The translations under genes and the position numbers were made by a program. Under the pieces are notes generated by a model that worked only from the letters and a program-made list of their open reading frames with translations, did no database searches and was not told where the DNA came from. Source: Pleurocapsales cyanobacterium LEGE 06147 (GTDB lineage Bacteria; Cyanobacteriota; Cyanobacteriia; Cyanobacteriales; Xenococcaceae). Taken from it: DNA of 64,000 bases. How positions within the stretch are numbered: the stretch's first letter is position 1; the number at the start of each line of letters is the position of its first letter. This document shows, piece by piece, positions 1 through 64,000 of the stretch. Where the stretch lies: contig JADEWQ010000004.1 in the NCBI GenBank assembly GCA_015207585.1, forward strand, positions 1 through 64,000, given 5' to 3'.

Positions 1-110
1 GAGCAAAGGTAGAGTTTCGCTACACTCTGTCGAGACAGGTAAGCGACTTTGTCAAAATGCTAAACCTCAAGATATTAACTTCTTAACCTACAACACATGG
101 AGGACAAAAT

Positions 111-197
111 ATGCCAATTAATTCCTGCCCTCCGTTTCCTCCCTTCGCCAAGCTGAGTACAGCTATGGCGAGGGTCTCCACGGAGGCGGAGAGATGA
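111..197 (+). CDS. Possible 28-residue reading frame over a palindromic repeat
   Basis: An ATG at 111 follows a strong GGAGG site seven bases upstream, so it may be translated. After six residues (MPINSC) the frame runs into the palindromic repeat and stops at 195. The good ribosome site suggests that a real gene once started here and that repeat DNA replaced its body. No homology is recognised. The rest of the first 320 bases shows no other gene. Confidence 0.2.
   Translation: MPINSCPPFPPFAKLSTAMARVSTEAER
130..191. repeat. Imperfect palindromic repeat
   Basis: Two arms begin CTCCG and end CGGAG, with internal matches around TTCGCC/GGCGAG and an AGCTGAGTACAGCT centre. It is a hairpin-forming dispersed element of the sort scattered in intergenic DNA throughout this window. 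Confidence 0.55.
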
Positions 198-320
198 AAT
201 TAGGATGAAATATGAGTGTTCCTTTTGATATAAATTTGCTTTCCAACTATAGATAGACGTATTTATTCAGGAAAAATTTCTACTTTTAGATAGATTAATT
301 TTAAGCTCGGGAAAATATAC

Positions 321-662
321 ATGCTGTTAGTTCATCAAGAATATCAATCGAGTTTCGACGTGGCAATGTATTGTGCCGTCGAATGCGAACACTGTGCCGA
401 AGCCTGTATAGGCAATCCAGAAATGGTTGAATGTGCTCGTACTTGCCTCGACTGTGCCGAAATCTGTCGTACTGCGGCTACTTATATGGTTCGCGGTTCT
501 CGTTTTATTCCTCATTTAGTCAGTGCTTGTGCCGAAATTTGCCAAGCCTGCGCCCAAGAATGCGAACAATACAATGTCGAACACTGTCAAAAATGTGCCA
601 AGGCTTGTCACGAGGCAGTTGAAGCCTATCGCAAGATTGCCACAGTAGTGAGTAGTCGATAA
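321..662 (+). CDS. Cys-rich four-helix-bundle copper storage protein (Csp3/DUF326-like)
   Basis: This 113-residue protein holds 15 cysteines, nearly all spaced as CxxC or CxxxC along predicted helices (for example ECEHCAEAC, CLDCAEIC, CQKCAKAC). That pattern is typical of cytosolic Csp3 copper-storage proteins of the DUF326 family, which form tetrameric four-helix bundles and bind many Cu(I) ions in the core. There is no signal peptide, which fits the cytosolic Csp3 class rather than exported Csp1. The gene ends 31 bases before a CopB-type ATPase on the same strand, so storage and export of copper are probably expressed together. Metal specificity is inferred from family and context. Confidence 0.85.
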   Translation: MLLVHQEYQSSFDVAMYCAVECEHCAEACIGNPEMVECARTCLDCAEICRTAATYMVRGSRFIPHLVSACAEICQACAQECEQYNVEHCQKCAKACHEAVEAYRKIATVVSSR

Positions 663-693
663 CTGTAAGTTTGAGAAGGGGAAAGGCAAGGAC

Positions 694-2748
694 ATGAGAC
701 AGAAACATCAAAGTCGAGATAGTTTAAGTAAAGAACATAACGGGCACCAACATCACCAACACCATCAACATGGCGGACATGGCAAACACGCAGGACACGA
801 TCCGGAAATATTCAAACGCCGCTTTTTTATTTGTTTGATTCTGACTCTGCCTATCCTCTACTTCTCACCCCAGCTACAAACTTGGCTGAACTACGAAGCG
901 ATCGCCTTTCCTGGTTTTAACTGGATTACTCCCGTTTTGGCGATCGCCATTTATTTCTACGGCGGCTGGGTATTCCTCAAAGGTGCCTGGCACGAACTGC
1001 GGGGCAAAATAGGCATGATGACCCTAATTGCTCTAGCGATTACGGTAGCATTTGTCTATAGTCTGGCGGTTTCGTTCGGTCTGCCCGGCATGCCTTTCTA
1101 CTGGGAACTGGCAACCCTGATCGATATCATGTTGCTGGGACACTGGATTGAAATGGCTTCCGTACAGGGGGCGAGTAAAGCCTTAGAGGAACTGACCGAG
1201 TTAGTACCGACGGAGGCACACCGCATGCGTAATGGCAAGGTGGAAGATGTCCCCGTGGATGAGATTGGCGCAGACGATATTGTTTTGATCCGTCCGGGAG
1301 AACAGATTCCCAATGATGGTGAGGTAATTGAAGGAAAAACCGAGGTCGACGAGTCTTTCTTAACGGGCGAATCCCGTCCGATTCCCAAACGGGAAGGCGA
1401 TGAAGTTGTAGCGGGTTCGGTAAACAAGGAAGGGTCGATTCAAGTTCGAGTGACGCGCACTGGGGATGAAACCACCATCAACCAGATGAAGCGGTTGGTC
1501 GAAGAGGCACAAAGTTCCCGCAGTGGCTATCAAGTATTGGCAGATAAGGCGGCATATTGGTTAACCTTAATTGCGATCGCGGCAGGAACGCTCACTTTTA
1601 TTGTGTGGCTGTCGTTACAGGACTTACTCTTTGCCATCAATCGCAGCGTAACCGTTTTGGTAATTACTTGTCCCCACGCATTGGGTTTGGCGATTCCTTT
1701 AGTGATTGTCAGTGCTACCGCCCTTGCTGCCAAAAACGGCATCCTCGTCCGCAATCGGGAGGCTTTAGAGCGAGCCAAAGATATCAAAACCGTCGCCTTC
1801 GATAAGACAGGAACGCTCACGGAAGGAAAATTTGGGGTACAGAATATTTACACGGAAGATTTAGAGGAAATGGAAGCTTTGGCGATCGCGGCAGCTTTAG
1901 AAACTCCCTCCGAACATTCTTTAGCTAATGCGATCGCCCGAGAGGCGGAAAATCGCGAACTCGATCTTCCCCCAATGAGTGATTTCAATACGGTAACGGG
2001 TAGGGGCGTAGAAGGGAAAGTTAACGGAAAATTGTACCGCATCGGTCGTCCCGAATGGGTACAAGAGCAGAATGTGCAGTTGCCCGCTTCTTTACAACGA
2101 GGTTTAGACAAGGCTGACGAGCGGGGCGAAAGTGCGGTGGTCTTGATGGACGAAGAAAAGGCGATCGCCGTCATCTCTATGGCAGATCGAGTCAGGGAAA
2201 GAGCCAGACAAGCGATCGAGCAGTTGCAACAAAAGAATATTCAAACGGTGATGGTTACAGGGGATGCCGAAGCCGTTGCCAAAACCGTCGCCCGCGAGTT
2301 GGGCATCGATCGCTATTATGCTCGCGTGTTGCCGGAGGATAAAGTTAAGATCGTCCAACAGCTCAAACAGGAAGGAGCGGCTGCCTTTGTCGGCGATGGT
2401 ATCAACGATGCGGCTGCCTTGCTGGAAGCCAATATCGGGATCGCGATCGGTGCGGGGACGAATGTGGCGATCGAATCGGCTGACTTGGTGTTGATCGAAG
2501 ACGATCCCCTAGATGCAGTCAAAGCCCTCAATCTCGCCCAGAAAACCTACAGCAAGATGATTCAAAACCTGTTTTGGGCAACCGGATACAACGTTATCGC
2601 CATTCCTCTGGCGGCTGGCGTAGCCTATGCTTGGGGAATTTTACTCTCTCCGGCGGTGGGAGCTTTATTGATGAGTCTTTCTACGGTAATTGTGGCGATT
2701 AATGCTGTATTGTTGCGTCGAACAAAATTAGCAGAGAAGAGTTCATAA
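694..2748 (+). CDS. copB: Copper-translocating P1B-type ATPase, CopB class
   Basis: This 684-residue heavy-metal P-type ATPase exports copper across the inner membrane. The N-terminus is a His-rich tail (about residues 17-35, with HHQHHQH) instead of a CxxC HMA domain. Later motifs are the actuator TGES (224-227), the membrane metal site CPH (326-328), the phosphorylated Asp in DKTGT (D370), the hinge GDGIND (567-572) and a last-helix MSLST. CPH plus a His-rich tail marks the P1B-3 (CopB) subgroup, linked in characterised members to Cu(II) or Cu(I) transport. A purine-rich ribosome site (GGCAAGGA) precedes the ATG. It follows the Cys-rich storage protein closely, probably in one operon. Confidence 0.93.
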
Positions 2749-2835
2749 CAATTCAAAATTAATACCCCATATCTAAAGACCGTCGGTCGAGACAGCTCAA
2801 AGATAATCTGAACGGAGACAGAGGAGATAGATCTG

Positions 2836-4602
2836 ATGTCATTGATCCAGCTTTCGTACAAAGCGTCACTGTTACTGGCTGCATTCGTAATATCAATGCC
2901 TGCCACCGAGACAAACGCACAGCTATTCCAGCTAGGAACGGCTACGACACCTGCTGCTGAGACAAACGTGCAGCCAGCCAAACTAGGCGAACTGGGCACG
3001 GTCGATTTCCCCACGTCCTGCTCTGAAGATGCCCAGGCGCACTTTCTGCGTGGCGTGGCGGCACTGCATTCCTTCTGGTACTCGGTGGCGAGCGATGAGT
3101 TCCGCGAGTCCAGGCGAATCGATCCGAACTGTATGATGGGGTACTGGGGTGAGGCAATGGCGCATGACCATCCAATCTGGGGCGATCCGCAAGAGACAGA
3201 AGCGGCGCGGCAGGTTTTGACCGAGATCCGCATCACACCGGAGCTGACACCACGCGAGCGTGCTTATATCAACGCCGTCAAGGTGCTGTACGGTGAGGGC
3301 GATAAAGCTGCTCGCGATCGGGCATACTCCGCTACAATGGAAAAAATCTACCGAGAGTATCCGGAGGATGAAGATGCGGCACTCTTCTATGCACTTTCGT
3401 TGATGGGGATGATTCAGCCGGGAGACCCTAACAGCTTGCAAACTCGTTTGCGTGCGGGTGAAATCGCTTCAGAAGTTTTCAAAAACAATCCCAATCACCC
3501 CGGCGCGGCACACTATGTTATCCATGCCTATGACGATCCCGAACATGCCATCAAAGCACTCGATGCCGCACGGCGTTACGCCAAAATCGCCCCCGCAGCT
3601 CCCCATGCCCTGCACATGCCTTCGCACATCTTCCTGCAACTAGGGATGTGGTCAGAAGCCGCCGCCTCAAACGAAGCCGCGTGGGCTACCGCGGATATCC
3701 AGGAAAAGCCCAAAGACCGTCCGGTCAACGCCAGCGACTTAGAGGGTTACCACAGCCTGCACTGGCTGAACTACATCTATCTACAACAAGGTCGCTACAG
3801 CGATGCCAGAGAGTTGCTGGCGCGGATGCGAAAGGAGCTAGCCGAATCCACGTCCGATAACCCGATGCAGCTCTACTATGCCGCTTACACCTACGCTCAT
3901 ATGGCAGCGGCTTTTGCGGTCGAAACCGAACGCTGGAATTTGGCAGAAGAACTATTTCAGCCGTTGCAAGCCCTAATGCAAGCGAATTCCCCGACCGGGG
4001 GCAAACCGCAGCTACCCCAAAGTACCGCTATCCAAGCCGCTTTGGTGTCGTTGCAAACATTACCCGCGTTTGTGCGCGGTCTAGCGGCAGCCATGCAAGG
4101 TTCAGCAGATGCCAATCAGAGCATTGCCCAGTTGCAAACCATTGCCCAGCAGTACTCCGGTAAGCAGGAACCAGCCCTGGCACAAGCACTGAAAAAACTA
4201 GAGATTCAAAGCCTGGAAGTAGCTGCTAGCAGTAGTGCTTCCAAAGGCGATTTTAACAAAGCCATCGAAACGATGAAAGAAGCAACTGCCCTAGAAGAAT
4301 CACTATCGCCGCCTTTGGGTCCGCCGGAACTGATTAAGCCCTCCCACGAGTTGTTCGGCGAGATCCTCTTGCGTGCAGACCGTTTCGAAGAAGCCGCAGC
4401 GCAGTTTGCGACCTCGCTCCGCAGACACGAGAATCGCGCGCGTTCCCTGTTGGGCGCGGCACGCGCTGCCGCTCAGAGTGGAGACACACAAGATGCGGCT
4501 AACGCTTATGCCCAACTCATACGTCAGTGGCAGCCAAGCGACGCGCGGTTGCCGGAACTGCGTGAGGCAAGAGATTACCTAAAAAATAAGGAGGGCAGAT
4601 AA
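2836..4602 (+). CDS. Exported tetratricopeptide-repeat protein
   Basis: A 588-residue protein beginning with a hydrophobic signal-like segment (LLLAAFVISMP, about residues 12-22). The body is rich in TPR-like helix pairs, for example near residues 75-105 (HSFWYSVASDEF, MMGYWGEAMAHD) and repeatedly to the C-terminus (AALEDLA-type and GARAAAQSGD stretches). It belongs to a family I recognise only as conserved TPR proteins; no enzymatic motif is visible. Near the N-terminus an ETN(A/V)QxxxLG segment is tandemly duplicated. Codons are noticeably GC-richer than in neighbouring genes, suggesting lateral acquisition. A GAGGAG ribosome site precedes the ATG. The position after copB suggests a metal-related role, which is unproven. 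Confidence 0.75.
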   Translation: MSLIQLSYKASLLLAAFVISMPATETNAQLFQLGTATTPAAETNVQPAKLGELGTVDFPTSCSEDAQAHFLRGVAALHSFWYSVASDEFRESRRIDPNCMMGYWGEAMAHDHPIWGDPQETEAARQVLTEIRITPELTPRERAYINAVKVLYGEGDKAARDRAYSATMEKIYREYPEDEDAALFYALSLMGMIQPGDPNSLQTRLRAGEIASEVFKNNPNHPGAAHYVIHAYDDPEHAIKALDAARRYAKIAPAAPHALHMPSHIFLQLGMWSEAAASNEAAWATADIQEKPKDRPVNASDLEGYHSLHWLNYIYLQQGRYSDARELLARMRKELAESTSDNPMQLYYAAYTYAHMAAAFAVETERWNLAEELFQPLQALMQANSPTGGKPQLPQSTAIQAALVSLQTLPAFVRGLAAAMQGSADANQSIAQLQTIAQQYSGKQEPALAQALKKLEIQSLEVAASSSASKGDFNKAIETMKEATALEESLSPPLGPPELIKPSHELFGEILLRADRFEEAAAQFATSLRRHENRARSLLGAARAAAQSGDTQDAANAYAQLIRQWQPSDARLPELREARDYLKNKEGR

Positions 4603-4746
4603 ATGTCGAAATACGTTTTTAAAAATCCTTTTATTCATTTGACATCTCCAAATTATCGCCACAGTAAAATTGGGTTTATGGGTAAAAAAATTTAGGCTGG
4701 TTCTATACTCTCAAACCGCTACTACAAAAATCAGTTAATTCTTACA

Positions 4747-6465
4747 ATGAATCTTCCTGTCGATAAACTCCCCAATGATAATCTTTTGGTTCGACCAATA
4801 CATACTGCTGTCAAAGGAAGAGCTAGATATAAAGTCAAGGGACTGCATCAAGAAGAAGCTCTCAAAAAATATCTTGAATGTAAATTGTCAGAAGAGGACG
4901 GAATCGCGCAAGTTCGTGCTAATCATGTTACGGGAAATGTTCTGGTTATTTTCCATTCAGATATAAGCACAAATGCGATCGCCTTACTTCTCCAAGGCAT
5001 TATCTTAGATTACAGAAAAGAGGTTGGAAAACTATCTATAAAAACAGTTGAGAGTGGCACAGCACTAGAAAAAGCCAAAAATTTAACTATAAATCAACAA
5101 AAATTAGATCGGCAAAAAGCTTGCGATCGCGAGCAAGAAATTACACCTTGGCATGTATGGTCGGTAGATTCTGTGATTACTGAATTTAATACCTCACCAG
5201 TATCGGGGTTATCGAGTGTATCTGCTCGCGAAAAGCTAAAGCAATATGGGCTAAATGTTCTACCTCAAACCACTTATCGTTCCAAGCTCAGTATTTTGCT
5301 CGAACAGTTCAAATCCCTTCCCGTAGCATTTCTTACAGTCGCCGCCGGATTATCCCTTGCTACTGGAGGATTGGCTGATGCTGCAGTAATTCTAGGTGTT
5401 GTCGTCACCAATGCTGTTATTGGTTATGCCACTGAAAGCCAATCAGAAAAGATTATTAACAAAACTTCAGTTAATAAATCATCTGCTCTTGTTATCCGAG
5501 ATAGTAATTTACAAGAAATAGATGCTCAAAAAGTTGTTGCAGGAGATATTCTCGTTCTCAAACTTGGCAATTATGTAGCGGCAGATGCCAGACTCATAGA
5601 AGCAAATCGCCTCAGCATTGATGAATCTGCACTTTTTGGTAAAAACTTGCCAGTTGTTAAAACCTCTGAAACCCTTACGGTGCAGGATATTCCTCTCGAT
5701 CGGCGCGTGAATATGGTCTATAAGGGAACTGTAGTCACTGGAGGACAAGGCGTTGCTGTGGTTGTGGCAACCGGAGAAGATACTCTCAGAAGCAAAAGCC
5801 AAGCAATTCTGTCCCAAACGTCTACGCGGCAACAATTAGTACGAGTGACCGGACAACGGGTGCTGATTTCAGGAGTTATTGGCACCCTCGTTCTGGGTAC
5901 TTTACTGCTGCACAAATATGGTCTTGACGCGAAAATTTTGCTGGCAATTCAGAAGCTGCACGCGCCAATTAGCGATCGCATCATGCTTGGCATAACTTAT
6001 TTAGGTGAGCCAGGAGCGTTGCTGTTGATTTGTTTGGGTTTAGGAATGGGACCTTTGTTTGATAACCGTCGTCCCCAAGCAACTACCTTGGCTATGGCTG
6101 CACTCAGCTCCTTTAGTTTAAATTATTGGCTAAAAATGTTATTTGGTAGGGCACGTCCAGAATTATGGAATCGAATCATTGATGTGAGTTTACACAGCTT
6201 TCCTAGCGGACACGCCATGATGTCAACGGTAATTTACGGCTTTCTAAGCTATATGCTGGCAAAGCAGTTCCCTAAATGGCGGAGACAGATTTTTATCTCT
6301 GCTGCCGTCTTAATTGCTGCAATCGGTTTTAGTCGGCTTTACTTAGGCGTACACTGGCCCACCGATGTAGTAGCTGGCTATGCCGCAGGTTTAATGTGGT
6401 TGATAGTCTGTATTCTTATCTTGGAAATGCAGCAACAATATCGCTCGTTACCAGAAGCAGGCTGA
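4747..6465 (+). CDS. Chimera: HMA-like and truncated P-type ATPase front half fused to PAP2 phosphatase
   Basis: One 572-residue frame joins two families. Residues about 15-90 resemble the heavy-metal-associated fold without a CxxC. Residues about 140-390 match the N-terminal region, first membrane hairpin and actuator domain of cation P-type ATPases (SVDSVITEF, KYGLNVLP-like, VVAGDILVL, VVATGEDT). The actuator loop normally reading TGES is FGKN (297-300), and there is no DKTGT or GDGxND anywhere. The C-terminal part is a PAP2 lipid-phosphatase domain with its complete active site: K463-P471 (KMLFGRARP), PSGH (486-489) and SR-x5-H-x3-D (S529 to D540). ATP-driven pumping is therefore impossible; phosphatase activity on a membrane phospholipid or polyprenyl pyrophosphate is plausible. 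Confidence 0.85.
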   Translation: MNLPVDKLPNDNLLVRPIHTAVKGRARYKVKGLHQEEALKKYLECKLSEEDGIAQVRANHVTGNVLVIFHSDISTNAIALLLQGIILDYRKEVGKLSIKTVESGTALEKAKNLTINQQKLDRQKACDREQEITPWHVWSVDSVITEFNTSPVSGLSSVSAREKLKQYGLNVLPQTTYRSKLSILLEQFKSLPVAFLTVAAGLSLATGGLADAAVILGVVVTNAVIGYATESQSEKIINKTSVNKSSALVIRDSNLQEIDAQKVVAGDILVLKLGNYVAADARLIEANRLSIDESALFGKNLPVVKTSETLTVQDIPLDRRVNMVYKGTVVTGGQGVAVVVATGEDTLRSKSQAILSQTSTRQQLVRVTGQRVLISGVIGTLVLGTLLLHKYGLDAKILLAIQKLHAPISDRIMLGITYLGEPGALLLICLGLGMGPLFDNRRPQATTLAMAALSSFSLNYWLKMLFGRARPELWNRIIDVSLHSFPSGHAMMSTVIYGFLSYMLAKQFPKWRRQIFISAAVLIAAIGFSRLYLGVHWPTDVVAGYAAGLMWLIVCILILEMQQQYRSLPEAG

Positions 6466-6628
6466 AATTTCATTTATAACAGCAAAGTCGTTAAAAGTGC
6501 TGATTTTAATATCTTTTTCAGATATATCAACCAAAATCGCGATCGCTATCCCTTGACTTTAGCAACATATATGTTGCTAAACTAACCAACAATAACTTAA
6601 ACAACTTTTTTGTTGTTTAACTCCCTAG

Positions 6629-6778
6629 AGATCTTGTGAGACAGTAAATTGTGCTTACAAGGTGGCGGTCGGCATGGGTAAAAACAAGGAGAACTCCGAA
6701 GTACCATTCTGTGCCGGAATATCAATGCTACTAGCTCAGTATCTCTCAGGACAACTGAAGTTTAAACCAAAGCAGTAA
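6629..6778 (+). other. Open stretch, possible gene remnant; rest of intergenic region
   Basis: The 320-base gap before the flavoprotein gene holds a stop-free stretch of 49 codons with an internal ATG at 6674, coding protein-like sequence (PFCAGISMLLAQYLSG). I do not recognise it. It ends 10 bases before the next gene, so it could be a short upstream ORF or the tail of a lost gene. Upstream of it, AT-rich inverted motifs (CAACATATATGTTG-like) are visible. Confidence 0.25.
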
Positions 6779-6788
6779 GACTAAAACT

Positions 6789-7739
6789 ATGGACTACTTT
6801 GATTATGACGTTGTCATTATTGGTGGCGGACCAGCAGGTTGTACTTGTGCCCTCTATACGGCACGCTCTGACCTAAAAACAGTCATCCTCGACAAAAATC
6901 CGGCGGCTGGAGCTTTAGCTATTACCCATAAGATAGCTAACTATCCTGGCGTGCGGGGCGAGGTAGGTGGAGATGAACTGCTTAAAGTAATGCGCGAGCA
7001 AGCGATTGAATTTGGTGCTGATTACAAGCGAGCACAGGTTTTTGGGATCGATGTCAGCGATTCCCAGAAAAAAGTCTATACCCCAGAGGGTACGTTTAGG
7101 TGCCGCGCTCTCGTACTTGCTTCCGGCGCAATGGGTCGGGTTGCCTCAATTCCTGGCGAATCCGAGTACTTAGGTCGGGGAGTGAGTTACTGTGCTACCT
7201 GCGATGGAGCTTTTATGCGCGAGCGCGAAGTGGTTGTAGTCGGCAGCAGCGAAGAGGCTATTGAAGAAGCCCACGTACTCACGAAGTTTGCTGCTAAAAT
7301 CCACTGGGTCACTCCTAAAGACCCGGCAACCCTCGACGGTCATGCCGAGAAACTACTGGCTCATCAGTCGGTCAAACTTTGGAGCAAGACTCGCCTGCTG
7401 AAAATCGACGGTGAAGAAAGCGGTGTTACGGCTGTCGAGGTACTTCCCAAAGGTCGAGAGCCAATCTCAATCGCTCCGGTTGAAGGTGTATTCATCTATC
7501 TGCAAGGTGCCAAACCGATTACCGATTTTCTGGGCGGTCAGATCGAACTGAAACCGGATGGTGGGGTTAAGGTCGATGAGATGATGCAAACTAACATACC
7601 AGGGGTTTGGGCAATTGGAGATATCCGCAACACACCTTTTAAACAGGCAGTAGTCGCCGCTTCAGACGGTTGTGTTGCTGCGATGGCGATTGACCGCTAC
7701 CTGAATCAGCGGAAGAATATCAAACCCGACTGGAGTTGA
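6789..7739 (+). CDS. Thioredoxin-reductase-like disulfide oxidoreductase lacking NADPH motifs (DDOR-like)
   Basis: A 316-residue low-molecular-weight thioredoxin reductase fold. FAD binding is shown by GGGPAG (about 12-17) and the C-terminal GVWAIGDI; the redox-active pair is C135-A-T-C138. The NADPH half is changed: the usual GGGDSAxEEA reads GSSEEAIEEA, and the HRRxxxR arm that grips the NADPH phosphate is absent (KIHWVTPKDP). Cyanobacteria are known to contain thioredoxin-reductase relatives of this sort, described as diflavin-linked disulfide oxidoreductases (DDOR, for example Slr0600) or ferredoxin-dependent types. Assignment here is by these missing motifs. It stands alone, with DUF2949 downstream. 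Confidence 0.8.
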   Translation: MDYFDYDVVIIGGGPAGCTCALYTARSDLKTVILDKNPAAGALAITHKIANYPGVRGEVGGDELLKVMREQAIEFGADYKRAQVFGIDVSDSQKKVYTPEGTFRCRALVLASGAMGRVASIPGESEYLGRGVSYCATCDGAFMREREVVVVGSSEEAIEEAHVLTKFAAKIHWVTPKDPATLDGHAEKLLAHQSVKLWSKTRLLKIDGEESGVTAVEVLPKGREPISIAPVEGVFIYLQGAKPITDFLGGQIELKPDGGVKVDEMMQTNIPGVWAIGDIRNTPFKQAVVAASDGCVAAMAIDRYLNQRKNIKPDWS

Positions 7740-7808
7740 TGTCCCGTTCGCAACTAGGTAGCTTCGTGTCAAGACTAGAAAGCTATTACTTCAAAAAGGA
7801 TTGAAACC

Positions 7809-8000
7809 ATGGAGTGGTGCAAAGATAATCCCAAGTTAACTCAATTTTTACAGGAAGAGCTGAAGATTGCACCTGTAGCGATCGAGATGGCTCAACGTCT
7901 ATGTCAACAGCAGCTCGGTTCAATGCCTATTATTCTCTGGCAGCATGGAGTTTTGTCCCTCAGCCAGTTAGAACAAACTTGGGACTGGTTAGAAAGGTAA
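7809..8000 (+). CDS. DUF2949 family small protein
   Basis: This 63-residue cyanobacterial protein has the pattern of DUF2949: FLQEELKI near the start, a central helix and a C-terminal LWQHGVLSLSQLEQTWDWLE. The family is conserved in cyanobacteria but its function is unknown. An AAAAGGA ribosome site lies upstream. It follows the flavoprotein gene by about 70 bases on the same strand and may share its transcript. Confidence 0.75.
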   Translation: MEWCKDNPKLTQFLQEELKIAPVAIEMAQRLCQQQLGSMPIILWQHGVLSLSQLEQTWDWLER

Positions 8001-8093
8001 TAATGATGATAATACTGCAGTTGAAACTATTATTATATGAAGATTTGGTGTCTATGAGTGTAAACCCTGCCCTCGCTTTCGGCGCGAGGTACG

Positions 8094-8155
8094 AGCGAAC
8101 CTCTCTCACGCTTTACCATATTGGGTAGAAGCGGAGGATCCCCGCGAGGTTCGCT
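8094..8155. repeat. Inverted-repeat element
   Basis: AGCGAACCTC (8094-8103) and GAGGTTCGCT (8146-8155) are perfect 10-base inverted arms around a 42-base centre. It lies in the 334-base space between two convergent genes and looks like another small palindromic dispersed element. Confidence 0.6.
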
Positions 8156-8204
8156 AAATCCTGCTAACAAACAATACTTTGATGATTCAATGGCAATTAA
8201 CAAA

Positions 8205-8243
8205 GCGTATCTTTCTGGGAAAAGATACGCTAAGATTTGTTTT
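8205..8243 (+). terminator. Stem-loop terminator candidate
   Basis: GCGTATCTTT and AAAGATACGC pair perfectly over 10 bases around a 6-base loop, followed a few bases later by a run of seven T. It sits between the convergent DUF2949 and DUF2267 genes. Confidence 0.6.
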
Positions 8244-8334
8244 TTTACTAAAGACGCTCGGGCAGAAAAAATAAAGCTATAGTCTGCTACGTTTTTGTGC
8301 AGACGGAATTTAATATCTTAGAGATAGCCACTGA

Positions 8335-8877
8335 TTAAGCTTGGTCCCAAAGCTCTTTTACTCTACCTTCAGGAAGCCATTGGGCGATTTCCTGAATTCG
8401 CTCTTCGGAAAGTTCTTCTTTAGTTGCAGAAAACACTGCTTTAACGGCTTTATCTCGATCCAAGTTTTTCGGGAATCCTCCTTCATTAGCAACTCGGAAG
8501 AGGAAGCGATCGGAGTCGATTTTAAAGATTCCAGGACCGTGCCAGGGTGGACGTACCCGACTTAAAAATCCTACGATTGGATTGGTATCTTTCCAAAGCT
8601 CGGCAATTTCCATCTGAAGAGCTTTCTCATCTGTAGGTACCGCCTCTTCATGCAGTTCTGACTCAACGCGATCGGCAGTTTCGGTAGTCATTACATCTCG
8701 CATAACACGAAAAACGACTTCGGTAAAGTCTCTCGCATCGTATAGATCTGCAAACCCTCCTTGAACCATGACCTTTTCCAAAAAAGAGCGATGTTCGTCG
8801 GCGATCGCAGTTCGAGAATCTTCTATTTCCGTTGGATCGACTTCGGGAATATTTTTTCTATATACTTCATCTGACAT
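8335..8877 (-). CDS. DUF2267 domain protein
   Basis: An 180-residue acidic soluble protein whose residues about 40-75 (DAxDFTEVVFRVMRDVMT, ETADRVESELH) match DUF2267, a helical family of unknown function found in stress-associated gene sets. I start it at the ATG at 8877 because AAGGAAATAACC precedes it; the frame extends 20 codons further upstream but without family similarity. A C-terminal part (FLSRVRPPW, PGIFKIDSDRFLFRV) continues the domain. It reads in the same direction as the upstream RuBisCO-like gene with about 100 bases between them. Confidence 0.75.
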   Translation of the reverse strand: MSDEVYRKNIPEVDPTEIEDSRTAIADEHRSFLEKVMVQGGFADLYDARDFTEVVFRVMRDVMTTETADRVESELHEEAVPTDEKALQMEIAELWKDTNPIVGFLSRVRPPWHGPGIFKIDSDRFLFRVANEGGFPKNLDRDKAVKAVFSATKEELSEERIQEIAQWLPEGRVKELWDQA

Positions 8878-8979
8878 GGTTATTTCCTTGTATTTTATCA
8901 ATATTGAGCAATTACCCTTACTCGTGTAACTTCGCACAAGTCAAAAACGTTAGCATCTACCAGAAGTTTGAGAGGTTGA

Positions 8980-10167
8980 TTATTCGCTCATTTTTAGAGC
9001 GGTAAAAAAAGCCTCGACTCCAGCGGCTGCTCCTTCAGAATGATCCATAATCGCCGTACCTGCATTCAGAATGACATCTTTGCCATAGTCAGCTACTACT
9101 TGAGGAACGATACCGGGATGAATACCCGCTGAAGGAACGGGAAAGACATTGCGCGATCGCAACTGCTCCCTAATTTTCCTTTCTTCTTCTGCCTCAAAGG
9201 GTAAACTGCCGTAATGAGCGGGATATAATACGGCATCTGCTCCGGCATGCGCCATTAAAGTTCCCAATAATACCGAATAAGTTAAACCAGTATCTGCCGA
9301 GGCACCCATTGCTCCAGCAAAGGCAGGATGGGCAAAAATAGGTACGTTAATTTCTGGATCGGCTGCTAAGGCTTCCAACACGGAAAAGCCATAAGTAAAA
9401 ACATTCAGCAGTAAGGCATTTGCTCCTGCTTTTACCAGTGAACGAGCATTAGCTAACAAGCGATCGGCTCTACCGGTAACATTGATTGCATAAAGTATTG
9501 TTTTACCTGTTTTTTCTTTAACTTCCTCGATAACGGGGCGACAAGCAGCCAAACGCTCTCTAGTAGGAGCTACTTCTAAATCTCCTAAAATTTCATCGTC
9601 TTTGATTAAATCTAAACCAGCATAGGCTACCTGTCTTAGAATATCTGCATGATCTGCCGCACTAAGTCCTAAAGCCGGTTTAAAAATTGCCATTACCAAA
9701 GGGCGATCGCTCACTCCCAATTTTGCTCGGATTCCTGTAATACCTAATTTAGGTAACCTGCCATAATCTTGAGGAAGCCGCACCCCAACTATTTTGGCTG
9801 CCCCAGCCAGAGAATATTTACCGAATATCATCGTTAACAGGCTCGGAATGTCATTTTCGACGTTAATTTTAGGAAAGCGAATGGTAGCGATACTGTAGTC
9901 CTTTTCATCCTTCTTTATGTTGACTACTTCTGCCAAATGCTTTTTCAATTGAGTGCGCTGGGCGCGGGAACTTGGTGAGGGGCTGTGGGCTGAATTTACT
10001 TCAGCCCCTTGTAAGCCCCGTTCCCGCGCAGGAAGCGCAGTGCTTTCACCTTCTCGATGGGCAAAATGCGCATTCCAGGTACCGACAGTTTGTCCGACAG
10101 CAATCGCTCGCGCCTGACGAACAGCATCAATTGTAGGAGGAAAGCGATAATCTACTTCAATAAGCAT
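8980..10167 (-). CDS. mtnW: RuBisCO-like protein, MtnW-type (diketo-methylthiopentyl-phosphate enolase)
   Basis: A 395-residue form IV RuBisCO-like protein. The large-subunit barrel is recognisable with the carbamylated-lysine motif K189-D-D-E, MAIFKPALGLS upstream of it, FAHPAFAGAMG and the phosphate-site region PSAGIHPGIVP. Form IV proteins of this type do not fix CO2 but enolise 2,3-diketo-5-methylthiopentyl-1-phosphate in methionine salvage. No other salvage gene lies nearby, so the substrate is inferred. An unusual 33-residue segment (about 41-73, rich in Ser, Pro and Arg) interrupts the N-terminal domain between AHFAHREG and LKKHLAEVV. It is encoded by a palindromic repeat and keeps the frame. 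Confidence 0.8.
   Translation of the reverse strand: MLIEVDYRFPPTIDAVRQARAIAVGQTVGTWNAHFAHREGESTALPARERGLQGAEVNSAHSPSPSSRAQRTQLKKHLAEVVNIKKDEKDYSIATIRFPKINVENDIPSLLTMIFGKYSLAGAAKIVGVRLPQDYGRLPKLGITGIRAKLGVSDRPLVMAIFKPALGLSAADHADILRQVAYAGLDLIKDDEILGDLEVAPTRERLAACRPVIEEVKEKTGKTILYAINVTGRADRLLANARSLVKAGANALLLNVFTYGFSVLEALAADPEINVPIFAHPAFAGAMGASADTGLTYSVLLGTLMAHAGADAVLYPAHYGSLPFEAEEERKIREQLRSRNVFPVPSAGIHPGIVPQVVADYGKDVILNAGTAIMDHSEGAAAGVEAFFTALKMSE
9952..10043. repeat. Palindromic element inserted in frame within the RuBisCO-like gene
   Basis: Outer arms GCGCGGGAAC (about 9962) and GTTCCCGCGC (about 10020) pair perfectly. Inner arms GGGCTGAA and TTCAGCCC pair around a short AT centre, and GGGGCT pairs with AGCCCC. 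The whole makes one long hairpin of about 92 bases. The extra protein segment totals 99 bases, so the reading frame survives. Confidence 0.8.
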
Positions 10168-10224
10168 GGGTAAAACCTTGAATCAAAGTGTTTCGGATTG
10201 TTCTTTTTATCTAAGAAAGAGTCA

Positions 10225-10252
10225 GTAGGGGCGAATGGCCATTCGCCCGTAC
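10225..10252. repeat. 28-base palindrome, family shared with 34722
   Basis: A near-perfect palindrome of the form GTAGGGGCGAAT-GGCC-ATTCGCCCGTAC in the 290-base gap upstream of the RuBisCO-like gene. A related element (GTAGGGGTAAAC, GTTTGCCCTAC) occurs at 34722. Such palindromes are common in cyanobacterial intergenic DNA. Confidence 0.65.
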
Positions 10253-10459
10253 AGGAGTCAGAATAAAATAAGTTTAAGACCTCAGTAAAGTTGAAGAAGT
10301 AGGAACGTTCGCTTTTTAGTGCGCCTATGGCGACTCTGTCTCCTTATTCAATAGCTTATAGGGTGGCAATGAAAATTTTGGCTTCGATATCTCGACGAGG
10401 AATACCACATCTATGAAAAAAATGCTTTAGATTGGGCATAGAGAGACATTACTGCCAAT

Positions 10460-10858
10460 ATGCTAGGAAATTATCAACAAAGTCATTTAAGAATTGAAGT
10501 AGATGCCAGCGAACAACTCATTCGCGATAGTTTACTCCAAACCGATAAGTTAAGAAAATGGGTTTGGCCCGAGCGTTTGTCCCCTGGTTTACCCGAAAAG
10601 CTACACTCAGGATTAACTTTTACTGGCTGGTTGGGATTGGTGCCAATCGAACATGAAGTACAAGTAGCTAGCGATAATTGTTTGCGTTTGCTTTTAAGTA
10701 AGGGGATTGATGGCTACCACGAGTGGTATTGGGGAGACGGATGGGTACAATCTCGCTTGGAAGGTATATCTTTGCTGCCTTTGAATCTGGGACAAACTCT
10801 AAGCTTAATGAAGCTACGTCAGTTTCTCGCCCTACAGCAAGCTTCTATAAGTAGGTGA
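10460..10858 (+). CDS. Conserved hypothetical, SRPBCC-like
   Basis: A 132-residue protein with no signal peptide. The order LRIEVDASEQLIRDSLLQTDKLRKWVWPERL, then GLTFTGWLGLVPIEHEV and a C-terminal long helix (LSLMKLRQFLALQQ), resembles the helix-grip SRPBCC fold. The match is by general pattern only and the function is unknown. The start is the first ATG in frame and the gene stands alone upstream of a tract of pseudogenes. Confidence 0.55.
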   Translation: MLGNYQQSHLRIEVDASEQLIRDSLLQTDKLRKWVWPERLSPGLPEKLHSGLTFTGWLGLVPIEHEVQVASDNCLRLLLSKGIDGYHEWYWGDGWVQSRLEGISLLPLNLGQTLSLMKLRQFLALQQASISR

Positions 10859-10902
10859 ACAAAATTTTTGCTAATTGGTGCCGTTAACTAAAAATCGAAG
10901 TT

Positions 10903-11172
10903 ATGAAAGCAGTGGTTTTTCATGGTATCGGCAATGTTTCATTTAGACAACGTATCCGACCCAAAATTTAAAAACCGACCGATGCCATTATCCAGGTGAC
11001 TGCCAGCGCAATTTGTGGTAATGACCCGCACAGGATTCGGGGAACAGGTATGAAACCAGGAACGACTCTGGGACAGGAAGCCGCGAGTATGGTGCAAAAA
11101 AGGGATTCCAATGTTCGGAATCTGAAGGTGGGCGATCGCGCCGTTGTTCCTTATATAAAAACGAACACCTAA
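10903..11172 (+). pseudogene. Zinc-type alcohol/formaldehyde dehydrogenase remnant
   Basis: The frame begins MKAVVFHGIGNV and continues ITASAICG-like and KPGTTLGQEAA to NLKVGDRAVVPYI, matching the first 90 residues of glutathione-independent, FdhA-type zinc alcohol dehydrogenases. A TAA at 10969 sits where Glu is expected (KI-stop-KPTDA). Several ligand-region residues are changed, and the remaining three quarters of the gene are missing. It is non-functional. Confidence 0.8.
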
Positions 11173-11184
11173 GGAGATTGAAAG

Positions 11185-11373
11185 ATGGCTCAGGAATTGA
11201 GTGGCAAAAAAATCGCAATTTTAGTAGAAAATGGGTTTGAACGAGTCGAGATGACCAAACCCAGACAGGCGCTTAATGATGCTGGTGCTCAAACTTACCT
11301 AATTTCACCCCAGCGCGACAAGGTACAAGGCTGGAAGCGAGGACATTCGATTGCATGTGGATTACTTTATTAG
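11185..11373 (+). pseudogene. PfpI/DJ-1 family protease-like gene, truncated
   Basis: The first 48 residues (AQELSGKKIAILVENGFE, then MTKPRQALNDAGAQTYLISP and DKVQGW) are an excellent match to PfpI-type stress proteins of the DJ-1 superfamily. The catalytic Cys region and everything after it is missing; after QGWK the frame runs into the next remnant. A GGAG ribosome site before the ATG remains. The abrupt join is best explained by an internal deletion. Confidence 0.8.
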
Positions 11374-11654
11374 TTTACGCGATCGCCACTCAGATTGCTT
11401 ATCCTAATCGTCAGTCTATTGCCTTTGTTGGCGATGGTGGTTTCTCAATGCTGATGGCAGAATTCGTCACTTGCATCAAATATCCACTTTCTGTCAAGGT
11501 GGTAATTGTTAAGAATGGCACATTGGGGCAAATCAAGTGGGAGCAAATGATGCACCTAGGCAATCCCGAATTTGGTTGCTTTCTCCAGTCGATTAACTTT
11601 GCTGCCTTTGCTAGAGAGCTTGTGGCAGAACCGATTGTACAAGAATTAATTTAA
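11341..11654 (+). pseudogene. Thiamine-diphosphate enzyme (pyruvate oxidase-like) C-domain remnant
   Basis: AIATQIAYPNRQSIAFVG and DGGFSMLMAEFVTCIKY, then VKNGTLGQIKWEQM, match the ThDP/Mg-binding domain of pyruvate oxidase and acetolactate synthase-like enzymes (GDGGF motif). The start of the fragment (IACGLLY) lies in the frame of the PfpI remnant, then a frameshift near 11365 moves it. Both the N-terminal two thirds and the last part are gone, with the frame ending at FARELVAEPIVQELI. Confidence 0.75.
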
Positions 11655-11729
11655 AGCTTCATACTGTTGGACACTTGTTATTAGCTGTTAATAAGACAAA
11701 ATTGAACTAACGTCTGCTAACATCGAGCC

Positions 11730-12656
11730 ATGCGCATAACCCTGATGCACAATCCCACTGCCGGACAAGGGCAGCACTCCAAAAAAAGTCTGCTACGGGC
11801 ACTGCGAGAGGCGGGGTACGATCCCTGCTACCAATCCACCGATGAAGATGATTTTCCTCGTGCGCTTTCTGCACTCGGCGAGTTGGTGGCGATCGCCGGC
11901 GGTGACGGCACGGTCAATAAAGTGGTCAAACATCTGATTGGACGAGATATTCCCATCGCTATCCTGCCGCTCGGTACCGCCAATAATATATCTAAAACGC
12001 TCGGCATAGACGATTCCCTAGAAAACCTGATTACTGGATGGGCTTCGGCAGCTCGGCGAAAATTTGACGTAGGTGTAGTGGAAAGTCCTTGGGGCACGAC
12101 ACACTTTATCGAAGCGGTAGGTGTCGGTATGTTCCCTCAAATGATGCCATTAGTTTCGACTGCTAAGAAGGGTCATGGGTTCGCTAGCTCTAATGACGAG
12201 TTGGAGTACGACCTTGAGGCATTCAAGACACTGCTTTACAATTATCGCCCCCAGGCGTGGCAGATTACCCTCGACGGACAAGACTACTCTGGTCGCTATT
12301 TGCTCGTCGAAGCAATGAACATTCAAAATATCGGACCTAACATTTGCGTGGCTCCATTGGCAGATCCCGGCGACGGACACCTCGATGTTGTCTTGATTAC
12401 TGAAGAGGAAAGGGAAACTTTCGGGCAATATTTGACGAATTGCCTGAGTGGTGACGAAACGACTCCCGACTTTACTGTATGTAGAGGAAAGCACCTGCAA
12501 CTCCGCTGGGAAGGCAGCGAGATCCACTTCGACAGCGACATCTGGGCTGCGAACAAGACTCCATTTGAGAAGGTAAATCCACTCAAACAAGCTACACCAG
12601 TCACTCTGGAGATAAGGTTGGAACCCCACGCCCTAGAATTTCTGGTACCGACTTGA
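11730..12656 (+). CDS. Diacylglycerol/lipid kinase family protein (YegS/DgkB-like)
   Basis: A 308-residue soluble member of the lipid kinase family. The N-terminal NPTAGQGQ and the nucleotide-binding GGDGT (57-61), followed by LPLGTANN, define the DAGK catalytic domain. The C-terminal part (NICVAPLADPGDGHLDVVLI) is the beta-rich substrate domain. It would transfer phosphate from ATP to diacylglycerol, sphingoid base or a related lipid; the true substrate cannot be told. It converges on ruvA with 36 bases between them. Confidence 0.87.
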   Translation: MRITLMHNPTAGQGQHSKKSLLRALREAGYDPCYQSTDEDDFPRALSALGELVAIAGGDGTVNKVVKHLIGRDIPIAILPLGTANNISKTLGIDDSLENLITGWASAARRKFDVGVVESPWGTTHFIEAVGVGMFPQMMPLVSTAKKGHGFASSNDELEYDLEAFKTLLYNYRPQAWQITLDGQDYSGRYLLVEAMNIQNIGPNICVAPLADPGDGHLDVVLITEEERETFGQYLTNCLSGDETTPDFTVCRGKHLQLRWEGSEIHFDSDIWAANKTPFEKVNPLKQATPVTLEIRLEPHALEFLVPT

Positions 12657-12692
12657 GCGATCGCGAATCATACTCAATTTACTTACTTTTCG

Positions 12693-13334
12693 TTATTCTC
12701 CACTCAACCAAGCGATCGCGTTTCTGATCCACTCTTCTACGTTGGGATTTTTGAGTAGCTGATTATCCTGACTGAGAGCAGAAATAGCTTGTTCGATTTC
12801 CTCTTTAGTATAGCCAAGGGCAAGGAGAGTCATTTCTAAGTCTTCGACAATCTCTTTTGAAGGAACGACGGAACTTATTGAAGTCGATACTTCGATTCCT
12901 GCTATATTTCGCCATTGGGCAAGTTTAGTTTTGAGTTCGAGTGCTATCCGTTCTGCTGTCTTTTTGCCCACTCCAGGAGTTTTAGTTAATAGGGGAATAT
13001 TACTGGTAACGATCGCGCCAACTAAATCGTCAATGCCTAAAGTGTCGATCAGAGCGATCGCCAGTTGAGTGCCAATTCCACTGACCCCGATCAATTGACG
13101 GAATAAATCTCTTTCTGCTGCTGAGGCAAAACCATAGAGAACTTGTCGATCTTCTCCGATCTGTTGATGAGTAAAAATTTGCACTATTTCTTCATTACCT
13201 ATTGATAACTGACGGGCAAGACGAGAAGAAATCTGCACTTCGTAACCGATCTCATTTACTTCTAAAATGAGGAAGAGTCGATTATTGGTGCTTTTAACAA
13301 TTTCTACTGTCTTACCCTTAAGATAATTAATCAT
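12693..13334 (-). CDS. ruvA: Holliday junction branch migration protein RuvA
   Basis: A 213-residue protein binding four-way DNA junctions and loading RuvB. The N-terminal OB fold starts MINYLKGKTVEIVK. Two helix-hairpin-helix motifs are visible (LIGVSGIGTQLAIAL and LTKTPGVGKKTAERI), and the C-terminal RuvB-binding domain (EMTLLALGYTKEEIEQAI) is present. I start at 13334, which matches the family start; the frame remains open 19 codons further but overlaps spp. The ATG comes two bases after the end of the spp stop, so the two are co-transcribed and probably translationally coupled. Confidence 0.95.
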   Translation of the reverse strand: MINYLKGKTVEIVKSTNNRLFLILEVNEIGYEVQISSRLARQLSIGNEEIVQIFTHQQIGEDRQVLYGFASAAERDLFRQLIGVSGIGTQLAIALIDTLGIDDLVGAIVTSNIPLLTKTPGVGKKTAERIALELKTKLAQWRNIAGIEVSTSISSVVPSKEIVEDLEMTLLALGYTKEEIEQAISALSQDNQLLKNPNVEEWIRNAIAWLSGE

Positions 13335-13336
13335 TG

Positions 13337-14089
13337 TTAATCGACAAAAAAACCAAAGTACTTTAAGCCTTCTAAAATACCACCCGCACAAAAGGCTTCA
13401 GCTAAATAAAGGGAATGACTTTGGTTATCCCGATACCATTGACGCAATTCCGGTCTGGCATTGCCAACAATAATTCCTTTTTCTTCGCCCTTAAATAAAG
13501 CAATATCGTTACCAGAATCACCGCAAACAACTGTTTTTTCAGCATTTATGTTCCATTTTTGCCGCAGAAATTGAACCGCTAAACCTTTGTCCCCTCTTTG
13601 AGGCAGTATATCTAGGTCTTGACTCCCACTGTAAACTAATTTGATCTGAAAACCTCGGTTAGATAGCTCCGCTTCTAACTCGACCAAAACTTGCTCTGCC
13701 GATGCTTCGTCTAGATAGTAACTAATTTTAAAAGGATTCTGTTCCGAATCGGGTTGAGGAGTAAGTTGTTCGTATTTACTGGCTATGGTAACGATTTCCT
13801 CTCTCTGCCAGCCCTGAGATAAAATATCTGCCCATTGGGAGTCAAATTGCGCTTGAGTAGGGTTAAAGTAAATTTCCGTACCGACAGAAGTAATCAAAGC
13901 ATCTGGCGGTAGTAGAGATTTTTCCTCTGCTAATTGTCTATACAGATAAAGCGATCGCCCCGTAGCATAAACTATCTTCGTGCCATATTCCTGGCGATGG
14001 GTGTTTAATCGCTCATTAAGAGTTTTTAGGGCGATATCGTCGCCAACAAGAGTATGATCTAAATCTGTCACGAATAAAAATGAGGTCAT
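13337..14089 (-). CDS. spp: Sucrose-phosphate phosphatase
   Basis: A 250-residue HAD-superfamily phosphatase of the sucrose-6-phosphate phosphatase family. Visible motifs are the nucleophile loop FVTDLDHTLVG, ATGRSL, and the C-terminal CGDSGNDIALF with NARPEL. It hydrolyses sucrose-6-phosphate in compatible-solute synthesis. No sucrose-phosphate synthase is in the window. It forms an operon with ruvA, only two bases apart. The 325-base region upstream (14090-14414) separates it from the divergent dynamin cluster and must hold both promoters; a HIP1 site is there, but no other element stands out. Confidence 0.9.
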   Translation of the reverse strand: MTSFLFVTDLDHTLVGDDIALKTLNERLNTHRQEYGTKIVYATGRSLYLYRQLAEEKSLLPPDALITSVGTEIYFNPTQAQFDSQWADILSQGWQREEIVTIASKYEQLTPQPDSEQNPFKISYYLDEASAEQVLVELEAELSNRGFQIKLVYSGSQDLDILPQRGDKGLAVQFLRQKWNINAEKTVVCGDSGNDIALFKGEEKGIIVGNARPELRQWYRDNQSHSLYLAEAFCAGGILEGLKYFGFFVD

Positions 14090-14414
14090 ATTTCTAAAAT
14101 AGCGGTAAGTTTCTATAGATTATGTTGCCTGAATATACTGTAATAGTTAATCTAAAACTCAATAGTTCTAATTTTGAAACTTTTTTCCCTAGATAAAATC
14201 GTAATGTATCTGATTTTGAGGAGTGCGGGATAATTATAGTCAATCCTTGGGAAAAAGAACTTTGAGCCTTAATGAGGAGAAAAATATACCCTGAGCTTAT
14301 CGTAAAGTCGAGAGTGTTTGGTCGATAATTAATTGCTTCTGCAAACCCCGGGCGATCGCTAATTAGGTAGTCAACTTAGTAGGATGGAACTATATTCTCC
14401 TTTTTCCTCAGAGC

Positions 14415-16655
14415 ATGATATTGGGTAAACAAAAAATAAATAGGCAAAATCTCACTTTAGCGACAAGAACTGAGAAAATTAAACATATTATCGAGCAACG
14501 TCGTCCCCTCGCTCAGAGAATCGAAGCTGTAGAACAAAATCTTCGCTCTCTTTCGCGATCGCTGGACAATCTCGAACAACACCGCAATAGATTAATCTCC
14601 AAAGTTGAAGACCTAAAAATTAAGGGATGCTTGCAGGAAATTGATTGTTTAACGCTGCAAAGAAATATTGAGGCTGAAATAGCAGCCCTTAGTAAACTGA
14701 AAGTCCGCTTCTATCGAGATACAATTAATATTGGCGTTATCGGACGTGCCAGACAGGGTAAAAGTCGTCTGCTGCAAAGCTTAACCGGACTTACTACTGC
14801 GGAAATTCCCACTGGCGATCGCCAACACTGCACGGGCGTTCGCAGCACCATTCACCACAACCCCAATGTAGATACTTACGGTGAAGTTTGGTTCCATTCG
14901 GAGCGTTCGTTTCTAGATGAAGTCCTCGCTCCTTATTATGAAAAATTACATCTGGGTACAAAACCGATTAGTTTGGCAGAATTTGCCCAAAATCCCCCAC
15001 CTTGCCTACCTAACACAATTGCTAACAATGCGGTAGCAGGAGCGATGTACGAACATCTTTGCAAGTACCATACCAATACCAACTTAGAGAAATATCGTCA
15101 TCTCCTCCAAGAACCATCCCCTCGTCGAATTTCTAAAGAGGAAATCAGAGAATATGTCGCTCAAGACACCGTTGACGGTCAGCGCATTTATTTTAACTAT
15201 CTAGCCGTCAAAGAAGCCAAAATTGTCTGTACCTTTCCCAACTCCGACGTGGGGCAAATTGCCCTAATTGATATGCCGGGATTGGGAGATACGGGATTGG
15301 GAGATGAAGCACGACTGCTCAAAATTCTGGGACAAGATGTCGATATCGTTCTGTTTATCCGTCTACCCAAACCTCCTGGCGACTTTTGGGCTGATGTAGA
15401 CGTTCAACTGTATGATACGGCTAGTGCAGCCTTAACCGATATACCCATCAAACTCTGGTCTTTTTTGATCCTCAACCATACGGATGCCAATTCTCCTATT
15501 GGAGATAATTTTGTCTACTGTCAAGATTTAGCAGACTCCCGGGAAGATAAACATCTCTATGTAGTTGATTGTATTACGGCAAATTGTGCTGTCCCTGAAG
15601 AAGCAAATCGACAAATTCTCGACCCGGTACTCGACTATTTAATCTCCAATATTACTTCTCTCGATCGCCAATACACTTCCTCTTGTCAAGACCGTTTGTT
15701 TCGCCTTCAGAGTGAAGTAGCAGCAGAAATAAATAAAGCTCGTCAGGCTTTACACCAAGGAACGGAAAGAGATAATTGGTTTCCCTTATTTATCAAGCTT
15801 TTCGACCAACTTTGGGATGACTTAACTAGCGGTCTAGAAGAATTACTGCAAGAATTAAGGGAACAGCGCGATTTACAAGATTTTGATTTTAAACGACAAA
15901 TAGATGCGGCTCTCCAAGCTTGTCGGGAAGATACTGGCATTCCCTCTGAAGAAGAGATCGGGCAAAGGCGTAATAGTGTTGGCGGCTATCCCAATGCTTA
16001 TTACGAGTATTTGAATGAAGTTCGCGCTCATCTGTCCCAACATTTCCTCTTATTAGACGAGGGATTAAAACGTCCGATAGAACGGGTCAAAGCTCAAGTT
16101 GCTGAGGTTTTAGTCGAGAGAGGTCGTTTGGGAGAGCTTACAGAAGTGAGAGGCGCCCAGTTTTTAACAGAAATAACCGAACTCATTCCCGACCAACTCG
16201 GTCAATTAAAATTGGGATTTCAAATTCTTGCCAATTTCTCTCTTTCTTATCGGGGACTGATTCAACATCGAATTCGGCAACATCTCGACGATTTGACCCC
16301 CGATACCACCTCTCTTCAACTTTCTCCTTCTCCTTCTGCTGGTGAGGTATTAAGTTGTCTTGAGTCCCTTCATGCAGAAGCTCTTTATCAATGCGAAACG
16401 GCACTAGACGATCTACTAGCAGAACCGAATCAAGCTGCATTTGCCATTGTCGAAGAATTTTTAGACCGCGTCCTGCGAGCCAAAGAAGTCAAAAATCAAT
16501 GGCGCATCTTTTTAGAAGAATTGCGCTCGGAAATTTGGTCTACTGAATTCGAGCAATTGGGAGAACGAACGAGAATGCGGCGGGAGTGGCTAGATTCTGT
16601 AGAACGGGTCATTACAGCAAACCAGTTAAGTGCTTTTCAATTTTTGGATTATTAA
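14415..16655 (+). CDS. Dynamin-like GTPase with coiled-coil N-terminus
   Basis: A 746-residue protein. Residues about 15-95 are helical coiled coil. A GTPase domain follows: P-loop GRARQGKS (110-117), G3 DMPG (286-289) within DMPGLGDTGLGDEA, and a G4-like NHTD (354-357). After that come long helical stretches (about 430-746) without membrane segments. Size and order resemble bacterial dynamin-like proteins, though no transmembrane paddle is obvious. I place it in the dynamin-type TRAFAC group but not a named family. It heads a tightly spaced set of four genes with gaps of 12-15 bases, whose neighbour is a second P-loop protein, so the two GTPases probably act together. Confidence 0.75.
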   Translation: MILGKQKINRQNLTLATRTEKIKHIIEQRRPLAQRIEAVEQNLRSLSRSLDNLEQHRNRLISKVEDLKIKGCLQEIDCLTLQRNIEAEIAALSKLKVRFYRDTINIGVIGRARQGKSRLLQSLTGLTTAEIPTGDRQHCTGVRSTIHHNPNVDTYGEVWFHSERSFLDEVLAPYYEKLHLGTKPISLAEFAQNPPPCLPNTIANNAVAGAMYEHLCKYHTNTNLEKYRHLLQEPSPRRISKEEIREYVAQDTVDGQRIYFNYLAVKEAKIVCTFPNSDVGQIALIDMPGLGDTGLGDEARLLKILGQDVDIVLFIRLPKPPGDFWADVDVQLYDTASAALTDIPIKLWSFLILNHTDANSPIGDNFVYCQDLADSREDKHLYVVDCITANCAVPEEANRQILDPVLDYLISNITSLDRQYTSSCQDRLFRLQSEVAAEINKARQALHQGTERDNWFPLFIKLFDQLWDDLTSGLEELLQELREQRDLQDFDFKRQIDAALQACREDTGIPSEEEIGQRRNSVGGYPNAYYEYLNEVRAHLSQHFLLLDEGLKRPIERVKAQVAEVLVERGRLGELTEVRGAQFLTEITELIPDQLGQLKLGFQILANFSLSYRGLIQHRIRQHLDDLTPDTTSLQLSPSPSAGEVLSCLESLHAEALYQCETALDDLLAEPNQAAFAIVEEFLDRVLRAKEVKNQWRIFLEELRSEIWSTEFEQLGERTRMRREWLDSVERVITANQLSAFQFLDY

Positions 16656-16669
16656 GCAAGGGAACCTGA

Positions 16670-17656
16670 ATGCAAGAACTTCAAATTACAATGCTCGGAC
16701 CTAGCGGAGTGGGCAAAACTACTCTCTTAACCGCTATATACGAACAATTTGAAAGTAATATTGGTTTAACTAATCTTCAACTCACTCCCGATGATGAAAG
16801 TGCAGCAATCTTACAAGATCGTTTGGTGGAACTAAAAAGCTTACTGGATGTTTTTGAAGCCAGAGGTAGAGTAGGCGTACAGGGAACAGAGGCGATCGCC
16901 GGTCCCGAATCTCTTCGCTCTTTTTTGTTCGATCTAGGCAAGAAAGGCGAAAAACCATCCCTTCAGTTACGCTTTTACGACTATCCGGGTGGCTATCTGG
17001 AAACAAAAGCATCTAAGGAAGAAAAAGAGTTTGTCAGAAAGCTGTTACTCGAATCGGCAGCAGTGTTAATTGCCATTGATGCTCCCGCTTTGATGGAGAA
17101 AAATGGCAAATTTCACGATAAAATTAATCGACCGCAGCAAATTAAAGCTTTATTTAATGCCGCTTATCAAGATCTAGAATCCCCTCGCTTAGTTATATTT
17201 GCCCCAGTTAAGTGTGAAAAGTATTTAAAGAATGAAAAAACTGCAAGAGAGTTGTTAGAGAGAGTAAGGCAGGGATACAATACTTTATTCGCTCACTTCG
17301 ATTCGGAAAAATTAAGTCCCTGGATTGTTAGCGTCATTACTCCCGTGCAAACTGTAGGTAGTGTTGTCTTTTCCCGTATGGAGATCGATACCAACAACAA
17401 CCCCCATTTTTACTTTCGCAAAATTAGGCATGATGCTCAATATTCTCCCCACGATAGCGAACAGCCATTGCGATATCTGTTGCGTTTTCTGCTAAAACTA
17501 CATCTCGATTCTCGTCAATGGGGCTTTTTCAATTTTCTGCGAGATTGGTTGGAGTTAGACGATCACCTCAAAAAAGCCGTTGATGAATTTGCCAGAGGCT
17601 GTAAAACCAATGGTGGTTTTGCGGTAGTTAAAGGCGAGAAGTGGCTCAATATTTAG
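16670..17656 (+). CDS. Second P-loop GTPase of the cluster
   Basis: A 328-residue protein beginning almost at once with a P-loop, GPSGVGKT (10-17). A G3-like YDYPGG follows, and the hydrophobic strand AAVLIAIDAPALM precedes the region expected to hold a base-specificity motif, though no clear NKxD is seen. This may be related to the double-GTPase families described in predicted GTPase-based conflict systems; I am not certain of that. It starts 14 bases after the dynamin-like gene with a good AAGGGAA site. Function unknown. Confidence 0.7.
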   Translation: MQELQITMLGPSGVGKTTLLTAIYEQFESNIGLTNLQLTPDDESAAILQDRLVELKSLLDVFEARGRVGVQGTEAIAGPESLRSFLFDLGKKGEKPSLQLRFYDYPGGYLETKASKEEKEFVRKLLLESAAVLIAIDAPALMEKNGKFHDKINRPQQIKALFNAAYQDLESPRLVIFAPVKCEKYLKNEKTARELLERVRQGYNTLFAHFDSEKLSPWIVSVITPVQTVGSVVFSRMEIDTNNNPHFYFRKIRHDAQYSPHDSEQPLRYLLRFLLKLHLDSRQWGFFNFLRDWLELDDHLKKAVDEFARGCKTNGGFAVVKGEKWLNI

Positions 17657-17668
17657 GAGAAAACAAAT

Positions 17669-18439
17669 ATGGTAATTTATGTACAAAGTCGTGGCATCTC
17701 CCAGGACAATGACTACCGTTGGCTGAAAATTCAAAAAGACAAACAGCTTTGCGAAAATCCCCAGCTTTTGATCGAGCCAATAAATAGTGCGGGGACAAAA
17801 CCTGTTGATTTGATCGATAGCCAAAAATTTTCTCTAATTTTAGCGCGATCGCATCAGAATTTACTCCTGCTAGTTACAGGGTTAAAAACTAGAGAAGAAA
17901 GAACAGACTTTATGGGTCGTAAAATCCGTAATTCTGTGATTTGGTTTTACCATGACGATCCCGAAAACGAGCAAAAAATACGAGCGATCGCGGTTCTGGC
18001 TTTAAGAGGAGAATTGGAAGCCGAAGTCGATCGCGCTATTAATATTGAAGGGGAATACGGATTTGAGGTTAACTTTGAGAAAATTAGACAAATATCTGAC
18101 TCAATAGTAGTCGAAACCAATAATAATGCCGATTTAATTCCTAAAATTGGCAACAATTCAGAACAATTAAGACAAGAACTTGCCTTAGAACTAGAAACAA
18201 ATTGCCTACCAAAGCAGAATGGTCTTTTAGTCCTCGTTACTAGCATTAAAACAGCATCTACTCTTAAGGCAGCCAAAGTCTGGAGAGGCTTATCGAATCG
18301 CGTTGCCTATGACAAATTAACTCCCATTCAGGCTAGATATCAGTTAGATAGGCAGACTCAAAAAAAAACCTTACTCATTCTCACAGCGATCGCAACAGTG
18401 GCAATACTTGTAGTAGTAGTAATTCTGGCTCTCAAGTAA
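17669..18439 (+). CDS. Tail-anchored protein of the GTPase cluster
   Basis: A 256-residue protein I do not recognise. The soluble part begins YVQSRGISQDNDYRWL and includes LLLLVTGLKT and a strongly charged central region. It ends in one transmembrane helix (about residues 234-255, LILTAIATVAILVVVVILAL), so it is probably membrane-anchored with the bulk in the cytoplasm. It starts 12 bases after the GTPase gene, preceded by an AGGAGA site. Four consecutive GTA codons in the helix make a slippage-prone repeat; the reading frame one base over continues into the next small gene (see findings). Confidence 0.65.
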   Translation: MVIYVQSRGISQDNDYRWLKIQKDKQLCENPQLLIEPINSAGTKPVDLIDSQKFSLILARSHQNLLLLVTGLKTREERTDFMGRKIRNSVIWFYHDDPENEQKIRAIAVLALRGELEAEVDRAINIEGEYGFEVNFEKIRQISDSIVVETNNNADLIPKIGNNSEQLRQELALELETNCLPKQNGLLVLVTSIKTASTLKAAKVWRGLSNRVAYDKLTPIQARYQLDRQTQKKTLLILTAIATVAILVVVVILALK

Positions 18440-18525
18440 CTAATTCTACTCCCACTCCAGCCTCCTCAAAAAGAACAAATGAACTTCCCAACAAAGACCA
18501 TAATCCAGCAACTGAAATAGCAGAT

Positions 18526-18768
18526 TTGATCGATTCTATTACCCAACAATTAAACAAAATTGATTTGGGATTCCAACAAAGCCAAGAACTACTTAATATT
18601 GGCTGGTTTATGGCACGACAACAATACTTCATGGATACTACTAAAAAAGAAAAATTAGGTAACGAGGATTTACAACTTTTGGAGCGAGTAGAAAATACTC
18701 TCGCTCAATTAATAGAGTCAATTAAAAACATTAAAGAACAAAATGATTGGCATAATTCTGATTTCTAG
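18526..18768 (+). CDS. Small helical protein at the end of the GTPase cluster
   Basis: An 80-residue acidic helical protein (ITQQLNKIDLGFQQSQELLN, RVENTLAQLIESIKNIKEQ). The only start in frame is TTG at 18526, without a convincing ribosome site. The same frame stays open back to inside the preceding gene, through a Thr/Ser/Pro/Asn-rich stretch (TNSTPTPASSKRTN) like a linker after a membrane helix. It could therefore be the C-terminal tail of the tail-anchored protein, reached by a frameshift, rather than a separate gene. Confidence 0.45.
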   Translation: MIDSITQQLNKIDLGFQQSQELLNIGWFMARQQYFMDTTKKEKLGNEDLQLLERVENTLAQLIESIKNIKEQNDWHNSDF

Positions 18769-18980
18769 ATTGAAGAAGGAGTCAGCAGTAGGGACGTGAC
18801 CTGTCGCAATCATGCACACTAAAGAGCGAACGTCCGTACAAAAAGTCAGAAGTCAGAAGTAAAAAAACTACCACCTAAAACTTTAAACGCTGTCTTAAGA
18901 AGGACGACAGTATTACTTAAAAAAGAGTAAACTCATCACACTATTTTTAATTGACTAAAAGTAATAAAGACGGAGGTCTC

Positions 18981-20075
18981 GTGCGTCTAGGGCATTGGAT
19001 AGGGTTACTCGCTCTCTTACTTTCTCTTGTCATTATCTGGCAGATTCGACAAATTGCTTTGCTGGGATTTGCAGCAGTAGTCTTGGCAACAGTCTTAAAC
19101 CGAGTCGTGCGATCGCTTCAGCGATTCCGCATCCCGCGAGGCAGTGCAATTGCTATAACTGTTATTCTTTTACTGGCTCTGATAGCTGGCTTTTTCGCTC
19201 TGATCGTGCCAAGTCTAGTGGATCAATTGCAACAATTCATCACCCTCATACCTCAGGCGATCGATCGGGTGCGTGGATGGTACGAGCAGCTAATAAATGT
19301 AATTCCAGGGCAAGTTTTAGAGAATGCGCCCAATCTTGCTAATCTTACTCAACAACTTCAAACTTGGTTAACTCAACTGCTTGGCAACTTCTTTAATCTG
19401 GTCAATACATCCCTTACCGCTATCATTAGCTTTCTGCTGTTCCTGGTTATCACCATCATGCTGTTGCTAAATCCCTTACCCTATCGCCGAGTTTTTGTTC
19501 TGGCATTTCCCGCTTTTTATCGTCGGCGAGTCGAGGAAATTCTTGATGAGTGTGAAACTGCTTTATTTGGCTGGATAAAAGGCACCCTCTTTGACATGTT
19601 GATTATCGCCTTTCTAAGCTATATCGGTCTGCTGATTTTGAGGGTTCCACTGCCACTAGTCAATGCTCTTTTAGCAGGTTTACTAGAATTTATTCCTAAT
19701 GTTGGACCGACCTTGAGTGTAATACCACCCGTGCTGCTTGCCCTGCTCGATGCACCTTGGAAAGCAGTCGCAGTATTAATCTTGTATTTTCTCATCCAGC
19801 AGCTTGAAAGCTTGATTTTGGTACCTATAGTCATGAGTCAAGCGGTGGATCTGCTACCAGTATTTACTATTTTGGCAGTGCTAGTTTTTACTAGCTTTTT
19901 CGGATTTTTGGGTTTATTTATGTCTATCCCACTACTGATTGTGAGTCAAATTTGGCTTAAAGAAGTGTTAGTCAACGATGTTCTCGATCGATGGCAGGAT
20001 AAGACAAAAGACAATCGGGAGAAAAATTTACTAATAGTTGAAAATGATAATATAACTCCAAATGAGCCAAAGTAA
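18981..20075 (+). CDS. AI-2E family transporter (PerM/UPF0118)
   Basis: A 364-residue membrane protein with about eight hydrophobic segments. It starts LGHWIGLLALLLSLVIIW and contains ALLAGLLEFIPNVGPTLSVIPP, the signature of the PerM/AI-2E family. Members are linked to autoinducer-2 efflux or ion transport, and the substrate here is unknown. I choose the GTG at 18981 because GGAGGT precedes it by four bases; an alternative TTG lies 30 bases upstream at 18951. The intergenic space before it has a short repeat-like stretch (AGTCAGAAGTCAGAAGT near 18845). Confidence 0.85.
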   Translation: MRLGHWIGLLALLLSLVIIWQIRQIALLGFAAVVLATVLNRVVRSLQRFRIPRGSAIAITVILLLALIAGFFALIVPSLVDQLQQFITLIPQAIDRVRGWYEQLINVIPGQVLENAPNLANLTQQLQTWLTQLLGNFFNLVNTSLTAIISFLLFLVITIMLLLNPLPYRRVFVLAFPAFYRRRVEEILDECETALFGWIKGTLFDMLIIAFLSYIGLLILRVPLPLVNALLAGLLEFIPNVGPTLSVIPPVLLALLDAPWKAVAVLILYFLIQQLESLILVPIVMSQAVDLLPVFTILAVLVFTSFFGFLGLFMSIPLLIVSQIWLKEVLVNDVLDRWQDKTKDNREKNLLIVENDNITPNEPK

Positions 20076-20864
20076 GTACCTAGACAGAATTAATTACACA
20101 AAAAAATAGTTCGCTCCTAGGGGCTTTCCGGTCGTTTGTACGGACGTAACATGCTAGTACGGGCAAAGTTCAAACTATTTTCTATACCAAAATGCATCAA
20201 TCATGCTTTAAATACAGTTCAATTCAGTTTTTAGGATATTACACTAAAATTTGAATTTGCTAGGTTATCTTTAATTTTGACTTCCAAGTCTTTATTTATC
20301 TTAACTGCATGCTTGGCTGTGAATTGTCACCAGACATTTTGAGTTATTCTTAAAGGTTTTGTTTTGGAAAAATGGAGATTAAGAGAATAGATTAAACCCA
20401 ACTAACTTGGAAAACAAGACGAATTAAGTTATAATGGAGATAAGATAAAAACGAAATAAGTTATTCGATCTAAGGTAAGATTAGCGATTGTCAGTCTTAT
20501 AGCTCAATTGTTAATTGGTCTAAACATAGAATCTATATTCAGTACATCAAATCAGGCATTATTTTCAAAAAAGAGAATCGAACTATCTTCACAAGTTCCT
20601 CAAATTATTTACCTATAATTGAAAATTCTCAAGGGAAAAGTTTTAATGGTCTGATACTAAAAAAACTAGTCAAGCACAGTGGAAGTACAAAAGAAAAAGA
20701 CTTATGCAAGAAGCGTTTCTCACTCTAGAATGGTAGCTTTATTCTAACGATTTGCACTAGTTTTACCAATTTTACTTTGATAATTAGTCAACAACCTTCT
20801 TAAAGAAAAAATTTAACTATTTACTGACATAAACGATTTTCTCTCAAAAAAGGACAATTTTAAA
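20076..20864. other. 789-base intergenic region, AT-rich
   Basis: No convincing gene is seen on either strand. The first 90 bases hold a repeat-like GC-richer patch (GGTCGTTTGTACGGACGT), similar to the stretch near 18790-18835. The remainder is AT-rich, with many short direct repeats (AAGTTATAATGG, AAGTTATTCG) and no recognised RNA. The last 150 bases must hold the promoter of the universal stress gene. Confidence 0.4.
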
Positions 20865-21389
20865 ATGTTAAACAAAATTTTGGTGGGAATCGACCGTTCG
20901 GCAAAGAATCAATCTGTTTTTGATGCAGCTTTATCCTTAGCAAAAGCGACTGGAGCTAGCTTGATGCTGCTGCATGTTATCCATGAATACGAAGAAAGCC
21001 ATCCCACGCTTTTTACTTATTCTTACTATCCGATGTTAGATGAACAAACTACAAAGTTTTATCAACAGCAGTTAGAAGACTATAAAAACAAGGGGTTGGA
21101 GCTATTGCGATCGCTAACCGATCGAGCTACTGAAGCAGGTGTAAAGACGGAGTTCGTTCAAATATCAGGTAGTCCGGGTCACTATATCTGCGAATTAGCC
21201 CAAACTTGGAAAGCTGACCTAATCGTGTTAGGCAGTCGGGGTCTTACAGGACTTAAAGAAATGTTTCTGGGCAGTATAAGTAATTATGTTACTCATCATG
21301 CCCCCTGTTCAGTTTTGCTCGTACGTGCTTCTACTCATCTCGCTCCTCAGTCCTCTCAACAAGATCGAGCAGAGTTAACAACTTCTTGA
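20865..21389 (+). CDS. Universal stress protein, UspA family
   Basis: A 174-residue single Usp domain. The start KILVGIDRS and the ATP-loop GSRGLTGLKEMFLGSISNYVTHHAPCSVLLVR give the G-2x-G-9x-G(S/T) nucleotide-binding pattern, so it is of the ATP-binding type. These proteins are stress-induced regulators. An AAAAGGAC ribosome site precedes the ATG. It stands alone. Confidence 0.9.
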   Translation: MLNKILVGIDRSAKNQSVFDAALSLAKATGASLMLLHVIHEYEESHPTLFTYSYYPMLDEQTTKFYQQQLEDYKNKGLELLRSLTDRATEAGVKTEFVQISGSPGHYICELAQTWKADLIVLGSRGLTGLKEMFLGSISNYVTHHAPCSVLLVRASTHLAPQSSQQDRAELTTS

Positions 21390-21606
21390 GCATCGGCAAA
21401 GAGATTCATGGAAAATCTAGCAAGGGAACGGGGAACAGAGTAAAGTGTCTTAATCTTTGCTTTCACTGCCATATCTTTTTTATCCATCGGGTGGTGAATT
21501 CATTCACCATGAACGAACGCTTTAACCAGGCAATTTTACAATCAGTATATTAACTTAGATCGATTCTGAATACTCAAATTAATTTCAGAATTCATAATCA
21601 AAACCG

Positions 21607-22005
21607 ATGAAACCAAAATTTAAAACTCTACTTGCCTGGGAACAAGCACAAGTACTGATGCAACCTGCTTTTATCAGAATCCTAGATAATCTGCGCAAGG
21701 AATTGGAGCAATCTGAATGGCAGGGAATTTACAAAGAGGTTACCGAACCTCTACCGGGGTATCATCTCTGTTTAACTAATCAAGACCGCTCAGTGGAAAT
21801 AGATATTTGGGAACTGTGTTATCAAGTTTGTTTCCGTGACTACAAACTTCCTTCTCAACACTTTTTTAGCTCTAATGATGATACTAGTTGCGAAGTAGAA
21901 ATAGATACCCGTCTGCTTGATGAAACGGGAAACATAGACTGGCATTTGCTCGAAGCAAAAGCAAAAAAATTAGTCAGGGAAATTTTTGCTAATCTACCTC
22001 AGTAG
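21607..22005 (+). CDS. Conserved hypothetical protein
   Basis: A 132-residue soluble protein, starting LLAWEQAQVLMQPAFIRI. It has a central mixed segment (PLPGYHLCLTNQDRSVEIDIWELCYQVCF) and a C-terminal acidic helix. I do not recognise the family, though the composition is that of a real gene: an even codon pattern and no frame disruption. The first ATG is used; only a weak purine-rich site precedes it. It is isolated between a Usp gene and an IS remnant. Confidence 0.5.
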   Translation: MKPKFKTLLAWEQAQVLMQPAFIRILDNLRKELEQSEWQGIYKEVTEPLPGYHLCLTNQDRSVEIDIWELCYQVCFRDYKLPSQHFFSSNDDTSCEVEIDTRLLDETGNIDWHLLEAKAKKLVREIFANLPQ

Positions 22006-22024
22006 AACAAAAGGCGTTGCTTTA

Positions 22025-22412
22025 ACACTCCTCAGCCCTTTAGGCATGAGGATTCTTGGTTCACCCAGTCCACTTATCACAAATTAGTTGCCTAACTTAT
22101 GCCAGAGATAGTTCTGTCCCCAAGCTTTCACTCCATTACAGAAGTCTGTTTCAGTATGCCCTGCCGTACAGTTTCCAATCTTAAACTTTGGTTTTCTGGT
22201 ACTTGCTGCACGAACATTTTACTCGATGGTGCTTTTCCTATCAGAACCCCATATGTTCGGTTTTCAAGGTGCGTTACTCCTTCGAGTACTGGGTGTTTTA
22301 CGTGGTTGATTACCCCGATCGCAACAATATTGTCCTACAGTCTAGAAGCTTTGTACATGAAGATTTTGCATCTAATTTGTCAAGTCGTCCTAGAAGGACG
22401 AGGCTTTAAACC
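22025..22412 (-). mobile_element. IS200/IS605-like remnant
   Basis: The segment is bounded by two hairpins of the kind IS200/IS605 elements use as ends: CCTCAGCC-loop-GGCATGAGG at 22030-22051 and CGTCCT-AGA-AGGACG at 22386-22400. Read on the minus strand, the first is preceded by TGAACCAAGAATCCTCATGCC, which closely resembles the 3' ends of cyanobacterial tnpB-carrying elements. Between them only scrambled coding sequence remains, including a possible TnpB tail (TAGHTETDFCNGVKAWG). No intact transposase is present. It fills most of the gap between flanking genes. Confidence 0.5.
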
Positions 22413-22540
22413 CAAATTTTCGGTAAATAAAATTGTATGATTTTGGCTGACAGGGTGGCGCAGTGACGCGGAGAAAATAAATTTCTTTTGCTAACTGATT
22501 TATACCTGAATTAAGCAACTTCAGACAAACAAGAGAGACG

Positions 22541-23590
22541 ATGATGAAAGAGTTACAGAAAATTCAACAAAAAGCTGGAGTAGAGTTGGACGCGGCAGGA
22601 AATCCTCTTAGTTTTGGCAACGATGAAGAAGCATTAACCGCAGCTAGAGAGGGAGTAGCATTGTGCGATCGCTCTCATTGGGGATTACTGCAAATTAGCG
22701 GAGAAGATCGTCTGCGCTATCTCCACAACCAGAGTACTAATGACTTCAATCGGCTACAACCGGGACAGGGTTGCGATACGGTATTTGTCACGTCTACCGG
22801 ACGCACCCTCGATCTAGCAACAGCTTATGTTACAGAGGATGCCGTGTTAGTGCTAGTTTCTCCTAACCGTCGCCAGCAGTTGTTCGAATGGCTCGACCGT
22901 TTTATTTTTCCGTTTGATAAAGTCGAACTAGTCGATCTTGAGGCAAAATATGCCGTATTTAGTTTAATTGGCTCTAAAAGTGATTCTTTACTACAACAAT
23001 TAGCTATAGAAGCAATTATTGGTCGGTCTCAGTACGATCACCAACTAGTAAATATTGATGATGTTCAACTGAGGATAGCTGTAGGAAGCGGTTTAGGGAT
23101 ACCAGGCTACACTTTAATAGTTTCAGCCACAGATGCCCCTACGGTATGGTCGAAATTAATGGCAATTGGTGCCGTACCCATGGGCGATCGCCTCTGGGAA
23201 CAGTTACGCATTCAACAAGGACGACCCTTTCCAGAGCAAGAACTAACAGAAGATTATAATCCTCTAGAAGCAGGACTGTGGCACGCTATTTCTTTCGATA
23301 AAGGTTGCTACATCGGTCAAGAAACCATTGCTCGCCTGAACACTTATAAAGGAATCAAACAACGGCTATGGGGAGTTGAACTAAGTGAACCTATTGCACC
23401 GGGTACGTCCGTAACAGTAGATGACAGTAAAGTAGGGATTCTCACTAGCTGTACGAATACTTCACGAGGAGCATTTGGATTAGCTTATATCCGAACTAAA
23501 GCTGGTGGTGCCGGATTAGAGGTACGAGTAGACAAAGCGATCGGAAAATTAGTAGCCGTTCCTTTTTTACGTCATGAGTATTACCAATGA
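22541..23590 (+). CDS. ygfZ: Folate-binding YgfZ/GcvT-like protein
   Basis: A 349-residue member of the YgfZ branch of the aminomethyltransferase fold. The signature KGCYIGQE near residue 260, followed by TIARLNTYKGIKQRL, is the YgfZ tetrahydrofolate-region motif with its conserved Cys. YgfZ supports iron-sulfur cluster enzyme assembly and repair. The N-terminus (DRSHWGLLQISGEDRLRYLHNQSTND) is the usual GcvT-fold start. The frame begins with two ATG codons at 22541 and 22544; GAGAGACG upstream is the ribosome site. Confident by motif. Confidence 0.9.
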   Translation: MMKELQKIQQKAGVELDAAGNPLSFGNDEEALTAAREGVALCDRSHWGLLQISGEDRLRYLHNQSTNDFNRLQPGQGCDTVFVTSTGRTLDLATAYVTEDAVLVLVSPNRRQQLFEWLDRFIFPFDKVELVDLEAKYAVFSLIGSKSDSLLQQLAIEAIIGRSQYDHQLVNIDDVQLRIAVGSGLGIPGYTLIVSATDAPTVWSKLMAIGAVPMGDRLWEQLRIQQGRPFPEQELTEDYNPLEAGLWHAISFDKGCYIGQETIARLNTYKGIKQRLWGVELSEPIAPGTSVTVDDSKVGILTSCTNTSRGAFGLAYIRTKAGGAGLEVRVDKAIGKLVAVPFLRHEYYQ

Positions 23591-23632
23591 AATTAATTGA
23601 TAATTGACCAGCGATAATTGATAATTAATTAG
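23587..23632. repeat. AT-rich dispersed repeat (AATTGATAATTG type)
   Basis: A stretch of AATTGATAATTGAC units forms self-complementary AT palindromes, followed by TCCTGACTCC-type direct repeats near 23665. The same combination occurs at 26580-26680, and a simpler copy at 39185-39215, each just beyond a gene end. Confidence 0.55.
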
Positions 23633-23689
23633 ATTAAGTGTTATCCCGCTTATTATTTATTAACTCCTGACTCCTTGACTGACGACTTT

Positions 23690-24319
23690 TTATCGTTCAT
23701 CTTCAGTTAAGGGTAGCTCTGGTGGCGGCATATTTGCCAACTGCTGACGACCCTTATCAATTACGCCTAACATATCTTTGAGTTGCTGCTCGATATTAGC
23801 GAGAACGGCATCGGCATAATCGTCAGCTTCGGCTTGTATTTCTTGACATTCGGTAGTGGCAATTTGTCGCCATCGTTCTACTTCTTCCTGGGTTTTTTGT
23901 TGGAGTCGTCTACACTCTTGCTCTGTTTGAAATCTCATTTTGGCTGCTTCTAATTCAGCTTTGCGAATAATAGCCGACTCGTTTAAGATTTGATTGGCTT
24001 GTGTTTGAGCTGATTCAACTAGATTGCGAGCATAATTAATTGCTTCTTGTAAAATTTCTTGTTCGCGGCTGGTTATTTCTGTTGCCGCAGCCAGTGCAAT
24101 AGGTAAATTAGTTTTTACTAACTCTAGTTGGTTTAGAGCTTGTTGTTTATCAATAATAGTCATTCCTGTTAAAGGGATATGAACTCCCTCTAAGATTAAG
24201 TCTTCGAGTCGAGCAAGTTTTGTTTGAAGATCGAAATCAGTTTCCTTAGTGTTTGAAACAGGTTTCAATGTTTGCAGCTCTACAGCTTGGTGTTCCCTAG
24301 AAGAATCTTGACTGAACAT
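23690..24319 (-). CDS. DivIVA-like coiled-coil protein
   Basis: A 209-residue, almost entirely helical and charged protein. Residues about 75-190 form one long coiled coil (REQEILQEAINYARNLVESAQ, CRRLQQKTQEEVERWRQ). The sequence resembles cyanobacterial DivIVA-like or ATP-synthase-b-like proteins that sit beside coaD; family membership is tentative. It has no membrane segment. It lies downstream of coaD on the same strand, separated by 343 bases, and its function is unknown. Confidence 0.6.
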   Translation of the reverse strand: MFSQDSSREHQAVELQTLKPVSNTKETDFDLQTKLARLEDLILEGVHIPLTGMTIIDKQQALNQLELVKTNLPIALAAATEITSREQEILQEAINYARNLVESAQTQANQILNESAIIRKAELEAAKMRFQTEQECRRLQQKTQEEVERWRQIATTECQEIQAEADDYADAVLANIEQQLKDMLGVIDKGRQQLANMPPPELPLTEDER

Positions 24320-24662
24320 TAATCATTCCATATTATGAGTTATCGATTGCTCTTAAATTAAGGAATAATGCCTCATTTCAACAGAGCGATCGCTTTTGTC
24401 TATTGCCTTATTTACAAAGTGCAAGCAGGCAAGAGGTTGTTGGACAAGGCGTAAATCGCCCCCGCCCCGTCCCTCTTACGGCAGAGTGTCTTGCACTCAA
24501 TTAACACTCGATTAATAAAAATAGGAGCGTAGTAGCTACGCCGATCTTTGTTCGAGTATTTAACGAGTATTTAAATTGTAGACAAGAGTAACTGACGAGC
24601 TGCAAAAAATTAATTGGTTTTTTGTAATCAGAGTCTAACTTTCTTTACAAAACTTTGTTAAA
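24320..24662. other. Intergenic region with a repeat patch
   Basis: This 343-base gap holds a GC-rich patch (about 24440-24500, CGCCCCCGCCCCGTCCC) and an AGTATTTAACGAGTATTTAA direct repeat at about 24555-24575. The remainder is AT-rich. I see no gene. Confidence 0.4.
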
Positions 24663-25154
24663 TTAATCTTTCTTGACTTTTTCCTGATAAAAGGTATAAA
24701 CATCTCTAGCTACATTTTCCGGTACGAGGTGATCTATGGAACCGCCAAATTGAGCGATTTCTTTGACGATACTACTACTTAAAAAGCTATATTCTTTGGT
24801 AGTAGCCAGAAAAACTGTCTCTACCTCGTCCCAAAGAGTCTTATTGGTATGAGCCATTTGAAGTTCTTTTTCAAAGTCTGACAATACCCGCAAACCACGC
24901 AACAGTACTCCAGCATTGCGTAATTTGGCATAATCTACCGTTAGTCCGGCAAAACTATCTACATCAACATTAGGTATATGGTCGGTACAATAACGAATTT
25001 GTTCTACTCTTTTGGCTATGCTAAATAGAGGTTGCTTGCCGGGATTTGCCAGTACCGCGACAATTACTCGCTCAAAAAGTCTGCCGCCTCGCTCGATAAT
25101 ATCGAGATGACCGAAAGTAATCGGATCGAAACTACCTGGATAAATAGCAATCAT
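24663..25154 (-). CDS. coaD: Phosphopantetheine adenylyltransferase
   Basis: A 163-residue CoaD. It starts [20 protein letters not shown], carrying the nucleotidyltransferase HxGH-like motif (TFGH). [20 protein letters not shown] and the C-terminal [16 protein letters not shown] follow the family exactly. It makes dephospho-CoA from 4'-phosphopantetheine and ATP in coenzyme A synthesis. I use the ATG at 25154, which matches the family start; a TTG six codons upstream is less likely. It is divergent from cbiET, with about 126 bases between them. Confidence 0.95.
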
Positions 25155-25280
25155 TAATTTAGTTTCAGACAACTAGATTCAATCCTAACTGCTGTTATCT
25201 TTCTGCCCTTTCTTTTTAGATTTTTTTTAGAAATAGGATTTTAAATGTTTTTTAATTTAAATAACACTTAATCATTCATT

Positions 25281-26564
25281 ATGGCGAGAATAGAAGTCGT
25301 TGGTATTAATTTAGATGGCGCAGCCGGATTATCTGCATCAGTAAAACAATTGATTAACAAAGCTACTGTTTTAATTGGCAGCAGTCGCCACTTAAGCTAT
25401 TTTCCCAAGCATCCCGCTACTCAAATTGTCTTAAACAATTTAGATCGGGCAATTGAAAATATTTACCAACTTTTAACTACCGATAATAATATTGTCATAC
25501 TGGTAAGTGGCGATCCTCTATTTTTTGGTTTGGGACGTTTGTTACTAGAAAAACTCCCAGCAGAACAGCTTAGCTTTCATCCCCACCTTAGCTCGATTCA
25601 ATTAGCTTTTAGTCGTCTCAAACTACCTTGGCAAGATGCAAAAGTAATTAGCATCCACGGACGTAGTCCAGATGAATTAATTAAATTATTACAGCAGGGA
25701 GAAGATAAAATAGCTATTCTTACCGACACAGAGCATAATCCTAGTGCGATCGCACGTCTTTATCTCGCTTTAGATTTACCCACTTTCTATTGTTTTTGGG
25801 TTTGCGAAAATTTAGGTGGTGAAGCAGAAAAAATAACTTTATTTTCCGCCGAAAATATTGCTAAGCTAGCTAATTTAACCGCAGATGATTTTGCTCCATT
25901 AAATGTAGTTATCTTACTGCATCAAGAAGTAATAGATAAATCTTTAATTCCCAATTCTTTACCCGTTATAGGAATACCAGACAGTGCCTTTCTCAGTTTT
26001 CGCGATCGCCCTGGTTTGATGACTAAAAGAGAAATTCGGATTGCAATTTTAGGAGAGTTGGCACTACAACCAAAACAAATTGTTTGGGATATTGGTGCGG
26101 GAATTGGTTCTGTTGCGATTGAAATTGCTCGCTTGTGTCCTACCTCTCAAGTTTATGCAATTGAAAAAACTGCGATCGGTCAGACTTTAATCGAGCAAAA
26201 TTGTCAACGCCTGCAAGTTAATAATGTCATAATTGTTCGCGGCAATGCTCCAGAAATATTATCACAACTGCCTGCACCAGACCGTATTTTTATTGGTGGT
26301 AGTGGCGGTAATTTAGCTGATATTTTAGATATCTGTCAAAAAAAGATTAATCTAGAGGGATTGCTAGTTATTGCTTTAGCAACCTTAGAAAATCTTTATC
26401 AATGTCTTGACTGGTTTCCTAGACATTCTTGGCAATATCGTTTACTTCAATTGCAAATATCTCGTTCTACCCCTGTAGGCTCTTTAACTCGTTTTACCCC
26501 GCTAAATCCAGTGACAATTATTACTGCTTTTCCGACTCATAGCAAGGAAACAGATAATAGGTAA
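25281..26564 (+). CDS. cobL: Precorrin-6Y methyltransferase, CbiE-CbiT fusion
   Basis: A 427-residue bifunctional cobalamin-pathway enzyme that methylates C5 and C15 of the corrin ring and decarboxylates it. The N-terminal CbiE part (about 1-215) is of the tetrapyrrole methylase type, with VLIGSSRHL and VSGDPLFFGLG. The C-terminal CbiT part (about 240-427) has the SAM motif WDIGAGIGSVAIEIAR. Fusion of the two is the normal arrangement in cyanobacteria. cobH, another B12 gene, lies 13 kb away, so the pathway is scattered. The ATG at 25281 directly follows an AT-rich leader. Confidence 0.92.
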   Translation: MARIEVVGINLDGAAGLSASVKQLINKATVLIGSSRHLSYFPKHPATQIVLNNLDRAIENIYQLLTTDNNIVILVSGDPLFFGLGRLLLEKLPAEQLSFHPHLSSIQLAFSRLKLPWQDAKVISIHGRSPDELIKLLQQGEDKIAILTDTEHNPSAIARLYLALDLPTFYCFWVCENLGGEAEKITLFSAENIAKLANLTADDFAPLNVVILLHQEVIDKSLIPNSLPVIGIPDSAFLSFRDRPGLMTKREIRIAILGELALQPKQIVWDIGAGIGSVAIEIARLCPTSQVYAIEKTAIGQTLIEQNCQRLQVNNVIIVRGNAPEILSQLPAPDRIFIGGSGGNLADILDICQKKINLEGLLVIALATLENLYQCLDWFPRHSWQYRLLQLQISRSTPVGSLTRFTPLNPVTIITAFPTHSKETDNR

Positions 26565-26575
26565 TAGGGAACAGT

Positions 26576-26681
26576 TATTAAATTCAAAGTTCAAAATAAA
26601 ATTGATAATTGACAATTGAGAATTGATAATTATTAATTATCCATTGAATTCTGGCTCCTGACTCCTGACTCCCGATCCTTG
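26576..26681. repeat. AT-rich dispersed repeat copy
   Basis: AATTGATAATTGACAATTG-type units followed by TCCTGACTCCTGACTCC direct repeats. The unit order matches the copy at 23587. It lies between convergent cobL and rsmI. Confidence 0.6.
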
Positions 26682-27536
26682 CTATAATTCCAAAGCTAAT
26701 TGATAGATTTGGCGACGAGATTGAGAAGTTAATTGGGCTAAATAACGGCTAGCTTGCGCTCGCGTCATTCCCTTTTGTAGTAATTGTCTGAGTTCTGTCT
26801 TAAGTTCGGCTTCTGATAAAACTAGATTTGGAGTTGATTCTTCTCCCGCAACGACAAGGGTATATTCTCCTTTTGCTTGTCGAGTTTTGCTGTAGATGGC
26901 GAGCGCTTCGCCAATAGTTCCCCGCCACCATTCTTCGTGGAGTTTGGTTAATTCCCTTGCCAGAACGATCTGTCTATCTTCTCCTAAAACTGCACCCAAA
27001 TCCATTAAGGTTGACAATAAACGGTGAGGTGCTTCATAAAAAATGAGAGTTCTCATCTCACTTTTGAGTACAGCCAAACGTTCGCTTCTTTGTTTTCCTT
27101 TGGCAGGTAGAAAACCTTCAAAGGCAAAGCGATCTGTCGGCAAACCAGATGCTGTCAAGGCAGTTATCGCTGCCGTTACTCCAGGGATAGGTACGACTGA
27201 TATTCCTGAAGCGATCGCGGCTTTAACTATCTCATAACCTGGATCGGAGATACCTGGCATCCCCGCATCCGTAACTAAAGCGATCGCTTCTCCTGTTTGC
27301 AAGCGAGCGAGTAACTCTTCCGTACGCTCGGTTTGATTGTGTTGATGATAACTAATCTGAGGCGTTTTAATCTGTAGATGCTGCAACAACTTACCCGTAC
27401 GACGAGTATCTTCTGCTGCAATTAAATCTACTTCTTTAAGAATACGTATTGCTCTTAAAGTAATGTCCTCTAAATTACCAATTGGCGTCCCTACTAAATA
27501 AAGTATGCCAAAATTTATATCTTGCGATTTCCCCAT
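26682..27536 (-). CDS. rsmI: 16S rRNA (cytidine-1402-2'-O)-methyltransferase RsmI
   Basis: A 284-residue SAM-dependent methyltransferase of the tetrapyrrole-methylase fold. It starts LYLVGTPIGNLEDITLRAI and contains VTDAGMPGISDPG, then YEAPHRL. It methylates the 2'-OH of C1402 in 16S rRNA. The C-terminal ARAQASRYLAQL-type helix is complete. It converges on cobL; its own upstream region (27537-27767) is AT-rich and is shared with the divergent PATAN gene. Confidence 0.95.
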   Translation of the reverse strand: MGKSQDINFGILYLVGTPIGNLEDITLRAIRILKEVDLIAAEDTRRTGKLLQHLQIKTPQISYHQHNQTERTEELLARLQTGEAIALVTDAGMPGISDPGYEIVKAAIASGISVVPIPGVTAAITALTASGLPTDRFAFEGFLPAKGKQRSERLAVLKSEMRTLIFYEAPHRLLSTLMDLGAVLGEDRQIVLARELTKLHEEWWRGTIGEALAIYSKTRQAKGEYTLVVAGEESTPNLVLSEAELKTELRQLLQKGMTRAQASRYLAQLTSQSRRQIYQLALEL

Positions 27537-27767
27537 AAAGAGTTAATCCGATTTACTAACTAGAAAAACAATTCTTACGAAGCCAGATAAAGCAATCATT
27601 TAGCAATTAAGTACGAATAGCGATTGCAAAAACCAAAGTCTGTGTTAAGAAAGAATAAGAGAATATTACCTAAAAACACCAGAATAAAAATTCTGCATAT
27701 TGCCTATATTTTCGCTATTTATTTAATCATTACTAACCAAAATTGCTATAGATATTTGTAATCGATA

Positions 27768-28793
27768 ATGATAAGGTCTAGTAAACTGATTGAGGAACTA
27801 ACTACTCTTCAACAGCAACAACAACAGTTAACAGGTATATTTAAAATACAATCTCCCAATAATCGATATTGGCAACTTTACTTTTGTCTGGGTAAACTGG
27901 TATGGGCTGATGGTGGTTCTCATATTTATCGTTCTTGGCGCAGGTACATAACGCTATTTTGTCCAGAAGTAGATTTTAGTGACATCAATGTTAGAGATAC
28001 TGCCGAGTCCGAACATCCACACTATCATTTACTCGTTGTCCTACTACAGCGCAAAATTGTTAAAACTGAACAAATCAAATTTTTAATTGCTCAAAAAATT
28101 AAAGAAATTATCTTTGATATCTTACAACTGGAGCACAAGCAGTCCCTTCAATACATCTATGAACCTCAATCGTCTTATTTTCTTCTCAAGGCAGGCTTTA
28201 GTATTTCCCTTTCTCCTGACAATTTTGCAGCAATAGTTACCCAAGCCCAACTAGCTTGGTATACTTGGGCAGGCAAGGGATTAGCCGCTTGCTCTCCCAA
28301 TTTGGCTCCCAGTCTCAAAAATGCTCAACAACTGCGCCAAGAACTATCACCACTTATCTATCACAATATGGCACGGTTACTCAATGGTCAACATTCTTTG
28401 CGCGAGTTAGCCCTAAAGATGAATATGGACGTTTTTGAGTTAACTTGTGTTCTGATGCCCTACTTTTTCAAAGGATATTTGAAATTAGCCGAAATTCCCG
28501 ATCTCTGTCCAATTGTCATCAATAAGGAAGGCGATCCCGCTTTGCGGGTGCTGCCGCACCGCCAAGAGCACAGCTTCGCTGACTGCGACTACAAGGAGCG
28601 AACTCCTCGCGTTCCGCTGCACCTTCGCTTCGCTAAAGCTGCGCCTACGACGGACGGTGACGCGCAGCGCCTTGCTGAGAGTGAGGTCGCGCAAAATGTC
28701 TCCTGGAATCAGAAACAACCAGGAAGTAAGACGAAGTCGCCGCAGCTCCCGGAACTTGAGTCTGGGAGAACGGCGACCAAAGAGTGGACGTAA
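27768..28793 (+). CDS. PATAN/DUF4388-type protein truncated by repeat DNA
   Basis: Residues about 1-245 match the N-terminal PATAN module of PatA/PixG-type cyanobacterial response regulators (LTGIFKIQSPNNRYWQLYF, KLVWADGGSHIYRSWRRY, LCPEVDF-like). In those proteins the module is followed by a receiver domain. Here the sequence after about residue 250 (IVINKEGDPALR) becomes low-complexity, basic and Ser/Pro-rich and is encoded by palindromic repeat DNA, and the receiver domain is absent from the following 200 bases. PATAN modules act in motility and phototaxis signalling. This product may be a stand-alone PATAN module or a decaying gene. Confidence 0.65.
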   Translation: MIRSSKLIEELTTLQQQQQQLTGIFKIQSPNNRYWQLYFCLGKLVWADGGSHIYRSWRRYITLFCPEVDFSDINVRDTAESEHPHYHLLVVLLQRKIVKTEQIKFLIAQKIKEIIFDILQLEHKQSLQYIYEPQSSYFLLKAGFSISLSPDNFAAIVTQAQLAWYTWAGKGLAACSPNLAPSLKNAQQLRQELSPLIYHNMARLLNGQHSLRELALKMNMDVFELTCVLMPYFFKGYLKLAEIPDLCPIVINKEGDPALRVLPHRQEHSFADCDYKERTPRVPLHLRFAKAAPTTDGDAQRLAESEVAQNVSWNQKQPGSKTKSPQLPELESGRTATKEWT

Positions 28794-28860
28794 AAAATCA
28801 ACCGCTTTCCGCGCTACGAGCGTTCCTCAGCGAAGCAGGAAGCCGAGGAGCTGTGACTAC
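28525..28860. repeat. GC-rich palindromic repeat cluster
   Basis: Short, partly overlapping palindromes such as CCCGCTTTGCGGG, CGCTTCGCTAAAGCTGCG and AGCGAAGC follow one another through the last 260 bases of the PATAN gene and about 65 bases beyond. Composition is markedly GC-richer than the neighbourhood. It is typical of invading small palindromic elements rather than of gene evolution. Confidence 0.6.
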
Positions 28861-28990
28861 TAAGAAAGGCGTTGGGGACTTCACTAAAACTACCTCAACT
28901 ACAGTAACAAATTATTAAATCTGAAGCTGACTACTCAAATTAGAAAAGACTATAGATAGAAATCTTTTTTTACAGCAGGTCTCGAGTATA

Positions 28991-29920
28991 ATGGCAGCAG
29001 AAAAACACCAACAACAGCCAAAAACGGCTAACCAAACTTACTCAGCAACAGAAAATAGTCAATCTCTATCTAATTCCGCTTTAGTATGCAAATCTCAAGT
29101 AACAATCCTACAAGATAATACAGTAGAAATAACTCTGACGGCTGTAAAAGTTATACGAGCAGAAAAAAAGCGAGAGTTAAAATCTAAACCTACAGTATGG
29201 CAAAGCCTTGCCAGTAAATTTAAACACTGGGTTTTTAATAAAATGTGTTTATTTATATCACGATCTATTCATATTTTCTTATTAAATCGTGCTTTTAATG
29301 GTATAGTTTCTATTTTATTTGTTGCAATTTTATTTACATCGATCTTACTTTTACCTCAACGATCCCTAGCAACAGAAATAATCGAACAAAAAGCAACATT
29401 AGAATTACTGCAACTCGAGCAAGTTAATCCGTCAGACAATACAGTACCTCTAAATCAAACTGAAGTAGAAAATTCTCCTGAAGAAGAAATCGTAGATACT
29501 TCCTCAGATATAGATAAAATAATTAAAATTGAAACACCGTCAGAGTTAGTAGCCCCAACTCTTCCCGAATCAGTAAAAGTAGAAACCGTAATTACACAAC
29601 CAGAATTAACCCCGGAACAAAGTTTTATTGCAGCAATCGAACAGCAGTTAGCAGATATTGGCGATCGCTATTCCGATGAACTAATTTTATCAATTGAGGC
29701 AGATTTATTACCCAATCTTTTATTAGTTAAAGTAAGTGATGATTGGTATCGATTGGATCGGGTAAGACAAAATAAATGGATTAATGACATGTTTAGTCGT
29801 TCCCAAGAATTTAATTTTAAAAAATTAGAAATAAAAGATATAAATAATACTCTAATCGCCCGCAGCCCAGTAGTAGGTAATGAGATGGTAATCTTACAAA
29901 GAGAAAAAGAAAATGGATAA
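28991..29920 (+). CDS. Single-pass membrane protein, unknown function
   Basis: A 309-residue protein with a hydrophilic N-terminal 95 residues, one membrane segment at about 105-121 (VSILFVAILFTSILLL) and a long acidic Glu/Pro/Thr-rich linker (about 150-205). A folded C-terminal region (about 215-309: SFIAAIEQQLADIGDRYSDE, LLLVKVSDDWYRL) completes it. I do not recognise the family. The next gene (FKBP) is on the same strand. Confidence 0.5.
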   Translation: MAAEKHQQQPKTANQTYSATENSQSLSNSALVCKSQVTILQDNTVEITLTAVKVIRAEKKRELKSKPTVWQSLASKFKHWVFNKMCLFISRSIHIFLLNRAFNGIVSILFVAILFTSILLLPQRSLATEIIEQKATLELLQLEQVNPSDNTVPLNQTEVENSPEEEIVDTSSDIDKIIKIETPSELVAPTLPESVKVETVITQPELTPEQSFIAAIEQQLADIGDRYSDELILSIEADLLPNLLLVKVSDDWYRLDRVRQNKWINDMFSRSQEFNFKKLEIKDINNTLIARSPVVGNEMVILQREKENG

Positions 29921-29979
29921 AGTTTAATCTTTTATTCTAAAACCTTTTGCCTAAACAATTTTTGACAAGAAATCTAATG

Positions 29980-30615
29980 TCCTCAGATAAATGTACAATG
30001 TCTCTGTATCAAATTAGGACTAGGACAAAGGTGATCGAAAAATTGAATAATGAAATTTTCATTAGTATTGGCGTAATTTTCGTGTGTGCTTTAGTGTTGA
30101 TTGTCTCTACCTTGGTTGGTGGTAACGATCGACAAAATGCGCTTGCTTCCGAATTACAGCAAAATCAGATTAAAACTGAAACAACCAGTGCACAAGAATT
30201 TGCGAGTAGTTCCTCTCAGTTAATTGCGCAAAATACTAGCTCCCAACAGGAAAATACCACAATGGATTTATCTAACGCTACTACTACTCCTTCAGGATTG
30301 AAATATATTGTCGTCAAAGAAGGAAATGGCGCAACTCCTCAACCAGGTCAAAAAGTTACCGTTCACTATACTGGCACCTTAGAAGATGGGACAAAATTTG
30401 ATAGTTCTCGCGATCGCAATCGTCCTTTCTCTTTCAAAATTGGTGTCGGACAAGTAATTCAAGGCTGGGATGAAGGAGTTGGCGATATGAAAGTAGGCGA
30501 AAGACGTACTCTAATTATTCCCCCAGAATTAGGCTACGGCGAAAGGGGTGCTGGTGGGGTTATTCCTCCTAATGCAACGCTGATTTTTGATGTGGAATTA
30601 CTGAAGATTGGTTAA
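29980..30615 (+). CDS. FKBP-type peptidyl-prolyl isomerase, membrane-anchored
   Basis: The C-terminal 110 residues are a complete FKBP domain ([17 protein letters not shown], then [42 protein letters not shown]). Near the N-terminus a hydrophobic segment (about residues 28-46, [17 protein letters not shown]) acts as a signal anchor, and a Gln/Ser-rich linker follows it. The product is therefore probably lumenal or periplasmic, like cyanobacterial thylakoid FKBPs. It accelerates proline isomerisation in proteins. The start is uncertain: the ATG at 29980 is used, with in-frame alternatives at 29947 (TTG) and 29998 (ATG). Confidence 0.85.
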
Positions 30616-30770
30616 TTGTAAATTGGTTATAGGTAATTGGTAAATCCATTATCAATTACCTATGATTGCAAATCCGTCTAATTACCCACAGATGTAATTG
30701 CGTCAAAGTGAATCTTTAACCATTTTTAGAGAGGTTGTTTAAACGGATTTGATACGAAAAATTTTTTACT

Positions 30771-31538
30771 TTACTTACAGATTTGCTGCTCAAAATTACA
30801 CTGATAAATAGCTGGTTTTTGCCAATCAAGGGGAATTTCGAGTAAATCTCGCGTACCAGTAATTCCCTGTCCGATAAATAATAACAAGGCAAAACAATTG
30901 AGAATGACGTGGACATTGCGCCAGCGATTAGAACGATCTTTGTAAATATCCTCCACAATAGCTAACGAAAAAATCATCAATAAAGCGGCAGCAATGCCGA
31001 TATAGTAATGAGACCAATACCACTCTTGACCCAAGCGATAGACACCATCTTGAGAACCAAGAATGATTAAACCCATACCTGTAAGGGTTGCAAAGATCCC
31101 TCGCCAAAGCTTCTGTCTGGCACGATATAGCAAAATAAGAGAGGTTATGGTTGCCACAAACATGAGAATGACAAAAATAACCTGAAAAGTGTCTAAATTT
31201 CCCCCTCGTTGTTTTTCTAGAAAACCCTGAGAACCAAAAACAACCGAGTAAGCCAAAGCAATTAATGTAACTCCTACAACTGCACCAGTTAACCAACGTC
31301 CGATCTGCACGTGTTCGCGACCGATTACCGGAGGAATTTTACTTTTATCACCTCTTTGATTTTGTAATCTTCGTTGACGAGTTTGCCAGGCAAAATTAGC
31401 GACTATGCCAATTAGCGGAAAGACGAAAATAACTGCGATCGCTGGATGAATTAGAGCAACAATATCTTCTGATTTGAGATAAGTAAAAGCAAAGGTAGGC
31501 TGTAGCAAGATTGCAGTAACTATATTTGAGGTATTCAT
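30771..31538 (-). CDS. DUF4079 multi-spanning membrane protein
   Basis: A 255-residue cyanobacterial integral membrane protein. Five or six hydrophobic segments are visible (ALIHPAIAVIFVFPLIGIVAN, GRWLTGAVVGVTLIALAYSV, VIFVILMFVATITSLILL, GMGLIILGSQDGVY, YIGIAAALLMIFSLAI, ILNCFALLLFIGQG). It matches the DUF4079 pattern, a family common in cyanobacteria and algae with cytochrome-b561-like topology but unproven function. The conserved His in the first helix (LIHPAIA) could bind haem; that is inference. It converges on the FKBP gene. Confidence 0.75.
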   Translation of the reverse strand: MNTSNIVTAILLQPTFAFTYLKSEDIVALIHPAIAVIFVFPLIGIVANFAWQTRQRRLQNQRGDKSKIPPVIGREHVQIGRWLTGAVVGVTLIALAYSVVFGSQGFLEKQRGGNLDTFQVIFVILMFVATITSLILLYRARQKLWRGIFATLTGMGLIILGSQDGVYRLGQEWYWSHYYIGIAAALLMIFSLAIVEDIYKDRSNRWRNVHVILNCFALLLFIGQGITGTRDLLEIPLDWQKPAIYQCNFEQQICK

Positions 31539-31840
31539 AGGATTGCTATAAATGTATCTGCCTTTTGATATATCTTTTCAGCAATTTAAACCACAATTAT
31601 TAAAACAGCCTTAATTTCTCAATATCTTCAGGGTTACTAATAAATTTTTGGTTATTTCGTGGCATTTTAGTTTTCCCTACTTCCCTATCTCCCTAATTCC
31701 CCACTATTCTAGGATTTTTCTCAGAATGAAACAGCCCTGGGGGGCGAGGGGGGATCGAATGTAGCAAATAAGACTTCTCAGATAACCTCTTAGGGATCTT
31801 TTTGGTTTTAATTATTTAAACTTTACTTTTTATAAAGCAA
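31539..31840. other. Intergenic region, no gene seen
   Basis: About 300 bases of AT-rich sequence upstream of the DUF4079 gene and before the group II intron remnant. A short GC-rich stretch near 31735 (GGGGGGCGAGGGGGGATCG-like) is the only conspicuous composition change. If an intron reverse transcriptase once lay here, it left no recognisable trace. Confidence 0.4.
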
Positions 31841-31993
31841 AACCATATTTGTGGACATTGTGGATTGAGTTTCCTCGATGGGCAAAGGGTTCACCTGCAC
31901 CACATTGACGGAAACCATGACAATTGGAAATCCCAGAATCTTCTGGCGGTTCACCAGTCATGCCACAATTATATTCACATGAGCAAAGGATAA
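31841..31993 (+). pseudogene. HNH endonuclease tail of an intron-encoded protein
   Basis: The frame reads NHICGHCGLSFLDGQRV, then HLHHIDGNHDNWKSQNLL and AVHQSCHNYIHM. This is the zinc-binding (CxxC) HNH domain found at the C-terminus of group II intron reverse transcriptase-maturases, where HHIDGN and CHNYIH carry the catalytic histidines. Only 50 residues remain and no start codon is present. Confidence 0.75.
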
Positions 31994-32009
31994 TTCCTAA
32001 GATTGTCGG

Positions 32010-32043
32010 GAGCTGGATGCGGTTAAAATCGCACGTCCAGCTC
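32010..32043 (+). ncRNA. Group II intron domain V hairpin
   Basis: Exactly 34 bases, with arms GAGCTGG and CCAGCTC pairing perfectly, an AGC catalytic triad at positions 2-4, a second stem TGCGGT/ATCGCA and a TAAA loop. Size, triad and two-stem layout fit the domain V consensus. It lies 16 bases after the stop of the HNH remnant, where domain V is expected. Confidence 0.75.
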
Positions 32044-32124
32044 TCATTGAGAGGTGCGGAGAGTCATATCTCCCATCGACTCAACCCAACGGGGGTGAAT
32101 TTGGTTAGAGGCGATCGCAATCCC

Positions 32125-32241
32125 ATGCAAACAACATTTTCCGGTTTTAGTTTCTTAGCAACCCTAGTAGCTCTAATTTATACGACTAAGCTGGCACTAA
32201 AAAATCTCTCAGAATTAACTGCCTCATCCAAGTCTGAGTAG
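32125..32241 (+). CDS. Possible 38-residue membrane peptide
   Basis: The ATG at 32125 opens a short frame with one hydrophobic segment (FSFLATLVALIYTTKLAL) and a charged tail ending SSKSE. Single-helix proteins of this size are common in cyanobacteria, but no family is recognised and no clear ribosome site precedes it. The TAG stop lies at the edge of a palindromic repeat patch (about 32240-32325). Confidence 0.35.
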   Translation: MQTTFSGFSFLATLVALIYTTKLALKNLSELTASSKSE

Positions 32242-32412
32242 CGATCTCGCTCCTAGCGAAGCGCGAAGCTAGAAATTTGCTCTCTACGGACCCTATGGGA
32301 ACGTTCGCGAGTGAACACTCCAATCCCAAAAGTCAAGTTATATAGATATTCGTTATCGATTAATTTTATACTGGGTAACAACTACTAATGAAATTAAAAA
32401 TTAATTGATTTA

Positions 32413-32691
32413 ATGAATTTAATAGAGCTTTTAGTCCTATTGATTATTGCTGCGCTTTGCGGTGGCATTGGACAAGCATTGGTTGGTTATTCAGTCGGTG
32501 GTTGTCTCGTCTCTGCAGTAGTAGGAATTATCGGTGCTTATCTGGGAGCTTGGATAGCTAGAGAGTTTAATTTACCTTTTCTATTTGCCGTTAATATTGG
32601 CGGACAACAATTTCCACTTTTCTGGTCAATTATTGGTTCGGCTATCTTAGCTGTGATTTTAGGTTGGATCAACCGCTCGTTCCGGCGTTAA
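32413..32691 (+). CDS. GlsB/YeaQ/YmgE-type stress-response membrane protein
   Basis: A 92-residue protein with three hydrophobic segments. The glycine pattern GGIGQALVGYSVGGCLVSAVVG and the C-terminal WSIIGSAILAVILGWINR follow the YeaQ/YmgE (transglycosylase-associated) family. Members are small inner-membrane proteins induced by envelope or osmotic stress, with unclear molecular function. It stands alone. Confidence 0.8.
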   Translation: MNLIELLVLLIIAALCGGIGQALVGYSVGGCLVSAVVGIIGAYLGAWIAREFNLPFLFAVNIGGQQFPLFWSIIGSAILAVILGWINRSFRR

Positions 32692-33216
32692 TAGATAAAC
32701 AAGTTGAGAAAAAAAACACAAAAACGGGAACTCATTGTGATGAGTAAATATTACTTAGCAAAATTTTATTTTTTCGCAGCTAAACTACAATAATTAATTC
32801 AGTATTTTGCTTTTTTAATACTATCTTTTTTTCTAGCCAACAAGCTTTTAAATTGGGTGTCAAATCATTACAACAAATATACCCCGATAAAATAAAAAAT
32901 TATATCTTTGTTGTATTTGTGAAGAATTTTACGTTAAGATTTAGTTAGTGAGAATTATTTTTGGTTATTTGGCTAACTCTATAGACTTCTCTCCAAATCT
33001 AAAATCTCTACATCTTGTAATGGAGAAGATTTTCTCTGTCAATTAGAGTTGTGGTTTAACTACAAATTGCTGCCATCTCTAAAATACGAGGCATTGCACA
33101 AAGAGCAAATAATCAGGGTTAACCGAGAGACATGGGAAAAAATGTTTTTTCTTGGTTTAAAACTCATTCTGCAATGTTTAATCTAAATCAGATACTAACA
33201 AAAATTAACTTAAAAA
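32692..33216. other. 525-base AT-rich intergenic region
   Basis: No coding sequence is convincing on either strand. A small hairpin (ACTCAT-TGTG-ATGAGT, about 32730-32745) is visible soon after the stress-protein gene and may help end its transcript. The rest is AT-rich with T tracts. Confidence 0.4.
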
Positions 33217-33426
33217 ATGCCAACTTTATTAAACAGGCCTCCTCAAGCACTGACCTATTTTACAACTGATAACAGCCAAAAAGTGGGTATAGCTATATAT
33301 ACTTTTGAACCCATGACAGATAAACATATTTGTCCTTGTTGCTCATACATTTTACTTCGTCATCTACGTTTGGGAAGTCTTTACTGGCGTTGTAGTCACT
33401 GTTACCAAGAAATGCCAGTTTTTTAA
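33217..33426 (+). CDS. Small zinc-ribbon protein
   Basis: A 69-residue protein with two Cys pairs (CPCC and CSHC) separated by RHLRLGSLYWR, giving a small zinc-ribbon fold, and a QEMPVF tail. Similar short proteins are conserved in cyanobacteria without known function. The first 32 residues are variable in composition; the ATG at 33313 (MTDKHICPCC) is a plausible alternative start. Confidence 0.5.
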   Translation: MPTLLNRPPQALTYFTTDNSQKVGIAIYTFEPMTDKHICPCCSYILLRHLRLGSLYWRCSHCYQEMPVF

Positions 33427-33483
33427 CCTATTACTAAACTAAACTGATTTTAAAAACATATATAACATAGAGAAATAAAAGAT

Positions 33484-33711
33484 ATGAATGCTTAAGAAAT
33501 TTTGAGGCGATACGCAGCAGGACAACGCGATTTTAGTCGGGTAAGTCTGATTCAAGTATGTTTGACTAATGCAAATTTAATTGGGATACATCTGAGTGGG
33601 GCGCATTTGATTGATTTAAGAGGAACAAACTTGAGGGGAGTCAACTTGAAAGAAACCAAGTTAGAAGGAGCTGACTTGAGAGGAGCTTATCTGGATGAGT
33701 TAGAGCTTTAA
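33484..33711 (+). pseudogene. Pentapeptide-repeat protein gene with nonsense codon 4
   Basis: From the ATG at 33484 the frame reads MNA, then TAA at 33493, then EILRRYAAGQRDFS and a run of A(N/D)LxG pentapeptides (ANLIG, AHLID, TNLRG, ADLRG). Cyanobacterial relatives typically begin MNAQELLRRYAAGERDF, so the TAA most simply comes from CAA. Translation might restart at TTG 33502, giving a 69-residue product nearly complete in the repeat domain. Confidence 0.7.
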
Positions 33712-33756
33712 TTTAATTTTTTTCCCAGGCTACTCAGTTCTCAACTGTTATCTGCT

Positions 33757-34659
33757 CTAACTGACTTTATTGGCGATCTTGCTGACTACTTGTAAAAAAT
33801 TTTCGAGAGTAGAGCAAGAAGTATCTTTGCGCCAGGCGATCGCCAGAGCAATTTTGACTGTAGATGGTACGAGAGAAAGGTAGACAACTCCTTCTCGCAC
33901 TATATTTTTAATCGAACTCGGTAATAAAGCAACTCCCATTTGTGCAGCCACAAATCCCAGAATTAATTGCATTTCGTTGGTTACTTGCACTACGTTAGGA
34001 TTAAAGCCAGCTTGGTGACAAACTTTCATTACCTCTCCGTCTAAACCGCAGCGAAAATCTCTAAATCCGACTAGAAAATGTTCGTTTTGTAGTTGTCGAA
34101 TCTCTATTTTATCTTGAGTTGCTAAAGGATGCGATTTGGCGATCGCCACTACCAGGCGTTCTTCCCGAATTGTTTCGACAATTAGTGCCTGGTTAACCTG
34201 TTGTGGCACGATAAAGCCAATATCGATTCTTTCTTCGTGCAATGCCTGAAGTTGTTCTGCTGTAGACATTTCTTGTACGTAAAATTTTACTTCAGGAAAT
34301 TGCTGCCGGTACATTTTGATCGACAAAGGTACTATATCTGATAGGGAACTTCCCTCAAAACCAATAACGATTTGACCGATTTCTCCCCTATTGGCTCGCT
34401 GAGTTAGTTGCACTGCCAAATCTACTTGCTTGAGAATTTTTTTGGCTTCAACTGCTAAGACTTTTCCGGCTGCTGTTAGTTGTATCTGTGGTTTAGTACG
34501 TAAAAAAAGCTCCACGCCTAAATTTTTTTCTAAACGTTGAATTTGACGCGATAGGGGTGGCTGAGCAATATGCAGTCTTTCTGCTGCTCGTCCAAAATTC
34601 ATCTCTTCTATCACTACTAGAAAGGTTTGGAGATGCTGTAAGTCAATGTCGAATAGCAT
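33757..34659 (-). CDS. LysR-family transcriptional regulator
   Basis: A 300-residue LysR-type regulator. The N-terminal winged helix is canonical (LQTFLVVIEEMNFGRAAERL, then QPPLSRQIQRLEKNLGVELF). The C-terminal two-lobe effector domain contains VIGFEGSSLSDIVP and GVALLPSSIKNI. It faces a nitroreductase gene across 414 bases, the classical LysR arrangement, so it probably controls that gene and itself. The effector is unknown. Confidence 0.9.
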   Translation of the reverse strand: MLFDIDLQHLQTFLVVIEEMNFGRAAERLHIAQPPLSRQIQRLEKNLGVELFLRTKPQIQLTAAGKVLAVEAKKILKQVDLAVQLTQRANRGEIGQIVIGFEGSSLSDIVPLSIKMYRQQFPEVKFYVQEMSTAEQLQALHEERIDIGFIVPQQVNQALIVETIREERLVVAIAKSHPLATQDKIEIRQLQNEHFLVGFRDFRCGLDGEVMKVCHQAGFNPNVVQVTNEMQLILGFVAAQMGVALLPSSIKNIVREGVVYLSLVPSTVKIALAIAWRKDTSCSTLENFLQVVSKIANKVS

Positions 34660-35073
34660 ATTAAACAGGTTTTAGGTGGTAGGTGTTAGGTGAATTACTA
34701 TTTAACCTAAAATCGCCAAAAGTAGGGGTAAACAGCCGTTTGCCCTACACTGATTGCAATCATACCTTTAAAGGTATTAAATGACCTCAAACATTATATT
34801 GCGTAGTATCTAAATAATTAATTATGCTTTAAATAGAACAATTAATTGTTAAAAATAATCTGTTCACTTAACTAAAACTTTAGTCGATAGATAAGCAAAA
34901 AAAAGTTTTTCTCAAACGAGCTCTCTAAAAACATTCTTCCTTTTGTTGTAAATATTCAAAAAAATCGAGCTTATCTTGTTAAATTTCTGTTGTCTAGTAA
35001 ATTTTATAGAGCGAGTAATTTTATTGAACTCGCTAATTAAAATAGTAATTAATTTACTTAAAAAAGTAGAATT
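34660..35073. promoter_or_regulatory. Divergent LysR/nitroreductase intergenic region
   Basis: This 414-base region must hold the promoters of both divergent genes. Near the LysR end lies a 27-base palindrome of the dispersed family. The rest is AT-rich, and no single LysR-box (T-N11-A) stands out convincingly. Confidence 0.45.
34722..34748. repeat. 27-base palindrome, family shared with 10225
   Basis: GTAGGGGTAAAC and GTTTGCCCTAC pair around AGCC. Core sequence GTAGGG...CCCTAC and spacing match the element at 10225, with compensating changes in the stem. Confidence 0.65.
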
Positions 35074-35742
35074 ATGGCTCAAGAAATTAAAACTTCGCTA
35101 AGTTTAAAAGAAGCAATCGAACAACGGCGTGCGGCTCGTTCTTTTCGTCCCGATCCTATACCGACAGAAATTTTCCAAGAAATTTTACGTTTAGGGGTGC
35201 GATCGCCTTCCGGTTTTAATCTACAACCTTGGCGATTTGTGGTGGTACGAGAATCAGCCAATAAAGAAAGGCTGCGCGAGTGTGCTTTCGATCAGCGCCA
35301 AGTGACAGAAGCACCAGTAGTCCTAATTTGTTGTGGCGATCGCCAAGTGAATCGCTCGGATTACATCGAGTCTGTAATTGAGCTTGGCACAAAAGCTGGT
35401 GCCATGAACGATTCATATGCTGACTATTTGCGTTCTGCTATTCCTCAGCTATTTGACAATCAGCCTTGCTTTGAATCTCTTGAAGCCTGGACAAACCGAC
35501 ACACTATGCTAGCTGTCGCGCATTTAATGATTGTGGCGAAAAGCTTTGGTGTAGATAGCTGTCCGATGGAAGGGTTTGTTACGGCACAGGTAAAAGAGGC
35601 TTTCAATATTCCCGAAGAAGTTGATGTCTGTTGTCTGCTAGCAATGGGATACGCTGCCGAACCTTTCAAAGCCTATGGCGGACGCTTTGACATCGAGCAA
35701 GTCTGCTACGGAGAAAGTTTTGGTAATTCTTTTCAACTCTAA
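35074..35742 (+). CDS. Nitroreductase family protein
   Basis: A 222-residue FMN-dependent nitroreductase-fold protein. The FMN phosphate region RRAARSFRPDPIP, the substrate-side RSPSGFNLQPWRFVVVRE, and the C-terminal CPMEGF and YAAE motifs are all present. Enzymes of this family reduce nitroaromatics, quinones or flavins with NAD(P)H; the physiological substrate is unknown. It is divergent from a LysR regulator, its likely controller. A hairpin terminator candidate lies about 130 bases after its stop. Confidence 0.9.
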   Translation: MAQEIKTSLSLKEAIEQRRAARSFRPDPIPTEIFQEILRLGVRSPSGFNLQPWRFVVVRESANKERLRECAFDQRQVTEAPVVLICCGDRQVNRSDYIESVIELGTKAGAMNDSYADYLRSAIPQLFDNQPCFESLEAWTNRHTMLAVAHLMIVAKSFGVDSCPMEGFVTAQVKEAFNIPEEVDVCCLLAMGYAAEPFKAYGGRFDIEQVCYGESFGNSFQL

Positions 35743-35869
35743 ATAATCTTTCCTGAAAAGAAAGGATTAAAACCCGGTTAGCAATGAAAGTGAACTACAT
35801 TTGCAGGCTGCTGCTGATGCCGAGGTGCTACTGTTTGATTTGGCATAAATAGTTTTGTTTCGTGTTTTC

Positions 35870-35893
35870 GGTGCGTCTCGTACGCACCTTTTT
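35870..35893 (+). terminator. Rho-independent terminator
   Basis: GGTGCGT and ACGCACC pair perfectly over seven bases around a CTCGT loop, immediately followed by five T. It is well placed to end the nitroreductase transcript. The 343-base gap around it (35743-36085) shows no other convincing feature. Confidence 0.75.
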
Positions 35894-36085
35894 GTGTCAA
35901 ATCTAGCAGCGAAACTAGAAGGAGACAGGTTAGTTCTATTTTATTAGCCGCCAACAAGTTGATTCTTAATTGGTCAAGGTAAATTAAAGAATAATAATCA
36001 AAAAAACTATCACGATTATCGTTATTGGTGTTAGACATTTTGTGGGGTAGTAAGTTTGCGGCTGTGTTGCGAGTAATTTACACTT

Positions 36086-37240
36086 CTATCCTTTTAATGT
36101 AGAAGTATCTTTAAACCAACCCCTTCGCCAGAAAAAATAAACTAAACTTAGGGCGATCGCTCCCATAAATCCCAAACACAAAGGATAACCCCAGTACCAA
36201 TTCAACTCTGGCATGTTCCACGGCGACTTTTCTGGATTAAAATTCATGCCGTAAATTCCTGCAATAAAAGTTAAAGGAATAAAAATAGTAGAAATCACCG
36301 TTAATAACTTCATAATCTCGTTCATTTTGTTGTTTACAGCCGACAAATAAACATCAGTTAAACTAGAAGCTAATTCTCGGTAAGTCTCAATCACATCGAT
36401 AATTTGAATAATGTGGTCGTAGCAGTCTCGCAAGTAGATCAGTACTTCATCACTAATCAAAGGACTACCATCACGAATTAAGATATTAATTGCGGTACGT
36501 TGCGGCCAAATAGCACGACGCAAAGCTAGTAATTCTCTCTTAATTTGATAAATTTCGCTAAGAGTTTTTTTAGTAGGGTTTAATACAGTTTCGTCTTCTA
36601 GTGCTTCTATTTTTTCGCCATAATTTTCTAGAACGGGGAAAAAACCATCAATAATGGCATCCCATAAAGCATAAGCTAAGTAATCTGCTCCATGATGTCT
36701 GATATTTCCTTGTTTAAAACGAATACGTCTGCGAACGGGTTCAAAACAATCTCCCTCTTTTTCTTCTTGTACGGTTAGTAAATAATGCTTTCCCAAAACC
36801 AAACTAACTTGTTCTAACCAAAATCCCTCTCCTCGGGGTTTAGGCATGATCATCTGAGTAATAATAACTAATTGGTCTTCATAGTCTTCTATTTTCGGTC
36901 GTTGGGGGACATTAACCACATCTTCCAAAACTAGGGGATGTAACTTGAACACCTTACCGAGTCGCTGGAGGATATCTTCGTTACCAAAACCACTTACGTC
37001 AACCCAAGAAACTGATTCCGTATCGAGGTATTGAGCGCAAGCTTCTGGGGTCAAATTAGTAATCCGCTTAGCCTGCTCTAAATTGTAGTCAATTAAAACA
37101 ATCTCTGGCGGTTGAGCATCTTCTTCTATACTGAGGGTTCCTGGTATGCTACCTGGTTCATCGTAAGCATAGTCGAATAGATCTTCTTCCTCTTCAATCA
37201 ATGCTTCTGCGCTGCTATGCAAAGTTTCCCTTTCTCTCAT
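36086..37240 (-). CDS. corA: CorA-type magnesium/cobalt transporter
   Basis: A 384-residue CorA-family channel. The C-terminal signature YGMNF sits between the two last membrane helices (LLTVISTIFIPLTFIAGIYGMNF and GYPLCLGFMGAIALSLVYFF). The large cytoplasmic N-terminal domain is acidic (SAEALIEEEEDLFDYAYDE) and has the usual CorA core (DVVNVPQRPKIEDYED). It admits Mg2+, and in some homologues Co2+ or Ni2+. It stands alone with a 321-base AT-rich upstream region (37241-37561); no clear riboswitch is seen in it. Confidence 0.92.
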   Translation of the reverse strand: MRERETLHSSAEALIEEEEDLFDYAYDEPGSIPGTLSIEEDAQPPEIVLIDYNLEQAKRITNLTPEACAQYLDTESVSWVDVSGFGNEDILQRLGKVFKLHPLVLEDVVNVPQRPKIEDYEDQLVIITQMIMPKPRGEGFWLEQVSLVLGKHYLLTVQEEKEGDCFEPVRRRIRFKQGNIRHHGADYLAYALWDAIIDGFFPVLENYGEKIEALEDETVLNPTKKTLSEIYQIKRELLALRRAIWPQRTAINILIRDGSPLISDEVLIYLRDCYDHIIQIIDVIETYRELASSLTDVYLSAVNNKMNEIMKLLTVISTIFIPLTFIAGIYGMNFNPEKSPWNMPELNWYWGYPLCLGFMGAIALSLVYFFWRRGWFKDTSTLKG

Positions 37241-37561
37241 TGATTTTTAGTTAACCTATAACTACTTAATTACTACATTTAATTAACCCTTTAACCTTAT
37301 TCTCCTAAAAATTCCCAAGTTACTTTTGCAATAAGTTTATACTAAAGCAGCTATGATAGTGGCTTGTGTGCGATCGCTCAAAACTGAGAAGTCATCTCTT
37401 TTCTGTTTAAAAAAAGAAGAACACTACCTTTTTTCTTCTGTTACATAATAAGGAAAGCACTATTGATAGAGTTATAATCGGACAAAAGTAGGATACTAAA
37501 CACTACCTGTAGAGTTAGTTACCTTTTTGTCCAAACATCATTAATTTTATTCATAGTTACG

Positions 37562-37777
37562 ATGAATACTTCTACGGCAGAACAAACAGAAAACACAAAG
37601 AATTTACTTTTGCGTAAGCTAAAAGAATGTCAAGCACCGATGAGCCTCCAGGAGTTAGAAACAAACTTAAGTAGCGAAGTAACCCTATCTCATCGCACCC
37701 TTAAAGAAGCAGCTTGGCAGCTAGTAGAAGAGGGAAAAGCCCAATTTACTGTTAGCTGGGATTTAGAAATTCGTTGA
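37562..37777 (+). CDS. Small winged-helix-like protein before dgt
   Basis: A 71-residue soluble protein with the pattern of a small helix-turn-helix (LLLRKLKECQAPMSLQELETNL, HRTLKEAAWQLVEEGKAQFTV). Its predicted strand tail ends SWDLEIR. It lies 10 bases before the dGTPase gene on the same strand and is probably co-transcribed. Function unknown; a transcriptional or RNA-binding role is a guess from the fold. Confidence 0.55.
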   Translation: MNTSTAEQTENTKNLLLRKLKECQAPMSLQELETNLSSEVTLSHRTLKEAAWQLVEEGKAQFTVSWDLEIR

Positions 37778-37787
37778 CTAAACTATT

Positions 37788-39149
37788 ATGTTGAGGCGGG
37801 AACAAAGGCAGCACAATCCCTTTGCCCAGGCAGGTGAGAAGCCAGGAGATCGAAGAAAATCTTTTCAAATCGATCGCGATCGCATTCTCTATTCTTCTGC
37901 TTTTCGACGGTTAGCTCAAGTTACCCAGGTAGTTACGGCTCAGGAAGGACACGTCTTTCACAACCGCCTTACCCACTCGCTCAAGGTAGCACAGGTTGCC
38001 AGAAGACTAGCAGAAAAACTACTTAGCGAACAGCCAAATATAGCCGAAAAAGTAGGTGGAGTTGACCCTGATGTAGTTGAAGCAGCAGCTTTAGCTCACG
38101 ATCTCGGTCATCCTCCTTTCGGTCATACTGCCGAAGAAGAATTGGATGATTGTGCTAATAGCCATGGCTTAACAGATGGTTTTGAAGGTAATGCCCAATC
38201 TTTTCGCATTCTCACGCGATTGGCAATTCATCGCATTGAATACTATGGTCTCAATTTAACTAGGGCAACCTTAAATGCAGTACTAAAATATCCCTGGTTG
38301 CGCGCGCACGGCGAAATGCCTCGACAAAGCCGAGATCGCCAGGAAAAATCGAAAAAATGGCGCAAATACTCTGTTTATGATTTAGATCGAGAAGCTTTTT
38401 ATTTTGTCAGATCTCCAGGAGATGAGTGTCAGACAGTAGAAGCAAGCATCATGGATTTTGCCGATGATATTACCTACAGCGTACACGACTTAGAAGATTT
38501 TTATTTGGCTGGATTAATTCCCTTAGAATTATTGGCAACAGATCGAGATGAATTTGCTCGATTTAGCAGCGAATGGTTGCGCGAATGTCCCGAAAATACC
38601 ACTGCTCAAATCGTCCAAGCCGAACGACATCGCTTTCAAAATTTTCTCGATGCCACCTATAATTTAAGGGGACAATATCGACCTGGTTCGTTCGAACAAA
38701 AAGCTCAAATTAAAAGAATTAGTTCTCAATTAATCCAAACTTATCTTCATTCAATAGCCTTGAGTGAGGAGTATGGCGATCGCGGTTTTTTACAATACAA
38801 TCAAGCCAAAGAAGAAGAACTTAAATTTCTGCAGCGTATCGTCTGGTCTTACGTCATTTCTAATCCCCGTCTGGCTACTCAACGATACGGACAAAAAAAG
38901 ATTATCAGAACTTTATTTGAAATTTATCTTGAAGCGATCGAGCGAGCAGACCTCAGTTTTATTCCCGCTCGTTTTGTCAGAGAATATCAAGAACTAGTAG
39001 AGCGCGAAGCTAAAGGTGAAGATGTCAAGCCAGAGAAAACGCGCATGGCGGTTGATATTATTGCTGGTTTAAGCGAAGCCGAAGCAGTGCTCAAGTACCG
39101 CCGTCTTACAGGAATCAGTCAAGGTTCTTTTCTAGAATATTGGGAGTAA
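37788..39149 (+). CDS. dgt: Deoxyguanosinetriphosphate triphosphohydrolase
   Basis: A 453-residue HD-domain dNTPase. The metal site is shown by HNRLTHSLKVAQVARR, then ALAHDLGHPPFGHTAEEEL and DFADDITYSVHDLED. These are the H...HD...D ligands of the dGTPase branch, which cleaves dGTP to deoxyguanosine and triphosphate and so affects dNTP pools and sometimes phage sensitivity. The N-terminus HNPFAQAGEKPGDRR and the family length are normal. It overlaps nothing downstream; a Uma2 gene converges 50 bases later. Confidence 0.93.
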   Translation: MLRREQRQHNPFAQAGEKPGDRRKSFQIDRDRILYSSAFRRLAQVTQVVTAQEGHVFHNRLTHSLKVAQVARRLAEKLLSEQPNIAEKVGGVDPDVVEAAALAHDLGHPPFGHTAEEELDDCANSHGLTDGFEGNAQSFRILTRLAIHRIEYYGLNLTRATLNAVLKYPWLRAHGEMPRQSRDRQEKSKKWRKYSVYDLDREAFYFVRSPGDECQTVEASIMDFADDITYSVHDLEDFYLAGLIPLELLATDRDEFARFSSEWLRECPENTTAQIVQAERHRFQNFLDATYNLRGQYRPGSFEQKAQIKRISSQLIQTYLHSIALSEEYGDRGFLQYNQAKEEELKFLQRIVWSYVISNPRLATQRYGQKKIIRTLFEIYLEAIERADLSFIPARFVREYQELVEREAKGEDVKPEKTRMAVDIIAGLSEAEAVLKYRRLTGISQGSFLEYWE

Positions 39150-39199
39150 ACAGTCACCAGTCATTACTCACCAGTTAGACAGTGAAAAATTATCAATTA

Positions 39200-39853
39200 T
39201 CAATTATTAATTGATGATATTTGTTCTTTTACCCAAGCTCTAAATGCTTTCATTGTTTTATTTCTTCCTTCAGTTTTACATCTATTAAGATATTGAATAA
39301 TCACTTTTTTAATAAGTAGTTTAGGAAAAATTGTGCTAAGTTCTGACTCTATATACCGACCATCTCGTAATATATTTATCTGTAATTTATCTTTCTCAAA
39401 ACGCCAGAGTTCGGGAACACCTAATGCTTGATAAATATTTGGATGAGTACGAGAAGTTAAATCAATTTCTAAAACCAAATCTGGGGGCGGATCGACAGTT
39501 AGATCTAGCCTATTTTTCCCTCGAACAGCTAATTCATTTTGAATATAAAAACAGTTGTCGGGTTCTATTCCTTGATTCATTATCGAATTTTTAAAAGTAG
39601 TAGAACCAAAAGAACAAAATTCAATATCTAGTTCTTCAAGAATAATTTCTATAAAATTACTAATAAAAATTTTATTAATTTCATGTTCGGGTAATGGGGT
39701 CATAATTTCTAAAATGCCGTTGTCATAAGCTACTCTAGAAGAACGTTTTTCTCCCAAATCTTCTAAAATAGCTTCAAATTCTTGCCAGTTTATATCTTTT
39801 ACTAATACATGCTGTCCTGGTGGTACAGTTATTCGTTTAAGTTCTAATAGCAT
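39200..39853 (-). CDS. Uma2 (DUF820) family endonuclease-like protein
   Basis: A 217-residue member of the Uma2/DUF820 family, which is greatly expanded in cyanobacteria. It shows the conserved order NGILEIMTPLPEHE, EPDNCFYI and PPPDLVLEIDLTSRT, where the Asp and Glu/Lys belong to a PD-(D/E)xK-type nuclease fold. DNA cleavage is predicted for the fold but the biology is unknown. An AT-rich dispersed repeat lies at its 3' end. Confidence 0.8.
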   Translation of the reverse strand: MLLELKRITVPPGQHVLVKDINWQEFEAILEDLGEKRSSRVAYDNGILEIMTPLPEHEINKIFISNFIEIILEELDIEFCSFGSTTFKNSIMNQGIEPDNCFYIQNELAVRGKNRLDLTVDPPPDLVLEIDLTSRTHPNIYQALGVPELWRFEKDKLQINILRDGRYIESELSTIFPKLLIKKVIIQYLNRCKTEGRNKTMKAFRAWVKEQISSINN

Positions 39854-39923
39854 TGTTCAATTCTTTGATTGTTTACTTTTAATACTACTTGTCCTTGTGT
39901 TATTTCCTGCATCTTCTTTTTGT

Positions 39924-40547
39924 CTAAACCGATCGCGAATTAAGTTGGTATGCTTGCCAAGACAGCTCGATCAAACTACTAACTATGGCAGTTGCTACGA
40001 CTGCGCTGCCTTTGCGATTGTCAACATATATACGATCTAGAGACGAGTTTTGGAACCATTCCTTCATATCTTGCTCGACAAAAACTGGCGCAGTGGCAAT
40101 TATCAAAGCTGGTTGAATTACTTTTCTTTTACTCAACTCCACCAGAGAAGTTAGTGCCGTTTGCTCTTGACCAATGACAAAAATGGCTTCTGGATGACTT
40201 TTAGCAAGGGTTTCTAGACCCCAAGCAGCTTGCGTTTTGCGATTTTGTGGTCGAGTGATGGCTGTAGTCGTGCAATAAACCGGATTACCAAAAGTTTTTT
40301 GTAGCAAAGCTCCGATCGCGATCTGAATCATTGGCACATCTACAATAATCGAAGTTTGTGCTGCTAAAGCTGCTGCTCCTCTGGCAAGAGACTCGGTTGA
40401 AAAATGCAGTAAAGAAAGATAGTCAAAATCGCCTGTACTGTAAATAACTTGACGAACTATTTCATATTCGGCTGGGGATAATTGGTGACGAGCTACTTCC
40501 CTATCGATAATTGCCAGACTTTGAACGTCTGTGAGATGCAAATCCAT
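39924..40547 (-). CDS. cobH: Precorrin-8X methylmutase
   Basis: A 207-residue CobH/CbiC. It moves the methyl group from C11 to C12 of the corrin ring in cobalamin synthesis. It contains the family stretches HQLSPAEYEIVRQVIYSTGDFDY, PMIQIAIGALL and LTSLVELSK, plus the C-terminal GTAPVFV-like ATAPVFVE followed by RKGSAVVATAIV. It is on the same strand as Uma2, but the B12 gene cobL is 13 kb away, so it is not in a B12 operon. Confidence 0.9.
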   Translation of the reverse strand: MDLHLTDVQSLAIIDREVARHQLSPAEYEIVRQVIYSTGDFDYLSLLHFSTESLARGAAALAAQTSIIVDVPMIQIAIGALLQKTFGNPVYCTTTAITRPQNRKTQAAWGLETLAKSHPEAIFVIGQEQTALTSLVELSKRKVIQPALIIATAPVFVEQDMKEWFQNSSLDRIYVDNRKGSAVVATAIVSSLIELSWQAYQLNSRSV

Positions 40548-40629
40548 CTAATTTTTCGTGAATGACCAGACATTACTTTAGCTTGAAAAATACTTTATCA
40601 GTAACTCTATCGAATCAATTTGTTACCAT

Positions 40630-40767
40630 TTAACTATCAAGATTACAGAAAAAGAAGCAGAGTGATTAAATAAGTTTTGCCAACAAGAGGGTAGAACGCA
40701 GACAGACGTAATTAGAGCTTATCTTCATTCTCTCGCTAAAAAGGTAGATGAGTATAAAAATGTGTAG
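40630..40767 (+). pseudogene. Ribbon-helix-helix (CopG-like) gene with nonsense codon
   Basis: The frame reads LTIKITEKEAE, then TGA at 40663, then LNKFCQQEGRTQTDVIRAYLHSL to a TAG at 40765. It resembles small CopG/MetJ-type antitoxin-like DNA-binding proteins. No start codon is obvious. It lies alone in the gap between cobH and a phosphotransferase gene, and no toxin partner is seen. Confidence 0.55.
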
Positions 40768-40819
40768 GTTTGTTTAGGAATTTAGGCAACTGTTCCCAAC
40801 CCTCTTTGTTATTTTTAAT

Positions 40820-41809
40820 TCAAAAAAGTTGCCAATCTTTGGAAGTTAATCTCTTTAACTGTTCGAGCCGTTGAGAAAAATAACTATCATCTAATCTGCA
40901 CCAGCTATGAATGCTAGCTGCATTAATATTAATTGCCCAAACCCAAATGTGAGCTACTCCAGTTAAAGCCTGTAGCGCGCCAAATTCGACATCTGTAAGA
41001 GGTTGTACTGTTTGATAGCTATTAATAAAAGCATCTCTGACTTGTCGACCGATACCCGCACGAAGAGATACTTGCAAGAATTTAGCCAGATCGAAGGCAC
41101 GCCACCCATAACCGCACTGATCGAAATCAAATAAAGTTAACTGATTATCTGCCGTAAAATGAACGTTACCACTGTGGGGATCGCCCCAACAAATTCCCCA
41201 CAAAGGCGGTTCTTGGGATAGATCTTGTAACTGCTGTTTGATTCGAGCGATCGCCCCTTGCAGATAATTGAGGTCCGAAATTCGGTGTTGAAGAAAGGGA
41301 GCGATAATATCGAAAGAATCATCGAGTAAATATTTCAAGGTTAGAGGTTGACGTTTGGCTTGGCTGCGAAAATTTACGGCTGTTTGATGCAACTTTCCCA
41401 GGGTTTCTCCTAAAAGTCGACTTTGAGTTAAATTAAAGTCTCCCAGAGGCACTTTTCCTTTAGCATAAGGGAACAGAGCTGCATAGCGATCGCCTTCTAA
41501 AGCATTAATGATTACGAATAATCGGCCGTCTTTGGTTTTGAGGGGATAGGCGACGGGAAGAAAATGCTGGTGTAGAAAATCTAATAATTCTAGTTCAAAC
41601 TGGATATCTGCTTGGGAACGCCAATGATGATGGGAGACTCTTAAAATATACTGCTCGGTTGTTGTTTCTACTAGATAAACATCACTCAGCCCTCGATTCC
41701 AAAGCATACATCTTGTCACTAATCCCAGTGAGTATTGAGATAGTACCCGATTGATTAATGCGGAGGAAGCCAGAGTAGAGTAAATAACTGGAAATACACT
41801 CTGAATCAT
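40820..41809 (-). CDS. Aminoglycoside-phosphotransferase-fold kinase
   Basis: A 329-residue APH/homoserine-kinase-like protein. The catalytic loop reads WGDPHSGNV (for HxDxxxxN, here with GDPHSGN), followed by the metal-binding FDFDQCGYG. The N-terminal part contains LVETTTEQYILRVS, equivalent to the nucleotide-binding strands. Substrates in this family include choline, homoserine, fructosamine and aminoglycosides, and this one cannot be assigned. It stands alone. Confidence 0.8.
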   Translation of the reverse strand: MIQSVFPVIYSTLASSALINRVLSQYSLGLVTRCMLWNRGLSDVYLVETTTEQYILRVSHHHWRSQADIQFELELLDFLHQHFLPVAYPLKTKDGRLFVIINALEGDRYAALFPYAKGKVPLGDFNLTQSRLLGETLGKLHQTAVNFRSQAKRQPLTLKYLLDDSFDIIAPFLQHRISDLNYLQGAIARIKQQLQDLSQEPPLWGICWGDPHSGNVHFTADNQLTLFDFDQCGYGWRAFDLAKFLQVSLRAGIGRQVRDAFINSYQTVQPLTDVEFGALQALTGVAHIWVWAININAASIHSWCRLDDSYFSQRLEQLKRLTSKDWQLF

Positions 41810-41969
41810 GGTTGGAGGATATACTCTTTGTCACAAAAAGAGTAGAGAAATTTACTTAGTCCCCTATCCAATAAAGTTACTAGTCATTTAGCTAGGATTA
41901 AGTATCTATAGATACTGTTGCTTCAATAGATTTGTCTGACTTCCATCCATCTAAAATCTCAAGAGCCAA

Positions 41970-42078
41970 TTAAAGTTGTTGAGCCGTTGGTCGGATAAGG
42001 ATTTCGTTGATGTCTACTTCCGGAGGCTGCTCGATGGCAAAGGCGATCGCTCGCGCCACTGCATCTGCATCAATTGTT
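41970..42078 (-). pseudogene. Short-chain dehydrogenase C-terminal remnant
   Basis: On the minus strand the last 36 codons of a YdfG-type SDR are readable: IDADAVARAIAFAIEQPP, then EVDINEILIRPTAQQL and stop at 41970. All of the catalytic part is missing. It lies inside the 455-base gap between two intact minus-strand genes. Confidence 0.7.
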
Positions 42079-42101
42079 TATTGTAGTTATTAAATGAGAT
42101 A

Positions 42102-42139
42102 TCTGTTAAGCTGAGCATCTTCTGTTAAGCTGAGCATCT
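42102..42139. repeat. 19-base tandem duplication
   Basis: TCTGTTAAGCTGAGCATCT is present twice back to back (42102-42120 and 42121-42139). A GCCCAGAACTAAAGTTCCGGGC-type palindrome follows at about 42150. Confidence 0.75.
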
Positions 42140-42264
42140 GGTGCATCAACGCCCAGAACTAAAGTTCCGGGCTAAAAAATTAAGTCCCTTAAAATGGACT
42201 AAAATGCTTATCTAGTTTTGTGCGCGAAGACTTTTGCTAGTGGTTGTGGAGAATGGTGCAAGAT

Positions 42265-43200
42265 TTAAACTTTGTCCCAACTTAAACTACCTTCTTCTGC
42301 ATCTATCCATACTACTTGTCCGACAGGCAAGGCAGCATTGACACCGTCATGTCCGAAGGGAAGATTTGAAACAATAGGAATACCTAAATCGCCCAGGCGA
42401 TCGCGCAGTACTTCTTCTACACTCCAGCTATTACTACCTACAGGCGGATCGCAGCGACTAAAACGTCCTAAAGCAATTCCTTTTACTTCCTTAAATGCAC
42501 CCGTCATACGCCACTGGGTTAACAGGCGATCGATCCGATAGGGGGCTTCTGTGACATCTTCTAAAGCAAGAATAACACCATCAAAGAATGGCTGTATGGA
42601 GGTACCGAGTAGGTGAGTAGCTACGGTCAAATTGGCAGGAAAAAGTATGCCGCTTACTTTACCACCACCCCAACCTTGACCTTTTAAAGGTAATAAAGAA
42701 CGACCTTCAATACAATCAAATAATCTTTGAATCGACCATTCTGGTTCGTTGGCTATGGTAGTTAAGACGGGTGCGTGCAGACCGGAAATGCCTACTTTAG
42801 CTAAACTCCAAAGTAAGCTAGTAACGTCGGAAAAACCAATTATCCATTTTGGATTTGGGATTGGTTTAATCTCCGCGTCTTCTCCATGCCAACTCCAATC
42901 TTCTAGCAACCTTGCACTTCCATAACCGCCTCTGGCACAGAGAATAGCTTTGCATTCGGGATCTTGCCAGGCTTCTGTTAGTGCTTGTCTTCTTTGATGG
43001 TCATCGCCAGCTAGATAGCCAGATCTAGCGTTCCAATTACTACCTAACTTGACTCGATAGCCGCGCGATCGCCAAATTTCTAATCCTTTTTCAAAAGCTT
43101 CAAATTCTTTTAATGCACCGCTAGGGGCAATTACTTTGACTAAATCTCCTAGTTTTAGAGGTGGTGGTAGTTGACAGGGATAAGTTGTCAATTTTGGCAC
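42265..43200 (-). CDS. LD-carboxypeptidase (peptidase S66 family)
   Basis: A 311-residue member of the S66 family, which removes the terminal D-amino acid from muropeptides during peptidoglycan recycling; some members instead inactivate microcin C. It shows KVIAPSGALKE, the conserved ARGGYGSARLLEDW, and WIIGFSDVTSLLW, where the serine of GxSDxT is the expected nucleophile. A C-terminal LPFGHDG has the expected His. Substrate choice between LdcA and MccF types cannot be made. No signal peptide, so it is cytoplasmic. Confidence 0.87.
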   Translation of the reverse strand: MPKLTTYPCQLPPPLKLGDLVKVIAPSGALKEFEAFEKGLEIWRSRGYRVKLGSNWNARSGYLAGDDHQRRQALTEAWQDPECKAILCARGGYGSARLLEDWSWHGEDAEIKPIPNPKWIIGFSDVTSLLWSLAKVGISGLHAPVLTTIANEPEWSIQRLFDCIEGRSLLPLKGQGWGGGKVSGILFPANLTVATHLLGTSIQPFFDGVILALEDVTEAPYRIDRLLTQWRMTGAFKEVKGIALGRFSRCDPPVGSNSWSVEEVLRDRLGDLGIPIVSNLPFGHDGVNAALPVGQVVWIDAEEGSLSWDKV

Positions 43201-43295
43201 AAATTTTTGGGAGTTTTTTCGATTATTTCTGTTAATTTAGCATCTGCTGGCGATCGCTTTGACAAAAAGTTTTCAATATGCGAACATAAAAGATA

Positions 43296-43314
43296 AGTTT
43301 TCAAATTGAAAACT
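43296..43314. promoter_or_regulatory. Operator-like palindrome upstream of higB
   Basis: AGTTTTCAA-A-TTGAAAACT is a perfect 9+1+9 palindrome, 17 bases before the higB start. A lone half-site AGTTTTCAA lies at 43268-43276. Type II antitoxins of the HigA type commonly autorepress at such sites. Confidence 0.55.
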
Positions 43315-43331
43315 ACATTAACCATGCTTCA

Positions 43332-43631
43332 ATGCACCTAATTTCCGCTGGCAAACTCAAACAAGCAGTATGCAAGTATCCAGATGCTATCAAAACAATT
43401 CAAGCTTTTTGTAAAACTATCAAACAAGCCCAATGGCAAAATTTAATTGAAGTACAACAAGTTTATCGAGATGCGGAAGCAGTAGGTAATTTTACTATTT
43501 TTAATATTAAAGGAAACAAATATCGTCTGATTTTGAATATTGATTATCAAGAACAAGTAGCCTATTTTAAATATTTTTTAACCCACGCTGAATACGATAG
43601 AGAGCAATGGAAAAATGACCCTTACTTTTAA
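43332..43631 (+). CDS. higB: HigB-type toxin (mRNA interferase)
   Basis: A 99-residue basic protein of the HigB_toxin family of the RelE superfamily. The C-terminal NKYRLILNIDYQEQVAYFKYFLTHAEYDR is diagnostic. The N-terminus (MHLISAGKLKQAVCKYPDA) agrees with family length. Members cleave mRNA at the ribosome. It is the first gene of the pair, typical for higBA where the toxin precedes the antitoxin, and its 3' end overlaps higA by 17 bases, so the two are translationally coupled. Confidence 0.87.
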   Translation: MHLISAGKLKQAVCKYPDAIKTIQAFCKTIKQAQWQNLIEVQQVYRDAEAVGNFTIFNIKGNKYRLILNIDYQEQVAYFKYFLTHAEYDREQWKNDPYF

Positions 43632-44034
43632 TAAAAAAAATTATCTCGAACTTTTAGAAAAAATACAGCTTGTTCTTAAAATTATCGAAACCGAAGCGGA
43701 ATATGAAGAATATCTAGCAGTAGCTGAAAATCTAATTGCAAAAAAAAATAACCGCACCCCAGAAGAAACAACTTTATTACGATTGCTAGTAAAGTTAATT
43801 GAAGACTATGAAGAACAAGCTTATAGTTTACAAGATTGGAGTAACCTGACACCCCACGAAATTTTACAACACCTTTTAGAATCTAGTAATACTAAACAAG
43901 CTGATTTAATAGGGGTCATCAGTTCCTCAAAAGGTTTAATCTCAGCTATAGTCAATGGGAAACGAGGGATTAGCAAAGAACAAGCAAAAAAGTTGGGAGC
44001 CTATTTTAAGGTTTCTCCTAGTTTATTTATTTAA
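43615..44034 (+). CDS. higA: HigA-type antitoxin, XRE-family HTH
   Basis: A 139-residue protein. An N-terminal helical half (AENLIAKKNNRTPEETTLLRLL) precedes a C-terminal helix-turn-helix (LQHLLESSNTKQADLIGVI, KGLISAIVNGKRGISKEQAKKLGAYFKV). This is the HigA layout for cyanobacterial HigBA pairs. It neutralises HigB and represses the operon, probably at the palindrome at 43296. Confidence 0.85.
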   Translation: MTLTFNKKNYLELLEKIQLVLKIIETEAEYEEYLAVAENLIAKKNNRTPEETTLLRLLVKLIEDYEEQAYSLQDWSNLTPHEILQHLLESSNTKQADLIGVISSSKGLISAIVNGKRGISKEQAKKLGAYFKVSPSLFI

Positions 44035-44036
44035 AT

Positions 44037-44513
44037 ATGAATTTATTAAATATAGAAATAGCAACGAATCGTCTTTTGTTAAAACCTATATCAATGAAAT
44101 ATAAAGAAGATATTTTTTCAGAATTTACCGAAGAGATTGCAATTTATATGTATCCGCGTCCAGCCAAAGAAATATCTGAAACAGAACATTTTATTCAATA
44201 ATCTCTTAAAAAGTTAAAAAATAATCTCGATTTACAATTAGTGATTTTAAAAAAAAACTCTCAGGAATTTTTGGGTTGTGCGGGTTTGCACGGAATTAAC
44301 CAGAAAATTCCAGAATTAGGGATTTGGCTCAAAAAGAAAGCCCATGGTAATAAATATGGGATAGAAACAATTACAGCCATTAAATATTGGGCTGATGCCA
44401 ACTTGGATTATAAATATCTTCGTTATAAAATTGATAACAACAAGTCAAATAATTTGTTTAATTTGTTGGGCTGCTTTGCCTCTCGGTGGGAACAGTACTT
44501 CGATCTCAACTGA
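44037..44513 (+). pseudogene. GNAT acetyltransferase gene with one nonsense codon
   Basis: One frame of 158 codons starts MNLLNIEIATNRLLLKPIS and continues through ELGIWLKKKAHGNKYGIE and NLLGCFASRW, the RimJ/RimL-type GNAT pattern. TAA at 44199 (codon 55) interrupts it; removing this stop restores one protein. The last residues appear shorter than usual for the family. It starts three bases after higA, so it is transcribed with the toxin-antitoxin pair. Confidence 0.75.
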
Positions 44514-44592
44514 TATGTTTGGGGTTAAGTAACTTGAGATTCTCGGTAGGACAGTGCTTGAGATTGTGGGTGGAATTAGTCAGTAATCGGTG

Positions 44593-44970
44593 ATGAGGCA
44601 TCAAGAACTAATAGAGATAGCTAAAGCCGGACTTGGAGAATTTCAACTTGCCAAGCAGGGGTTAACAGCGGGATCTGTAAGCTGTGCATTAATGACAAAT
44701 AAAGGCACTATTTATACAGGTATATGTTTGGACTTAGCGTATGGTATTGGGTTTTGCGCTGAACATGCGGCAATTGCCGAGATGCTTAAAGCACGCGAAA
44801 CAGTAATTGATTACATTGTGACGGTAAGTTCAAAGAAAATCATGATGCCATGCGGGAGATGTCGAGAGTTGATGATACAGGTGAGCAAAGAGAATCTGAA
44901 TACAAAAGTGGTAGTTGACGAAAAAAGTTACATGATTTTAAGTGACCTATTACCTAAACACTGGATATAA
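44593..44970 (+). CDS. Cytidine-deaminase-fold protein
   Basis: A 125-residue zinc deaminase. The CAEHAAIAEM motif places Cys and the catalytic Glu where nucleoside deaminases have (H/C)xE, and PCGRCREL gives the two other zinc cysteines. This Cys-type site resembles tetrameric cytidine deaminases and blasticidin-S deaminase-like enzymes. Substrate unknown. ATG at 44593 is used; GTG at 44590 is an alternative. It lies beyond the higBA-GNAT set on the same strand. Confidence 0.75.
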   Translation: MRHQELIEIAKAGLGEFQLAKQGLTAGSVSCALMTNKGTIYTGICLDLAYGIGFCAEHAAIAEMLKARETVIDYIVTVSSKKIMMPCGRCRELMIQVSKENLNTKVVVDEKSYMILSDLLPKHWI

Positions 44971-45071
44971 AGCACCCCAACACTTTGACTTTGCTGCAGC
45001 ACCGGACTACTGATTTAGGCTTCGGCGGTGTGGCGAGGGTTATTTACAGTCAGTAAGGGTCATTTAAAACA

Positions 45072-46397
45072 TTAATTATCGAAGATTAAATCTAGTCTTT
45101 TTTGAGATTGTGATAGTGCCTCCTGAGGAGTTTTTTGCCCTAAAAGTGATGCTTCGATCGCTCGTCCTAAATTTTCTGAAAGACGAGTATATTTAGGAAT
45201 AATCGGACGCGATCGCGCCCACTGCATCTGTTCTAAAAAGACGTTTAAAACTGGATTTTCTTGAATAAATTTTTGATATTCTTCGCTTTGTTGTGCTTTC
45301 AAATTAATCGGTAAGTAACCTGTTTTTAATGCCCAAGTAGTTTGAAATTCTTCGCTCAAAACATATTCTAAAAATTTTAAGGAAGCTTGTTCTCTTTCTG
45401 GAGTTGTTTTAAATATAAATAAATTTTCTCCTCCTATTACTGCCGCTTTAGTTTTTAAGCTAGGAATGGGAAAAACTCCATAATCTACATCAGTTGTTTG
45501 TAATTGTCCTAATGTCCAAGGTCCCGTTACTTGCATGGCAGCATTTCCAGAGAGAAAGTTATCTAATTCATAACCTCTTTCTGGTGCCGATAACATGGCT
45601 ACTCCATCTTTAACTAAATTCGCGCCAAAGGTTAAAGCTTCAATAGTTCCTGGATTTACTAAATCTGGTTTATTTTCTGTTAGTAATTCTCCTCCTGCAC
45701 TATAGATAAAAGGTAGCCAAGCAAATACCGTCCATTCTCCTTTTCCTAAAGATAAAAAGATACCATATCGATCTAGGCGACCGTCTCCATTAGTATCTTG
45801 AGTTAGTTGTTTCGCTGCTTTATATAACTCCTGCCAATTTTTCGGTAACTCCGTAATTCCTGCTTCAGCAAATAGACTGGGACGATAAAAAATTGCCGTG
45901 TTATTAGTAGCAAAAGGTACTGACCAAATACGATCGCCTAATTTCATCGAGTCAAACATGACCGGATCTATTTCTGTTTTAATAGGCGATCGCTCTAGCC
46001 AATATTCGAGGGAAAAAAGAGCGCCTAATTCTACCAATTCTCCAGTTAATTGAGGGACAAACCACAACATATCTGGTGGTTGTCCGCTTACTGTAGCTGC
46101 CAGTATTTTGGGTAACTGAGCATCCGGCTGTCCGATGTATAAAGCTTCTACTTCTATATCTTCATGAGTTTGATTAAATTGAGCTACTAATTCATTAAAA
46201 ACATCTCGGTTTTCCGGTGGATTAATTCCGTGCCATAGGGTTACTTTAGTAAATCCAGTATTATGGCGATCGCTACTCTGACAACCACTAGTAAATAGTA
46301 AACTCAAACAGATAAAAACTATTCCGATTAAATGTTGCCACCGAATAGAGATTTTAGGGATTTTTGGCTGGAGAGAAAACATTTTACTAGCTAACAA
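45072..46397 (-). CDS. ABC transporter substrate-binding lipoprotein, sugar type
   Basis: A 441-residue periplasmic solute-binding protein of family 1. The signal peptide (about 20-40) ends in a lipobox (LLFTSGC), so the mature protein is a lipoprotein. The body has the family-1 stretches LPKILAATVSGQPPDMLWF, NNTAIFYRPSLFAEAGI and GNAAMQVTGPWTLG. Ligands of this family are mostly mono- and oligosaccharides or polyols. No permease or ATPase is nearby. Its start overlaps the 3' end of hpt by 11 bases, so the two form one transcript. Confidence 0.87.
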   Translation of the reverse strand: MLASKMFSLQPKIPKISIRWQHLIGIVFICLSLLFTSGCQSSDRHNTGFTKVTLWHGINPPENRDVFNELVAQFNQTHEDIEVEALYIGQPDAQLPKILAATVSGQPPDMLWFVPQLTGELVELGALFSLEYWLERSPIKTEIDPVMFDSMKLGDRIWSVPFATNNTAIFYRPSLFAEAGITELPKNWQELYKAAKQLTQDTNGDGRLDRYGIFLSLGKGEWTVFAWLPFIYSAGGELLTENKPDLVNPGTIEALTFGANLVKDGVAMLSAPERGYELDNFLSGNAAMQVTGPWTLGQLQTTDVDYGVFPIPSLKTKAAVIGGENLFIFKTTPEREQASLKFLEYVLSEEFQTTWALKTGYLPINLKAQQSEEYQKFIQENPVLNVFLEQMQWARSRPIIPKYTRLSENLGRAIEASLLGQKTPQEALSQSQKRLDLIFDN

Positions 46398-47322
46398 AAT
46401 AAGCAGCAGGAAATAATAAATATTCTAGAAAAAATAACTTCCAAATAAATTGATAGAAGCTAGCGATCGCCTTTTTCTCTGTCAAATCTACTTTTTGACT
46501 GCGCCACCAGAGTAATGCCAATAAACTGCAATGAGCGATCGCCAAAAACAGAAAATTGGCTTTGTGCAACCAAAAAATTCCCGCCAAAAGCATTCCTAGA
46601 TAACAAACCGTAATTACCCAACGAGAAAGGTTGAAAATAGCTGTCTTGCCCAGAAGTAAAGTAAAAGTAGTAATATTGTATTGCTTGTCCCCTTCCATGT
46701 CAGGAACATCTTTAAAAATTGCGATCGCTACAGTAAATACTAAGATAAACAGGGTCAATGTCCAGACAGCAGGAGTTAAAAAAGCTTCGCCAGATAGTTG
46801 CTCGCTAAAATGTAAAAATAATCCCAAATTAACGATGACTCCCCTGACAGTAAAGATACACAAAGCTGCCCAAAAGGGAAATCGTTTTAGTCGAATGGGT
46901 GGTAAAGAGTAAGCCGTACCAATAGTCAAACTGATGCTAACAGTAGCAAATAACCACCATCCCAGCCATAGAGACAATAACAACGCGGCAATGCCAGTAA
47001 TTCCAACGATCGACTTAGCGACTCCCAGGGAAAACTCACCAGCCGCAATGGGAAGATGGGGTTTATTGATTCGGTCGATCGCGACATCTTGAAGCTGATT
47101 TAGTCCGACAATGTAGATATTACCGCACAGACAGGCAAGCCATGCACCTAACAGTTGCTCGAAATTGACGCTGACTGTTGCTTGAGAGGCGAGCGCATAC
47201 AATGCCAAGACACTGAGGCTTGTACCGATAATCGTATGAGGACGAGAAAACTTCCAGAAACTATATATCCAGGAAGTAGGAGAGGGTAATTTCTTTAACT
47301 GCTGGGAAAAAAGCTGACTCAT
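46387..47322 (-). CDS. hpt: Homogentisate phytyltransferase
   Basis: A 311-residue UbiA-family prenyltransferase with eight to nine membrane helices. The two Asp-rich motifs that bind phytyl diphosphate and Mg2+ are visible (NQLQDVAIDRINKP and KDVPDMEGDKQYN). Cyanobacterial length and order match the tocopherol enzyme (slr1736 type) that joins homogentisate to phytyl diphosphate. It is co-directional and overlapping with the binding protein downstream. Upstream, 330 bases (47323-47652) separate it from a divergent kinase gene; that stretch holds a pyrimidine-rich run but no gene. Confidence 0.87.
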   Translation of the reverse strand: MSQLFSQQLKKLPSPTSWIYSFWKFSRPHTIIGTSLSVLALYALASQATVSVNFEQLLGAWLACLCGNIYIVGLNQLQDVAIDRINKPHLPIAAGEFSLGVAKSIVGITGIAALLLSLWLGWWLFATVSISLTIGTAYSLPPIRLKRFPFWAALCIFTVRGVIVNLGLFLHFSEQLSGEAFLTPAVWTLTLFILVFTVAIAIFKDVPDMEGDKQYNITTFTLLLGKTAIFNLSRWVITVCYLGMLLAGIFWLHKANFLFLAIAHCSLLALLWWRSQKVDLTEKKAIASFYQFIWKLFFLEYLLFPAAYFVS

Positions 47323-47652
47323 GGGGGATAAAAAGATAAAATGTGGGCTAATTATTCCCAGAGCAAATTATACCAAGCTCTTCCCTTACCCTATTCCTCC
47401 ATTTCTTTTTTCTCTTCTCTCCTCCCCTTGTCCCTTTTTCCTGCATTCTGTAAGAAGTTTATTTCCTTACCAAACAATAAATAATCAACCGGATACAATC
47501 GAGAACGGAAATTGCGACATCAAAAGTTCGGTTTTACTGTTTCAAGGGAAGATGTAGACGGCTACTATAAGATTAATCTACATAAAAATATATTTTCCGA
47601 TAGATTTGGGTATTACTAATACTAGCTAGCTGAGAGAGGAGGTCTAACAAAA

Positions 47653-49308
47653 GTGCAAACATGGTTACTGCCAACACTGAGTGATGTTTTCCTTCGTCGA
47701 CAGGCGACGAAGGAAAATAATAGTGTGAAGAAAAATCACTCTACAGTAACCGAAAATCAGCTAGAGCAAAATTATAGTGAGAGAAAACGCTTAGAAGAAT
47801 TAAAAGCACAAAGAGAATGGTTTGGTGCGATCGCTGCCTTGGAAAAAATACTTGTAGCTAAAATCGATCTCAATCAATCTCGACTAAATAATTATCAAGG
47901 ACTGATTTTTGCAGCTCCAGCACCAATCTTAAGTAATGTAGAGCTGATAACTCGCTTTAAAACAGGCATTTTTACCCCCGATGCTTTTAATGCTAGAGCC
48001 TTAATGCCTTCTCAAATGCCAGACGATGACCATTCATCCCCAGAAGCAATTATCTCTCCCATTACCGAATTACCATTATTACCAAAAGATCCCATCGCGA
48101 GCGAACAATTTTGCCTCCTCTTGACTGCTCATTTTGCTTTGGTCATGGTGTTGGGAGAAGATGCCGAAGGCATTCCTACTTTTCATTTTTCTTTTGAACC
48201 AGAGTTAATCGAAGAAGTTTGGGCAATTTTGCGCTCCCGCTTGTTATTAACTAACTATCATCAATTAGAGCAGTTAGATCGTTTAATCGAGCAATTTGCT
48301 CCTCCTACTCCCGATTATCGTCTGGTGAGCGAGTTTACTCGTCAGTTACTCAAGCATTTACCGGATTTAACGGCTTTAGCTATCAGCAAGACTCGTCCGG
48401 CAGAAAAGATTTCAATACCTCGAATCATAGATGGAGCCTCAAAATTTAGCCAGACAACCACTAGTGAAGTCCACTCAGACGTTCGAGGAACTGCCGTACA
48501 GGTGCTGTCGGTGGTTGATGAAAGCGAACGCGGCTTTGGTGTTTTTCGCCGGAATGCCTTAGATTCGCAGCAATTTTCTCTGACTAATCCGACAGTGAGT
48601 AGCAAGCTAGAAATGGAATTACTACAAGCACTCACTCATGAAATTCGTACCCCACTAACTACCATTCGTACTCTGACGAGACTTTTGCTCAAACGCAAAG
48701 AAGAATTTAAGCCTAATGTAATTAGACGCTTACAGGCGATTGACCAAGAATGCAGCGAGCAGATCGATCGCATGGAGTTAATTTTTCGTGCGGCTGAATT
48801 AGAATCGACTTCTCCTACTGCCAAATCAGTTCAACTGATTCCTTTCCCTCTCGAAGAAATATTCGAGCAAAGCATTCCTCGCTGGCAAAAACAAGCAGAA
48901 AGACGTAACGTAGACCTCGATGTCATTTTACCCAAACAATTGCCGAAAGTAGTCAGTGACCCGACCATGCTAGACCGAGCTTTAACGGGTTTGATGGAAA
49001 GTTGTACCCGTAGCTTAACCAATGGCGGACATATCCGCGTCAAGGTATCGACTGCTGGCAATCAACTCAAATTACAAGTGCTATCGCAATACACCGCTTC
49101 AACCAATCCCCTTAAGTCCCTCGGTCAATTACTTATGTTTCAGCCGGAAACAGGCTGTTTGAGCTTGAATCTGAACGTAACTAAAAATATCTTTCAGGCT
49201 TTGGGTGGCAAACTAACGATCAGACAACGACCCCACCAAGGAGAAGAATTAACGATTTTTCTGCCTATTAAAACTTCTAGATTAAAAATTCAAAACGGAA
49301 AAGGTTAA
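47653..49308 (+). CDS. Histidine-kinase-like protein with intact H-box and degenerate ATPase
   Basis: A 551-residue protein. The middle part (about 150-235: EQFCLLLTAHFALVMVLGED, FHFSFEPELIEEVWAIL) is an N-terminal sensory domain, possibly DICT-like, shared with the gene at 50123. The HisKA helix carries the phospho-acceptor in LTHEIRTPLTTI (H329). In the following HATPase region the N-box asparagines are missing (G446, S450 in TGLMESC), no DxGxG is found, and the G2 box is replaced by GCLSLNLN. It can probably receive phosphate but not bind ATP. GTG start with AGGAGG site upstream. The usual response regulator is not adjacent. Confidence 0.8.
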   Translation: MQTWLLPTLSDVFLRRQATKENNSVKKNHSTVTENQLEQNYSERKRLEELKAQREWFGAIAALEKILVAKIDLNQSRLNNYQGLIFAAPAPILSNVELITRFKTGIFTPDAFNARALMPSQMPDDDHSSPEAIISPITELPLLPKDPIASEQFCLLLTAHFALVMVLGEDAEGIPTFHFSFEPELIEEVWAILRSRLLLTNYHQLEQLDRLIEQFAPPTPDYRLVSEFTRQLLKHLPDLTALAISKTRPAEKISIPRIIDGASKFSQTTTSEVHSDVRGTAVQVLSVVDESERGFGVFRRNALDSQQFSLTNPTVSSKLEMELLQALTHEIRTPLTTIRTLTRLLLKRKEEFKPNVIRRLQAIDQECSEQIDRMELIFRAAELESTSPTAKSVQLIPFPLEEIFEQSIPRWQKQAERRNVDLDVILPKQLPKVVSDPTMLDRALTGLMESCTRSLTNGGHIRVKVSTAGNQLKLQVLSQYTASTNPLKSLGQLLMFQPETGCLSLNLNVTKNIFQALGGKLTIRQRPHQGEELTIFLPIKTSRLKIQNGKG

Positions 49309-49357
49309 TAAGCTGCCACGCATTTAGTTGAACTCTTATGGCTGATACACTAATGTA

Positions 49358-49948
49358 GTGCTGCATGAGAGTTTTCCTCTACAGGCGACTACTGCCGCTT
49401 CGCGGAAAGCAAAAGTAGGTTCTGCTGTTTATGGTGCCTTTAAAGGAATAGAACATGGAGATGCCACCGCTTTTGCAGCAATAGGATTGGGTGCTCTTGA
49501 GGGTGCGGGGGTTTCTGCAACTATCGGTGGAATTGGTTTGAGTTTTGGCGGTAGTGCATTTGGTATTGGCATGGGTTCGATGACTGCTATGGGTGGGATA
49601 TTTGGATTGGGTATTTATGGATTGGCAAAAATGTTTAGTTCTTCCAGTACCTCTGAACCTATTGCAGAAACTTTTAACCGCATGGAAGAAATAATTTCTG
49701 ATGAAGAAGCCTACTATCAAGCGATGATAGATTTAAACCCAATTTTTGCAGAACTATCCTGGGAACAAAAATTTGCTGAGTTGGAGCTTGAAGAAGAGTT
49801 AGAAATCCTAAAAAAACAAATAAAAGCAAAGCTAAGAAACAATTACATGAAAGCGAGAATATTTATAATAGTTCTTTTGATTTTATTTCTGAAGATCTTT
49901 TTGAGAATAGTTTTTATCGGTAAAAATAGTGAGATGAAGTTCGTTTAA
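49358..49948 (+). CDS. Glycine-zipper-like protein, possibly 5'-truncated
   Basis: A 196-residue frame from GTG 49358. Residues about 20-95 are rich in regularly spaced Gly and Ala (GIGLSFGGSAFGIGMGSM, GGIFGLGIYGLAK), a glycine-zipper-like membrane pattern. An acidic helical segment follows (EEELEILKKQIKAKL), and a last hydrophobic helix (FIIVLLILFLKIFLRIVFI) ends it. The first 15 residues look repeat-derived (CTACTGCCGCTTCGCGG), so an original start may have been lost. Function unknown. Confidence 0.45.
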   Translation: MLHESFPLQATTAASRKAKVGSAVYGAFKGIEHGDATAFAAIGLGALEGAGVSATIGGIGLSFGGSAFGIGMGSMTAMGGIFGLGIYGLAKMFSSSSTSEPIAETFNRMEEIISDEEAYYQAMIDLNPIFAELSWEQKFAELELEEELEILKKQIKAKLRNNYMKARIFIIVLLILFLKIFLRIVFIGKNSEMKFV

Positions 49949-50122
49949 GTAGTGGCGATCAAAAATCTCTGCGTCCCCGTATCAATCCCAACAAGCTTAA
50001 AATCAACGTGGCGGAGTAGTAGTCTTCGTTCAGGCGAACTTTTGCTCAAACAGAGACTCGCTCCAACTAAGCCTGGATTGCTGCTGATAAGCCGACTTGA
50101 GTAGGTGGAAATAGTTAGTTCC

Positions 50123-51523
50123 TTAGTTATCCTCAATCAACTCTAACGGTACGGTTGGCAACAATACTTTAAAACTCGAACCCTTATCCACTGAACTATT
50201 TACTGAGATCGAGCCGCCGCAGCGTTGCACCAATTGCTGAACTACAGTCAAACCCAAACCGGGACCCGGCACTCTTTGATGAAGTGCCCCCCTACCTCGA
50301 TAAAAACTCTCAAAGATTTTACTTAATTCTTTGGTAGCAATTCCTACTCCCGTATCGCTAACAGTGAGTTCTACATCTTCGTCTCGCAAGCAGGCTTGTA
50401 CGAAAACTCGACCCCGAGCTGGGGTAAATTGCAAGCTATTGTTAAGTAAATTAATAATAATGAGTCTTAACCACGGCGTAGGACAAGAGACAGGAGGTAA
50501 TTGGTGAGGAATCCTGTAACCTAACTTAATTTCTTTTTCTTGAGCAAAAGATTGATAGGTACTGACTATTCCTGGTACGAGTTCGTCGACGCGCACGCAA
50601 GTAGCTGCTTCTGTCTCTGTATAGTTATCTAATTGGAGTAATTCGAGTAAACCATTAATTAGAGAATTTTGGCGATCGCACTCGTGGTTGAGCATTTGCA
50701 GATAGCGTTGACGCTGTTCTCCTTTAATCTGTCTAGACTCTAGCAGACTGAGAGCTGTTTTCATATGAGTAAGCGGCGAACGTAACTCTCGCACCAAATT
50801 GCTGAGAAATTCTTTCTCCAATCCCATATATGGAGACAAACTGGTTTCATTGCCTCGTGATAGCAATCCTTGAGCCGATGTCGATAGAGAGTCGTCCCGT
50901 TCGAGTTGTTTGAGAAAGAGCTTGCTAATGACTTGAAAGCCGCCAGTGCAATTGGAGAGTAAAGCAATATCTTCATCCGTAATGATTTCTTCTGCTTGAG
51001 GAACGATCGCTGCCTTAATCTCTTGTAAAACTCGCGCGATCGTCTCTGGTTCAAAACTACACGTAAGCTTGAGGTGAGGTTGCTCGAATCTTTTTCCCCA
51101 AGGTTCGACCTGTATTTTGCCTTTTTGCCATTGAGCCAAAATTAAAACACAAAATTGTGCAGATACAATGACTAGAAAAGATTCCTGTTTGAGCAACCCA
51201 TTAGTTGCTAGTTTGAAGGGAATAATTGTTGTCTCAGAGCCTGTTTTTTCAGATAGATCCGGATGATGTTTAGTCAAGCTATACGAATAGATTCGCTCGA
51301 CTTTGCCTTGTTGTCGATATCTTTCAATATCACTGAGCCAACTTTGAGTCTGGGGAAGTTTAACCCAAACCTTGGACTCGAGCTGCTGTTCGATCGCGAG
51401 ATCGATGATAATGCCAATGTATGATTTGAGCGTACTAGGATTGATAACCACCGTTGGAAGAGATGGTTCAAGCTTCTGAGTAATTTGATACAGGGACAAT
51501 TCGGAGACAGAAGCAGAATTCAT
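50123..51523 (-). CDS. Histidine-kinase-like protein with intact ATPase but no phospho-acceptor His
   Basis: A 466-residue protein. An N-terminal sensory domain (about 1-165, with VVINPSTLKSYIGIIIDLAIEQ, and SFLVIVSAQFCVLILAQ) resembles that of the convergent gene at 47653 and is possibly DICT-like. The HisKA helix reads NLVRELRSPLTH, where Arg245 stands at the place of the phospho-acceptor His. The HATPase domain is complete: N-box IINLLNNSLQFTP, G1 DTGVGI, F-box IFESFYRG and G2 GPGLGLTVV. It can bind ATP but cannot autophosphorylate at the usual site. Confidence 0.82.
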   Translation of the reverse strand: MNSASVSELSLYQITQKLEPSLPTVVINPSTLKSYIGIIIDLAIEQQLESKVWVKLPQTQSWLSDIERYRQQGKVERIYSYSLTKHHPDLSEKTGSETTIIPFKLATNGLLKQESFLVIVSAQFCVLILAQWQKGKIQVEPWGKRFEQPHLKLTCSFEPETIARVLQEIKAAIVPQAEEIITDEDIALLSNCTGGFQVISKLFLKQLERDDSLSTSAQGLLSRGNETSLSPYMGLEKEFLSNLVRELRSPLTHMKTALSLLESRQIKGEQRQRYLQMLNHECDRQNSLINGLLELLQLDNYTETEAATCVRVDELVPGIVSTYQSFAQEKEIKLGYRIPHQLPPVSCPTPWLRLIIINLLNNSLQFTPARGRVFVQACLRDEDVELTVSDTGVGIATKELSKIFESFYRGRGALHQRVPGPGLGLTVVQQLVQRCGGSISVNSSVDKGSSFKVLLPTVPLELIEDN

Positions 51524-51671
51524 GTATTTATGAGATTTTTTCTAAAATTTTTACCGAGTTTTCCAGTGACTGGAGCTTATTTTTAGATTTTTCAGCCTAT
51601 TTTTTTGCGTAAATGCGTAAATAGTTTAAAAGCTCATCAATTTTTACATCATTACCCCATACTCCTAAAAA

Positions 51672-52586
51672 CTAGAGGCAACTTGCGGCAGTAGCCACTA
51701 CCGACTGAGCTAATGCATCTAAATCATAACCTCCTTCTAATCCGAACAACAGACGACGAGTAATTTTGAGTAAATAGTTGGCGAACGTGCCATAATCTTG
51801 GGGTTGCAGCGCAATTTCTGCTAGAGGATCGGCATAATTAGCATCATATCCAGCACTGACAATAATTAGATTGGGCTGAAAATGACCCAGAAAAGGAAGG
51901 ACTTGCTTGGCAAAAGCTGGCTCGTAATCAGCGATGGTACTGCCTGGAGACATGGCTAAATTGAGAACATTATTATACTTACCGCGATCGCTTGGTTTAC
52001 CCGTTCCCGGATAACAAGGAAATTGATGTAAGGAACAATAAGCAATTTGAGGATTATCTTCGACAATGGCTTCGGTTCCGTTACCGTGATGGACATCCCA
52101 GTCTAAGATGGCTACTCGCTCGATTCCTGGTTTGGTTAGGGCATAATGAGCCGCGATCGCCGCATTAGAAAATAAACAAAATCCCATACCCGTATCTCTA
52201 GTAGCATGGTGTCCTGGAGGACGAGCTAACACGAACGCGGGATTATCAGTCTCCATAACTTTATCTACACCATCTAACCAAGCACTAACGGCTAACAGGG
52301 CGATTTCGTAACTGCGAGGGGATACGGGTGTATCCCAATCTAACATTCCACCACCAGTTTCGGCGATGTGCCGCAATCGGTTAATGTATTCTTGAGTGTG
52401 AATTTGCTCGATCCAAGGCAAGACATCTCTGTTGGGGACTGGGGTTGGTAATTGCCAATCGATTTGTTCTGACCAAGATATTTTCTTTAGTGCTTCTACT
52501 ATTGCTTGCAAGCGTTGAGGTTTTTCTGGATGAGAACGTCCTGTATCGTGTAGGAGGAATTCCTCCGAGTAAATTACGGGTAACAT
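51672..52586 (-). CDS. Histone-deacetylase-family deacylase
   Basis: A 304-residue zinc-dependent deacylase of the class II HDAC/acetoin-utilisation type. It begins LPVIYSEEFLLHDTGRSHPEKPQRL. RPPGHHA carries the catalytic His pair, DWDVHHGNGTEAI the zinc-binding Asp and His, and SAGYDANYADPLAE the second zinc Asp. Bacterial members act on acetylated polyamines, small molecules or proteins. It stands alone, downstream of and co-directional with folE. Confidence 0.92.
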   Translation of the reverse strand: MLPVIYSEEFLLHDTGRSHPEKPQRLQAIVEALKKISWSEQIDWQLPTPVPNRDVLPWIEQIHTQEYINRLRHIAETGGGMLDWDTPVSPRSYEIALLAVSAWLDGVDKVMETDNPAFVLARPPGHHATRDTGMGFCLFSNAAIAAHYALTKPGIERVAILDWDVHHGNGTEAIVEDNPQIAYCSLHQFPCYPGTGKPSDRGKYNNVLNLAMSPGSTIADYEPAFAKQVLPFLGHFQPNLIIVSAGYDANYADPLAEIALQPQDYGTFANYLLKITRRLLFGLEGGYDLDALAQSVVATAASCL

Positions 52587-52974
52587 AGTTTATTGATTCC
52601 AAAGCCAGAATTAAGTCTTATTTGTCGACACTCTTCTCTACCCACTTTTAGACGCTAACAAGACTTTAGCCAAATATATTTAAGAATTTCCTAATAAAGT
52701 AGGAAGATAGCAATCTTTTTGTTAAGCTACTGCACTTTTATACCAAGTTGCGGACATAAGCATAACTTTTTTGCGCTCTTTCTTGGCGTTCTTTGCGCAC
52801 GTCCGGTCGTCTTAAACTGCGGAAGTAAATTCTAAGGGCTTAATGACGCAACCTTAAAAAATAGCCACAAACCAGCTGATTAATACCAATCATCCATGCT
52901 AATTTTTAGCACCCCAAAGGATGAAAAGTATTTTCAGATAGTGTCGATTTCTGGAATTTTTTTACGGAAGCAGG
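52587..52974. other. Intergenic region, no gene seen
   Basis: 388 bases between folE and the deacylase gene. A GC-richer patch at about 52790-52815 (TTTGCGCACGTCCGGTCG) resembles other dispersed repeats. The rest is AT-rich. Confidence 0.4.
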
Positions 52975-53712
52975 TTACAGAAAACTTGGTTGATGTCGAA
53001 TTAAATTTAAAAACTCCTCGCGGGTTTTCTGCTCTTCTTGAAACACTCCTAACATAGCGCTTGTCACCGTCCAAGAACCGGGTTTTTCCACTCCACGCAT
53101 GACCATACACATATGAGTGGCTTCCATGACAACAGCAACTCCTTGAGGTTCTAATACTTCCTGAATTGCCTCTGCTATCTGACGGGTAAGACGCTCCTGT
53201 ACCTGAAGACGGCGAGCATACATTTCTACAATCCGCGCTAGCTTACTCAGACCTACCACTTTTTGATTGGGAATATAGGCAACGTGAGCTTTACCCATAA
53301 ACGGTAGCATGTGATGCTCGCAGAGGCTGAAAAAATTAATATCCCTCACCAGGACCATCTCATTATGCCCTTCGTCAAAGATCGCGCCATTGACAATCTC
53401 CTCTAAAGATTGACTGTAGCCTTGAGTTAGGAATTGCATTGCCTCTGCTACCCGATTAGGAGTTTTTAGCAATCCTTCTCGTTCTGGATCTTCTCCTACA
53501 GCTTCCAACATTATCCTTACGGCATCGACCATTTGCTCTTGTGCTGTTAATGAAGCTTGCTGAATTTTTGCTTGCTGACCATTGTGACTGTTGCGGTCGG
53601 GTCTACTAGAAACTTGTTCGATTAAGTTGGGATTAAGCCCATTAGTATTATTAATCATTACTGATTTAGCAAAATTAGAACCGTTAGTACCGTTGGAAGA
53701 AGCTGTTGTCAT
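52975..53712 (-). CDS. folE: GTP cyclohydrolase I
   Basis: A 245-residue FolE with a cyanobacteria-like Asn/Ser-rich extension of about 55 residues. The catalytic core has [18 protein letters not shown] (zinc Cys and His) and [14 protein letters not shown] (second zinc Cys). The enzyme converts GTP to dihydroneopterin triphosphate for folate and pterin synthesis. It follows an SDR gene by 58 bases on the same strand. That pairing suggests a pterin-reductase role for the SDR. Confidence 0.95.
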
Positions 53713-53770
53713 AATTAATTTGTGCGTAATATTTTTATTTTTTGCTATCTGGAATTACGATCCTCATGGG

Positions 53771-54499
53771 TTACAAGGACCCGCCACTAGGCATTATCGT
53801 CATCTCTTCTACCACTGCTTGGACTGGAAGCAAGACGGTATGGAGAATGGACTGAGCAACGATCTCTGGAGTTAGCATCACCTCTGGCTCGAAATCTGCT
53901 TGCACGGTTTCTGTTTCCCAAAGTGGCGTGTTAACAGCACCAGGAGAAATATTAACTACTCTAATACCGTTAGCTCTTTCTTCAACTGCTAAGGTTTTGG
54001 CTAAAGCGATCAGAGCAGCTTTGCTAACACTGTAGGCACCCCAATCGGGAAAACTATTGTTTGCGGCAATGGAAGCAACATTGACAATCGTTCCCCGATT
54101 ACGATCGCGCATTTGAGGTAACACGCCCTGTATACATTGGAAAACACTGGTAAGATTGAGGTCGATTACTCGCTGCCAATCTGTTAGGGGTGTCTCCCTC
54201 AAAGGATTAGTGTAGCCAATGCCCGCATTATTGACCAAAATATCAATTGGACCGAAATCAGTTGCGATCGCCGCCATCTTGTCTTTCACTGTTTTGACTT
54301 TGGCTAAGTCAATTGGATAAGCTTTTGCTTCTACCCCTACTGTCCGCACAGCCTTTTCTACTGCTTCTAATTTATCCAGGGAACGGCTGACTAATGCCAC
54401 GCTAATACCAGCTTTGGCAAAAGTTAAAGCTGTTGCTTTTCCAATACCGCTACTAGCTCCTGTTATAATTGCTCGCAGTCGATCTGGGGGTGGATTCAT
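53771..54499 (-). CDS. Short-chain dehydrogenase/reductase
   Basis: A 242-residue classical SDR. It has the cofactor motif TGASSGIGKATA, NNAGIGY, and the catalytic S-Y-K as YSVSKAALIALAK. After the SDR start the sequence VALVSRSLDKLE favours NADPH. The C-terminal NISPGAVNTPLW is typical. It is similar to FabG and to sepiapterin-reductase-like enzymes; its position just before folE supports a pterin link but does not prove it. Confidence 0.87.
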   Translation of the reverse strand: MNPPPDRLRAIITGASSGIGKATALTFAKAGISVALVSRSLDKLEAVEKAVRTVGVEAKAYPIDLAKVKTVKDKMAAIATDFGPIDILVNNAGIGYTNPLRETPLTDWQRVIDLNLTSVFQCIQGVLPQMRDRNRGTIVNVASIAANNSFPDWGAYSVSKAALIALAKTLAVEERANGIRVVNISPGAVNTPLWETETVQADFEPEVMLTPEIVAQSILHTVLLPVQAVVEEMTIMPSGGSL

Positions 54500-54878
54500 T
54501 ATTTTTACTCAACTCGGTTAATGAACTAGTACATCGTGTTGTGAGTTATCTCAGCAAAAAGCCGTGATAGAGGTTGAAGAATTTTACTCTTCCCCTAGCT
54601 ATCACTCTTCAGTTTCAGGCAATCTTTAGAAAATACTTCAACTGCCAGTAACGCTTGATAATCGACACAATAAGCTTTTGACTGGATTGGTTTATTGTTT
54701 TACCACCAGTACTTTTCTCAGACAACTAATATCCGAAATTTATTGGTATTTTCAAACAATCGATTAATTTAATTTATTATTGACAACAAAATGTTACAAA
54801 ATGTTGCTTTGGCAATTATAACATTCTCAGAATCTCAATTGGCAATCAATTTTTGATCGGGGTAAAGCAGTATTTGTC
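54500..54878. other. Intergenic region, no gene seen
   Basis: 379 bases between accA and the SDR gene, AT-rich, with a short ACAAAATGTTACAAAATGTTG direct repeat near 54785-54805. No coding frame or RNA is recognised. Confidence 0.4.
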
Positions 54879-55859
54879 TTAAAGAGGAATTTCCTTAAAA
54901 GCTCCTATCTGACGAAACTTCTGATAACGGAGTTCTTGTCTTTGCTCTGGAGCCATCTCTACTAACCGTTCGAGATTTTCGATTAGCGCCTGTTTGAGAG
55001 TAGCTGCTGCTTCTAAAGGTTCGGCATGAGCCCCGCTAATTGGTTCGGGCAAAATACCCTCGATGATACCTAGTTCTTTTAAATCCCAAGCAGTAATTTT
55101 AAGGGCGGTGGCAGCTTGTTCGGCTTTCTTCGCATCTTTCCAAAGAATAGCGGCGCAAGCTTCGGGACTGGCAACTGTATAGACGGAATGTTCGAACATT
55201 AATAGGCATTCAGCAACACCAATACCCAAAGCACCGCCAGAACCTCCTTCCCCAATCACGGTGCAGATAATCGGTACTTCAAAACTAAACATTTGTCGGA
55301 GATTATAAGCGATCGCTTCTCCCTGTCCTAATTTTTCTGATTCTATTCCCGGCCAAGCTCCAGGAGTATCGATAAAAGTCAAAATGGGCATGCCAAATTT
55401 ATTAGCGTGTTCCATCAAACGAATTGCTTTGCGGTAACCACCAGGGGAAGCCATCCCAAAGTTCCGCGCCACGTTGTCTTTGGTATCCCTTCCCTTCTGA
55501 TGTCCCAGCATTACTACCGGTCGTCCTTCTAAGCGAGCGACTCCTCCTACTAAAGCCGGATCGTCACTTCCTCCGCGATCGCCGTGTAACTCAAACCATT
55601 CGTCACTGATTGCCTGGATGTAGTCTAACGTGCTCGGACGGCGAGGATGTCGGGCTAGCTGTAGCCGTTGGGCAGGAGTAAGAGTACTAAAAATTTCTTT
55701 GCGCAGTTGTTCTGCCCTTGCTTCTAGTTGAGCAATTTGCTCGGAGACATCCACTTTGTTTTCAACTGCCAGTTCTCGAATCTGGTCGATCCGAGATTCC
55801 AATTCGCAAAGGGGTTTCTCAAAGTCCAGCAAAAAGGTTCTGCGCTCGGTTTTGGGCAT
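54879..55859 (-). CDS. accA: Acetyl-CoA carboxylase carboxyltransferase subunit alpha
   Basis: A 326-residue AccA. It contains the expected [33 protein letters not shown] and [12 protein letters not shown] carboxyltransferase motifs. The N-terminal helix ([18 protein letters not shown]) fits the family. It transfers carboxyl from biotin to acetyl-CoA to make malonyl-CoA. No accD is adjacent. It is divergent from the collagen-like gene over 166 bases. Confidence 0.95.
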
Positions 55860-56025
55860 AATTCACGTTCCGAATCTGCGGCAATAGTACTTGTAATTCA
55901 TCATTACCTTCTATTATGTCTCAAGTCTATTAAGATTTGTTACCAATATTGCGGTCAATACCTAGCAGAGGGAAAAAGTGTGCGATACACGATAGCAAAA
56001 ATGTAGTCAACAAGTTTTTCCTGCC

Positions 56026-57435
56026 ATGCAAGTACGTTTCCTAAGTCAATTGTCTCTCTTTTTAGCTATTTTTACTTTCCCTCAATTGCTTATTTCTAAT
56101 GGCAACTCAATTTTTTGCTCCGCTGCCAGTTGGGGAGCAGAGATTATGGAGTTTGGTCAACCCGGACAAGATGGTGAGCCAGCAAATAAGGGAAAAGATG
56201 GACAAGACAGCGATAATCTAACAGTGTTTGCCGATGGCTCGCCAATGACTATAGATTTATCCGGAGAAAATGGATTTCCAGGAGAGGATGGTATTCAGGG
56301 CAAGGATGGTATTTGTGAGGAACAACCGGAAAATGCCAGTCAAAACCTGCACAGTTCTGATGGGGGCAATGGAGGTGATGGAGGAGATGGGGGTAATGGT
56401 GGCAATGGCGGTTCTTTAACGGTTTACGCTACAGATAAGAGTTATCTCAAACAAATTCAGGTTGTTGCTAGGGGAGGCGAAGGCGGCGAACCCGGTAAAG
56501 GAGGTAAAGGAGGAATAGGTTGTAAGTGTAATAAATCTTATTGGAATCAAGAAGTCTGTACGGGGAAACCAGGTAGTTCCGACTATAGCTGCACTACAAA
56601 AGAGTTTAAATGCCAAGATGGTTATGACGGTAGAGACGGTAGGAACGGTAGAAAAGGAAGGGACGGCAATTTAGGGACTCTAACTCTGATTAATCTGGAT
56701 AAGCCTCTAGTTCCCGATCGCCCCTCAGCTACAGTGACCGTTGCCGATTTAAAAGACAGAGGCTTTACTCTATCGCGCAACGAATGGGAAAATCGTACTG
56801 GTGCTGCTTCTCTGTTTGCTCCTGGTTCAATTATTGCCGCTCGATACACAGAACTGGTCAAGCGTGTAGAACAAAACGTTCTTCTAGTTTGGGACGCACC
56901 CCAACCTGTCAGTAATTTTGCCGATCGTCAGGTTACTCTGAGTTTAGCAGGAGAAAAAAATGTCCAGATTACTTTTCCCAAAGATGTTTGGCTAGAAACG
57001 ACTACAATCGAACAGAATAATATCACCGAGTTTTTTGTCTTTAATGCTGTTCTGGAGAAAGATGTTACTCGACTAAATAGTCAAGGTTTATCGGGAAATG
57101 GCACCAATCTAAAACTGAACTTAGTAGATATAGCTAATAAATCTGACCTGGTATTGACAGAGTTTTCTAAGATCAGATATCGCGTTACTCGGTCAGCACA
57201 GGAGTCTCGATATCGTCAAGTTTTCGACTACAAAACTATCTATGAAGGAAGCGTTCCATCAGAATTAGTTGACTACAATCGCAATACCTTTGCTCTTCAT
57301 TTAGGTCAATTACCCATTCCACCAGAGTATCTTCAACCAGGAGTAGCAGTAGAGGTACAGTTAATCGCTAATCGTTCGTTTGCCGATAACTCTAAGGAGC
57401 AAAGAATCGCGGTACGAGAAATTATTCCAAAGTAA
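56026..57435 (+). CDS. Exported collagen-like Gly-rich protein
   Basis: A 469-residue protein with a signal peptide (about 1-35; LFLAIFTFPQLLISNGNSIF). Residues about 45-110 and 190-225 are Gly-x-y-like repeats (GQPGQDGEPANKGKDGQDSD, GGNGGDGGDGGNGGNGG, GYDGRDGRNGRKGRDGN). Between them are six Cys (CKCNKSYWNQEVC). The C-terminal half (about 235-469) is beta-rich without a recognised domain. It is probably surface or periplasmic, with a structural or adhesive role suggested by repeats only. Confidence 0.7.
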   Translation: MQVRFLSQLSLFLAIFTFPQLLISNGNSIFCSAASWGAEIMEFGQPGQDGEPANKGKDGQDSDNLTVFADGSPMTIDLSGENGFPGEDGIQGKDGICEEQPENASQNLHSSDGGNGGDGGDGGNGGNGGSLTVYATDKSYLKQIQVVARGGEGGEPGKGGKGGIGCKCNKSYWNQEVCTGKPGSSDYSCTTKEFKCQDGYDGRDGRNGRKGRDGNLGTLTLINLDKPLVPDRPSATVTVADLKDRGFTLSRNEWENRTGAASLFAPGSIIAARYTELVKRVEQNVLLVWDAPQPVSNFADRQVTLSLAGEKNVQITFPKDVWLETTTIEQNNITEFFVFNAVLEKDVTRLNSQGLSGNGTNLKLNLVDIANKSDLVLTEFSKIRYRVTRSAQESRYRQVFDYKTIYEGSVPSELVDYNRNTFALHLGQLPIPPEYLQPGVAVEVQLIANRSFADNSKEQRIAVREIIPK

Positions 57436-57471
57436 TACTGTTTTGATTTTTAGATGCGACACGTTGTTTGT

Positions 57472-57499
57472 GGGGAATCAAAACGATTTCTGATTCCCC
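57472..57499. terminator. Stem-loop between convergent genes
   Basis: GGGGAATCA and TGATTCCCC pair perfectly over nine bases around a ten-base loop. It lies between the convergent collagen-like and porin genes, ending 12 bases before the porin stop. A bidirectional terminator is likely; no long T tract follows. Confidence 0.55.
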
Positions 57500-57510
57500 G
57501 TTTCCCGCAA

Positions 57511-59115
57511 CTAGAAACTAAAAGTAGTGCGGATAGTACCGATGACTAAATCGTCATTATCATTATTGTTATTTGGTGCAGTAATCCAAACTACTCCAGG
57601 AGTAAGCGAAATATTATCAGTTACTTGATACTGATAAAAAGCCTCCAAATGCAGTGAAGTATCCTCATCATCTCCCAGCGTCTCAATAGTAGAACTAGCT
57701 ACCCACGGTTCCATCCCCACGATAATTCCTGCCAAATTTCCCTCTTGACCCAAATCGGGAAAAGCTAGAGTTACTGCCCAATTCCAAACATCCTGCGTAC
57801 CTCGATCTAATTGTCCTCCCAAGGTAGAAAGACTGGTCACTTTACTCAAAGCACCCCATCCCCCAACCACAAAGCGATCGCTAATTGCCCAGGACACCTG
57901 TATGCCGTAAGAATCGCTTACCGTCGGCACCGCTTGACCAAATAAATCTTCCGTCAAAAATTGTAAGTTAGCTAGAGTACTACCTGTTTCCGTATCGCTT
58001 TGGTTATAGCTGTGAACGTAGGTCAAAGCCAGATTCAGATTTTCTATAGGTGTAAATAAAATTTGCCCGAGGGCACTATAAGGACCGTTAAATAAGCCAC
58101 TGCCTGGAGTAGGTTCGTTAGCAGGATTGGCCAGATAACCAGCACTGATTTCAATTTGCTCTCCAAGGCGATGAATAATGCCCAAGCCAGCATCTGCAGG
58201 CTGATAGTAAATGGGATTGCGAGTGCCAAACAGGGAAATGGCTCCGGTTGCCCCATCCCCATCTAAGATATTGACAGTATTAGCAATATCGTCGGCGGCG
58301 GTACCGGTTGCGCCTAGCAGTACTTCTGTATTCTCACCGACAGGGAAGGTGTAAAACAGTACTTCTAAGCCCAGGTCATTATCAGCCGGTTCGGCAAAAG
58401 CTAAGTCTCCCTGGAAGGTGCCCGTCTCCTCGGCAAAGGAGGGAAAGTTACCTGTAGAGAGGCGAGTAAAGAGTAAATCTTCCCCAGTGAAGCTGGTGTT
58501 TAACTCTAGACGAGTGCGGTTGCCTAACACTGTATTTTGATTGGCATCTCCTGCGAATATACTTCCCAGTGCCAAGATTACTTCTCCTGCTAGTTTGCTA
58601 GTAGTGGAGAATTGGTGGTCTTCGAGAAAAGCAACGCGACCTTCAAGATTATCTACCCTTCCTCCCAGAGTAGCTAGTTCGGCTTCAAACTCTTGAGTCA
58701 ATCTTTGCAGTGTCTCAATATCTTCCCGCGCCACTGTCTCAGAAGAAGCAATTAACCGTTCGATCTGATTTAAACAGGCATTTAAACCAGCTGCAAATTC
58801 ATAACGCGATAGGGACTGATTTCCACGATAGGTTTGGTTGGGGTAACCGACGATACAGCCGTAGCGTTCTACTAAACTCCTTAAGGCTTCATAAGCCCAG
58901 TCTGTCGGCGATACATCTCGCAATTGATTGACGTTGGTTACTTGGTTCGTGTCTTCTTCTAGTCTTTCTTGGCTGTATTGCTCGATTTGTTCGATGATAC
59001 CTCCGTTATGAGGATCGGATTGGGTTTGAGCCAGAGTTGGACTAGATGCAGCTAAAATAGAAGCCCCTAAAATAACTGGAGTTATTTTTCTAATCTTCCA
59101 GACTTTTTGAGTCAT
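57511..59115 (-). CDS. SLH-domain carbohydrate-selective/iron-uptake porin (OprB family)
   Basis: A 534-residue outer-membrane porin. A signal peptide (VILGASILAASSPTLAQ) is followed by an SLH domain (DWAYEALRSLVERYGCIVGYP, SRYEFAAGLNACL), which ties the barrel to peptidoglycan. A coiled coil (about 115-165, ETLQRLTQEFEAEL, LEGRVAFLEDH) and a beta-barrel end finishing in RTTFSF complete it. This is the cyanobacterial SomA/iron-uptake porin plan. The ATG at 59115 is chosen because TGAGG precedes it; GTG at 59130 is an alternative. A Fur-box-like palindrome lies upstream. Confidence 0.87.
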   Translation of the reverse strand: MTQKVWKIRKITPVILGASILAASSPTLAQTQSDPHNGGIIEQIEQYSQERLEEDTNQVTNVNQLRDVSPTDWAYEALRSLVERYGCIVGYPNQTYRGNQSLSRYEFAAGLNACLNQIERLIASSETVAREDIETLQRLTQEFEAELATLGGRVDNLEGRVAFLEDHQFSTTSKLAGEVILALGSIFAGDANQNTVLGNRTRLELNTSFTGEDLLFTRLSTGNFPSFAEETGTFQGDLAFAEPADNDLGLEVLFYTFPVGENTEVLLGATGTAADDIANTVNILDGDGATGAISLFGTRNPIYYQPADAGLGIIHRLGEQIEISAGYLANPANEPTPGSGLFNGPYSALGQILFTPIENLNLALTYVHSYNQSDTETGSTLANLQFLTEDLFGQAVPTVSDSYGIQVSWAISDRFVVGGWGALSKVTSLSTLGGQLDRGTQDVWNWAVTLAFPDLGQEGNLAGIIVGMEPWVASSTIETLGDDEDTSLHLEAFYQYQVTDNISLTPGVVWITAPNNNNDNDDLVIGTIRTTFSF

Positions 59116-59158
59116 GATGTCAATCCTCACACCATCAAAACTTGTAATTTTAACTTTT

Positions 59159-59177
59159 AATAATAATGGTTATTATT
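59159..59177. promoter_or_regulatory. Fur-box-like palindrome
   Basis: AATAATAATGGTTATTATT, an 8+3+8 AT-rich palindrome about 44 bases upstream of the porin start, resembles the 19-base Fur consensus built of ATAAT units. If functional, iron would repress the gene. AT-rich palindromes also arise by chance. Confidence 0.4.
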
Positions 59178-59454
59178 TGCAAAAAATGAAAAAACTTGAC
59201 GAAGTGCAAGTAGGGAAGGGGCTGTGTTTGCCAAGACGCTGAGGTTCGCTCCCTCCACTCGCGTGCGTAATGGGCGTAGACAGACCTCTTACGCAAAAGG
59301 TAAAATTATTTTTCTATCGCGTTCCTTTTTTTATGTATCCCCTTTTTATGTATCCCCGCGTCTGCTGACTCAAGTTCTATAGCGGTTTTTAAATCGATGA
59401 GGTACACAGTTCGTAGAAACTGACTTTAAGATAAGTTTGGAGTGTCAATGCTCT
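59178..59454. other. Porin upstream region with repeat-like patch
   Basis: AT-rich except for a GC-richer stretch at about 59215-59290 (GAGGTTCGCTCCCTCC, GTGCGTAATGGGCGTAG), similar in style to other dispersed repeats. TTTTTATGTATCCCC occurs twice near 59330-59355. No gene seen. Confidence 0.4.
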
Positions 59455-60498
59455 TTAATCGCCTAAACCTTTGCGGAGTCGCTTAAAGCTTTCGTACATT
59501 TCTGGCAAACGCTTGTAAATTGCAGAGGCTTTCAAATAGATTTTATTAGGAATAGAAGGGTTACCAGAGACAATCTCCCCTGGAGGAACATTACTAGTAA
59601 TACCAGTTTGCGCCGTGGCGATCGCTCTATCGCCGATCTTTCTTTGATTGGCTACTCCTACTTGTCCCCCTAGCATGACCCAATTGCCGACTTTTACTCC
59701 TCCAGCTAAACCTACTTGGGCTGCCATCGCACAGTTTTGTCCTATTTGACAGCCGTGGGCAATATGCACCATATTATCTAGCTTGGTGTTGCGTCCTATC
59801 CTAGTTTCGCCTACAGCCGGACGATCCACGGCACTATTACAGCCTATTTCAACTCCATCTTCGAGTACGGTGTAGCCAGATTGTTCCAATTTGAACCAAC
59901 CTTCAGAAGTAGGTACAAATCCAAAGCCTTCTGCACCAATGACAGCACCGCTATGAATGACGCAGTTTGCCCCAATTTTACTCCGTTCGTGAATCGTACA
60001 GTTGGCATGAAGGAGCGTATTGGCACCAATTTCCACTTCTGGATAAATTACTACATTAGGATGAAGGCAAGCGCGATCGCCAATTTTGACTCCCTGTCCG
60101 ATCGCCACATGTGCTCCAATCGATACATCCTTACCAATTATGACGGAAGGATCGATGATAGCAGTAGGATGGATACCAGGATCGGGACGAAAAGGTTGAT
60201 AGAAAAGGACAACCGCTTTAGCAAAGATTAATTTGGGTTCGGGAGTAGCAATCCAGGCAATTCCTCTTTCTGTCGCTCGTGCTTGTAGTGATTCGTCTTG
60301 GGGCAAAATTAAGGCACTGGCATGAGTTTGAGCTACCATAGCGGCAAATTTACCCCCCTCGATATAACTTAGAGTGCCGACAGAGGCTTCATCTACTGCC
60401 GCTATACCGATAATTTCTGGATCTAAATTTTGAATTACTGTCAAACTATTTAATTCTGCTGTTTTTCCCAGTTTCTCAATAATTTTACTGAATTTCAT
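59455..60498 (-). CDS. lpxD: UDP-3-O-acylglucosamine N-acyltransferase
   Basis: A 347-residue LpxD. An N-terminal uridine-binding domain (about 1-100) is followed by many hexapeptide repeats making a left-handed beta-helix (IGKDVSIGAHVAIGQGVKIG, IGANTLLHANCTI) with NMVHIAHGCQIG carrying the catalytic His. The C-terminal helix (IYKRLPEMYESFKRL) fits. It adds the second acyl chain in lipid A synthesis. ATG at 60498 matches the family start, with TTGAGG just before it. Confidence 0.93.
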   Translation of the reverse strand: MKFSKIIEKLGKTAELNSLTVIQNLDPEIIGIAAVDEASVGTLSYIEGGKFAAMVAQTHASALILPQDESLQARATERGIAWIATPEPKLIFAKAVVLFYQPFRPDPGIHPTAIIDPSVIIGKDVSIGAHVAIGQGVKIGDRACLHPNVVIYPEVEIGANTLLHANCTIHERSKIGANCVIHSGAVIGAEGFGFVPTSEGWFKLEQSGYTVLEDGVEIGCNSAVDRPAVGETRIGRNTKLDNMVHIAHGCQIGQNCAMAAQVGLAGGVKVGNWVMLGGQVGVANQRKIGDRAIATAQTGITSNVPPGEIVSGNPSIPNKIYLKASAIYKRLPEMYESFKRLRKGLGD

Positions 60499-60507
60499 TA
60501 TCCTCAA

Positions 60508-60814
60508 CGCGATCGCGCGTAAATTTCATTTTTATCTCTGGACAATTATTCTAGATTAAAAAATATTTTTTCTAGATTTTTAAAAAGATTCTCTTAAAAA
60601 AGAATTAAATTAGCAAAAAAATTATTTATTAGAATAAAAGAAAATTCCCCAAAACTTCTGTACGGGAATTAGTTTAGCTATCTTATCAGAAGCGCGATAG
60701 TTTGCTTTTTAAAGTCAGTTATTATTATTTAGGTATTTAAGGCACAAAAAGATTAGCGCAAAAAAGAATTAATAAATCTCGCAGCACCTTAGATATTCGG
60801 ATTAAAACTTACCT
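60508..60814. other. Intergenic region, no gene seen
   Basis: About 300 bases of very AT-rich sequence upstream of lpxD. No hairpin or coding frame stands out. Confidence 0.35.
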
Positions 60815-61144
60815 ATGGAAGAGGAAAGTTTGGATAGTGTAGTCAGTACTTGGACTTTGTGTAGTATTGTTAAAGTAGAGTAGGCGATCGCCGAAATTTA
60901 TCGCGTTCTCAAACCTGGTGGCAAATTCTTTTTCATCGAACATGGATTGAGTAACGAACCGAAACTTCAAGTATGGCAAAATCGGCTGACACCAATCCAA
61001 AAAATTGTTGGTGATGGCTGTTATCTCAATGGCAATATTCTACAGTTAGTGGCACAAAAATTTTCTCAGATAGAAGTCGAACAATATTTATGCGCCTAAA
61101 ATACCAAAACTGCTCGGTTATATGGACAAAGGAGCCGCGATTAA
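60815..61144 (+). pseudogene. SAM methyltransferase (UbiE-like) remnant
   Basis: The frame reads MEEESLDSVVSTWTLCSIVKVE, then TAG at 60881, then AIAEIYRVLKPGGKFFFIEH, SNEPKLQVWQNRLTPIQK, to TAA at 61097 and short degenerate sequence. This is the C-terminal half of a class I methyltransferase with the YRVLKPGG motif. The SAM-binding start is gone and there are at least two stops. Confidence 0.8.
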
Positions 61145-61226
61145 ATCATAAGTCAAAGACATGGCTTGGCAGACCAATCTTGATGACCGCAATCGCCACG
61201 ACACCGAGTCTGCATACCCGCCCAAA

Positions 61227-61536
61227 TTACTTGCCAGCTTTGACCGTATTTACTTCCCAAATTATCAGGGATTGAGCATCGGCACTAGCCAACCACTTAC
61301 CATCGAGACTGAAACTAAGTAGAGTAATTGGTTGTTGATGTGCTTCTAAGGCATAAACTATAGCAGCTTTTTCCCATGCTACAAAAGCATTTTGTCCAGA
61401 AGAGTCTGCGGTTGCTGGGTTGCTTAAAAAAAAAAGATGAACTGGCATTTTTCGGTTTTGTATTTGCCCAACTAACTAAACTCTGAAAAGATAAAGCTAC
61501 AATCAGGCTACTACTCAGCCACGAAATTAAGTTTAA
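61227..61536 (-). pseudogene. WD40-repeat exported protein remnant
   Basis: Read from 61536, a signal-like stretch (LISWLSSSLIVALSFQSLVSWA) is followed by NTKPKNASSS. A homopolymer of about ten T/A at 61428-61437 then shifts the frame into SNPATADSSGQNAFVAWEKA and a WD40 unit (HQQPITLLSFSLDGKWLASADAQSLIIWEV) that stops after one repeat. No start codon is clear. It lies directly after DUF4126 on the same strand. Confidence 0.6.
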
Positions 61537-61540
61537 AATT

Positions 61541-62113
61541 TTACTCTTCCCTCCGCAGTAAAGATGAAAATAACTTGATAATTTTTCTAATAGCCCAGAT
61601 TAACAGACCAATTACCAAACCAGCCGCCAATAGAGGTAAAGCAAGACCCAACAAAGATAGTACTGCAGCACTCAACGCTTCGATGGTGGACACCAAAATA
61701 TTGCCAACTCCTCCAGTAGTGCCTGTAGCAGCAAGTCTTGTCATACTGGTAAAAATGTCAATAATCCCTGCCGTACTGCCACCAGTAAGTATTGCCAGCG
61801 TCCACTGCAAAACGGGATCGATATCTCCTAAACTAGCAGCAGTGAGCATTGTCCCTACCGCTATTGCTATAGGAATTTCAATCGCATCCAGTAAATTATC
61901 TACTACGGGAATAAAATAAGCTAAAATCTCGACTACTGTTGCCGCGCCAAAAGCCGTAGCTGCCGCATGTGTCCCTACCCATTCAAAACCTGGTCCTAAA
62001 GACAGATCGCCATAGATGGCAGCCAAACTCATCACTAGAGGTGGAATAAAAACACGAAAGCCAGAAGCGGCACTAAGAGTAATACCCAGGCAAAGTGCCA
62101 AGATAAGTTCCAT
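61541..62113 (-). CDS. DUF4126 membrane protein
   Basis: A 190-residue protein with four to five membrane helices (ILALCLGITLSAASGFRVFIPPL, AFGAATVVEILAYFI, IPIAIAVGTMLTAASL, ALPLLAAGLVIGLLIWAI). The pattern FRVFIPPLVMSLAA and the Gly-rich TGGSTAGIID match DUF4126, a family of unknown function. It is seven bases downstream of the HAD gene and co-directional, so an operon is likely. Confidence 0.8.
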   Translation of the reverse strand: MELILALCLGITLSAASGFRVFIPPLVMSLAAIYGDLSLGPGFEWVGTHAAATAFGAATVVEILAYFIPVVDNLLDAIEIPIAIAVGTMLTAASLGDIDPVLQWTLAILTGGSTAGIIDIFTSMTRLAATGTTGGVGNILVSTIEALSAAVLSLLGLALPLLAAGLVIGLLIWAIRKIIKLFSSLLRREE

Positions 62114-62119
62114 TTGTAC

Positions 62120-62902
62120 TTACCAAGCCGTAAAGTTTTGTTGAAATTGCTCTAACGATAATAGTTGAATATTTGGATCGTAACGTGCAGCCTCTCGTTC
62201 TGATTTTGTGTTGTATCCCCAATCCGCTAAAAATAACTGTACTGACTGGAGATCTTGTTGCTGCTGAACTAATTGTAAGGTTTTGAATCGATCTTCCACA
62301 AACCAAATACTCAACTCTTCTATAGTAGTAGAGTCTTTTAAGAGTCTTAATGTTTCATATTTAGGACGTTTATATTCTTTGCCAATAATCTGTTGTGATG
62401 ACAATTCGATTCCTTGTTGTTGCAATAGCTGTTGGGCAAAACGTCCTTCTTTGGTAGTAATGATATATAACTGAGTAGGCGAGACGAGAATTTGCTGGAG
62501 TCGTTTAATAATGCCAGGATAAAAGCGATGTAATTGTAACCATCCTTCCAGGTCAGTATCAATCCAATTATCCCTAATCGTATCTAATTGTTTACTAATT
62601 TCCTTGCTATTTAATCCTTCGGATTGAATAATTTCTTTGGCGATCGCTAACCAATTATTTAGTATCTTGTCTTCTTCAATACCTAAAACTAAGGCTCTTA
62701 ATAAAATTGGCATCTCCCAACCTGTCTCGATAACGGGACGGAGGCAATAAAAACTAGGAGCCAAATTATCTATTAAATTTAATTGAGATCCAGACCAAAT
62801 CTGTTCGTAGGTTTTTTTAGTCGTAGCAAAATATTCTGCTAAACCATCGCAGATTACGCCATCAAAATCGAGAGCAAGGATATTTGGTGAGTGAGCAGAC
62901 AT
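62120..62902 (-). CDS. HAD-superfamily hydrolase
   Basis: A 260-residue phosphatase-like protein. The motif I loop LALDFDGVICDG supplies the nucleophilic Asp. Later sections LYIITTKEGRFAQQLL and IGKEYKRPKYETL carry motif II and III-type residues, and FVEDRFKTL the acidic motif. Homologues are widely conserved in cyanobacteria but the substrate is unknown. It is the first gene of a pair with DUF4126. Confidence 0.83.
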   Translation of the reverse strand: MSAHSPNILALDFDGVICDGLAEYFATTKKTYEQIWSGSQLNLIDNLAPSFYCLRPVIETGWEMPILLRALVLGIEEDKILNNWLAIAKEIIQSEGLNSKEISKQLDTIRDNWIDTDLEGWLQLHRFYPGIIKRLQQILVSPTQLYIITTKEGRFAQQLLQQQGIELSSQQIIGKEYKRPKYETLRLLKDSTTIEELSIWFVEDRFKTLQLVQQQQDLQSVQLFLADWGYNTKSEREAARYDPNIQLLSLEQFQQNFTAW

Positions 62903-62973
62903 TTTTAGCTTGGAGAGACAACCGAGAAAGAATTTATTCGGTCTGCTCTATTCATGTCAAACCTGACCGCGAT

Positions 62974-63361
62974 TCATCTCCCGCTAACCGCCGCAAGCGG
63001 TTTAACGGAAGACCTCTCGCGGAGACTAGATAGACAAATCTGCAAAGCTTTACGAAACAGTTCTTTGGCAATTTCCCAACGCTGAAATTCGGGTGCGACA
63101 AAAAGTAAGCAAACATGATTATGATTTCGCACTTCAATTACTCCTACAACCCGATCTCGCGCCACACTAACCAAGGTGAAATAATGTTTTTTTTGACGTG
63201 CTAACAATTCAGTTGGCTGGATGTAGCGGTGAAATTCTTGAATCCCTTCAGAAGAATATTCTGGTGCAATAAACTCGTTAAAAACTTGCTCTAGCAGTTT
63301 ACTTACAGCGAGTATCTCTCTCTGCAGGGTGCAGAAGTCGGTAAGTGAGAGTTTTGTCCAT
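62974..63361 (-). pseudogene. GNAT acetyltransferase gene with frameshift and repeat-capped end
   Basis: From ATG 63361 the frame starts MDKTLTYRLLHPAER. After a (GA)n run near 63315-63325 the match continues one frame over, as EILAVSKLLEQVFNEFIAPEY and ARDRVVGVIEVRNHNHVCLLFVAPEFQRW, a GNAT core. The 3' end turns into a palindromic repeat (RERSSVKPLAAVSGR), replacing the last third of the family's usual length. It is inactive unless the frameshift is corrected. Confidence 0.65.
62981..63008. repeat. Palindromic repeat at GNAT remnant end
   Basis: AACCGC-CGCAA-GCGGTT is perfect, extended by CCG/CGG on the outside with one bulge. It sits at the point where the GNAT similarity stops. Confidence 0.6.
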
Positions 63362-63467
63362 TACGGCTGAACCAAACTCAAAATTCCTACACTCAGGTTC
63401 CAGGTCGATCTTTCCTATCTATAACTAAACTTACAATCGCGATTAGCGATCGCCTACTGATTTAGTA

Positions 63468-64000
63468 TTAAGGTCTAAATACTAGATTTTCTGGTTCTGT
63501 CTTCAGTTTGATTCGGTCTCCTGAAACATCTATCTCGCTGTCAAAATGGGTAAAATTCATTGTCTGTAAATTTATCAGGCGATCGCGATCTTTGATAAAT
63601 TCTAAAAACGTCTGGTCACTATTAGCTTTAAACCATTCGACCAGCCTTCGGAACAACTTTGGCAGAATCACTCCCTTCTCTTCAAGCTTTGATAATGAAG
63701 TAATTTCGATACCGGTCATTGTTTTATCTACTTGCCATAGACCAGCTTTTTGCTGACGTGCTTCTCGTACTGCTTCAGTTATTTTTTGCCGCAGATCGTA
63801 AAATAGACTTTCATAAAAGGTAGGATAGACTAATCCTTCTATGGCTAATTGATAGTTGAAACTACTTGTCAGCATTTCAGGTTTAAGAAATACTTGCTGA
63901 CCATCGGCAAGGTCTGTCTCACCAGGGAAGACAAAAGCTACAGGTCGCCTATTTTTTTCTGTCGCTCTACTTACAATATAGCCGCGCGTGCCATCTAGAG
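63468..64000 (-). CDS. Thermonuclease (SNase)-like protein, N-terminus outside window
   Basis: The last 177 residues of a longer protein, continuing past the window end in frame without a start. Residues such as RRPVAFVFPGETDLADGQQV, LVYPTFYESLFYDLRQKITEA and ARQQKAGLWQVDKT match the C-terminal half of the staphylococcal nuclease fold, in the order LVxxGLAYPxFYxxL...ARxxxxGLWxxDxT. The catalytic Arg/Asp half would lie outside the window, so activity cannot be judged. A further 60-residue C-terminal tail is of unknown type. Confidence 0.65.
   Translation of the reverse strand, partial: LDGTRGYIVSRATEKNRRPVAFVFPGETDLADGQQVFLKPEMLTSSFNYQLAIEGLVYPTFYESLFYDLRQKITEAVREARQQKAGLWQVDKTMTGIEITSLSKLEEKGVILPKLFRRLVEWFKANSDQTFLEFIKDRDRLINLQTMNFTHFDSEIDVSGDRIKLKTEPENLVFRP

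Follow-up and report, generated by a model that had tools for sequence, protein, structure and literature searches.

At positions 47,653 to 51,523 of the window, a 64,000-nucleotide stretch of the Pleurocapsales cyanobacterium LEGE 06147 (contig JADEWQ010000004.1, positions 1 to 64,000), two genes encode histidine-kinase-like proteins, here called A and B. A first-pass annotation had read them as a possible split histidine kinase, and the coordinates, strands and motifs it gave for both proteins all hold. The genes are convergent, as it had described, and their separation, put at about 0.8 kb, measures 814 bp and contains one further ORF (Table 1). The GTG start of A is consistent with the alignment of its orthologues (A2).

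Table 1. Features of the A and B locus, in positions of the window
Feature	Position	Strand	Remark
Protein A, 551 aa, GTG start: DICT-like N-terminus, HisKA (DHp) with His329, HATPase-like domain without ATP boxes	47653..49308	+	
DICT-like domain of A, residues ~37-200	47761..48252	+	Profile homology to the C-terminal half of the B DICT region
Dimerisation/phospho-acceptor hairpin of A, residues 314-385	48592..48807	+	
His329 codon of A, H-box acceptor in LTHEIRTP, followed by ExxT	48637..48639	+	His and Thr in 168/168 orthologues
HATPase-fold domain of A without G1/G2 boxes	48838..49272	+	Conserved replacement motif QPETGxLSLN
Glycine-rich 196-aa ORF separating A and B	49358..49948	+	No Pfam match
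Protein B, 466 aa: DICT, HisKA with Arg at the acceptor place, intact HATPase	50123..51523	-	
DICT sensory domain of B (PF10069)	51131..51499	-	
Arg245 codon of B, phospho-acceptor place	50789..50791	-	Q46/R10/E1/H2 in 59 orthologues
HATPase_c domain of B, N, G1 and G2 boxes intact	50153..50473	-	

Protein A scores 31.2 bits against HisKA (PF00512), above the curated cut-off of 26.9, and 20.6 bits against HATPase_c (PF02518), below the curated cut-off of 26.4, and no intact G-boxes were found in it. Its ATP site had been described as lacking the G-boxes and both N-box Asn residues. This stands for the window copy, in which Gly446 and Ser450 occupy the N-box positions and neither DxGxG nor GxGxG is present, and the loss of the G-boxes extends across the orthologues (DxGxG, G1, in 1/168; GxG[LIVM]G, G2, in 0/168), but the second Asn is retained in 86 of the 168. 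The H-box His, the Thr of ExxT and the Pro are each found in every orthologue. In the AlphaFold model the HATPase fold is retained and the region of the ATP lid consists of short strands. Since His329 and ExxT are invariant while the ATP boxes are gone, A could hold a phosphate and should not make its own phospho-His. Judged by its sequence, it is an acceptor-His protein that probably lacks a working ATPase.

The reverse pattern is seen in B, which passes the curated cut-offs for DICT (86.3 bits; cut-off 23.8), HisKA (41.5 bits; 26.9) and HATPase_c (83.3 bits; 26.4). The combination of a full set of ATP-binding motifs with a residue other than His (here Arg245) at the acceptor place proved to be a conserved pattern. 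Among 59 B orthologues the acceptor residue is other than His in 57 (Table 1), N2 and the D and G of G1 are present in 59/59, and GxGLG (G2) in 58/59, which indicates that the ATP site is under selection despite the absence of autophosphorylation at the usual place. An alternative acceptor His in B was considered and rejected, as the profile alignment puts Arg, Gln or Glu at the H-box in those 57 proteins. The two orthologues that do bear a His (L037 and L303, codon CAC in both) count against a split kinase. A census of this genome found about 60 HisKA proteins, of which B and C3:22881 are the only ones without the His; the ATPase of C3:22881 has decayed too, leaving B as the sole His-less, ATPase-intact member.

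Conservation over 168 A and 59 B orthologues rules out chance or decay within a single genome, and supports losses that are complementary, ancient and strongly selected. The related N-terminal domain that the first-pass annotation had noticed in both proteins is real: hhalign gives 95% probability of homology (E 2e-8), and the AlphaFold models of the two N-termini place helices and strands in the same order. A itself has no Pfam match to DICT (PF10069), its link to that family being the hhalign comparison with B. In the best tree A, B and two other kinases group apart from the other 40 (98/89). A quick tree had set A apart, an AU test did not reject the clade, and a more thorough search with a reduced set of rows recovered the grouping; given this shift between runs and the long branch of A, which makes its placement unsure, the tree is weak support. 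Overall, A and B are probably of single ancestry.

Of the 31 genomes with B, 11 have the two genes side by side in convergent orientation, as do 28 of 80 named A loci. Pleurocapsa-like, Nostoc-like, Moorena, Microcoleus and Laspinema lineages are represented, among others, and the gap between the genes is mostly 5-400 bp. Because the losses are complementary, the proteins related and their genes frequently adjacent, A and B may form a single split sensor. Our preferred reading, to which we give a probability of roughly 0.4, is that A is a core ATP-less phospho-His protein and B an optional His-less kinase that phosphorylates it in trans, both derived from one ancestral DICT kinase. From this ancestral DICT-domain histidine kinase, A would have retained the acceptor His and the DHp hairpin and lost ATP binding, whereas B would have retained ATP binding and lost the His. 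In nearly all cyanobacteria A would belong to a response-regulator pathway and take its phosphate from a different kinase or from a regulator. Where B is also present, its ATPase domain is predicted to phosphorylate His329 within a mixed A-B dimer joined through the DHp bundles, so that B would add a further DICT-sensed input to A; the direction of phosphate flow and the regulator target in this scheme are likewise predictions. The invariant His and ExxT of A, the conserved ATP boxes of B, the singular status of B in the census, the shared N-terminus, the grouping in the careful tree, the convergent linkage, the presence of A in all B carriers and the precedents of ATP-less DHp phosphate carriers (ChpT, PhyT and Spo0B) all argue for this reading. 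The convergent, rather than operonic, arrangement argues against it.

The distribution of the two proteins is markedly uneven. A is present in 88 of 89 Cyanobacteriia genomes, among them picocyanobacteria whose kinases number about five, and B in 31 of 78. The suggestion that the two may pair therefore survives in one direction, as A occurs in all 31 B carriers, but strict pairing is contradicted by 47/78 genomes that have A alone with its His fully kept, which counts against the split kinase. In 41 of these 47 genomes, a search with the DICT domain found no B-like DICT kinase. A diverged B was considered for the B-less genomes and rejected, since the B profile hit nothing beyond the kinase core, and the hits to the DICT domain were other proteins, namely DICT-HD-like proteins of 460-500 aa and DICT-GAF-kinases of 660-700 aa that have the His. 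No His-less partner was found among the kinases of four picocyanobacterial genomes, where every other kinase found has its His. In one genome (G147) a DICT fragment with stops was seen; we do not claim it as a B pseudogene, as no kinase portion turned up in that genome.

Since A is retained, with its His, where B has been lost, A must, by analogy with Spo0B, ChpT and PhyT, also function without B. One alternative is that A belongs with these three as a dimeric His phosphotransferase or phosphatase, independent of B, and that B is a separate pseudo-histidine-kinase which tunes A or another kinase through ATP-driven shape changes, as DivL and RetS do. The many genomes with A alone agree with this, as do the modelled anatomy of A, which resembles that of ChpT in combining a His-bearing DHp with a HATPase fold apparently devoid of an ATP lid, and the appearance of DivL and RetS among the top structural matches to the A core. 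Nevertheless, such an arrangement does not by itself explain the near-invariant ATP boxes of B, DivL functions without its ATPase domain (PMC9491836), and a Pfam search gave no match of A to the ChpT C-terminal family PF10090. We regard this alternative as somewhat unlikely.

The neighbourhood evidence is weakened by a third gene. Linkage of B to murE is at least as tight as its linkage to A, and B remains beside murE where it has parted from A, so the A-B linkage falls within an A-B-murE block. In a mirror-tree analysis the distance matrices of the three genes correlate about equally (partial correlations 0.52, 0.48 and 0.48), which is uninformative and reveals no co-evolution beyond shared descent. 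Both observations fit the possibility that A and B are independently decayed kinases with unrelated jobs, brought together by an inherited gene order. Decay, however, would not have kept the His of A in 168/168 orthologues or the ATP boxes of B in 58-59 of 59, nor does it sit easily with a rare N-terminal domain common to both proteins, and we consider it improbable. In Waterburya (L269) a membrane kinase adjoins A; it has a close relative elsewhere in the LEGE 06147 genome, and its position was judged incidental.

A lead towards another partner comes from one deep lineage (G177), in which A heads an apparent operon with a Hik2-type kinase and a Rre1-like regulator of the NarL type, the three genes pointing the same way and lying 35 and 24 nt apart. 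The Hik2 and Rre1 assignments are based on cross-genome similarity and published descriptions rather than on comparison with a named reference sequence. The kinase is the only Hik2-type member there, GAF-less and with His and ATPase intact; nine genomes searched gave one Hik2-type match each at the cut-off used, and phosphotransfer from Hik2 to Rre1 has been published (PMC4751278). That Hik2 is the main partner of A, the two acting jointly on Rre1 with B as a late addition, is nonetheless the least probable alternative, since the arrangement was seen in one genome and was not found around A in 20 other genomes or at 80 named loci, another genome (G085) has a Hik2-type kinase and lacks A, and Hik2 phosphorylates itself and so does not need the His of A. 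A broader version of our preferred reading, in which A works in the Hik2-Rre1 photosynthesis-control pathway and is also phosphorylated in trans by its His-less paralogue B where present, making a HisKA-type split kinase, conserved across much of the phylum, that arose when a duplicated DICT kinase underwent complementary losses, is unlikely as a whole.

Should A receive its phosphate from other proteins, kinase surveys based on the ATPase domain would overlook a near-universal cyanobacterial signalling protein, even in picocyanobacteria with their few kinases. If B is the one that phosphorylates it, the pair would be a natural heteromeric kinase of the HisKA type whose two sensory inputs can be separated. 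It would also be a clear example of duplicates that underwent complementary losses, and would allow direct tests of dimer exchange and cross-phosphorylation. We found no paper on A or B in the open-access literature searched, and A may already be on record under a locus tag.

Among known systems, ChpT (PMC3433190), PhyT and Spo0B (PMC5898713) are ATP-less DHp proteins that carry phosphate and, as A probably does, join a His-bearing DHp hairpin to a degenerate HATPase fold of histidine-kinase origin; A differs from the ChpT type in its Pfam matches, keeping a HisKA sequence along with a DICT-like domain, and its phosphotransfer is putative. DivL and RetS resemble kinases and act on other kinases, and DivL shares with B the lack of an acceptor His, whereas the ATP boxes of B are complete in almost all orthologues. 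The cyanobacterial split kinase already known, Hik36-Hik43 (PilL-N/PilL-C) of Synechocystis, has unlinked genes and is of the CheA/HPt type with unrelated domains (PMC7656254). The likeness to CheA3/CheA4 of Rhodobacter sphaeroides drawn by the first-pass annotation holds as logic, with the acceptor on one protein and the ATPase on the other, and there the acceptor protein may double as a phosphatase (PMC3591291), a parallel to the HExxT motif of A. It does not extend to architecture: the CheA proteins are split by loss of whole domains, whereas A and B remain full-length paralogues of the HisKA type that have suffered point losses. In addition, A often occurs without B, and the split activity is predicted. 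Pfam finds HisKA, DICT and HATPase in the pair and none of the CheA domains P1 (HPt), P3, P4 and P5. The same paper counts 711 of 42417 in databases as candidate split HisKA kinases, having HisKA with HE/DxxN/T and no recognisable HATPase, a class that A fits by Pfam cut-off. The passages on that count name no partner proteins, whereas here a related candidate partner, B, is proposed.

The first-pass annotation had read two genes of the window, here called A and B, as the possible halves of a split histidine kinase whose complementary losses resemble a trans-phosphorylating heterodimer. Both open reading frames were recovered at the positions and on the strands it had given, convergent and separated by 814 bp (it had put the spacing at about 0.8 kb), as were the H-box it described for A, LTHEIRTP, and the non-histidine acceptor place of B, Arg245 within NLVRELRSP.

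Coordinates of A, B and the reading frame between them
Feature	Position	Strand	Description
A	47653-49308	+	551 aa; above the Pfam cut-off for HisKA, below that for HATPase_c
B	50123-51523	-	466 aa; above the Pfam cut-offs for DICT, HisKA and HATPase_c
ORF in the A-B gap	49358-49948		196 aa, glycine-rich; no Pfam match

At E 1e-20, A is present in 88 of 89 Cyanobacteriia genomes, the single exception (G085) giving just weak matches to other kinases, and it was not found at this threshold in the remaining, non-Cyanobacteriia genomes of the phylum sample. Across 168 sequences of A there is no variation in the H-box His, the Pro or the Thr of ExxT; the first N-box Asn is present in 6 and the second in 86, DxGxG in one and GxGxG in none, and a conserved motif, QPETGxLSLN, occupies the former G2 region. 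The acceptor residue of B, in 59 sequences, is Gln (46), Arg (10), Glu (1) or His (2); the second N-box Asn and G1 are complete in all 59 and G2 in 58. As read from the sequences, these patterns indicate selection rather than decay. In two Nostoc-type B sequences, L037 and L303, the acceptor codon is CAC (His), relatives having CAG or CAA (Gln); these orthologues are possibly natural revertants to full kinases.

The genome that holds the window, 6.2 Mb in 244 contigs with Xenococcaceae, Pleurocapsa, Myxosarcina and Waterburya as its closest named relatives, yielded 83 HATPase_c and 65 HisKA matches, fragments among them, and the H, N, G1 and G2 boxes were inspected in about 60 HisKA proteins. 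Two of these lack the His, B and the protein at C3:22881-23063; since the ATPase of the latter is decayed too, B is the sole His-less, ATPase-intact HisKA protein among those read. Like A, the proteins at C203:4829-5026 and C53:9388-9609 have the His and no recognisable G boxes.

The proposed kinship of the N-termini holds in a profile comparison (95% probability, E 2e-8, about 105 columns), and AlphaFold models (mean pLDDT 80.8 for A, 78.0 for B) have an identical order of helices and strands in this region. A quick kinase-core tree set A apart on a long branch; constraining A and B together was not rejected and was actually better, and a careful search (66 rows) split off A, B and two other kinases with branch support of 98/89. 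A and B likely share a common origin, chiefly on the evidence of the N-terminal domain. Two further DICT proteins of this genome, a DICT-GAF-histidine kinase with His (C148:46900-49600) and a DICT-HD-like protein (C228:18900-20900), are widespread in cyanobacteria.

Strict pairing of A with B, however, was contradicted by co-occurrence: 47 of 78 genomes carry A without B, and a DICT-domain search of 41 of the 47 agrees. The His of A is retained in all B-less genomes, and in four picocyanobacteria no His-less kinase was found, all other kinases found there having the His. Two A-carrying genomes, those of the Epithemia turgida endosymbiont (G147) and of its relative G183, gave no B, and both genes occur in their congener G143; the diatom endosymbiont G147 also carries a decayed DICT protein, a fragment with three stop codons (G147:C1:760941-761282). 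Because A is widespread without B and keeps its His, it must have a B-independent function, and the obligate-heterodimer reading therefore fails.

The most economical reading, to which we give a probability of roughly 0.4, is that A would be a core ATP-less phospho-His protein, to which B, in genomes having it, would donate phosphate in trans. The main argument for this role of B is that its ATP site is near-invariably kept though its own DHp His is unusable, and that A is the closest-related His-bearing protein without an ATP site. The independence of A from B is the strongest counter-argument. A phosphotransferase A with B as its allosteric partner is less probable than this reading, and a Hik2-centred role and unrelated functions of A and B are less probable again.

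Known ATP-less proteins suggest what A could do alone. ChpT, Spo0B and PhyT are dimeric, histidine-kinase-derived proteins that kept the DHp His, lost ATP binding and shuttle phosphate between receiver domains (PMC3433190, PMC5898713); A would resemble them in combining a DHp His, a retained HATPase fold and an altered lid region. Its modelled HATPase fold matches many kinases, DivL and RetS included (VIA Z about 15-17), but A is no sequence member of the ChpT family.

A lead to a partner comes from the deep-branching cyanobacterium G177, where A heads an apparent operon on one strand (G177:C1:1411476-1414742; L259:5476-8742): after 35 nt it is followed by a GAF-less kinase of 277 aa, and a further 24 nt separate this kinase from a regulator of the NarL/LuxR type. 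The kinase is the single match to a Hik2-type query there, one such match occurring in each of nine genomes, and the regulator has one clear best match (54-63% identity) in each of five other genomes tested. Hik2 has a GAF domain, is present in all cyanobacteria and is cognate to the NarL-type Rre1 (PMC4751278, PMC2677595); the two proteins are probably Hik2 and Rre1, named by this description rather than by reference sequence. Among the genomes and loci examined, the arrangement occurs in G177 alone.

No gene neighbours A more often than B. The two converge within 3.3 kb in 11 of the 31 genomes carrying B; of 80 named A loci, 28 have them convergent, mostly with 5-400 bp between the genes. 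In 23 of the 28 linked loci murE lies upstream of B (L272-L344, 23 loci), B following it on the same strand in most, and murE remains beside B where B has parted from A. A-B-murE is the ancestral gene order, so inheritance of that order explains at least part of the linkage. In L317 (Anabaenopsis) and G159, A directly abuts murE with no B, which suggests that B was lost and A retained. Four picocyanobacterial loci (L255-L258) place A in a conserved run, ppc-gshA-trpE-psaD-A-rodA-mrp-hemF, with a short overlap or small gap to rodA in three (a few-base overlap in two). Both rodA and murE serve cell-wall synthesis, which may be a functional hint or chance.

The open-access papers searched describe no HisKA-type paralogue pair with complementary losses in which one member occurs in nearly all cyanobacteria. 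Split kinases as such are already known, namely CheA3/CheA4 (PMC3591291) and Hik36-Hik43 of Synechocystis (PMC7656254), and database counts in the first of these papers suggested that 1.7% of HisKA proteins might be split and bifunctional.
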